Part shown: one piece after another, positions 1 through 32,806 of the stretch
Layout of the letters: each line of letters starts with the position of its first letter
Position numbering within the stretch: the first letter of the stretch is position 1
Origin: Candidatus Omnitrophota bacterium
GTDB taxonomy: Bacteria > Omnitrophota > Gorgyraeia > Gygaellales > Profunditerraquicolaceae
Direction: 5' to 3'
Length of the DNA stretch: 32,806 nt
Assembly (NCBI GenBank): GCA_903852325.1
Contig: CAINQO010000040.1
Location: 1 to 32,806 of the forward strand
Program-made: the position numbers and the translations under genes
The notes under the pieces: model-generated
Told to the model about the DNA's origin: nothing
Seen by the model: only the letters and a program-made list of their open reading frames with translations
Databases searched by the model: none

Positions 1-789
1 AAGACGATGCTTTCCCTGGCGCTGGCCAAATCGATCCACGCGGATTTTAAGCGGATCCAATTTACCCCCGACCTTTTGCCTTCGGATGTTACCGGCGGGT
101 TCATTTACAGCCCGAAAACCGGGGAGTTTGATTTCAAGAAAGGCCCGGTGTTTACGAATATCCTTTTAGCGGATGAAATTAACCGGACCACGCCGCGCAC
201 GCAGTCGGCGCTCCTGGAGTGCATGCAGGAGCGTTCCGTTTCTATCGACGGAAAGACCTTTATCCTTCCCCGCCCGTTTATGGTGGTCGGCACCCAAAAC
301 CCGATCGAATACCAGGGGACTTATCCCTTACCGGAAGCCCAGCTGGACCGCTTCCTGATGAAAATAAATGTCGGATATTTGTCCGTGGAGGAGGAGAAAC
401 GGGTGACCATCGGCCAGAAATTACAGCATCCGATCGAAGATCTGCAGCCGGTCCTGTCGGTGGATGCGGTTCTGGAGCTGCAGAATAAGATCAGGAACGT
501 GGAAATTTCCACTACTGTCCTCAATTATATTGTCAATCTGGTTTCGGCTACCCGCAAGAGGGAAGAGATCCGGTTGGGCGCCAGCCCCCGCGCTTCGATC
601 GCTTTAATGAAAGCCAGCTGCGCCTGGGCCTTTATCGAAGGCAGGGATTATGTGATACCGGAAGACGTGATCAAGCTGGCATACTGGGTGCTTGGCCACC
701 GCATCATCCTGCAACCCAAGGCGCTGGTCGCCGAAAAGACCACTTCCTCGATTATCGCGGAATTAGTGCATAAGATTCCCGTTTCTTAA
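1..789 (+). CDS. MoxR-family AAA+ ATPase (5' end missing)
   Basis: The open frame runs in from the window edge, so the true start and the glycine-rich front of Walker A are missing; the first two residues (Lys-Thr) look like the end of the GKT of the P-loop. The visible part has the Walker B region ADEINRTTPRTQSALLECMQ, a sensor-1 region (VVGTQNPIEYQGTYPLPEAQ) and the C-terminal lid with the arginine-bearing GASPRAS segment. All are typical of MoxR ATPases, which act as chaperone-like ATPases for partner proteins. The partner genes are usually DUF58 and membrane or transglutaminase proteins, and exactly that order follows here after a 4-base gap. The substrate is unknown. The ATG at position 7 is internal and should not be used as a start. 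Confidence 0.93.
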   Translation, partial: KTMLSLALAKSIHADFKRIQFTPDLLPSDVTGGFIYSPKTGEFDFKKGPVFTNILLADEINRTTPRTQSALLECMQERSVSIDGKTFILPRPFMVVGTQNPIEYQGTYPLPEAQLDRFLMKINVGYLSVEEEKRVTIGQKLQHPIEDLQPVLSVDAVLELQNKIRNVEISTTVLNYIVNLVSATRKREEIRLGASPRASIALMKASCAWAFIEGRDYVIPEDVIKLAYWVLGHRIILQPKALVAEKTTSSIIAELVHKIPVS

Positions 790-793
790 AAAA

Positions 794-2026
794 ATGCTGA
801 AAGCCTACCGCCTGAAATGGGTGCTGCTGTTTTTTTTCTTTTTCGCTAACCTTTTGATCGGTTTAAAAACGACCCTGGGGTTTTTCTTTTTTTTCGCCTA
901 TTTCCTGCTTTGCGGCGCCGCGGTCAGCTTGGCCTGGCTGCTCCTGACTTTTTTAACTGCGCGCTTGCGCTTTTCCAGAAAAATGATCAGCCGGGCTACC
1001 GAAGGGGAGATGCTGGACTGCGAGGTGCAGGTTTATAATGCCGGCTGGCTGCCCGTGTTTAACCTGGCGGTGGAAGATTATTTTGCCGGAGCGGAGCCCG
1101 GGAGGGAAAAACAGAGATTTTTTATAAATTGGTTAAGCGGGAAAAATACCGTTCAGATCCAATATGCTTCCCTGTGTTTTCGCCGGGGGGAGTATAAGCT
1201 GGGTCCGTTTGTGGCTTATTTTTTTGACCCCCTGAACTTATTTTACCTGCGGCGCACTTTTTATGTTCTTTCCCCGCTGATCGTTTATCCCCAGATATTC
1301 AGGATCGAAAAGTTTCCGGCCCTGGTCAGGAGCGTTTTGCCCTGGTTCGGTATCGAGACTGCCCGCTCCAGCGGAGATGACGATGAGTTTTACGGGGTGC
1401 GCGAGTACAAAGAAGGGGAGTCGGTAAAAAAGATCCATTGGATTTCCAGCGCCAGAAAAAACAAGCTGATCGTTAAACAATTCCAGCTGCAAAGTTTTTT
1501 CGGCACCACGATCATGTTCAACCTGCAAAAGTCCCAGAACCTGGGGCAAGGCAAAGAGATGGTGGCCGAATACATCACCAAGATCGCCGCCAGCGTCGCC
1601 CATTACCTTAGCGAAAAAGGAGTTTCCATCGAACTCCTGGCGCATATCGGGGAGATTGTGCATTTGCCCTTTAATAAAGGGGAGGAGCACCTGGAGAATA
1701 TCCTGCGCGTCCTGGCGGTGGCCCAGGCGCAAAGCATGATCAGCTTCCGGGAAGCCTTCGAAGAGTTTGCCCGCTTTATTCCCAATGATTCCAGCCTGGT
1801 AGTGGTGATGAGCGACCAGGATTACCAGGACCTTCCGCACATCGTTTCTTTGTATACGCGCGGGGTGGTTTTAATCCCCTTAATCGTCATTTCCGATACT
1901 TTCCTGCCGGATTCGGACAAACGTAAGGTTTCCCGGCAGACCAAGATCAAGGTTTTAAATTTAGTGAATATGCAGCAGGCGAAGTTTTTCTCGCAGGGGG
2001 ATAATCTCTCGGAGATATTTATTTAG
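794..2026 (+). CDS. DUF58 domain protein, MoxR partner
   Basis: A 410-residue protein. It begins with two hydrophobic, Phe-rich segments (about residues 8-27 and 29-55) that should span the membrane, followed by a soluble region. The DUF58 signature is clear around residues 205-230: VREYKEGESVKKIHWISSAR, then KLIVKQF. The C-terminal part has the von Willebrand A-like fold features of the family (SSLVVVMSDQDYQ at about residue 335). DUF58 proteins are nearly always next to moxR, and here the gap is 4 bases, with 2 bases to the next gene, so the three form one operon. They are thought to act together at the cytoplasmic membrane or envelope; the exact role is not known. Confidence 0.9.
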   Translation: MLKAYRLKWVLLFFFFFANLLIGLKTTLGFFFFFAYFLLCGAAVSLAWLLLTFLTARLRFSRKMISRATEGEMLDCEVQVYNAGWLPVFNLAVEDYFAGAEPGREKQRFFINWLSGKNTVQIQYASLCFRRGEYKLGPFVAYFFDPLNLFYLRRTFYVLSPLIVYPQIFRIEKFPALVRSVLPWFGIETARSSGDDDEFYGVREYKEGESVKKIHWISSARKNKLIVKQFQLQSFFGTTIMFNLQKSQNLGQGKEMVAEYITKIAASVAHYLSEKGVSIELLAHIGEIVHLPFNKGEEHLENILRVLAVAQAQSMISFREAFEEFARFIPNDSSLVVVMSDQDYQDLPHIVSLYTRGVVLIPLIVISDTFLPDSDKRKVSRQTKIKVLNLVNMQQAKFFSQGDNLSEIFI

Positions 2027-2028
2027 CG

Positions 2029-4599
2029 ATGACGCAAAAAGACAAACAATTACTTTGGGACGCCGGGTTGACCTTTTTACTTTTGGTCGCGGCAGCCTTT
2101 TTATTAAGCGCGCAGATCTTTTGGCCATACCGGATTTTTCTGGGCATCGGAGGGGCGGCCGGTTTTACCGCCGGCTGGTATAACCGTAACAAAGCGTTCG
2201 AGGGGATAAAATACCTGACGGACGCCGCAGTGCTTATCGTTTTAGCCTGGATCAGCTACCGGGTGATCAAATCCACTTTTTTATATAAGGACGTTATCGC
2301 CATCATGATCCAGGGGGTCATCCTCCTGGAAATTGTCTTTAGTTTTAATTTTACCGGCCAGGGTAAAACCCCCTATCTGCGGCTTTTAAGTGTCCTGGTT
2401 TTTATGGCTTCCCCGGTGTTTACCGATAATTATAATATCCCTTTGGGGTTGGTTTATTTACTCCTCTGGCTGTTGGCGCTGCGCAGCCAGTTTTCCGTTT
2501 TTGCGCAGCCGGTCCCCGAAAAAAGCGCCGCGCGTTATTATTCTTTGGCTGCTTCCCTGGCGTGTTTTGCGGTGGCAATGCTTTTAGCGGTCCTGGTTTC
2601 TTCCAATGTCTATCTGGGGAGGATCAAGGAAGGCCAGTATCTTTTGGACGGGGAGTCAGCGGAGACCGGCACCGGAGGCACCCGGGAAACCGACCAGGAG
2701 GATGCTTTTTACGGATTGCAGGAAGATCTACAGAACCAGGCGACAAACATGGCGATGAAATTTGATTCTAATGAAAGGAAGCGCCAACTGATCCGCCAGC
2801 TTTCGGAGTTGGTTAAAGAAAACCTTAAGCCTAAGGAAATGGAAAAAGCTAAAATCGGATTGGTGGATGTCCTGCGGCGTCCGGGGGAAGGGGTAGAGGG
2901 AGTGCAGAAGGCGGTTGCCCTTACTCAAAAATATACGGACCTGAAGAATTCCCGGGACATCCAGAAAAATAAAGATGAAATGACGGATCTGATCAAGAAG
3001 TCCCAGCTGGGGATTATCGATAAGATCAAAATTACCAGCTTGACGAATAAGGTCCAACAGTCTTCTGCTTACGAAAAACTTCAGGAAAATAGCCGGGAAC
3101 TGCAAAAAGCGATCCAGGCGGCACCTGTTAACAAAGAAACGCAGCAGAAATTGTCGGAGTCGGCGGCCGACATTTCTGATTTAAAGACGCTTGAGTTTTA
3201 CCGTAAAAAGATCAATGATCTTTTACAAAAAGCCCAGGGGTTAAGCGGGGAAACCCAGAAGCGGATGAATGAGCTTATTTCTATGATCCAGCACGCTGAA
3301 ACGGGTGAGGAGTTTAAGCAGGCTTTGAGCAAGATCAACCAATTGAGCAATGACCCGCGAATGGGCGCCCAGGCGGGGGTAAAAGAAATGCTTAAGAATG
3401 CCCGGCAGGCAACGGAAATGAAATTGAATGTTTTTTTGCCTGAGGAGGCGGAAAAAATAAAGCAGGATGCGGCGCAGGCGCCGGCCCCTGTTCAAAACGA
3501 AGCGGAGAATAAACCCGAGCAAACTGAACCGGAGAATAAAAATAATCCCGAAAATCAGCAGGAAGCGGTGCAGAAGAAGAAAGAACTTAAAACCATCCAG
3601 ATCAGGCCCAAATCCCTGGAGATCGCGATGGGGGAGGGGGGTAATTTTACCGCCACCGGAATTTACGACGACGGCAGCATGGCCGACCTGACCTCTCAGG
3701 GGCAGTGGAACAGCTTAGATAAAAAAATCGCTGGGGTGTCTGCCGGAAACGTTACTTCGGTTTCCCCGGGGCACACCAGCACTTATCTGGAATTCGAGGG
3801 TTTACGCAGCGAGTATGCCAGTATAGTGATCACCGGGCCGCGCCTGGTTTCACTCACCCTTACTCCTCAAAACATCAAGCTTCCCCGTAACGGCAAGGCC
3901 ACCCTGAATGTGCGGGGAAATTATTATGACCGTTCACAGCAAGACCTGACCGCCAGTGTCACCTGGGTAGAGCAGGGTAAATCCGTAACCGTAAAAATAG
4001 ATAAGGGGGCGCTTTATCCTCTCCGGTTCGGGAAAACCAGGGTTTACGCCGAATACCAGGAGATCCGGAGTAACCCTGCCAGTATTGAGGTGATCATTAC
4101 TTTTGAGTGGGTGTTGATCTTATTGGCCAAGATAATCCTGATTTTGGCGGTGCTGCTTTCCCTGGCCGTTGCTTTCTTGTATTGGTTAAGGGAAAAAAAG
4201 AAACAGGAGATACTCTCCATAAAAGACAAGCCGCGCGAATTTATCCTTAGCTTATATGAAAACGGAACCCGGCTGACCGCTATTTTCGGCCAGCCTTACG
4301 CTGCGCACATTCCTCCGCTTTATTACGCTGACCTGGTGCAGAAAAAGTTCGCGGTCCCGGGAGAGGATTTCACGGGTTTTGCGGTGAAGTTCGAGGAGGC
4401 TAAATACAGCCGCCATGCGATCACCAACCTGCAAATGCTTGCGGCGGCCGGCGACTATAATTATTTCTTTCAAAAGTTGATCAGCCGCCAAAGCGGATGG
4501 CAGAAATTACGTTTGACCGGCCTAACCTTGATTCATCGCCGGCCGATTTTTATCCTGGACGGCCAGGATCCGGGAAAAGGGAAAGAACCAGCCAAATGA
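2029..4599 (+). CDS. Large membrane protein: TgpA-like N-terminus, coiled coil, two Ig-like modules, DUF4129-like C-terminus
   Basis: An 856-residue protein. Residues 1-200 hold a set of hydrophobic helices resembling the membrane part of TgpA/DUF3488 proteins. Residues about 225-480 are charged, helical and probably coiled-coil. A Pro/Glu/Asn/Gln-rich linker follows (about 485-518). Then come two beta-rich modules of the BIG2/Ig-like kind (about 520-603 and 604-690), each opening with a phrase like [14 protein letters not shown] or [16 protein letters not shown] single membrane helix lies at about 691-720. The C-terminal domain (about 735-835) resembles the DUF4129 tail of transglutaminase-like proteins. 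The usual Cys-His-Asp transglutaminase core is not visible, so the middle seems to have been replaced. Its place after moxR and DUF58 fits the standard operon. The exact function is unknown. Confidence 0.8.
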
Positions 4600-6149
4600 T
4601 CGATAAAATCGAAAAACTTGAAGGGTTAAAGCATTCTCCTGAAAAAATCCAGGAGTGTATCGGTTTGCTCAGGGATTTAGTCGCCGACACCGGCCAGTTG
4701 GCTTACTTAACCCGGGAGCAAAGGATCGCGCTCATCCGGGTGACCGGAGAGCTTTCCCGGCCGGCAAGAGATGAAATCCGGAAGCGTAAGCGGGACTGCC
4801 AGCGTTTGAAAAAAAAGAAGATCGAACAGTACCAGCGCACCCTGCGCGCGGAGACCGGGATCCGCAGCGCCAGGCAGGCACCGGTATTTTGCGCTCCCCT
4901 GCAGATCAGCGGTAAGCCGGAGGCGCAGGAGCGTCCGGAATTGATCAAGCCCCGGGCCTGTTATATCTGTAAAAGCGAATACAAGCGCCTGCATATTTTT
5001 TATGACGCTTTGTGCCCGCGCTGCGCGGATTTTAATTACCAGAAACGTTTTCAAACCGTGCCGCTTCCGGGCCAGGTAGCGGTAATTACCGGCTCGCGTT
5101 TAAAGATCGGTTATCAGGCGACGTTAATGTTGCTGCGCGCCGGAGCACAGGTGATTGCCACCACGCGTTTCCCGGTTGATTCGGCACTGCGTTATTCCCG
5201 GGAGGCGGATTTTGCCCAATGGAAAGACCGGCTGCATGTCTACGGATTGGATTTGCGGCATACTCCCAGCGTAGAGGTGTTCTGCAATTTCATCCAGCAG
5301 AAATACGACCGTTTGGATATCCTGATTAATAACGCCGCCCAGACCGTGAGGCGGCCGCCGGGATTTTACGCGCATTTAATAGAAAAGGAAAATATTAAAT
5401 TCGAAAAGCTGCCCCAGGAGGCGGCGTTCTTGCTCGGGCATTTTCAGGAGTGCAAGCAAAAGCTTTTTGCCCTTTCCGGAAGACACAGCGCCAAGGACCT
5501 GATGCTGCCGGCGAACTGGAACCAAAAAAATCCGGGAGTCGGTATTTTTGCCTCGGCCAGGCTTTCCCAGGTCCCTTATTCTTACGATAAGGGGCTGCCG
5601 GCGGAGAAAGTTTTCCCTCAGGGGAAACTGGACGCGGATTTACAGCAGGTAGATTTACGCCAAACCAACAGCTGGCGTTTAAGCCTGGGAGAGATCCCCA
5701 CTGCGGAGATGTTTGAGCTGCAGCTGGTCAATGCGATCGCCCCTTTTGTCCTTTGTAATAAATTATCGGTAATGATGAAGCGGGAGAATACCGGGCAAAA
5801 ACATATCGTCAATGTTTCGGCGATGGAAGGAAAATTCTGCCGTTATATCAAGACCCATCGCCACCCGCACACGAATATGGCCAAGGCTGCCTTGAACATG
5901 TTGACGCATACCTGCGCTCCGGAGCTGGCCAAAAGCGGGATTTTCATGAATTCCGTGGATACCGGCTGGGTGACCGATGAGGATCCGGCGGTTTTTTCCG
6001 CCCGCAAACAGGAAGAGCATGATTTTCAGCCTCCTCTGGACATTGTCGACGGGGCGGCCAGGGTGTGCGACCCGCTTTTCGACGGGATAGCCACCGGCAA
6101 GCACTGGTGCGGGAGATTCCTTAAAGATTATTTTCCGGTTACCTGGTGA
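4596..6149 (+). CDS. SDR-family Rossmann protein with N-terminal Cys4 knuckle and altered active site
   Basis: A 517-residue protein. The chosen start is the ATG whose last bases form the stop of the gene before (ATGA overlap); an upstream ATG at 4497 in the same frame would add 33 residues encoded inside the neighbour and is less likely. Residues 1-95 are charged and helical. C122-x2-C125 and C140-x2-C143 look like a zinc knuckle. The Rossmann fold starts near residue 160 with a variant dinucleotide motif (TGSRLKIG, 165-172), then NNAA (245-248). In the catalytic region S408 is kept (NVSAMEG), but the YxxxK tyrosine is Thr (T426-N-M-A-K430). It probably binds NAD(P), but classical SDR catalysis is doubtful. 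The substrate is unknown. Confidence 0.8.
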
Positions 6150-6191
6150 AAATATTAAACACAAAACAATCCAAAACCTTAGGGTAATTAC

Positions 6192-6656
6192 TTGAAATTT
6201 AAATTTAAAAAAATTATCGTCCAACTTGTCCGGCAGCACAACAGTCCCCATGAGATCGCTTTAGGCGCCGGGATCGGGGCCTTTATTTGCGTGCTTCCGC
6301 TTTACGGCCTGCATACCGTTTTAGTGATTATCGCGGCGATCCTGGTGCGCCCTGCCAACAAAATTGCCATTTTTTTGGGGACCAATCTTTCCCTGCCCCC
6401 GACCATTCCTTTCATTACCTGGGCCGCTTATGAGATCGGAAGGTTTATTTTCGGGGAAACCCTGCCTCCCTTGAGCTGGGAATTTTTTAAGCAGCTTACT
6501 TTTAAGCAAGCGACCAAATTATACGGTCCTTTATTTTTAGGCAGCCTGGTTTTAGGTTTGATCAGCGCAATCGTAGTTTATCTCTTAACTTTTTTAGCGG
6601 TCAGGGCGTTCAAAAACAGAAAACATGCCTCCGGGAATAATCATCAGGAAATTTGA
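6192..6656 (+). CDS. DUF2062 membrane protein
   Basis: A 154-residue protein beginning with TTG, preceded by AGGG at 6181-6184 at good spacing. The sequence has the DUF2062 pattern: a basic N-terminus, then SPHEIALGAGIGAFICVLPLYG, a helix through VIIAAILVRPANKIAIFLGT, the NLSLPPTIPFITWAAYEIG segment and a final helix near residues 110-140. DUF2062 proteins are small inner-membrane proteins of unknown activity, sometimes encoded beside glycosyltransferases. The next gene (GNAT) starts within its last 32 bases in another frame, suggesting joint expression. Confidence 0.85.
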   Translation: MKFKFKKIIVQLVRQHNSPHEIALGAGIGAFICVLPLYGLHTVLVIIAAILVRPANKIAIFLGTNLSLPPTIPFITWAAYEIGRFIFGETLPPLSWEFFKQLTFKQATKLYGPLFLGSLVLGLISAIVVYLLTFLAVRAFKNRKHASGNNHQEI

Positions 6657-7272
6657 AGTCAGGGACAGGGGAGCGGTCCGGAAAATCGTCCACGATACGG
6701 CGCTGATGGGGGAGTCCGCCGCCATTTTTTTCCAAGGGGAAGAGGTGCTTAGTGACGCGTTCAGTTTGTACTTTACGGATTACGAACCGGAATCCTGTTT
6801 TGTCGCGGAAAATAACGCGGAGGTTACCGGTTATCTGATCGGAGCCAAAAGCAAGTCCCGTGCTGAAGCGGTGTTTGCCCGGAGGATTGCCGCTCCTTTG
6901 CTCCTCAAGGCTTTAAGGCAGGGTATTTTTTTAAAGCCCAAGAACCTTATATTTATCCTGGGCTGTTTAAAGGATTTGCTGATCAACGGGATGCGCACCC
7001 CGGATTTTAACCGCCGGTTCCCGGCGACCCTGCACGTGAATATAAAAAACGGATTCCGGGGGCAGGATACCGGCAGCCGATTAATCGCTGCTTATCTGGA
7101 TTATCTCAGAAAAGAAAAAATACCCGGTGTGCATCTGGCGACAATGTCGGAAGGGGGGGCGAATTTTTTCCTTTCCCAGGGTTTTGAGCTGCTGTATAAA
7201 GGCAGGCGTTCATATTTCCGGCAGGTTTTAAAGCGGGATGTGCCGCTTTTTATTTTCGGCAGGCGGTTGTAG
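6625..7272 (+). CDS. GNAT-family N-acetyltransferase
   Basis: A 215-residue protein whose start overlaps the end of the DUF2062 gene by 32 bases. The beginning (IIIRKFEVRDRGAVRKIVHD) is the standard opening strand and helix of GNAT enzymes. The acetyl-CoA binding motif A is at about residues 136-155: LHVNIKNGFRGQDTGSRLI, with RGQDTG taking the place of the usual R/Q-x-x-G-x-G/A. Near the C-terminus, GGANFFLSQGFELLYKG is the usual last part of the fold. An insert between about residues 75 and 130 is longer than in minimal GNATs. The acetyl acceptor cannot be told from sequence. It is the last gene before a roughly 100-base gap with a promoter. Confidence 0.85.
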   Translation: MPPGIIIRKFEVRDRGAVRKIVHDTALMGESAAIFFQGEEVLSDAFSLYFTDYEPESCFVAENNAEVTGYLIGAKSKSRAEAVFARRIAAPLLLKALRQGIFLKPKNLIFILGCLKDLLINGMRTPDFNRRFPATLHVNIKNGFRGQDTGSRLIAAYLDYLRKEKIPGVHLATMSEGGANFFLSQGFELLYKGRRSYFRQVLKRDVPLFIFGRRL

Positions 7273-7282
7273 TATCGTAAAA

Positions 7283-7312
7283 TTGACTTATAATATGGTT
7301 ATAAAATAAAAT
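7283..7312 (+). promoter_or_regulatory. Predicted sigma70-type promoter for the exporter operon
   Basis: TTGACT at 7283-7288 and TAAAAT at 7307-7312 with an 18-base spacer, in an A/T-rich gap between the GNAT and TolC genes. A perfect TATAAT also lies at 7289-7294 and may be the real -10 with a weaker upstream box. Either would give a leader of about 50-70 bases ahead of the TolC-like gene. Confidence 0.5.
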
Positions 7313-7374
7313 TTCCCAAGGGAACTATTCGGCCGTTTTTGCGGTCTAAATTATAGATAGAGGGTAATGCCGTA

Positions 7375-8664
7375 ATGAAGGGAAAGCAGATGCGGTTAAA
7401 ATCCGGCTGTATTTTAGGGGTTATTCTTTGCTTTTTGGCGTCGGCAGCTGTTTGCTCCGCCGCTCAGGATCTTACCTGGAGCCAGTGCGTGCAGGAAGCG
7501 GCGAAAAACCATCCGGACCTGATTGCCGCGGTGGAAAGCATCAAACAGTCGCAAGCGGTCAAACAGGAAACTGCCAGTGGATTATACCCGCAGATCAGCG
7601 CCAATTTAAGCGCCCAGGCCTCTAAAAGTTCATCCGCGAATAAGCAAACAAATACTTACGCTTACGGGGTGAGCGGATCACAGCTTATTTTCGACGGGAT
7701 TAAAACAATCAATAATGTTAGGGCCGCCGGAGAAAGTATAAAAGCTTCGCAGCAGGGTTACCGGTTTACTTCTTCCGAGGTCAGGCTGCGCTTACGTACC
7801 GCATTCATAAACTTATTGAAAGCGCAGGAGATGGTGAAGGTTACCGGGGAGATCGTCAAGATCCGCAGGGATAACCTGGAATTGATCACTTTAAGTTATG
7901 AGTCCGGCTTGGAGCATAAGGGGGCGCTGTTGACTACCCAGGCGGACCTTGCTAGCGCTAATTTCCAGCTGGCGCAGGCGAAAAGGGATATTGAATTGGC
8001 CCAGCATCAATTGGTTAAAGAAATGGGGCTTAAAGAATTTAAGCGGCTGAGCGTGACCGGGGACTTTAAGGTTAATGAAACGGCAAGTGAAAAGCCGGAT
8101 TTCGATGTCTTGGCCGACAAGCACCCGTCTTTATTACAGGCTGCCGCGCAAAAAAATGCCGCGGAATTCAGCCTGCGTTCTACCTATGGCAATTTTTTCC
8201 CCAATCTTTCCGTTCAGGCAGGCGCGGATAAAACTGGCCCCCGCTGGTCGCCGGCGAACAGTCAATGGGATTTGGGGGCTTTTCTTTCTTTGCCTCTCTT
8301 TGAGGGAGGGCTGAGGACCGCCCAGCTTTCTCAGGCAAAGGCATTATACAACCAGCTGGAGGCCAGTGAACGCAGCACCAGGGATGGGTTGATCGTGGGC
8401 TTGTCCTCGGCCTGGGTTTCGCTGCAAGATGCCGTGGAGACGGTGGATGTGCAGAATAAACAATTACTGGCGGCGCAGGAGCGTTCAAAAATAGCCGAAG
8501 CGGAATATTCAACGGGTTTTATATCTTATGATAACTGGACAATTATTGAAGATAATCTGGTGAGAGCCAAAACCGATTATTTGAGCGCCCAGGCCGAAGC
8601 GCTGCTGGCGGAGGCCAGCTGGATTCAGGCGAAAGGAGAGAATTTAGAATATGCGCAAAATTAA
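7375..8664 (+). CDS. TolC-family outer membrane efflux protein
   Basis: A 429-residue protein with a signal peptide (basic start, hydrophobic ILGVILCFLASAAVCSA, likely cut after the Ala-rich end near residue 30). The mature part has the two-fold OEP repeat: LTWSQCVQEAAKNHPDL near the start, then long helices rich in Ala, Gln and Glu, and a second copy beginning around FDVLADKHPSLLQAAAQKNA (about residue 242). FDG/FEGG turn motifs follow the beta-strand parts (QLIFDG; LPLFEGG). It should form the outer-membrane and periplasmic tunnel for the MacA/MacB-like pair downstream, whose first gene overlaps it by 14 bases. An ATG at 7390 is an alternative start. GAGGG about 10 bases upstream favours 7375. 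Confidence 0.92.
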   Translation: MKGKQMRLKSGCILGVILCFLASAAVCSAAQDLTWSQCVQEAAKNHPDLIAAVESIKQSQAVKQETASGLYPQISANLSAQASKSSSANKQTNTYAYGVSGSQLIFDGIKTINNVRAAGESIKASQQGYRFTSSEVRLRLRTAFINLLKAQEMVKVTGEIVKIRRDNLELITLSYESGLEHKGALLTTQADLASANFQLAQAKRDIELAQHQLVKEMGLKEFKRLSVTGDFKVNETASEKPDFDVLADKHPSLLQAAAQKNAAEFSLRSTYGNFFPNLSVQAGADKTGPRWSPANSQWDLGAFLSLPLFEGGLRTAQLSQAKALYNQLEASERSTRDGLIVGLSSAWVSLQDAVETVDVQNKQLLAAQERSKIAEAEYSTGFISYDNWTIIEDNLVRAKTDYLSAQAEALLAEASWIQAKGENLEYAQN

Positions 8665-9622
8665 ATCGAAAATAATTATCGGGATTTTATTGCTGCTGGC
8701 GGTTTCGGCATTGGCCGCATTCAATCTCAGGAAAAAAGAAACGAATGTCGAAATTACCCGCCAGATTAGCCTGGTGAGGGGAGGGATCCAGTCTTATATC
8801 TCTACTACCGGTACCGTTTTGCCGAAAAACCGCCTGGAAGTAAAACCGCCGGTTAACGGCCGGGTAGAAAGCATCCTGGTTCAGGAGGGGGAGAGCGTCA
8901 AAACCGGTCAGATTCTGGCCTGGATGAGCTCTACGGAAAGGGCCGCGCTCCTTGACGCCGCGGAAGGGCGGGGGGAGGAAGTATTAAAATACTGGAAAGA
9001 AGTTTATAAGGCAATCAGCCTGCTTTCCCCGATCAACGGCCAGGTGATCGTGGCCACGACCCAGCCGGGGCAGACGGTGACCACTGCCGATGCGGTGGTG
9101 GTTTTGTCGGACCACTTGATTGTACGGGCTCAGGTCGATGAAACGGATATCGGCAAAATCAAACTCAACCAGGAGGCGATTATTGCCCTCGATGCCTACC
9201 CGGACCAGAAAATAAATGCCAAAGTCGAGCATATTTATTACGAATCGCAGACAGTGAATAATGTCACTATTTACAATGTGGATTTATTCCCGGCGGAAGT
9301 ACCCGCGTTTTTCCGTTCCGGAATGAATGCTACGGTAGATTTCAAGGTCGAGGACAAGCCGGACGCCCTGCTCTTGCCGGTGGAAGCGGTGCACCAGGAG
9401 AACGGGCAAAGTTATGTGCTCCTCCAGCAGGAGGGGAGCAAGAACCCGGAGAAGCGCACGGTTAAATTGGGCACTACCGATGATAAGAATTTTGAAGTCC
9501 TTTCCGGGATAGGGGACGGGGATAAGGTAGTCGTTAAAACCAAAAAGTATGTGCTTCCCAACGCTACCGTCGGCAGCAGCCCCTTTACTCCGTTCAGGCA
9601 GCAGCAGAAGAAGAAAAATTAA
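8651..9622 (+). CDS. MacA-like periplasmic adaptor (HlyD/RND-type), short form
   Basis: A 323-residue protein with an N-terminal membrane anchor (residues 8-24). The lipoyl half-motifs are NGRVESILVQEGESVKTGQI and LLSPINGQVIVATTQPGQT. A beta-barrel part (VDETDIGKIKLNQEA) and a membrane-proximal part (LLLPVEAVHQENGQSYVLLQ) follow. The segment between the two lipoyl halves is only about 35 residues, so the long alpha-hairpin of ordinary MacA is almost absent. The family links an inner-membrane ABC exporter to TolC. Its start overlaps the TolC gene by 14 bases, and macB follows after a 103-base gap filled mainly by a structured repeat. Confidence 0.88.
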   Translation: MRKIKSKIIIGILLLLAVSALAAFNLRKKETNVEITRQISLVRGGIQSYISTTGTVLPKNRLEVKPPVNGRVESILVQEGESVKTGQILAWMSSTERAALLDAAEGRGEEVLKYWKEVYKAISLLSPINGQVIVATTQPGQTVTTADAVVVLSDHLIVRAQVDETDIGKIKLNQEAIIALDAYPDQKINAKVEHIYYESQTVNNVTIYNVDLFPAEVPAFFRSGMNATVDFKVEDKPDALLLPVEAVHQENGQSYVLLQQEGSKNPEKRTVKLGTTDDKNFEVLSGIGDGDKVVVKTKKYVLPNATVGSSPFTPFRQQQKKKN

Positions 9623-9640
9623 TTTTCGTTAAAATAAAAG

Positions 9641-9717
9641 GCTCCTGGCGTTAAATGGAATCACCCGGCGTCTAATGGAGTTACGCCGGTGTGGCCCTGT
9701 GGCCGATGCGCCGGTAA
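9641..9717 (+). repeat. Structured repeat, copy A (upstream of macB)
   Basis: Lies between the adaptor gene and macB. Outer stem 9645-9651 with 9708-9714 (7 pairs, two of them G-T). Inside are a hairpin 9667-9671/9683-9687 with the 11-base loop ctaatggagtt, extended by C/G pairs with one bulged C, and a small GGCC-ctgt-GGCC hairpin (9693-9704). The whole folds like a three-way junction. It matches the first module of copy C at 20453-20522 in layout and loop sequence, but with different bases in the stems. It lacks the second module seen in copies B and C. No ribosome-binding site separates it from macB, whose ATG is 9 bases past its end. Confidence 0.75.
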
Positions 9718-9725
9718 CTAAAAAA

Positions 9726-11702
9726 ATGATCGAAGTAAAAGATCTATATAAAACCTATACTATGGGTAAGGTCAAGGTTGAGGCCTTGGCCGGAGTGTCT
9801 TTAAAAATCGCCGCGGGAGAGTTCGTGGCGATCATGGGGGCTTCCGGGAGCGGCAAATCAACGCTCATGCATGTTCTAGGGCTTTTGGACCGTCCGGACA
9901 AAGGGGAATACTATTTGTCCGGATTCGATGTCACTAAGCTTTCCGACCGGGAACTGGCTTTGGTCAGGAACCGGATGGTCGGTTTTGTTTTCCAACAGTT
10001 CCATCTTTTGCCCCGGGTCACCGCTTTGGGGAATGTCGAGCTTCCCCTGATCTATGCCGGCAAGCGCAACATGCAGGATAAAGCTAAAGAGAAGATCCGG
10101 GAGGTCGGCCTGGAGGACAGGATGTTCCATCAGCCTAATGAAATGTCCGGAGGCCAGCAGCAAAGAGTGGCGATTGCCAGGAGCCTGGTAAATGAACCGC
10201 CGGTGATCTTTGCCGATGAGCCGACCGGTAATCTCGATTCCAAAAGCAAGGAAGAGATAATGCAGATTATCACGGAGCTCAACCGTAAAGGCAAGACCGT
10301 GGTTATTGTTACCCATGAAAATGAGATTGCATCCCATGCCCGCAGGATTATCCAGATGCGCGACGGCCGGATTATTTCCGATAAAACTGTTTCCGGTGCG
10401 GGGACAAATCTCACCGGAACCGTGGTCCGGGAAGATTTAATAAAGAATATTTTAATTGAGTCTACCAGCGCCTTAAAAAGCGGGTTGGAGTTTTTAGATT
10501 ATATGCGCCAGGCGATCTTTGCGATGCTGGCGCATAAGATGCGGGCGTTCTTGTCCATCCTGGGCATACTGATCGGGGTAGCCGCGGTAATTGCCATGGT
10601 GGCTTTAGGAGGCGGAGCGCAAAAGTCTATCGAACAGCAGCTGTCTTCTTTAGGTTCTAATTTATTAATGATCCGTCCGGGATCCCCCAAAGTGGGGGGG
10701 ATCGCCATGGAAACCGGCTCGACCACCCGGCTTACTTTCCAGGACATCACGGCGATTGCTAAAGATAGCGAGATAATTAAATATATCAGCCCCTCGGTCT
10801 CCGGCCGGGCGCAGATTGTTTATGCGAATAAAAACTGGAATACGCAGCTTGAGGGGGTGGGTACGGACTATGAACAGTTGCGCGTGTCTACTCCCACAAT
10901 CGGAAGGTTCTTTACCGAGCAGGAAGTGAAAATGCGCAACAAGGTGGCTTTATTGGGGACAACGGTAGTGAAGGAGCTCTTTGGCGATACTGATCCGATC
11001 GGCCAAACGATCAGGATTAACCAGATCAATTTTAGGGTACTCGGGATTTTGCCTCCCAAGGGAGCGACCGGTTTTCATGACCAGGACGATACGATCCTCG
11101 TGCCTGTTACCACGGCGATGTACCGGCTTCTGGGAAAACAATATATCGACCAGATCTATGCTGAAGCCAGGAGACCTGATCAGGTGGATGCCGCTCAGGA
11201 AATGATCAAGCAAGTGTTGGTTAAGCAGCACCATATCCTGCCTAAAGACGCCGAAGATTCTTTCCAGATCAGGAATATGGCCGACATCAAGTCGGCGCTT
11301 GAGTCAAGCACCAAGACCATGAGTGTATTATTGGGCTGCATCGCGGCGATCTCTCTTTTAGTCGGTGGGATAGGGATTATGAACATCATGCTGGTTTCGG
11401 TGACCGAACGCACCCGGGAGATCGGGCTGCGCAAGGCGATCGGGGCAAGCAATAAGGATATTATGGTCCAGTTCCTGATCGAGGCGATCTTAATGGCTTT
11501 TATCGGAGGGATCGCGGGAATTATCCTGGGTATCGGCATTTCCGTTTTAATTACACTCTTCAGCGGCTGGACGGTGGTCATCTCCCCGTACCCGATAATC
11601 ATGGCCACGACCTTCTCTCTGGCCGTGGGGATCATCTTCGGGCTTTGGCCGGCCCGCAAAGCGGCGGGGCTGGATCCTATCGAAGCATTACGCTACGAAT
11701 AA
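9726..11702 (+). CDS. macB: MacB-like ABC exporter, fused ATPase and permease
   Basis: A 658-residue protein. The ATG at 9726 was chosen because IEVKDLYKTYTMG is the usual first strand of the ATPase domain; an earlier ATG at 9675 in the same frame would translate the structured repeat. The ATPase domain has GASGSGKS (38-45), the signature SGGQQQRVAIARS (about 141) and Walker B IFADEPTGNLDS (about 160-170). The permease follows: TM1 at about 265-290 (FLSILGILIGVAAVIAMVAL), a large MacB periplasmic domain (about 295-530), and three C-terminal TM helices with FtsX motifs (ERTREIGLRKAIGAS). It exports a peptide, lipid or toxin-like substrate with the MacA and TolC partners upstream. pabB follows after 12 bases. 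Confidence 0.93.
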   Translation: MIEVKDLYKTYTMGKVKVEALAGVSLKIAAGEFVAIMGASGSGKSTLMHVLGLLDRPDKGEYYLSGFDVTKLSDRELALVRNRMVGFVFQQFHLLPRVTALGNVELPLIYAGKRNMQDKAKEKIREVGLEDRMFHQPNEMSGGQQQRVAIARSLVNEPPVIFADEPTGNLDSKSKEEIMQIITELNRKGKTVVIVTHENEIASHARRIIQMRDGRIISDKTVSGAGTNLTGTVVREDLIKNILIESTSALKSGLEFLDYMRQAIFAMLAHKMRAFLSILGILIGVAAVIAMVALGGGAQKSIEQQLSSLGSNLLMIRPGSPKVGGIAMETGSTTRLTFQDITAIAKDSEIIKYISPSVSGRAQIVYANKNWNTQLEGVGTDYEQLRVSTPTIGRFFTEQEVKMRNKVALLGTTVVKELFGDTDPIGQTIRINQINFRVLGILPPKGATGFHDQDDTILVPVTTAMYRLLGKQYIDQIYAEARRPDQVDAAQEMIKQVLVKQHHILPKDAEDSFQIRNMADIKSALESSTKTMSVLLGCIAAISLLVGGIGIMNIMLVSVTERTREIGLRKAIGASNKDIMVQFLIEAILMAFIGGIAGIILGIGISVLITLFSGWTVVISPYPIIMATTFSLAVGIIFGLWPARKAAGLDPIEALRYE

Positions 11703-11714
11703 TCCAAAATAAGC

Positions 11715-12827
11715 ATGCAGGTTTTAACCCAATTCGAAAGAAAATCGTTATTATTTTCGCGCCCGGAATTTATTATCTCCTGCTTTGGCCCGGATTCATT
11801 CGCCCAGAGTTTCCGGGAAATTGAATCCGCCCTGGCAAAAGGGTATTATCTGGCCGGATTTTTAGCTTACGAAGCGGGATATTTCTTCGAAAAAAAATTA
11901 TTCCAAAACAAAGAATATGATTTTCCCCTTATTTATTTCGGGGCCTATAAAAATATCTGCCGGGATATGATCCCGGAGGCCGCCGGGGAGTACCGGCTGG
12001 AAAATCCGCGTTTAAATATCAGCCGGGAAAAATACAACGCGCATATCAATGCCATCCGCGAGTATATCTCCAGGGGGGATGTTTACCAGATCACCTATTG
12101 TTTGAAGCTGCTTTTTGAATTTTACGGTGACGCGTTTTCCTTATACCGGCGGCTTTTAAAAGAGCAGCCGGTCCCTTACCCGGCCTATATCCAGGCCCGG
12201 GATTTTACCCTGCTTTCCCTTTCCCCGGAAATGTTCATCAAAAAAAACGGTACGCGCCTGGAAACTAAGCCGATGAAAGGCACCTGGCCGCGCGGGGAGA
12301 GTATATTTTCGGATTGGCTGGCTCCGCTTCGGCTCAAATACGACCGCAAGAACCGGGCGGAAAACGTAATGATCGCCGACCTTTTGCGCAATGACCTGGG
12401 GAGGCTGGGGGCAAATGTCCGGGCCCCGGCGCTTTTTGAGGTGGCCAGCTACCGCACTCTTTGCCAGATGACCTCTACGGTGACGGCCAGGATAAGCAGG
12501 GATATTCCTGTTTATGAACTTTTTGCCTCGGTTTTCCCTTCCGGATCGGTTACCGGGGCCCCGAAAATCCGGGCGATGGAGATAATCAATGAATTAGAGC
12601 GGGAGGAACGCCGGATCTATACCGGGGCGATTGGCTATATTACTCCCCAGAAAGATATGTTTTTTAATATCCCTATCCGTACCATCCTGGTTAAAGGCAA
12701 TCAGGCGCAGATGGGGATCGGCGGCGGGATCGTCTGGGATTCCACCCCGGAAGGAGAGTGGAATGAGGGGCTGCTTAAAGCCAAATTCTTAAGCGATCTT
12801 TTTAGCCGGCCTTTCTGCCCGGCTTAG
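11715..12827 (+). CDS. pabB: Aminodeoxychorismate synthase component I (PabB)
   Basis: A 370-residue chorismate-binding enzyme. Residues 1-110 are a reduced N-terminal part. The catalytic part has SREKYNAHINAIREYISRGD (about 96-115), the KPMKGTWPRG segment (about 185-194), IADLLRNDLGRLG (about 220) and GSVTGAPKIRAMEII (about 277-291), all hallmarks of the PabB/TrpE family. The KPMKGT lysine in place of the TrpE alanine, and the short N-terminus without a clear tryptophan site, favour PabB over TrpE. It turns chorismate and ammonia into 4-amino-4-deoxychorismate for folate. pabA and pabC are not in the window. A C-rich hairpin (12804-12824) overlaps its end but has no proper T-run. Confidence 0.9.
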   Translation: MQVLTQFERKSLLFSRPEFIISCFGPDSFAQSFREIESALAKGYYLAGFLAYEAGYFFEKKLFQNKEYDFPLIYFGAYKNICRDMIPEAAGEYRLENPRLNISREKYNAHINAIREYISRGDVYQITYCLKLLFEFYGDAFSLYRRLLKEQPVPYPAYIQARDFTLLSLSPEMFIKKNGTRLETKPMKGTWPRGESIFSDWLAPLRLKYDRKNRAENVMIADLLRNDLGRLGANVRAPALFEVASYRTLCQMTSTVTARISRDIPVYELFASVFPSGSVTGAPKIRAMEIINELEREERRIYTGAIGYITPQKDMFFNIPIRTILVKGNQAQMGIGGGIVWDSTPEGEWNEGLLKAKFLSDLFSRPFCPA

Positions 12828-12853
12828 AACCGTCTACTTTATTTTAATTTTCA

Positions 12854-12881
12854 TTGACAATCCCGGTTAAAGTGGTATACT
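12854..12881 (+). promoter_or_regulatory. Predicted sigma70 promoter for the small Cys/His gene and DEAD-box gene
   Basis: Perfect TTGACA at 12854-12859 and TATACT at 12876-12881, separated by 16 bases. It sits in the only sizeable gap between pabB and the helicase unit. Transcription should begin near 12888, which places the terminator-like hairpin at 12906-12934 in the leader. Confidence 0.7.
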
Positions 12882-12905
12882 CATTGAAAGATTAGGAGTT
12901 TTCAG

Positions 12906-12947
12906 CCGCCAAGGACCAATACTAACCTTTGCGGTTTTTTTATTTTT
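12906..12947 (+). terminator. Terminator-like hairpin in the leader (possible attenuator)
   Basis: CCGCCAAGG (12906-12914) pairs with CCTTTGCGG (12926-12934): eight pairs and one mismatch, loop accaatactaa. A run of T follows directly (12935-12941, continuing after one A). It looks like a Rho-independent terminator, yet it lies about 20 bases after a strong promoter and ahead of two genes. It is therefore more likely a regulated attenuator of the helicase unit than a terminator for pabB. No competing antiterminator stem was obvious. Confidence 0.6.
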
Positions 12948-12979
12948 TAGCCATTGTCGGCGAAAAAGAGAGGTGTGCG

Positions 12980-13126
12980 ATCAAAAAAGTAAAGACTTCA
13001 CTTAAAGGCAGAAAATGCAAATTTTCCCACTGCAAGCATATTTTAAGCATTTATAACCATGAGGAGTTTTGCCACATCCATCTTGACCGTTTGATGTATT
13101 GTAAACCGAAAGCAGAGAAAGCATGA
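12980..13126 (+). CDS. Tiny Cys/His (putative zinc-binding) protein, start uncertain
   Basis: About 48 residues if it starts at the ATC at 12980, which has GAGAGG (12968-12973) at an ideal distance. The same frame is also open back to a TTG at 12929, but that codon lies inside the terminator stem and has no ribosome site. The protein is basic, with RKCKFSHCKHILSIYN followed by EEFCHIHLDRL: two Cys four residues apart, then a Cys-x2-His. This layout recalls small zinc-ribbon or knuckle proteins with a C-x4-C, YN and C-x2-H pattern. Its stop overlaps the ATG of the DEAD-box helicase (ATGA), so the two are probably translated together. The function is unknown; RNA binding with the helicase is a guess. 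Confidence 0.55.
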   Translation: MKKVKTSLKGRKCKFSHCKHILSIYNHEEFCHIHLDRLMYCKPKAEKA

Positions 13127-14433
13127 TGACCAATAAACAGATAGTTGTAGACAGTTCTACGCCCGCGCCGGCAACTTTTTTTGGCATGGGCATTGCTCCG
13201 AAGATCCTGGATATCCTGGAGAAAATGAAATTTAAGGTTCCTACGCCGATCCAGGTCAAAGCCATTCCCCTGGCGTTAGAAGGAAAAGATATCGTGGGGA
13301 TCGCCCAGACCGGGACAGGAAAAACCCATTCTTTCGCTATTCCGATGGTGCAGCGGCTCGTGCAGAAAAAAGGGGTGGGTTTAGTGCTTGCTCCGACCAG
13401 GGAATTAGCCATTCAGATCGACGAAGCTTTTCAGGAGATCGCCAGGGCATTTGGCATGCGCACCGCCTGCTTGATCGGCGGGGCCCCGATGCCTCCCCAG
13501 GTGCAGGCTTTACGCCGGGATCCGCAGATAGTCATCGCTACCCCCGGAAGATTGATCGACCATATGTCGCAGTGGAATTTTTTACCGGATAGCGTGAATA
13601 TGCTGGTGCTGGATGAGGCCGACCGGATGCTCGATATGGGTTTTGCCCCGCAAATCGATAAAATTTTGAAATTCCTCCCCCGGGAGAGGCAAACCATGCT
13701 GTTTTCGGCGACCATGCCGAAAGAAATTATGAGTATCGCTGCTAAACACATGAAGCTGCCCTTGAGCGTGGAAATCGCTCCTTCCGGCACTACCGCGGAA
13801 AAGGTCACCCAGGAACTATTTATTGTTAAAAAAGAAGCCAAAACGCAGTTACTGAAGAAGCTCCTTAGCCAATACCACGGCACGGTGTTGTTATTTTCAC
13901 GCACCAAGCATAACGCCAAAAAGATCGTCCGTTCCATCCGCGATATGGGGTATTCGGCTTCCGAAATCCACTCTAACCGTTCACTGGCGCAGCGCCGGGA
14001 CGCTTTAGAAGGTTTTAAGAGCGGTAAATACCGGGTGTTGGTGGCTACCGATATCGCCTCCCGCGGTATTGATGTTACCGGGATCGAGCTGGTACTGAAT
14101 TATGATTTACCCGAAGATGCGGAAAACTACGTGCATCGCATCGGCCGCACCGCCCGCGCCGGCCATAAAGGCCATGCTATTTCTTTTGCCACCCCGGACC
14201 AGGGTAATGATGTGCGGGATATCGAGAAACTGATCAAAGCAACTTTACCGCTTTCCCGCCATCCGGAGTTGACCCTGGATAAATTCGGGGAGCCGGCGGC
14301 GCCGAACTCTCACCGCTCCGGCCGCCAGCATGGTGGCCATGGTGGCCATGGGGGCCACGGACAAAGCCACGGGCGTTCTTCCGGGCAGACGAAAAAACCT
14401 TTCAAATATCCCAAGCCTAAGTTCTACCGTTAA
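13123..14433 (+). CDS. DEAD-box ATP-dependent RNA helicase (RhlE-like)
   Basis: A 436-residue protein with all core motifs: Q-motif region (FKVPTPIQVKAIPLALEGKD, 37-56), motif I AQTGTGKT (61-68), PTRELA, DEAD (164-167), SAT (FSATMP), then the second RecA domain with DIASRGIDV and HRIGRTARAG. It unwinds or remodels RNA using ATP, with likely roles in ribosome assembly or mRNA decay. The C-terminal tail (about 390-436) is basic and rich in Gly and His, including an HGG tandem repeat, and resembles RNA-binding tails of RhlE-type helicases. Two ATG codons stand side by side (13123 and 13126); the first overlaps the stop of the tiny Cys/His gene. Confidence 0.95.
   Translation: MMTNKQIVVDSSTPAPATFFGMGIAPKILDILEKMKFKVPTPIQVKAIPLALEGKDIVGIAQTGTGKTHSFAIPMVQRLVQKKGVGLVLAPTRELAIQIDEAFQEIARAFGMRTACLIGGAPMPPQVQALRRDPQIVIATPGRLIDHMSQWNFLPDSVNMLVLDEADRMLDMGFAPQIDKILKFLPRERQTMLFSATMPKEIMSIAAKHMKLPLSVEIAPSGTTAEKVTQELFIVKKEAKTQLLKKLLSQYHGTVLLFSRTKHNAKKIVRSIRDMGYSASEIHSNRSLAQRRDALEGFKSGKYRVLVATDIASRGIDVTGIELVLNYDLPEDAENYVHRIGRTARAGHKGHAISFATPDQGNDVRDIEKLIKATLPLSRHPELTLDKFGEPAAPNSHRSGRQHGGHGGHGGHGQSHGRSSGQTKKPFKYPKPKFYR
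14329..14358 (+). repeat. 9-base tandem repeat coding for HGG in the helicase tail
   Basis: The unit catggtggc occurs at 14329-14337 and 14338-14346, with a variant catgggggc at 14347-14355 and the start of another copy after it. It gives the His-Gly-Gly repeats of the helicase C-terminus and is a likely site of slippage or length variation between strains. Confidence 0.8.
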
Positions 14434-14451
14434 ACAGCGAGTGTTTTTCCC

Positions 14452-14480
14452 TTGCTAAAAAAACCCCTTTTGACTATAAT
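14452..14480 (+). promoter_or_regulatory. Predicted promoter for the polysaccharide deacetylase operon
   Basis: TTGCTA at 14452-14457 (4 of 6 consensus bases) and a perfect TATAAT at 14475-14480 with a 17-base spacer, in the 150-base gap after the helicase. The leader would be about 95 bases to the ATG at 14585. I saw no clear structure in it. Confidence 0.55.
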
Positions 14481-14584
14481 AATTTAATCTTTACGTCGAA
14501 ATCTTTGTCCCGCTTAAGATTTATCGGGCTATTGTGTCCCGTGCCGCTACCGGATCCGCTTGCAGCAAAAGCGCTAGAGCCAAG

Positions 14585-15319
14585 ATGATAAAAAAGATAA
14601 CTTTGATCATGTTCCTGATTGCATTTTTTTTCGCGCTGGGGCTGGTTTTATTCACGGTATTTTTTGACCAGGCGGTGATCGTCAGGAAAAATACCCTTTA
14701 TCATATCCGCGCCAACGAAAAAGTGGTGGCGCTTACTTTTGATGACGGCCCGTCCCCGGTCTGGACCCCGCGGATATTAGACGCGCTTAAAGCCTCCGGG
14801 GTGAAAGCGACATTTTTTATGCTGGGAATGCATGCCCGGGAATACCCGCAGGTCGCCAGAAGGGTAGCCGAGGAAGGGCATGAAATAGGCAATCATACTT
14901 TCGACCACCACGGTTTGTTTTATTATACGCCGGAAGAATTAGCCAAAGAAGTGGGGGACGCGGAAAACGCGATCTTCAGCGCTACGGGGGTAAAAACTAA
15001 ATATTTCCGGCCGCCGAAAGCCTGGATTACCTCCAGGGAGAAAAAGCAGCTGATCAATATGGGTTATAAAACCGTATTGTGGTCGCTGAACTCCAAGGAT
15101 TGGGTGACTTTTGATGACCGGTATATCGTAAATTATCTCCTGCGCCATGTGCAGCCGGGAGATATCATCCTTTTCCATGACAGCGGTGGGGTGTTCCGTC
15201 CGGAGGGCGGCAACCGCAAGGAAACCGTAAAATCCATTTCGCGCTTAGTGGAGAAATTAAAAGAACGCGGTTATCGATTTGTAACTATCAGCCAGCTTTT
15301 GGAGTTTCAGGTAAAATGA
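14585..15319 (+). CDS. Polysaccharide deacetylase (NodB domain), membrane anchored
   Basis: A 244-residue protein. The ATG at 14585 was chosen because it puts the basic MIKK directly before a hydrophobic anchor (residues 5-27); a GTG at 14534 in the same frame would add 17 unconvincing residues. The NodB motifs are clear: TFDDGP (51-56), the metal-binding H104-x3-H108 in GNHTFDHH, RPP near residue 145, and DIILFHDSGG in motif 5. The family removes N- or O-acetyl groups from cell-wall or surface polysaccharides with a metal ion. The active site should face the outside of the cytoplasmic membrane. Its stop overlaps the start of the glycosyltransferase gene (ATGA), so the two may act on the same glycan or lipid-linked sugar. 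Confidence 0.92.
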   Translation: MIKKITLIMFLIAFFFALGLVLFTVFFDQAVIVRKNTLYHIRANEKVVALTFDDGPSPVWTPRILDALKASGVKATFFMLGMHAREYPQVARRVAEEGHEIGNHTFDHHGLFYYTPEELAKEVGDAENAIFSATGVKTKYFRPPKAWITSREKKQLINMGYKTVLWSLNSKDWVTFDDRYIVNYLLRHVQPGDIILFHDSGGVFRPEGGNRKETVKSISRLVEKLKERGYRFVTISQLLEFQVK

Positions 15320-16974
15320 CCAAGCCCTTAAAACATATCTTCATCCTGGCCCTGCTGGCTTATTTTTGTTTTATGTTCGGCAACGGACTGGTCAGCCTGA
15401 CCATCCCGGATGAGGTTTTTTACGCCCAGACCGCCAAGGAAATGCTGCAGCAGCACACTTGGATGAGCCCGTATTTATTCGGCCAGCCGCAATTCGAAAA
15501 GCCCATTTTCCTGTATTGGCTGCTTAAAGCGGGTTTTCTGGTTTTTGGGGTAAACAGCTTCGCGGCAAGATTTTTTCCCGCGCTTTTCGGTATACTGGGG
15601 GTAGTCGCGGTTTATCTGCTGGGGCGCCTGGGATTCAGGGAGGACAAAAAAGCATTTATCTGCGCCCTGGTGATGATGACCAGCGGCCTGTATATCGGCC
15701 TGGCCCGCACGGTATTTACGGACCTGATCTTCGGGGTTTTTATCCTGCTGGCCTTATTATCATTTTACTGGGGATATGTTTTCGCGCGGAGGAAAGGGGC
15801 AGGGGTTGTTTTATTCTTTATTTTTTCCGCGCTGGCAGTCCTGACCAAAGGCCCGCTGGGGCTGGCGATTACCGCCTTAACCGTAATTGCTTTCCTGGCG
15901 ATAAAAAAACAATTAAAATTCCTGCTCCACCGTTCTTTTCTCTGGGGTTTACTGGTTTTTTCTTTGATCTCCCTGCCCTGGTATGTCCTGATGTTCAAGC
16001 TTTACGGCAATGCTTTCTGGTCGGAGTTCTTTTACAATGACCACTGGCGCCGGCTGGTCGAGGCGGAACACCGCGTTAACGATACCTGGTACTTTTACCC
16101 GTTTTCCGCGGTCATCTGTTTTTTCCCCTGGAGCCTTTTTCTGCTTATCTCTTTTTTTTCTCTGCCTAAATACCTGAAACAAAAGGAGAATGCTTTTTAT
16201 GTATTCTTGATTTGTTTGATCATCGCTGTTTTTGCCGTTTTTCAGCCGGCGCATTCAAAATTGATCAGTTATATTTTCCCGCTTTTCCCCGCCCTGGCTT
16301 TGTTGAGCGGAGGGTGCATCGCCGATTCCCTCAAAGAGGAGAAAGCCGGTCTTTGGTTTACTTTGGCTTTATTCTTAAATTTGCTGCTGATCCTGTTAAT
16401 CCCCGTTGCTTTAATTACCGCCGTATTCTTGTTCAGGAATTATTTAACTCAATATATGTCATCGCCCGGATCGATCGATTGGTTTATTTTTATTTTTTTG
16501 GCTTACGGCGGGCTAACGGCTTATTTCTTGTTCAAAAGAAAATTATTAAGAGGGATATATTCTTTAGCGGCGCTGCTTCCGCTGGCGCTGTGCCTGGTTC
16601 CTTTTGTGCACCGGGATATTGAACCGTATATTTCCCCCAAGTTATCCTGTGAATACCTGCTGAAGAATTATAAGGTGGACGGGGTCATTTTGAGTTCTAA
16701 ATTCTTTGTGCGGGGAGTCCGGTATTATACCGATAAGGAAGTGGCGGTAATCGATATCCCGGGTACTCCTTTTTTCAGCCCTCACCCGGTCCCTTTTTTA
16801 AATACCCCGGAGAAGGTGCGGGAATTTTTACGCAAACAAAAGGTGACTTATTGTATTTTAAAAAAGGGTAATCTGCGCGATATTGAGGGGATCATTCCCG
16901 GGGAATTCAAATCCGAGTTGCTGAAGCTTGTCGGTAATGAGTATATTTTAAAGATCGAACCTTTGGCTAAATAA
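15316..16974 (+). CDS. Glycosyltransferase family 39 / ArnT-like membrane protein
   Basis: A 552-residue protein with about 10-12 membrane helices. After the first helix comes the acidic motif LTIPDEVFYAQTAKEML with the Asp-Glu pair expected of GT39/ArnT-like (PMT_2) enzymes, then FGQPQFEKPIFLYWLLKAGF. The C-terminal soluble part starts near residue 435 (EPYISPKLSCEYLLKNY). The family moves a sugar from a polyprenyl-phosphate carrier to a lipid or protein acceptor at the periplasmic face. It resembles ArnT in overall length and in the QPQFEKP region, but the donor and acceptor cannot be told. It overlaps the deacetylase gene by 4 bases. Confidence 0.88.
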   Translation: MTKPLKHIFILALLAYFCFMFGNGLVSLTIPDEVFYAQTAKEMLQQHTWMSPYLFGQPQFEKPIFLYWLLKAGFLVFGVNSFAARFFPALFGILGVVAVYLLGRLGFREDKKAFICALVMMTSGLYIGLARTVFTDLIFGVFILLALLSFYWGYVFARRKGAGVVLFFIFSALAVLTKGPLGLAITALTVIAFLAIKKQLKFLLHRSFLWGLLVFSLISLPWYVLMFKLYGNAFWSEFFYNDHWRRLVEAEHRVNDTWYFYPFSAVICFFPWSLFLLISFFSLPKYLKQKENAFYVFLICLIIAVFAVFQPAHSKLISYIFPLFPALALLSGGCIADSLKEEKAGLWFTLALFLNLLLILLIPVALITAVFLFRNYLTQYMSSPGSIDWFIFIFLAYGGLTAYFLFKRKLLRGIYSLAALLPLALCLVPFVHRDIEPYISPKLSCEYLLKNYKVDGVILSSKFFVRGVRYYTDKEVAVIDIPGTPFFSPHPVPFLNTPEKVREFLRKQKVTYCILKKGNLRDIEGIIPGEFKSELLKLVGNEYILKIEPLAK

Positions 16975-16980
16975 TTTATA

Positions 16981-18192
16981 ATGGATAAAAAAAAGAAGTC
17001 CGCTTTCAAACTTATTCTGCTTTTCGGGTTAGTCAGCCTTTTCGGGGATATGGTTTATGAGGGGGCGCGCAGCGTTAACGGGCCGTACCTGAAGACCTTG
17101 GGCGCTAACGCGGCGATCGTCGGAATGGTCGCCGGACTGGCCGAATTCCTGGGTTATGCCGTGCGTTTGGCGGCCGGATACTTTGCGGACAGAACCAAAG
17201 CGTATTGGCTGTTTACTTTCTTCGGTTACGGTTTATTGGTCAGCGTGCCGCTTTTGGCGCTTACCGGTGTCTGGCAGGCAGCGGTGATTTTTATTGTTAT
17301 GGAAAGGCTGGGCAAGGCGATCCGCAGCCCGGCCAAGGATACGATCCTTTCGCAGGCGACTAAGCAGGTGGGTACGGGTTTCGGTTTTGCCATTGCCGAA
17401 GTGCTTGATCAGATCGGGGCGATCTGCGGCCCGCTGATCTTTACCCTGCTTTTTATCTCTATCGGAAAAGGGGAGCGGCTGTTGGCGGATTATCAACGCG
17501 GTTATACCTTGCTCTGGATTCCGCTTTTTTTGGTTTTGCTGTGTATTTTCTTCGCTTACCGGGCGGTTCCCAACCCGGAAACTTTAGAGACGCCTTCCCG
17601 GGGATTGGTGCCGCCGGACAAATTAAGCAAAACTTTCTGGATCTACACGGTTTTTTCTTTTGTGACTACCTTAGGTTTTGCCAATTTTGCTTTAATCGGC
17701 TTTCACCTGAAAGCCCGGCACGTCCTGAGCGACGCGCAAATCCCGTTTTTTTACGCCTTAGCCATGGGGGTGGATGCTATAGCGGCATTAGCCATCGGCA
17801 AAACGTACGACCTTTATAAGACCAAGCACGGAAAAGAACACGCCGGATTGGTCACCTTAATCGTCATTCCCGCTTTTTCCCTGCTGATCCCCGGTTTGGT
17901 TTTTGCCGTAAAATTTTCTTTTGTGCTGGCCGGAGTAATTATCTGGGGGATCGTGATGGGCTGTCATGAAACGATAATGAAATCGGCGATCGCCGACCTG
18001 ACTCCTTTGAAAAAAAGGGGGACGGGTTACGGGATATTTAACACCGCTTACGGTTTGGCGATTTTTATCGGCAGCGCGCTTACCGGTTTTCTTTATGATT
18101 TTTCTATCCCCGCGGTAATCGCGATCAGTGTGGCGGCGGAACTCGCCGCTTTTGCGGTATTTTTCGCCTTGCGCCGCGAGGCTTTAAAATAA
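16981..18192 (+). CDS. Major facilitator superfamily transporter
   Basis: A 403-residue protein with about 12 hydrophobic helices. The first two helices hold GLVSLFGDMVYEGARSVNGP and the 2-3 loop has GYFADRTKAYW, the MFS motif A region in variant form. Helices 4-5 hold ERLGKAIRSPAKDTILSQA, and the sequence GTGYGIFNTAYGLAIFIGSA near the end is the matching helix 10-11 region. This resembles a group of bacterial MFS proteins of unknown substrate. It stands 6 bases after the glycosyltransferase gene and 1 base before cbiM. Whether it is linked to sugar or metal transport cannot be told. Confidence 0.88.
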   Translation: MDKKKKSAFKLILLFGLVSLFGDMVYEGARSVNGPYLKTLGANAAIVGMVAGLAEFLGYAVRLAAGYFADRTKAYWLFTFFGYGLLVSVPLLALTGVWQAAVIFIVMERLGKAIRSPAKDTILSQATKQVGTGFGFAIAEVLDQIGAICGPLIFTLLFISIGKGERLLADYQRGYTLLWIPLFLVLLCIFFAYRAVPNPETLETPSRGLVPPDKLSKTFWIYTVFSFVTTLGFANFALIGFHLKARHVLSDAQIPFFYALAMGVDAIAALAIGKTYDLYKTKHGKEHAGLVTLIVIPAFSLLIPGLVFAVKFSFVLAGVIIWGIVMGCHETIMKSAIADLTPLKKRGTGYGIFNTAYGLAIFIGSALTGFLYDFSIPAVIAISVAAELAAFAVFFALRREALK

Positions 18193-18193
18193 C

Positions 18194-18865
18194 ATGCATA
18201 TACCTGACGGATATCTGGGGCCGGTGACCTGCGGTTTTTTTTACGCGCTGATGTTGCCGGTTTGGTCAATTGCTTCAAAGGTGGTAAAAAAAACTTTAAG
18301 CGTAAAACAGGTGCCGATGTTAGCGGTCGGAGCGGCCTTTAGCTTTGTGATCATGATGTTCAATATTCCTATCCCGGCCGGGACGACCGGCCATGCGGTG
18401 GGAAGCGTGTTGATCGCTATCCTTTTGGGCCCCTGGGCCGCCTGCATCGCCATTACCGTGGCGTTGGTGATCCAGGCTTTGTTGTTCGGCGACGGGGGGA
18501 TTACCGCTATCGGCGCCAATTGTTTTAATATGGCGCTGGTGATGCCGTTTGCCGGATACTTTATTTATAAAGCGATTAGCCGCGGGGCGGGGCCGCAGGC
18601 AAAAAGAAGGGTGTTTGCCGCCGGATGCGCCGGATACCTGGCGTTAAACCTCTGCGCTTTGTTAACCGGTTTTGAATTCGGAGTACAGCCCTTGTTGCAT
18701 CACACTGCTAATGGCCAGGCATTGTATTGCCCTTACGGGTTAAAAGTGGCGCTGCCGGTAATGGCCGCGGAGCATCTTTTGGTTTTCGGCTGGGTCGAGG
18801 CGCTGGTTACCGCTTTGGCCGTTAAATATTTGCAAAAAAATTCTCCTGAGTTGTTAAGTAGATGA
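18194..18865 (+). CDS. cbiM: Cobalt/nickel ECF transporter substrate-binding subunit CbiM
   Basis: A 223-residue membrane protein starting with MHIPDGYLGP, the N-terminal loop that in CbiM/NikM folds back so that the amino group and His2 bind the metal ion. Other family landmarks are FNIPIPAGTTGHAVGS, with the conserved TTGHAVG loop, and GDGGITAIGANCFNMA. It has about six membrane helices. It is the S component of an ECF transporter for Co2+ or Ni2+. The partner PDGLE gene overlaps it by 4 bases, but the T and A subunits (cbiQ, cbiO) lie about 7 kb further on, after the glycine-cleavage genes. The metal cannot be told from sequence. Confidence 0.94.
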   Translation: MHIPDGYLGPVTCGFFYALMLPVWSIASKVVKKTLSVKQVPMLAVGAAFSFVIMMFNIPIPAGTTGHAVGSVLIAILLGPWAACIAITVALVIQALLFGDGGITAIGANCFNMALVMPFAGYFIYKAISRGAGPQAKRRVFAAGCAGYLALNLCALLTGFEFGVQPLLHHTANGQALYCPYGLKVALPVMAAEHLLVFGWVEALVTALAVKYLQKNSPELLSR

Positions 18866-19173
18866 AGAAAACCGGCAGGCTTTGGTTGGGTTTGGGAATA
18901 TTGGTGGTTTTGTCTCCTTTGGGGTTGTTGCTGCCGCAGCATTTTAAATCCTCCGGCGCCTGGGGAGAGTGGGGGCCGCAAGAGCTCAAAAGCCTGGCAG
19001 GGTATATTCCCCGGGGATTAGAGAAAATTTTTCACCTTTGGAGCGCGCCTTTTGCCGGTTATACGGTTGGCGGCGGAAGATCCGGCGCGGCTTATTTTTT
19101 GTCCGCGGGGATCGGGGTTTTGGCTTGCGTGGGCATTGTGTTTCTGTTGGGCAAATTTTTAAACAAAAAGTAG
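18862..19173 (+). CDS. PDGLE-domain protein, CbiN-like accessory subunit
   Basis: A 103-residue protein with two membrane helices (about 5-25 and 78-98) and a short outside loop. The loop ends in YIPRGLEKIFHLWSAPFAGYTV, a variant of the PDGLE motif that names the family (here PRGLE). PDGLE proteins take the place of CbiN beside CbiM in many Co/Ni ECF transporters and are needed for metal loading. It starts inside the end of cbiM (ATGA overlap). Confidence 0.85.
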   Translation: MKKTGRLWLGLGILVVLSPLGLLLPQHFKSSGAWGEWGPQELKSLAGYIPRGLEKIFHLWSAPFAGYTVGGGRSGAAYFLSAGIGVLACVGIVFLLGKFLNKK

Positions 19174-19188
19174 AATTTGTGGTATAAT
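19160..19188 (+). promoter_or_regulatory. Predicted extended -10 promoter for the gcv operon
   Basis: A perfect TATAAT at 19183-19188 preceded directly by TGG (extended -10), with TAAACA at 19160-19165 (4 of 6) as -35 at 17 bases. Transcription would begin near 19195, so structured repeat B would lie in a leader of about 130 bases before gcvT. The -35 lies within the last codons of the PDGLE gene. Confidence 0.6.
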
Positions 19189-19214
19189 TTTTTATTGTTT
19201 AATAATTAAGTCCA

Positions 19215-19311
19215 CAGTGGTAGCACCTGGCGCTTAATGGTGTTGCGCCAGTTCACCCAGGAGGGTGACACCCGGCCTTCCGTTAGGCCGGGGCGGCTCG
19301 CCACGTGGCGG
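19215..19311 (+). repeat. Structured repeat, copy B (leader of gcvT)
   Basis: Begins with CAGTGG and CACC as copy C does. Stem 1: CTGGCGC 19227-19233 with GCGCCAG 19245-19251, 11-base loop ttaatggtgtt. Stem 2: TCACCC 19253-19258 with GGGTGA 19263-19268, loop agga. Stem 3: CCCGGCCT 19271-19278 with AGGCCGGG 19285-19292, 6-base loop. A perfect 12-base palindrome CGCCACGTGGCG (19299-19310) ends it. Unlike copies A and C, its first hairpin carries no nested second hairpin. Compared with copy C, stem 2 changes A-T to G-C and stem 3 changes CC/GG to TT/AA, each kept paired. Confidence 0.78.
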
Positions 19312-19323
19312 AAGATAGATCCC

Positions 19324-20409
19324 GTGTTAAAAACCCCACTCTACGAAGCTCACCTTGCGCTGGGCGCAAAAATGGCCCCCTTTGGCGGTTGGATTATGCC
19401 CATTCAATATCAGGGAATCCTGGCGGAGCATGCCCATACCCGGCAAAGCGTTTCCGTATTCGATATCTGTCATATGGGCGAATTCATGCTTCAGGCCGAT
19501 CCGGTAGAAAGCGGTTTTGCCCGGTTGGTAACCCAGGATATTACCGGGATGCCTTTAGGCGCCTGCCGCTACGGTTTTTTATTGAATGAAAAGGCCGGGA
19601 TCCTGGATGATCTGATCGTTTATCGGATCGCCCAGGAAAGCTGGATGATCGTGGTCAACGCCGCCACGACCGAAACAGATTTTACGCATTTTAAAGATAA
19701 TCTTTCCCCCCGGTGCGTTTTTGAAAATGTTTCCGCTAAAATGGCTAAACTTGATGTGCAGGGGCCGCTTTCGGCGGAAGTTTTAACCCAAATTTTCGGG
19801 CCCAAGATCAAAGAACTCAATTATTATACTTTTTCGGAATTTAAAGTCTTTGACCAGAAAAGCTGTATTGTCAGCCGCACCGGGTATACCGGAGAGCTGG
19901 GTTATGAGGTTTATATCGCCAATGATTATGTCGGGCGGCTTTGGGACCTGCTGCTTTCCGATCCCCGGGTCAGGCCGGCGGGTTTAGGGTGCAGGGATAC
20001 CCTGCGTTTAGAGATGAGCTATCCGCTTTACGGGCATGATTTAGATGACCAGCATTCCCCGCTGGAGGCCGGAATGCTCAAGTTCGTAGATTTTTCCAAA
20101 GATTTTATCGGCCGGGATGCGCTTAATGCGGAACAAAAGAAAAATTCCGGCCGGCATTTGATTTGTTTTCAGGCGGATTCCCGCCGTTCTCCGCGCAACG
20201 GTTTTTCCATAATGGACAAGGGGCGCAAGATCGGAACAGTGACCAGCGGTTCTTTTTCCCCTAGCCTGGGGGTAGGCATAGGCATGGGTTATGTCCGGGG
20301 CGATTATACTCTTGGAGCCAAGTTGACCTTGAAGCAGGAAGCGCTGGAAATTCCTGTCCAACTGGTAAAAAGGCCTTTTTTGCAGAAGACTTCATTATTA
20401 AGCATTTAA
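19324..20409 (+). CDS. gcvT: Glycine cleavage system T protein (aminomethyltransferase)
   Basis: A 361-residue protein. The GTG at 19324 was chosen because it gives the family start (VLKTPLYEAHLALGAKMAPF) and has GGAAG at 19310-19314 before it; an upstream ATG in the same frame (19237) lies in the structured repeat and would add 29 residues that fit no family. Landmarks are GGWIMPIQYQGILAEH, FDICHMGEF, ILDDLIVYRI, SRTGYTGELGYEVYI and GLGCRDTLRLEMSYPLYGHD. It moves the aminomethyl carbon from H-protein to tetrahydrofolate, giving 5,10-methylene-THF and ammonia. gcvH, gcvPA and gcvPB follow. The gap to gcvH is filled by repeat copy C. Confidence 0.94.
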   Translation: MLKTPLYEAHLALGAKMAPFGGWIMPIQYQGILAEHAHTRQSVSVFDICHMGEFMLQADPVESGFARLVTQDITGMPLGACRYGFLLNEKAGILDDLIVYRIAQESWMIVVNAATTETDFTHFKDNLSPRCVFENVSAKMAKLDVQGPLSAEVLTQIFGPKIKELNYYTFSEFKVFDQKSCIVSRTGYTGELGYEVYIANDYVGRLWDLLLSDPRVRPAGLGCRDTLRLEMSYPLYGHDLDDQHSPLEAGMLKFVDFSKDFIGRDALNAEQKKNSGRHLICFQADSRRSPRNGFSIMDKGRKIGTVTSGSFSPSLGVGIGMGYVRGDYTLGAKLTLKQEALEIPVQLVKRPFLQKTSLLSI

Positions 20410-20436
20410 CCGTTAAAGGGTCGGAAGCATTATAAA

Positions 20437-20566
20437 CAGTGGTTGACTACACCTGCTGCCTAATGGAATCACCCAACGCCTAGAGGTGTTGCGTTGGTGT
20501 GGCCTTCTGGCCGATGCGGCAGTTCGCCCAGAAAGGGCGACACTTGGCCTACCTTTAGGCCAAGGT
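20437..20566 (+). repeat. Structured repeat, copy C (between gcvT and gcvH)
   Basis: The largest copy. After CAGTGG (20437-20442) and CACC (20450-20453) comes an outer stem CTGCTGC 20453-20459 with GCGGCAG 20516-20522. It encloses AACGC 20475-20479 with GCGTT 20491-20495 (11-base loop ctagaggtgtt, extended by C/G pairs) and GGCC-ttct-GGCC (20501-20512). Two further hairpins follow: TCGCCC 20524-20529 with GGGCGA 20535-20540, and CTTGGCCT 20543-20550 with AGGCCAAG 20557-20564. It therefore joins the module of copy A to the last two hairpins of copy B. The gcvH ribosome site begins 16 bases after its end. Confidence 0.8.
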
Positions 20567-20594
20567 GGATGTGTCCCCATACAAAGGAGCTGAA

Positions 20595-20984
20595 ATGAAT
20601 GTGCCGGGAAATCTACTTTATACCAAGGACCATGAATGGGCGCGGATAGAGGGTAAGACTGCTTATGTCGGGATCACCGATTACGCCCAGCATTCCCTGG
20701 GAGATATTACTTTTGTCGATCTGCCTAAAGCAGGAGAGGAGCTTAAGCAGTCCTCTTTTTGCGCGACGGTGGAGTCGGTGAAAGCGGCTTCGGATGTTTA
20801 CGCGCCTTTATCCGGAAAAGTTACCGGGGTAAATTCAAAGCTGGCGCAGAATCCTGAGCTGATTAACCAGTCCCCGTATGACCAGGGATATTTCTTTATG
20901 ATGGAGTTTTCCAATGAGGCAGAAAAAGCCAAACTGATGGATGCCCCGGCATACCAGAAATATGTGGAAGGATTAGCGGAATGA
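20595..20984 (+). CDS. gcvH: Glycine cleavage system H protein
   Basis: A 129-residue protein. The ATG at 20595 was chosen for the strong AAAGGAG (20582-20588) before it and because it gives a normal-length H protein; an earlier ATG at 20565 would use sequence directly abutting the repeat. The lipoyl attachment lysine is K63 in VESVKAASDV, followed by YAPLSGKV. The start (YTKDHEWARIEGKTAYVGIT) is typical of the family. H-protein carries the lipoyl arm between the P, T and L proteins. It must be lipoylated, which fits the lipM- and lipA-like genes downstream. Its stop overlaps the gcvPA start (ATGA). Confidence 0.96.
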   Translation: MNVPGNLLYTKDHEWARIEGKTAYVGITDYAQHSLGDITFVDLPKAGEELKQSSFCATVESVKAASDVYAPLSGKVTGVNSKLAQNPELINQSPYDQGYFFMMEFSNEAEKAKLMDAPAYQKYVEGLAE

Positions 20985-22312
20985 ATTATGTAGCGCATAC
21001 TAAAGAGGATATTCAGCAGATGCTTTCGGCTATCGGCGCTAAAAGCATCGAGGAGCTTTTTAAGGATATCCCCGCATCTTTACGGGCTAAATCTTTTAAT
21101 CTTCCCCCGGCAAAATCGGAGTTTGCGGTCACCCAGGCTTTATCGCGCCTGGCGGACAAAAATGCCACCGGCCTGGTAAATTTTGTGGGCGCCGGTTTTT
21201 ATGATCATTTTATTCCGGCGGCAGTGGATGCCTTAAGTTCACGCTCAGAATTTTATACCGCTTATACCCCTTACCAGCCGGAATGTTCCCAGGGATGGCT
21301 GCAGGCAATTTATGAATACCAGAGTCTTATTTGCGAATTGACCGGGCTGGATGTCTCCAACGCTTCTTTGTATGACGGCGGTACCGCGCTTTTTGAGGCG
21401 ATGATGATGGCCTTGCGCCACACCGGGCGCAACAAAGTGATTTTAGACAGCGGCATAAATTTGATTTACCGCACCATGCTTTATACTTATTCTTCTAACC
21501 TGTCCATCGAATTCGTGGAGATCCCGGTCGTGCACGGACAAAGCTCCCGGGAGGAACTTTATAAATACCTGGATGAGCGCACCGCGGCGGTGATCTTTCA
21601 AAACCCTAATTTTTTCGGGGCCGTGGATGATCATAGCGATATGGTTGAAAAGGTGCATCAATGCGGGGCGCTGGCGATCGCTTCGGTGTATCCGGTTTCC
21701 CTGGGGATATTAAAAACTCCGGGGGAGATGGGTTTTGATATCGCCACCGGGGAAGGCCAAAGTCTGGGCATCCCGCTTTCTTTCGGCGGTCCCTATCTTG
21801 GTTTTATGGCCGCCCGCACCGCACTGGCCCGCCAGATGCCGGGAAGGATCGTGGGGGCGACCGTAGACAGCGACGGAAAGCGGGGATTTGTTTTGACTTT
21901 GCAGACCCGGGAGCAGCATATCCGCCGGGAAAAGGCCACCTCCAATATCTGTTCCAATGAAGCGCTTTGCGCCCTGCGCGCCGCCATCTTTGTTTCCCTT
22001 TTAGGCAGGCAGGGGCTTATCGAATTGGCGGAGCATAATTATCAAAAAGCCGAATTTGCCAAAGAAACCTTATCCCGGATCCCCGGGGTGCAGGTAAAAC
22101 GGTCTTCGCCGACATTCAATGAATTTACCATTTTGCTTCCGCGCCACGCTAATGAAGTGGTGCACCGGATGATCGAAAAGGGTTTTGCCTGCGGTTTCCC
22201 TTTAGGAAGATTTTACAAGGGGATGGATAATTACCTGTTGATCGCGGTAACGGAAAAAAGGACCAAGGAGGAGATCCGCAGGCTGGCGGATAGCCTGGAG
22301 GCGGTACTATGA
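20981..22312 (+). CDS. gcvPA: Glycine dehydrogenase (decarboxylating) subunit 1
   Basis: A 443-residue protein, normal length for the alpha half of the split P-protein. Landmarks are FVGAGFYDHFIPAAVDAL, the FYTAYTPYQPECSQGWLQAIYEYQS stretch (split here: FYTAYTPYQPE and SQGWLQAIYE), GLDVSNASLYDGGTAL, the FGGPYLGFMAAR segment, and REQHIRREKATSNICSNEAL near the end. It works with gcvPB in decarboxylating glycine with PLP and passing the aminomethyl group to lipoyl-H-protein. It overlaps gcvH and gcvPB by 4 bases each, which should help keep subunits at equal levels. Confidence 0.96.
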   Translation: MNYVAHTKEDIQQMLSAIGAKSIEELFKDIPASLRAKSFNLPPAKSEFAVTQALSRLADKNATGLVNFVGAGFYDHFIPAAVDALSSRSEFYTAYTPYQPECSQGWLQAIYEYQSLICELTGLDVSNASLYDGGTALFEAMMMALRHTGRNKVILDSGINLIYRTMLYTYSSNLSIEFVEIPVVHGQSSREELYKYLDERTAAVIFQNPNFFGAVDDHSDMVEKVHQCGALAIASVYPVSLGILKTPGEMGFDIATGEGQSLGIPLSFGGPYLGFMAARTALARQMPGRIVGATVDSDGKRGFVLTLQTREQHIRREKATSNICSNEALCALRAAIFVSLLGRQGLIELAEHNYQKAEFAKETLSRIPGVQVKRSSPTFNEFTILLPRHANEVVHRMIEKGFACGFPLGRFYKGMDNYLLIAVTEKRTKEEIRRLADSLEAVL

Positions 22313-23772
22313 TCCAGATACCTTTAATCTTCGAGCAACATAAGCAGGGCTGCCGCGGTTTTACTTACGGCCCGCTGGATGTCCCGGCGGCTAAATCTTT
22401 GGACAGCAAATACTGCCGCGCTGCCGATGCCCGGATCCCCTGTTTAAGCGAATTGAGCGTGGTGCGCCATTATACCAATCTTTCCCGCCTGAATTTTTCG
22501 GTAGATACAAATTTTTATCCTTTGGGTTCCTGCACCATGAAATACAATCCTAAGTTCACCGAACGGGTCGCCGCTTTGGAGGGATTTGCGCAGCTGCATC
22601 CTTTGCTGCCGCAACTGGCCGGCGGAGGAATGCTCGCCCAGGGGTCTTTGGAAGTTTTGTATGAAACGGAAAAACTGCTTTGTGAAATTACCGGAATGGA
22701 CGCTTTTACTTTACAGCCGCTGGCCGGGGCCCACGGGGAATTAACCGGAGTGATGCTGATCGCCGCTTACCATAAAGATAAAGGGAGCCGCAGGAAATAT
22801 ATTATTGTCCCGGATTCTTCGCACGGCACGAATCCTTCGAGCGCGGCGATTGCCGGTTACCAGGTTAAAGTCATTCCTACCGGAAGCGACGGTTATATGG
22901 ATTTAGAAGCTTACAAAAAAGCTCTGGATAGCGAGGTGGCCGCGGTAATGCTGACCTGCCCGGATACTCTGGGGATTTTTAACCCGCAGATAAAACAGAT
23001 CGCCGACCTGGCGCATGCCGCCGGAGCGCTGATGTATTATGACGGGGCCAATCTTAATGCGCTTTTAGGCAAAGCCCGCCCCGGGGACCTGGGTTTCGAT
23101 GTGGTGCATATAAATTTACATAAAACTTTCGCCACTCCGCACGGAGGGGGCGGCCCGGGCGCCGGCCCGGTCGGGGTTAACAAGGAGCTGATCGAATTTT
23201 TACCGATCTCCAGGGTGATCCGCCGTTCGGACGCGACCTTTGCCCTGGATTATAACCACCCTAAATCCATCGGCTACATTGCCCCTTTTTACGGAAATTT
23301 CGGGGTGATCCTCAAGGCTTACGCGTATATTCTTGCTTTAGGTAAAGAGGGGTTGATCCAGGCGGCAGAGATCGCCGTGCTTAACGCCAACTACTGCCAG
23401 GCCAGGCTTAAAAAATATTATGAACTGCCTTTTGAAAAGACCTGCATGCATGAATGCGTTTTCTCCGCTTCCCGGCAGGTAAAAAACGGGGTGCATGCCT
23501 TGGATATCGCTAAATATTTGATCGATCAGGGGTATCATCCTCCGACGATATATTTTCCGCTGATCGTTAAGGAAGCTTTGATGATCGAGCCCACGGAAAC
23601 AGAATCCAAAGAAACCCTGGATGCTTTTATCGAGACGATGATCCGCATCGCCGGGCTGGCAGAGAAGGAGCCTTCCGCGGTCACCGCTTCGCCGGTGCAT
23701 ATGCCGATAAAACGCCTGGATGAAGTCCGCGCAGCCCGCCAGCCGGATTTACGCTGGAAATTTCAAGAGTAA
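22309..23772 (+). CDS. gcvPB: Glycine dehydrogenase (decarboxylating) subunit 2
   Basis: A 487-residue protein, the PLP-binding half of the split P-protein. The PLP lysine is K272 in HINLHKTFATPHGGGGPG. Other landmarks are NFSVDTNFYPLGSCTMKYNP, PLAGAHGELTGVM, DSSHGTNPSSAAIAG and the C-terminal YFPLIVKEALMIEPTETESK. It removes CO2 from glycine and hands the remaining carbon to H-protein. It starts within the stop of gcvPA (ATGA), and the lipoate gene follows after 24 bases. Confidence 0.96.
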   Translation: MIQIPLIFEQHKQGCRGFTYGPLDVPAAKSLDSKYCRAADARIPCLSELSVVRHYTNLSRLNFSVDTNFYPLGSCTMKYNPKFTERVAALEGFAQLHPLLPQLAGGGMLAQGSLEVLYETEKLLCEITGMDAFTLQPLAGAHGELTGVMLIAAYHKDKGSRRKYIIVPDSSHGTNPSSAAIAGYQVKVIPTGSDGYMDLEAYKKALDSEVAAVMLTCPDTLGIFNPQIKQIADLAHAAGALMYYDGANLNALLGKARPGDLGFDVVHINLHKTFATPHGGGGPGAGPVGVNKELIEFLPISRVIRRSDATFALDYNHPKSIGYIAPFYGNFGVILKAYAYILALGKEGLIQAAEIAVLNANYCQARLKKYYELPFEKTCMHECVFSASRQVKNGVHALDIAKYLIDQGYHPPTIYFPLIVKEALMIEPTETESKETLDAFIETMIRIAGLAEKEPSAVTASPVHMPIKRLDEVRAARQPDLRWKFQE

Positions 23773-23796
23773 TCATAAAGCCAAAAAGGTGCAGCA

Positions 23797-24540
23797 ATGA
23801 ATTTATTCCGTCTTATCCGTTCCGGAGCATCCGGAGCCGCGGAAAATATGGCGTTTGATGAGCAAATCTTTAAACGTTACCTGGAGGATGGCGTCGGCTG
23901 CCTGCGCCTGTACCGCTGGCAGGGCCCGGCATTTACCTATGGGTTTTCGCAGGATCCGGAAAAACTCCTTGAGCTTAAGCTTTGCGCTGCGGATGGGGTG
24001 GGGGTAGCCAAAAGGATCACCGGAGGCGGGGTGCTTTTTCACGAAGACGAGATAACTTACAGTTTTGTCTGCGGCAAGTCCGACGCGGGAGAACCCCGGG
24101 AAGTTTTTGTGGATTACCGCAACCTGTGCCGTTTTCTCATCAAGTTTTACGCTTCCCTGGGGCTGACAGCTTCTTTTGCCCTGGAGGCGCAGAGTTTTAG
24201 CGCTAAATCCGTTCCGCATGAACTTTGCAGCGGAGCGTATGAAAAATATGATATCGTGGTCGGCGGCAAAAAGATCGGGGGGAACGCCCAAAAGCGCACC
24301 CGCCAGGCGATCTTCCAGCACGGGGCGATCCCGTTAAGGATAAACTGGGAAACCTGCCGCCGGTATATCAAGCACTGGCCGGATAATTTACCGGCGGGGG
24401 TAACCACCCTGGAGCAGGAATTAAGGATGGTTCCGGAAAAACGAATTCTCGAACAAAAATTGATCGACGCTTTCCGCGGCGCTTTTAATGTGGATTTTGC
24501 GGAAGAAAAAGAGCGGGATGAAGCCGGAGTGGTTAAATAA
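23797..24540 (+). CDS. lipM: LplA/LipM-family lipoyl transferase, probably octanoyltransferase LipM
   Basis: A 247-residue protein of the biotin/lipoate A/B ligase fold: an N-terminal ENMAFDEQIF, the binding loop KRITGGGVLFH (72-82), and GGKKIGGNAQ with the catalytic-type lysine K159. A cysteine at C144, seven residues before YDIVV, matches the spacing of the LipM active-site Cys (C-x7-Y-E/D-L/I-V-V). Lipoate ligases such as LplA lack this Cys. With lipA directly downstream (23-base overlap), LipM, which moves octanoyl from ACP to H-protein, is the better reading; the remaining alternative is a free-lipoate ligase. AAGGTG before the start may serve as ribosome site. Confidence 0.8.
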   Translation: MNLFRLIRSGASGAAENMAFDEQIFKRYLEDGVGCLRLYRWQGPAFTYGFSQDPEKLLELKLCAADGVGVAKRITGGGVLFHEDEITYSFVCGKSDAGEPREVFVDYRNLCRFLIKFYASLGLTASFALEAQSFSAKSVPHELCSGAYEKYDIVVGGKKIGGNAQKRTRQAIFQHGAIPLRINWETCRRYIKHWPDNLPAGVTTLEQELRMVPEKRILEQKLIDAFRGAFNVDFAEEKERDEAGVVK

Positions 24541-25354
24541 AAAGATTGCTTTAAAGGATTGCGCGCAGATGAAGCAGCGCCTGCGTTCCTTGCATTTAGA
24601 AACCGTTTGCGAACAGGCAATGTGCCCGAACATCGCGGAATGTTTCCGGGAAAAAGTGGCGACCTTCCTTATCCTGGGAAAAAATTGCACCCGCAGCTGT
24701 AGTTTTTGCAATGTCCATAAAGCTGCGCCGTCAGCTGTGGATAAAACTGAACCGCAAAGGGTCGCCCAGGCGGTCGCGCTCCTGGGTTTAAAACATGCGG
24801 TCATTACCAGTGTAACCCGTGATGATCTTTCCGACGGAGGGGCGGGGATATTCGCCGATACGGTAAAAGAGATCAACCTTAAAAATCCCGGGGTCTGCGT
24901 CGAGCTGCTCATCCCGGATTTTAAGCTTTCTGTGGCAGCGTTAAAAACCGTGGTCGAGAGCCGGCCGCAGATCCTGGCGCATAATCTGGAAACAGTGCCT
25001 GCGCTTTATGCGGCCGTGCGCCAGGGAGCGGATTATGCGCGTTCCCTGGAACTCCTTTCCCTGGTAAAAAAAATGGACCCGCAGTTAAAGACTAAATCCG
25101 GGCTCATGCTGGGGCTGGGTGAAAAAACGGAGGAAGTGATCAGTGTGATGCGGGACTTGCGGGCAAAAGGATGTGACCTGCTCAGTATCGGCCAGTACCT
25201 GTCTCCCAGCCGGCAGCATTACCCGGTCAAAGAATATATCCGGCCGGAACAGTTCGCGGATTATGCGCAAGAAGCCCTCCGGTTAGGTTTCATGCATGTG
25301 CAAAGCGCTCCTTACGTGCGCAGCTCCTATATGGCGGATAAGTATTTATCTTAA
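24518..25354 (+). CDS. lipA: Lipoyl synthase LipA (radical SAM)
   Basis: A 278-residue protein. The ATG at 24518 was chosen because MKPEWLNKKI matches the usual KPxWL opening; an ATG at 24488 would add 10 residues. The auxiliary cluster motif is C31-x4-C36-x5-C42 (CEQAMCPNIAEC) and the radical SAM cluster is C57-x3-C61-x2-C64 (CTRSCSFC). Further landmarks are VTRDDLSDGGA, HNLETVPAL, KSGLMLGLGE and the C-terminal RSSY serine that ligates the auxiliary cluster. It inserts two sulfur atoms into octanoyl-H-protein. It overlaps the lipM-like gene by 23 bases. Confidence 0.96.
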   Translation: MKPEWLNKKIALKDCAQMKQRLRSLHLETVCEQAMCPNIAECFREKVATFLILGKNCTRSCSFCNVHKAAPSAVDKTEPQRVAQAVALLGLKHAVITSVTRDDLSDGGAGIFADTVKEINLKNPGVCVELLIPDFKLSVAALKTVVESRPQILAHNLETVPALYAAVRQGADYARSLELLSLVKKMDPQLKTKSGLMLGLGEKTEEVISVMRDLRAKGCDLLSIGQYLSPSRQHYPVKEYIRPEQFADYAQEALRLGFMHVQSAPYVRSSYMADKYLS

Positions 25355-25371
25355 AAAAACGAGGGACTTAA

Positions 25372-26088
25372 ATGGCAAAAGTTAATTTGGATGTGCAATT
25401 ATTGGAAGTGAGCCAAAACGCGATCGCGCTTATTTACGCGGCCTGCCGGCAATGCTATTCGGAAAAATTTGCCGGAGATTTTTTTATGGATGAGGGGGCA
25501 GATCTAAAAAAGCAGGAAGAGTTTGTCAAAAAGATCGTTGCCTCCGGCCACCAGAGCCCCTTAGAGCATGTAAAATTCAGCTTTGCCATCCAGGGGGTTT
25601 CCCGGGCGCTGACCCACCAGTTGGTACGCCACCGCCTGGCTTCTTATTCCCAGCAAAGCCAGCGTTACGTTAAAGAAAAAGATTTTGATTATATTATCCC
25701 TCCGTCGATAGAGGGGAATCCGGAAGCAAAAAAAGAATTTGAAAGCTTGATGGCCGCTATCCAGCAAAGTTACACTAAATTATCGCAATACCTGGGCCAG
25801 GATAACTTGAGCGGTGAAACCGCTAATCAGGACGCGCGTTTTGCCCTGCCGCAGGCGGCGGAAACTAAGATTGTCGTGACGATGAACTGCCGGGAGTTAC
25901 TGCATTTTTTCGCGCACCGCTGCTGCGCCCGCGCGCAATGGGAGATCCGCGCGCTTGCCGACAGGATGTTATCCATCTGCCTTGAGAAGCTGCCGGCAGT
26001 TTTTGCGGAAGCCGGAGCCAAATGCGAGGCTCTGGGTTATTGTCCGGAAGGGGAGAAATTCTGCTGCGGAAAATATCCGCCTAAATAA
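25372..26088 (+). CDS. thyX: FAD-dependent thymidylate synthase ThyX
   Basis: A 238-residue protein with the ThyX signature RHR-x7-S at R86-H87-R88 and S96 (RHRLASYSQQSQRY). Also seen are SPLEHVKFSFAIQGVSR before it and FFAHRCCARAQWEIR near residue 180. ThyX makes dTMP from dUMP using methylene-THF as carbon donor and FAD/NADPH as reductant, and frees THF directly. Its place 17 bases after lipA, at the end of a glycine-cleavage set that makes methylene-THF, is a sensible pairing. An in-frame ATG at 25372 with GAGGG a little upstream gives the start. Confidence 0.95.
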   Translation: MAKVNLDVQLLEVSQNAIALIYAACRQCYSEKFAGDFFMDEGADLKKQEEFVKKIVASGHQSPLEHVKFSFAIQGVSRALTHQLVRHRLASYSQQSQRYVKEKDFDYIIPPSIEGNPEAKKEFESLMAAIQQSYTKLSQYLGQDNLSGETANQDARFALPQAAETKIVVTMNCRELLHFFAHRCCARAQWEIRALADRMLSICLEKLPAVFAEAGAKCEALGYCPEGEKFCCGKYPPK

Positions 26089-26093
26089 AAGGG

Positions 26094-26900
26094 ATGAAAG
26101 CGAATAATTTTATCGAACGTTCGATCGTCGGCACCCTGGCATTCTTGCGCGAGGCGATTTTTTCCCAGGAGATTGCCCTGCAAAACGGGTTCCTGCAATC
26201 CCTGGATCCCCGGGTAAAAATTACCGGTTTTCTTCTGCTCCTTCTCAAAACCCTGATTGCCTGCGACCTGCACACGCTTTTTTTTCTGTACGGCATCTGT
26301 CTGTTGCTGGTGCTGATTTCTAAAGTCGGGCCGGGATTTTTTTTACTGCGCACCTGGGTGTTTATCCCGCTGTTCTCCCTGTGCATCGGCCTGCCGGCGC
26401 TGTTTGGCCCGGGAGACCCGCTGTGGAGCGGGTATTTCCTGGGGATAAAATTGGTGATCAGCAGCCAGGGGCTGTTTGGAGCGCTGATTTTTGTCATGCG
26501 GGTACTGACCTGTGTTTCTTTTGTCGTGCTCTTGAACATCACCACCCGGCATTTTGAACTGCTCAAGGTTTTACGCATCTTTAAAGTCCCGCAGATTTTT
26601 GTGATGACCCTGGGGATGAGCTACCGGTATATTTTTTTGTTTATCGAGATAATCCAGAATACTTATTTAGGGATCAAGAGCAGGGTGGGCAGCGTGATCT
26701 GTTACCGCCCAGGGCAGCGGTTGGTCGCCTGGAATATCGTTTCCCTCTGGAATTATTCTTTACTGCTCAATCAGGAAGTGTACAAGGCCATGCTTTCCCG
26801 GGGGTACCGGGGTGAGGACCTGGCCTGGAGTGATTTTAGGGCCCGGGGCAGGGACTTGGGATGGCTGGCTGCGGTTATTTTAATTTTATGGATAATCTGA
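26094..26900 (+). CDS. cbiQ: ECF transporter T component CbiQ (Co/Ni)
   Basis: A 268-residue membrane protein with about five to six helices. LDPRVKITGFLLLLLKT near residue 38 is the usual CbiQ opening (DPRxK). The coupling-helix motif is AMLSRGYRGED near residue 235, which matches the Ala-x-x-x-Arg-Gly signature that contacts the ATPase. It joins the S component (CbiM) to the ATPase. The cbiM gene is about 7 kb upstream, while cbiO overlaps its end by 13 bases. Confidence 0.92.
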   Translation: MKANNFIERSIVGTLAFLREAIFSQEIALQNGFLQSLDPRVKITGFLLLLLKTLIACDLHTLFFLYGICLLLVLISKVGPGFFLLRTWVFIPLFSLCIGLPALFGPGDPLWSGYFLGIKLVISSQGLFGALIFVMRVLTCVSFVVLLNITTRHFELLKVLRIFKVPQIFVMTLGMSYRYIFLFIEIIQNTYLGIKSRVGSVICYRPGQRLVAWNIVSLWNYSLLLNQEVYKAMLSRGYRGEDLAWSDFRARGRDLGWLAAVILILWII

Positions 26901-27706
26901 TTTTTGAACTCAACCAGGTGTATTTTTCATATTTGGGCCGGTATCCGGCGCTGTGCGGGGTAGATATCCGGATCAGCTCAGGAGAAAAGATCTGCATTAT
27001 CGGGGCTAACGGCGCCGGTAAATCTACCTTCCTGCAATTACTGGACGCGTTGATCTTTGCCGATAAAGGGTCGGTCTGCTTCCGCGGGAAAGAATTGAAC
27101 GAAAAAATTTTTACCGACGCCAAATTCTCCCAGGAGTTCCGCCGCCAGGTGGGTTTTATTTTCCAGAATTCCGAGGTGCAGTTATTCTGCCCGACAGTGA
27201 AAGAGGACATTGTTTTCGGCCCGCTGAACCTGGGTTTTGAAAAGGGGCTGATCCAAAAACGCCTGGAGATGCTGATTGCCGCTTTAAATATCGAGGATTT
27301 GCTTGAGCGTTCCCCGCACCAGTTAAGCATCGGGGAGAAACGCAAGGTCGCCATCGCCTCCACTTTGATTATCGATCCGCAGGTGCTCATTTTAGATGAG
27401 CCTACCGCGGGGCTTGATCCTCTGGTCACCCGCAACATCATCGACCTGCTTATCCAAGCCAATGCGGAAGGCAAAACGATCATTACCGCTACCCATGACC
27501 TGCATATTGTCGAGGAGATTGCGGATACGGTTTATGTTTTCGGCCGCCAGAAAAAGATCGTTAAGTCCGGCCCGGCGGAAACCATTTTAACCGATACCCA
27601 GCTGCTTCAGGAGAATAACCTGGTGCACATCCACCGCCATAAACATAAAGACAAGGTCCATATCCACCCGCACCTGCATTTAGATCACCATGGGGAGGAT
27701 GCTTAA
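26888..27706 (+). CDS. cbiO: ECF transporter ATPase CbiO with His-rich tail
   Basis: A 272-residue protein. The ATG at 26888 was chosen because MDNLIFELNQVYFSY is a normal ATPase start; an ATG at 26861 would add nine residues. Motifs are Walker A GANGAGKST (39-47), Q-loop FIFQNSEVQLF, signature LSIGEKRKVAIAS, Walker B VLILDEPTAGLDP and the switch His in TATHDLH. The last 26 residues alternate His with other residues (HIHRHKHKDKVHIHPHLHLD), a likely metal-binding tail that fits Co or Ni transport. The stop overlaps the cupin start (TAATG). Confidence 0.93.
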   Translation: MDNLIFELNQVYFSYLGRYPALCGVDIRISSGEKICIIGANGAGKSTFLQLLDALIFADKGSVCFRGKELNEKIFTDAKFSQEFRRQVGFIFQNSEVQLFCPTVKEDIVFGPLNLGFEKGLIQKRLEMLIAALNIEDLLERSPHQLSIGEKRKVAIASTLIIDPQVLILDEPTAGLDPLVTRNIIDLLIQANAEGKTIITATHDLHIVEEIADTVYVFGRQKKIVKSGPAETILTDTQLLQENNLVHIHRHKHKDKVHIHPHLHLDHHGEDA

Positions 27707-28053
27707 TGCCGGAAGCTAAAATAAAAAAGGAAAAAGTTTTTTTCATTTATCCTGAAGGGAAGCAAAGATTCCTGCGCCTTTTCGGGGATTCCCAAAAAAC
27801 AAGCGGATTGCGCAGCGGTTATGTGGTTTTGAAGCCGGGTGAGTCTATCGGAGAGCATAATACCGGGCCCAGCGAAGAGGTTATTTACGTCGCCGCAGGA
27901 AGCGGCCTGGTAACTTACGGTAAAAGAGGAAGGGTGAAGATAGGGAAAAACGTCTTTATCTATATTCCGCCGCAAACCCGGCATAACGTTACCGGCACCG
28001 GCAAAAGCCGGTTAAAATATATCTATACCGCTTCCCGGGTTTCTGGGGTATAA
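27706..28053 (+). CDS. Small single-domain cupin protein
   Basis: A 115-residue protein with both cupin motifs: GESIGEHNTGPSEEVIYVAAG (motif 1; read as GESIGEHN then SEEVIYVAAG) and FIYIPPQTRHNVTGTG (motif 2), which supply His and Glu metal ligands. It starts in the stop of cbiO (TAATG), so it is translated with the Co/Ni transporter. A role in metal handling is possible, but it could equally be a sensor or an isomerase-like enzyme. The substrate is unknown. Confidence 0.85.
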   Translation: MPEAKIKKEKVFFIYPEGKQRFLRLFGDSQKTSGLRSGYVVLKPGESIGEHNTGPSEEVIYVAAGSGLVTYGKRGRVKIGKNVFIYIPPQTRHNVTGTGKSRLKYIYTASRVSGV

Positions 28054-28085
28054 TATAAAGGAATGTTCAGGTGAAGGAGGGGCGG

Positions 28086-28475
28086 ATGGACAAAATAAAG
28101 GTCCTGATCGTTGATGATGAACCGGATTTATTGGTTCTGCTGAATGAATCCATCATTGAGTGGGGGTATCTGCCGGTTTTAGCGCGCTGCGGTAAGGAAG
28201 CTTTGGATAAGATAAAACAGGATCCTCCGGATATCGTCATCCTGGACTGCATGATGCCGGATATGAACGGGATCGAGGTTTTAACGCAAATAAGGACATT
28301 CGATAAAGAGCTGCCCGTAGTGATGTTTACCGCTTACCCGGATATTCAGAATATTAAAGGCGCTCAGGAATTAGGGGTAAGTTCATTCGTGCCTAAACAG
28401 AATGACGATGCTCTGAAGGGCTCCTTAAGGGTCGCCCTGGGCATCGCCCAGAAGAAAATAAAAAACAGGGAGTAA
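28086..28475 (+). CDS. Receiver-only response regulator (CheY-like)
   Basis: A 129-residue receiver domain with no output domain. Key residues are D10/D11 (IVDDEPD), phospho-acceptor D54 (ILDCMMPDMNG), T82 (FTAYP) and K104 (VPKQ). The ATG at 28086 has a very strong GGAGG in front (28076-28080); a GTG at 28071 is also in frame but would bury that site. It lies between the cupin and the pilin genes. A role in pilus control or motility is an inference from position only. No histidine kinase is in the window. Confidence 0.9.
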   Translation: MDKIKVLIVDDEPDLLVLLNESIIEWGYLPVLARCGKEALDKIKQDPPDIVILDCMMPDMNGIEVLTQIRTFDKELPVVMFTAYPDIQNIKGAQELGVSSFVPKQNDDALKGSLRVALGIAQKKIKNRE

Positions 28476-28534
28476 ACCCGCAAAAAGAGATCTCCTTCAC
28501 TAAAAATACAGAGCACCCGCCTTTTCTTTTCTTC

Positions 28535-28563
28535 TTGACAATGCTAACCTAAAGTGTTACAAT
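28535..28563 (+). promoter_or_regulatory. Strong sigma70-type promoter of the major pilin
   Basis: Perfect TTGACA (28535-28540), a 17-base spacer and TACAAT (28558-28563). Transcription should start near 28570, giving a leader of about 140 bases to the pilin ATG. It is the best promoter match in the window and fits a high-level structural protein. Confidence 0.75.
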
Positions 28564-28595
28564 TGTTATGGATACATAGGGGATCTTTTGGTGTT

Positions 28596-28659
28596 AGCTA
28601 ACAAGTTGGCTTCTTATTTTATTAGTCATACTTATTGGATACCGAGATAAGAGTTAGCT
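28596..28659 (+). other. Possible long-range stem in the pilin leader
   Basis: AGCTAAC (28596-28602) can pair with GTTAGCT (28653-28659), closing a 50-base A/T-rich loop in the leader between the promoter and the pilin ribosome site (GGGAAGGGGG, 28691-28700). The upstream arm is also part of the self-complementary GTTAGCTAAC (28593-28602), so two foldings compete. It may influence mRNA stability. It does not match any riboswitch I know. Confidence 0.35.
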
Positions 28660-28709
28660 TTTAGTGGACGGCAAAAGAAAATCTTACCCTGGGAAGGGGG
28701 TTATTCGTA

Positions 28710-29126
28710 ATGAATAGAAAAGGTTTTACGCTCGTCGAAATCATGATCGTCGTAGCCATTATCGCTCTTTTGGCCGCCATTGCCATACCGAACCTGTTAA
28801 GCGCCAAGAGAACGGCTAATACCGCAGCAGCCAAAGCCAACATTCGCGCTTTGTCCACGGCAGCAGAAGTTTTTGCTACCGGGCACAATGGCGCTTATCC
28901 GGTTGGGGCTGCCGCAATCGCACCGTATATTGCTCCAGCAACGGTTTTGTGTGCCAGTTCAGCAGCTGCTCCTGTCCAGGGATATGTTTATGATTGCTCT
29001 GGATTGCTTGCTACCGGGTATACTTTGACCGCTACTCCAGCAAGTGCGACAGCCGGGGATACGACATTCTCTGTAACTACCGGTGGGGTAATTACAGAGA
29101 CGCCTTATGCTGCTCCCGCGCCGTAA
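28710..29126 (+). CDS. Type IV pilin / GspG-like major pilin
   Basis: A 138-residue prepilin with a canonical class III signal: MNRKG then FTLVEIMIVVAIIALLAAIA, cleavage after G5, with E10 as mature Glu5. The hydrophobic helix runs to about residue 27. The C-terminal domain has two cysteines (C81, C96), which may form the loop typical of pilins, and an Ala/Thr-rich end with the TTGGVI motif. Ribosome site GGGAAGGGGG is at 28691-28700. Its own promoter and terminator frame it, so it is probably expressed as a single gene at high level and builds the main pilus or pseudopilus fibre. Confidence 0.93.
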   Translation: MNRKGFTLVEIMIVVAIIALLAAIAIPNLLSAKRTANTAAAKANIRALSTAAEVFATGHNGAYPVGAAAIAPYIAPATVLCASSAAAPVQGYVYDCSGLLATGYTLTATPASATAGDTTFSVTTGGVITETPYAAPAP

Positions 29127-29154
29127 TTAGGGGCAGGTTTTAAGGTATCAGGAT

Positions 29155-29190
29155 GGGGAAGAAAAGAAATTTTCTTCCCCATTTTTTTTA
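29155..29190 (+). terminator. Rho-independent terminator after the major pilin
   Basis: An 11-base perfect stem (GGGGAAGAAAA 29155-29165 with TTTTCTTCCCC 29170-29180), tetraloop gaaa, then A and a run of eight T (29182-29189). It is a textbook terminator that isolates the pilin transcript from the downstream pilin-like genes. Confidence 0.9.
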
Positions 29191-29328
29191 TTGTTTTTTA
29201 AGAGTTATCCCGGAGTTTAGCAGCAAAAACTCCATCCGCCCTAATCACTTGCCGGGCAAGGGCTTATCTTTTCAAATTATAATAAAAAATGATTGCCAAT
29301 CCTTAGCTTTGTGCTAAGATAAATAAAA

Positions 29329-29775
29329 ATGAAAAGAAAGAAATCCGCCTTCACTTTGATCGAAATAATGATCGTAGTGTTTATCGTTTCGCTGTTATTG
29401 TCGATCGTGGCTTTGGAGGGGATAAAGCTGAGAAAGATGGCCAACGAAATGAATACCCAGGCAAACCTTAAGGCCATCGCGACGAGTTTTGAAATATACG
29501 CTTCCGCGCATACCGGGGTATATGCCCCGGCCGATGAAGATAATATGGAGTTCCTGGTCAAAGGCAAATATGCTACGGAGGATTTTATCACCGCCGGCCC
29601 GGTAGGGAATTACCGTTTTCAGCTGGGCGCCATAACCCCGGACGGATATGATGTCCGGGCGATCGCGGTTAATCCGGTGCTGGCGGACCACAACTACCAG
29701 ATTGTCACCGGGGCAAAGCTGCTGCGCAGCGATACTTCCTCATCCGGAGATACGGATTTTAAGAATTTTAATTAA
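29329..29775 (+). CDS. Prepilin-like protein with Ala at -1
   Basis: A 148-residue prepilin. The N-terminus is MKRKKSA then FTLIEIMIVVFIVSLLLSIVAL, so the residue before the cut is Ala (A7) instead of the near-universal Gly, while mature Glu5 (E12) is kept. The C-terminal domain (TGPVGNYRFQLGAITPDGYDV style, about residues 85-130) resembles the other pilins in the window only loosely. No clear ribosome site precedes the ATG; a small hairpin (29302-29307 with 29313-29318) stands just upstream. It is probably a minor pilin or pseudopilin. Confidence 0.85.
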   Translation: MKRKKSAFTLIEIMIVVFIVSLLLSIVALEGIKLRKMANEMNTQANLKAIATSFEIYASAHTGVYAPADEDNMEFLVKGKYATEDFITAGPVGNYRFQLGAITPDGYDVRAIAVNPVLADHNYQIVTGAKLLRSDTSSSGDTDFKNFN

Positions 29776-29784
29776 AGCTAAAAC

Positions 29785-30198
29785 ATGGTCAATCGTAAAG
29801 CCAGAAGTTTTGTGACTATTATGGTCGTGGTGGCGCTGAGCGCGTTATTATTACGCATGGTGGTCCACCGGATAGTCATTTATAATATCGTGCAGAACCA
29901 GTCCTTGGCGCAGGTCAATCTTAAGCTTTTCTCCACCGCCATGGAAAATTACGCCAAAGACAACAAGAATGTTTACCCGACCAACATCGACCTGTTGACC
30001 AAAAGTGACCCGCCGTACCTGGAGCGGGATTACCTGGCGGCCAACGCCGTGCGCGGTTATGAGTATGACTGTCAGCGCCTGGATGCTACCGGTTATAACT
30101 GCACCGCTTCTCCGGTCAATTGCCAGCTTACCGGTAAGACCGTATATGCGGTTTCTACGGGCGGGTTGATCATGGCCCAGAGTTGCGAGAAAGATTAG
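29785..30198 (+). CDS. Degenerate pilin-like protein lacking Glu5
   Basis: A 137-residue protein. Its start (MVNRKARS then FVTIMVVVALSALLL) has Ser in place of the -1 Gly and Met in place of Glu5. The C-terminal domain closely matches the major pilin: GYEYDCQRLDATGYNCTASP and VYAVSTGGLI against GYVYDCSGLLATGYTLTATP and FSVTTGGVI, with extra cysteines. It therefore seems a paralogue of the major pilin that no longer has normal processing and assembly residues. It may be a tip or minor pseudopilin, as GspK-like proteins also lack Glu5. It ends 14 bases before the pilM start. Confidence 0.82.
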   Translation: MVNRKARSFVTIMVVVALSALLLRMVVHRIVIYNIVQNQSLAQVNLKLFSTAMENYAKDNKNVYPTNIDLLTKSDPPYLERDYLAANAVRGYEYDCQRLDATGYNCTASPVNCQLTGKTVYAVSTGGLIMAQSCEKD

Positions 30199-30212
30199 GG
30201 GAAGAGGATTTA

Positions 30213-31301
30213 ATGAAAAATATTTTTGCTAAAATGCGGCCCCGCTCCAAAGAACGGTTCAGTTTCGGCCTGGATATCGGCACCCAGGCGGTCAAGTGCG
30301 TAAAGTTAAAATTCACCGGCAGCGCCGTGGAATTGGCGGGTTTTGAAATGCAGGAGAGCCAGCTTGACCCGACGGAGCTGTTAAGAAAAATAAAACACGA
30401 CCAGGGGGCGGACCTGGTGAATATTTCTTTCTGCGGGGTGGCGACCGTTATCCGTTACGTTAATTTCGTGCGCATGAATAAGAATGAATTAAAAGGGGCG
30501 CTTAAATTCGAGGCGCAGAAACACATTCCTTTTTCGGTCAACGAAGTTAACCTGGACGCCGAGATCCTCAGGGATGACCTGCCGGAGAACAAGATGCTGG
30601 TTTTGATCGCGGCGATAAAAAAGGAAGCCGTCCTGCAAAGGATCAAGCTCCTGGAAAATGCCGGGTTAAGGCCCAATCTCATCGATATCGACTCCCTGGC
30701 TTTAGTCAACGCTTTCAGTTTTAATTATTCCAAGAGCGAATCCGGGGAGAATAAGCCCGAGGCCAACGGCCAGCCGGCGGGGCAGAACCAGAATCCGGAA
30801 GCCGGCGCGGCCCAGAACCATAAAACGACCTGTCTTTTGAATATCGGCTCGACGATCACCAACGTAAATATCCTGGATAACGGCCTGGTGCGTTTAAGCC
30901 GGGACATTCATTCCGGAGGGGGGAACTTTACCAAGAAACTGATGGATACCTTCGAGCTTGATTTTAAGGCGGCGGAGGAGTTAAAGGTCAATCCTCCCGC
31001 AGACAAAGCCGACAAAATTAAGTCTTCCGTGGAAAGCGTCCTGGCGAACCTGGCTTCGGAAATCCGCACTTCCTTCGACTATTATGAAAGCCAGAATACC
31101 GCCAGCGTATCGAAAATATTTTTGAGCGGGGGCGCCTGTAAAATAAACGGCTTAAAAGAAATGCTGGGCGCTTTTTTAGGGATCCCGGTAGAAACCTGGG
31201 ACCCCTTTAAGCAAATCGTCATCCCTGAGTCCGTCGACCGGCAGAAATTGGATAAATCCAGGGAGCAGTTTAATGTCGCGGTGGGGTTAGCGCTGCGCTA
31301 A
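30213..31301 (+). CDS. pilM: Type IV pilus assembly ATPase-fold protein PilM
   Basis: A 362-residue actin-like protein. The ATG at 30213 was chosen (good GGGGAAGAGG before it; MKNIFAKMRPRSKERFSFGL is a normal start); an ATG at 30183 would overlap the pilin-like gene. Landmarks are FGLDIGTQAVKCVKLK (18-33), EAQKHIPFSVNEVNLD, the LNIGSTITNVNIL segment and KIFLSGGACKINGL near residue 303. Residues about 175-204 are a low-complexity Gly/Asn/Gln/Pro-rich insert. PilM sits on the inner side of the membrane and binds the N-terminus of PilN. pilN follows after 3 bases. Confidence 0.93.
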   Translation: MKNIFAKMRPRSKERFSFGLDIGTQAVKCVKLKFTGSAVELAGFEMQESQLDPTELLRKIKHDQGADLVNISFCGVATVIRYVNFVRMNKNELKGALKFEAQKHIPFSVNEVNLDAEILRDDLPENKMLVLIAAIKKEAVLQRIKLLENAGLRPNLIDIDSLALVNAFSFNYSKSESGENKPEANGQPAGQNQNPEAGAAQNHKTTCLLNIGSTITNVNILDNGLVRLSRDIHSGGGNFTKKLMDTFELDFKAAEELKVNPPADKADKIKSSVESVLANLASEIRTSFDYYESQNTASVSKIFLSGGACKINGLKEMLGAFLGIPVETWDPFKQIVIPESVDRQKLDKSREQFNVAVGLALR

Positions 31302-31304
31302 AAG

Positions 31305-31913
31305 ATGATCGAGATAAACTTATTACCGGAAGAATTACGGGTCAAAACCAAGGGGCGCGCCCCTGAGGCGGTTCAGGTTGCCAATCCTCAGGTCTTAGCG
31401 CAGGACCAGATATTCGTTTACGCTATCGGTTTGGTTTTGGTCCTGTTTATTCTGGCGCATTTTTATTTTGTCGCGCTTTCCCTGTCCAGGAACGGCAAGC
31501 TGGCTTCTTTAAACCGCCGGTGGCAGGGGCTGGCGCAGCAAAGGAAAGCCCTGGATGAATTTAACGGGGAAGCTTCCCCGGCTGGAGGGGGGGATTCGGC
31601 GGTTGTCTCGCAGCTCTCCCGGCAGCGGGTGCTTTGGGCGCAGAAACTGAATATTTTAAGTTTGGAGCTGCCCTCCGGGGTCTGGTTTAACGATATAACC
31701 ATTAACGCCAGGAGCATTACTATCCAGGGCTCGGTTATTTCCCTGCAGAAGGAAGAGATCAGCTTGATCGATAAACTCATGGATAGCTTAAAAACCGACC
31801 CGGAGTTTTCCAAAGATTGCTCCGGTTTTGAATTAGGTAAAATCCAGAAAAGGACCGTCGGCGGATACGATATCGCCGATTTCGTATTGACCGGGAATTT
31901 AAAGCCCAGATAG
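31305..31913 (+). CDS. pilN: Type IV pilus inner-membrane protein PilN
   Basis: A 202-residue protein starting with MIEINLLPEELRVK, the conserved INLLP motif that binds PilM. One membrane helix lies at about 42-62 (IFVYAIGLVLVLFILAHFYF). A short coiled-coil (about 65-120) follows, then a ferredoxin-like periplasmic domain with VWFNDITINARSITIQGSV. It pairs with PilO and holds the inner-membrane alignment complex. Confidence 0.92.
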   Translation: MIEINLLPEELRVKTKGRAPEAVQVANPQVLAQDQIFVYAIGLVLVLFILAHFYFVALSLSRNGKLASLNRRWQGLAQQRKALDEFNGEASPAGGGDSAVVSQLSRQRVLWAQKLNILSLELPSGVWFNDITINARSITIQGSVISLQKEEISLIDKLMDSLKTDPEFSKDCSGFELGKIQKRTVGGYDIADFVLTGNLKPR

Positions 31914-31925
31914 GCAAAGGATAAA

Positions 31926-32489
31926 ATGGATTTGGCGAACCTTCAATTAGACAAGCAAAAGAAAATATTGATCGTAATCTTTCTCCTTTTCTTTGTCTAT
32001 GCCGACAGCGCTTTCATTCTTAAAGCCCAGAAAGCGGGAATAAGGCGCGCGGAGACAAAAATCTCCAAGCTTAACGCTGACCTGGAGAACTTTAACCGCG
32101 GGCTGGAAAATATGCGTCAAGCCAAGAATGGCCCCCAGGGGGGAGAGAGAAAATCTTCTCCTTCAACCCGGATCGTCAGTGAAAGCAGGATCTCCGAGCT
32201 GCTGCAGGAGATTTCCCGGGCCGCCAATAAATACGATATCGCTATCACCCAGATCCGGCCGGTGCGGACGGAAGAAAAAAATAAGCTTGACCCCGGGCAG
32301 GGAAAACTTACGCCGATGTTGATTAACCTGGAAATGTCCGGTGATTACCATAACCTGGGAAAATTCATCCAGGCGGTGGAGGGTTCGCGGATCTTTATGC
32401 AGGTGGAGGAGGTGGATATTTCCACCCAGCTCCCGGATTACATGAAACAGAAGATCAATCTGGTCTTAAAAACCTATGTTACCAAATAA
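31926..32489 (+). CDS. pilO: Type IV pilus inner-membrane protein PilO
   Basis: A 187-residue protein with one N-terminal membrane helix (KKILIVIFLLFFVYADSAFIL, about 12-32), a coiled coil (about 33-70) and a ferredoxin-like domain with the typical LEMSGDYHNLGKFIQAVEGS segment near residues 137-156. It stands in the standard pilM-pilN-pilO order. PilO forms a dimer with PilN and links to PilP. Its last 14 bases overlap the pilP-like start. Confidence 0.9.
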   Translation: MDLANLQLDKQKKILIVIFLLFFVYADSAFILKAQKAGIRRAETKISKLNADLENFNRGLENMRQAKNGPQGGERKSSPSTRIVSESRISELLQEISRAANKYDIAITQIRPVRTEEKNKLDPGQGKLTPMLINLEMSGDYHNLGKFIQAVEGSRIFMQVEEVDISTQLPDYMKQKINLVLKTYVTK

Positions 32490-32806
32490 AAAATTTTCTT
32501 TCTGGCTGTTGATTTTATTTTGCGTGATCCTGGGCCGCGGATACGCCCAGGGGGAATTTGCCTACGACGCAAAAGGGAAACGCAATCCTTTTATCCCCCT
32601 GGTTACCCCTGAGGGCCGCCTGTTGAAGCTGGATAAGGAAAAGGAGACTACGCAGCAGGGGTTGAGCCTCGAGGGGATAATTTATGATAAACTGGGAAGG
32701 TCTTTTGCGATTGTTAACACCCAGGTAGTCGGCATCGGGGACATGGTGGGTGATTTTCAGGTTTTAAAGATCCTTAATAACAAAGTGATTTTCATCCGTA
32801 ACGGGG
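32476..32806 (+). CDS. PilP-like pilus assembly protein (3' end missing)
   Basis: An open frame from ATG 32476 to the window edge (110 codons and no stop). It opens with a signal peptide (MLPNKKFSFWLLILFCVILG), a possible cut after YAQ, then the RNPFIPL motif (36-42) typical of PilP, which usually has DPFxPL. Next comes the beta-rich LSLEGIIYDKLGRSFAIVN and VGDFQVLKILNNKVIF. This matches the start of the PilP domain. Its overlap with pilO and its place in the gene order support the call. pilQ would be expected next. Confidence 0.8.
   Translation, partial: MLPNKKFSFWLLILFCVILGRGYAQGEFAYDAKGKRNPFIPLVTPEGRLLKLDKEKETTQQGLSLEGIIYDKLGRSFAIVNTQVVGIGDMVGDFQVLKILNNKVIFIRNG

Follow-up and report, generated by a model that had tools for sequence, protein, structure and literature searches.

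The window analysed here, meaning the whole 32,806-nucleotide stretch, corresponds to contig C40 in a MAG of 1.63 Mb, whose nearest named relatives are Candidatus Omnitrophota. It carries three copies of a hairpin repeat of ~47 nt, which spreads through the genomes of one genus of uncultured Omnitrophota. Copy A lies between HlyD-like and MacB-like genes, copy B upstream of gcvT, and copy C between gcvT and gcvH, all gene names having been read from translations (Table 1). Copy B is simple, as both direct reading and a covariance model match confirm, whereas A and C share a more elaborate order, in which an outer stem leads into the left-hand portion of a loop, TAAATGGAAT or CTAATGGAAT, after which come a complete core hairpin, a GGCC-NNNN-GGCC hairpin, GAT, and a closing arm. 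The original prediction had drawn this same contrast, placed A and C at coordinates that proved base-exact, and read both as an outer stem with a second complete unit in its loop, a reading that sequence, homology, and covariation now confirm. Most likely, the nested hairpin in the window arose through a unit landing inside the loop of an older copy.

Table 1. Hairpin elements in the window and the translation start 3' of copy C.
Feature	Positions	Strand	Basis or remarks
Copy A, entire nested element	9645-9714	+	outer arms 9645-9651 and 9708-9714
Copy A, inner core hairpin (hp1), CACCCGGCGT-CTAATGGAGTT-ACGCCGGTG	9662-9691	+	covariance model match 9661-9693, 50.1 bits; covariation pairs
Copy A, inner hp2, GGCC-CTGT-GGCC	9693-9704	+	followed by GAT 9705-9707
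Copy B, simple core hairpin, loop TTAATGGTGTT	19223-19255	+	model match 47.5 bits; ssDNA fold
Copy B, second hairpin, TCACCC-AGGA-GGGTGA	19253-19268	+	sequence reading; fold
Copy B, third hairpin, CACCCGGCC...GGCCGGGG	19269-19293	+	sequence reading; fold
Copy C, entire nested element	20453-20522	+	outer arms 20453-20459 and 20516-20522
Copy C, inner core hairpin, CACCCAACGC-CTAGAGGTGTT-GCGTTGGTG	20470-20499	+	model match 20469-20501, 45.9 bits; covariation pairs
Copy C, inner hp2, GGCC-TTCT-GGCC	20501-20512	+	followed by GAT 20513-20515
Copy C, two additional hairpins, TCGCCC-AGAAA-GGGCGA and CACTTGGCC...GGCCAAGGTG	20524-20567	+	entire composite found again on contig C82
gcvH Shine-Dalgarno AAGGAG (20584-20589) and ATG (20595-20597)	20584-20597	+	3' of copy C; gene call from translation

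Folded as single-stranded DNA, the plus strands of copies A and C both have the nested fold as their minimum (-16.7 kcal/mol, z -2.9, equalled by 2 of 200 shuffles for A; -15.4 kcal/mol, z -1.7, equalled by 10 of 200 for C). Folding energy alone is no proof of nesting, since RNA parameters favor a different fold in the stretch around copy A. The nested structure is instead proven by homology and covariation. Across the five nested copies of the genome that contains the window (A, C, and one each on contigs C33, C82, and C48), all 100 of the 100 positions scored over 20 pairs are standard pairs; all three stems keep every pair, and the compensatory changes extend to the outer stem, which holds three of the six pairs with double-sided changes. 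The counts are small, as they come from five sequences; the covariation score is 0.39 compared to 0.21 in shuffles, none of 500 shuffles scored as high, and sliding the partners by 1-3 columns gives at most 0.11.

Each unit is 47-49 nt in length and comprises the core hairpin hp1 plus the short second hairpin hp2, with hp1 composed of CACC, a stem with a bulged C, an 11-12 nt loop of the type TTA..GG.[AG]TT, and GGTG. When the copies in the genome were collected, as had been proposed, ~30 core hairpins came to light, and five of these are nested. A covariance model built for the core from 16 seeds gave 30 matches at E < 0.003, far above chance. The core is found in all 27 genomes of the genus, with 1 to 59 matches each; outside the genus, seven of the eight remaining genomes of the family have it, as does a minority beyond the family. 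Watson-Crick pairing holds for 598 of the 616 stem pairs in 88 distinct copies; the stems vary (CCGGCG, CTGGCG, CCAACG, CCCGCG), the loop type TTA..GG.[AG]TT is conserved, and ten dispersed copies in G019 have identical cores. Neither the window nor six element loci matched an Rfam family, and one core pattern used in a search for viral carriers gave no exact match. As is the case for REP sequences, this is a short palindrome with many dispersed extragenic copies (~30 in the genome of the window, termed G000, and 59 in G019), and we regard the hairpins as a new family of REP-like mobile hairpins. A second subfamily can be observed at L043, L046, L047, and L050 of G000, where core hairpins are followed by a TACTTCCTCCTGAAGTAGATAAAAGTCAAT tail with no start codon after it.

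The original prediction also held that empty sites should be sought in related genomes, and these were found at A, B, and C as well as elsewhere. At site A, no unit is present in the relatives compared: 16 leader sequences inspected by eye lack it, and a model scan of 17 other loci found none. For the gcvT-gcvH region, for which the relatives compared are not all of the same genus, a model scan of 30 relatives (243 kb) found no unit at sites B or C, its one marginal match (E 0.04) lying away from both; ~29 sequences were compared and empty for site C and ~24 for site B. The sister genomes G019 and G020, which are ~80-90% identical over the compared loci, differ at seven sites where the unit is present in G019 and absent in G020, and have it in common at three (the tuf, L207, and L208 leaders). 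One site is simple in G020 (L290) and nested in G019 (L201), reading CCACCCCGCGCTTATAAGGAATTGCGCGGGTGTG versus CTACCCCGCGCTTAGCGAG[GCACCCGACGC...GCGC]AAATTGCGCGGGTGTT, with the inserted unit bracketed. Among the rpsF leaders of 27 genomes, the site is empty in G020, G004, G007, and others, simple in G019, G006, G016, and G012, and nested, as judged by eye, in G009 and G021. Two outcomes would have told against the predicted landing of an element in an older copy's loop, namely nested forms only and conserved synteny with no movement. Simple and nested forms coexist, even at the same site, and synteny reveals that copies come and go. Presence and absence at orthologous sites combined with identical dispersed copies are the marks of a mobile element, and it is probable that the hairpins form a mobile, non-autonomous family that resembles REPs in both size and copy number, with some units sitting inside the loops of older units. 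The inner unit was presumably gained rather than lost because the simple form is commoner, a polarity that is read from the forms and not from a dated tree.

Nesting recurs in G019, where it was recognized by eye at 5 of 30 loci (L197, L198, L201, L203, and L219). Counting was done by eye because an automatic detector that required flawless outer arms with a length of 6 or more overlooked nested copies containing G.T pairs. Furthermore, copy C and the copy on C82 have an entire composite of ~125 nt in common despite lying at unrelated genes, and therefore composites are copied too. The junctions that were read have at most 1-3 ambiguous bases and no constant target-site duplication, and the unit is not sharply bounded at its 5' end. 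As the insertion point is GGAAT^TGCGC in the nested copies of G000 and precedes AATTG in G019, one target rule does not fit all insertions. A single target motif was likewise rejected, as an AGGA-type motif follows the leader and riboswitch copies but not the nested copies of G000, L055, or L058.

Simple copies lie mostly on the sense strand, immediately 5' of a Shine-Dalgarno. In 400 kb of G020 chosen regardless of the element, 21 of 22 matches are in sense-strand leaders and none is antisense. A leader test consisting of hairpin, Shine-Dalgarno, and start codon, which 3.4% of random positions pass, is passed by 21 of 30 matches in G019 and by 10 of 29 in G000, where one is antisense; in both genomes, many of the failures are copies that are nested, clustered, close to tRNA genes, or followed by a short ORF. 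The Shine-Dalgarno begins 11-15 nt past hp1 in nearly all of 18 copies with upstream room, defined from crude gene calls (L211 and L220 were misassigned) as at least 40 nt free upstream or an upstream ORF on the opposite strand. This spacing is constant despite the upstream room, so a lack of room does not explain it, and the comparison of G019 with G020 shows the Shine-Dalgarno already present at empty sites. No report of palindromes abutting Shine-Dalgarno sequences, or of this hairpin family, was found in the part of the literature that was searched. A second palindrome of the CCTGCC...GGCAGG type (CTGCC...GGCAG) sits directly before the Shine-Dalgarno in rpsF leaders (L227, L230, L236, and L239) and an argC leader (L253). 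At the pth-rpsF junction (L192, L059, and L060), the upstream pth reads into the element and stops at a TAA or TAG in the element's loop.

Units also occupy other structured sites. In contig C74 of G000 (~48.6-48.9 kb; L034 1455-1685), a cobalamin riboswitch (RF00174, 63 bits) hosts hp1 and hp2 in a variable hairpin loop, which measures 59 nt versus 9 nt in the consensus. At L058 of G013, around 1400-1660, the element lies in the loop of a TTTTTCCCCAAGCGCCGGTGGCTGGGGAAAAA palindrome, an uninterrupted copy of which adjoins. Units adjoin tRNA genes as well. At L055 of G021 (1328-1610), a duplicated 3' piece of tRNA-Met, located between tRNA-Met and tRNA-Val, is split by the element at GGTCCGG^GGTTCGAG with zero bases lost or gained; insertion inside a tRNA gene was considered here and rejected, as tRNA-Met itself is intact.

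The sense-only position and the fixed 11-15 nt spacing could also be expected if hp1-hp2 before the Shine-Dalgarno were a functional RNA leader, selected for an effect upon translation or mRNA stability and spread passively by recombination or conversion. The rpsF copies of G006, G016, and G019, which occupy the same place with stems that are different yet paired, are consistent with such a role, as are the leaders that G019 and G020 have in common. However, most of the compared sites are empty in close relatives, and therefore no gene needs the unit. Stem mismatches comprise 6 G.T versus 9 A.C, which is not the G.T excess that RNA-level selection tends to give, copies are also found by tRNA genes and in a riboswitch loop, and nesting is left unexplained. 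An RNA-level role in leaders is possible, but with the G.T excess absent and so many sites empty, a required function is disfavored, and we consider a functional RNA leader to be an improbable explanation. Growth by duplication, which the original prediction had offered beside mobility, does occur locally, as seen in tandem copies (L066, L070, and L024/L035), but it cannot explain sites that are empty in one genome and occupied in another. Nor does a local tandem duplication, with one arm rearranged around the copy, account for the nested copies of G000, in which the inner and outer stem sequences differ and the hp2 belonging to the inner unit is of a different type; the pre-insertion site has an intact loop, and the element is also found in the loops of unrelated hairpins. 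Consequently, we attach very little credence to nesting by local duplication.

Insertion into a pre-existing loop is thus the favored reading, and it raises the question of the mover. The unit is presumably moved by an enzyme acting in trans, which would recognize the folded strand of the unit and insert this strand into a leader or a loop. Hairpin loops and positions just 5' of Shine-Dalgarno sequences would be preferred targets, or possibly only such landings survive, with others being selected against. A unit inside the loop of an older unit gives the form seen in A and C.

The original prediction had pointed to a Y1 (IS200/REP-type) transposase moving a folded single strand, and a Y1_Tnp gene does exist in G000, although it is cut by the end of contig C30, leaving its 3' flank outside the contig. 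Y1 genes are also encoded by 49 of 58 relatives, most of which have several. Other features are similarly compatible with a RAYT/REP system proper, in which a Y1 transposase recognizes the hairpin as ssDNA and moves it: the unit is an imperfect palindrome with a bulge, and insertion without clear duplication is usual for the Y1 class, as is well established (PMC2817692). The expected link to the core hairpin did not emerge at the inspected loci. When 48 Y1 loci across the clade were scanned with flanks of ±1.5 kb or ±2.5 kb, the best core matches scored 14.1 and 11.6 bits (E 0.15 and 0.74), neither of which is convincing, and at these 48 loci no transposase was found flanked by two inverted repeat copies, the arrangement in which RAYTs are reported always to occur (PMC2817692). 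Several Y1 genes (L298, L299, L301, L305, and L309, in G019, G020, G009, and G015) are instead bordered on both sides by GGGGAC...GTCCCC palindromes, which are probably the Y1 genes' own repeat family. GTAG is also rare upstream, occurring within 12 nt in 7 of 88 copies; CGTC is found upstream in 2 of 79 copies and GACG downstream in 0 of 79. GTAG does occur downstream in 15 of 79 copies, within or adjoining hp2. We therefore consider a RAYT/REP system unlikely. A tentative alternative, which we also hold to be doubtful, is that units target the Shine-Dalgarno as such (AAGGAG or the complementary sequence), which would place them in sense leaders, while a liking for their own GGA-type loop would result in self-insertion; the mover would then be an enzyme not yet tied to such repeats, or an RNA form. 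The GGGGAC...GTCCCC palindromes also sit in leaders (L113 and the L210 site in G020).

The features of the family are reminiscent of several known systems. REP/BIME/REPIN sequences with their RAYTs (PMC2817692, PMC3733652, PMC3116915) are, like the unit, imperfect palindromes (20-40 nt) that are dispersed and extragenic, with compensatory stem changes and presence/absence between relatives. Unlike REPs, the unit lacks a GTAG/CGTC tag, no REP-flanked transposase was found, and it is inserted into its own loop; its sense-only position ahead of the Shine-Dalgarno also sets it apart from REPs, which have been reported chiefly 3' of genes. The clusters inspected (L066, L070, L024/L035) are direct rather than alternating, as distinct from BIMEs. 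REPs within palindromes have been reported in Anabaena variabilis, Thermomicrobium roseum, and Halothiobacillus neapolitanus (PMC3733652), so a hairpin within a hairpin is as such not new. Yeast mitochondrial GC clusters (GC42, PMC4478555) and fungal double-hairpin elements are short mobile hairpins with the same double-hairpin anatomy, and for GC clusters both free-standing and fused forms are found at a single homologous site (PMC4478555). However, they are organellar and AG-flanked, and no sequence relation is claimed. The hairpin elements of sponge mitochondria (PMC2800124) are likewise lineage-specific hairpins in intergenic DNA, theirs also being found in rRNA loops, but they are mitochondrial, reside in AT-rich contexts, and have no Shine-Dalgarno link. 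MITEs of the RUP, NEMIS, and ERIC class share with the unit a non-autonomous, intergenic, and foldable nature as well as transcription with their neighbours, but they span 70-300 nt versus 47-49 nt, and terminal inverted repeats with duplication were not recognized in the unit. The GGGGAC palindromes bordering the Y1 genes of the genus resemble those of TIRYT/TIRtron elements (PMC3733652; GGGGWSAS motifs), and these TIRtron-like palindromes are a repeat family other than hp1.

Short palindromic repeats are common in bacteria, whereas a unit inside a unit with a before/after state at the same gene is rare. It is this self-nesting, together with the adjacency to the Shine-Dalgarno, that makes the family of interest in a largely uncultured host phylum. 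Core genes such as rpsF and tuf have the family right next to their ribosome-binding sites, and its movement therefore adds structure to 5' leaders. It also makes both the landing-site choice and the mover of short hairpins testable. Units can themselves be interrupted: at L294 (3323) and L280 (9615) of G020, the 3' arm of a core hairpin is broken by a GCCTGCCTGCCGGCAGG palindrome, another repeat inserted into it.
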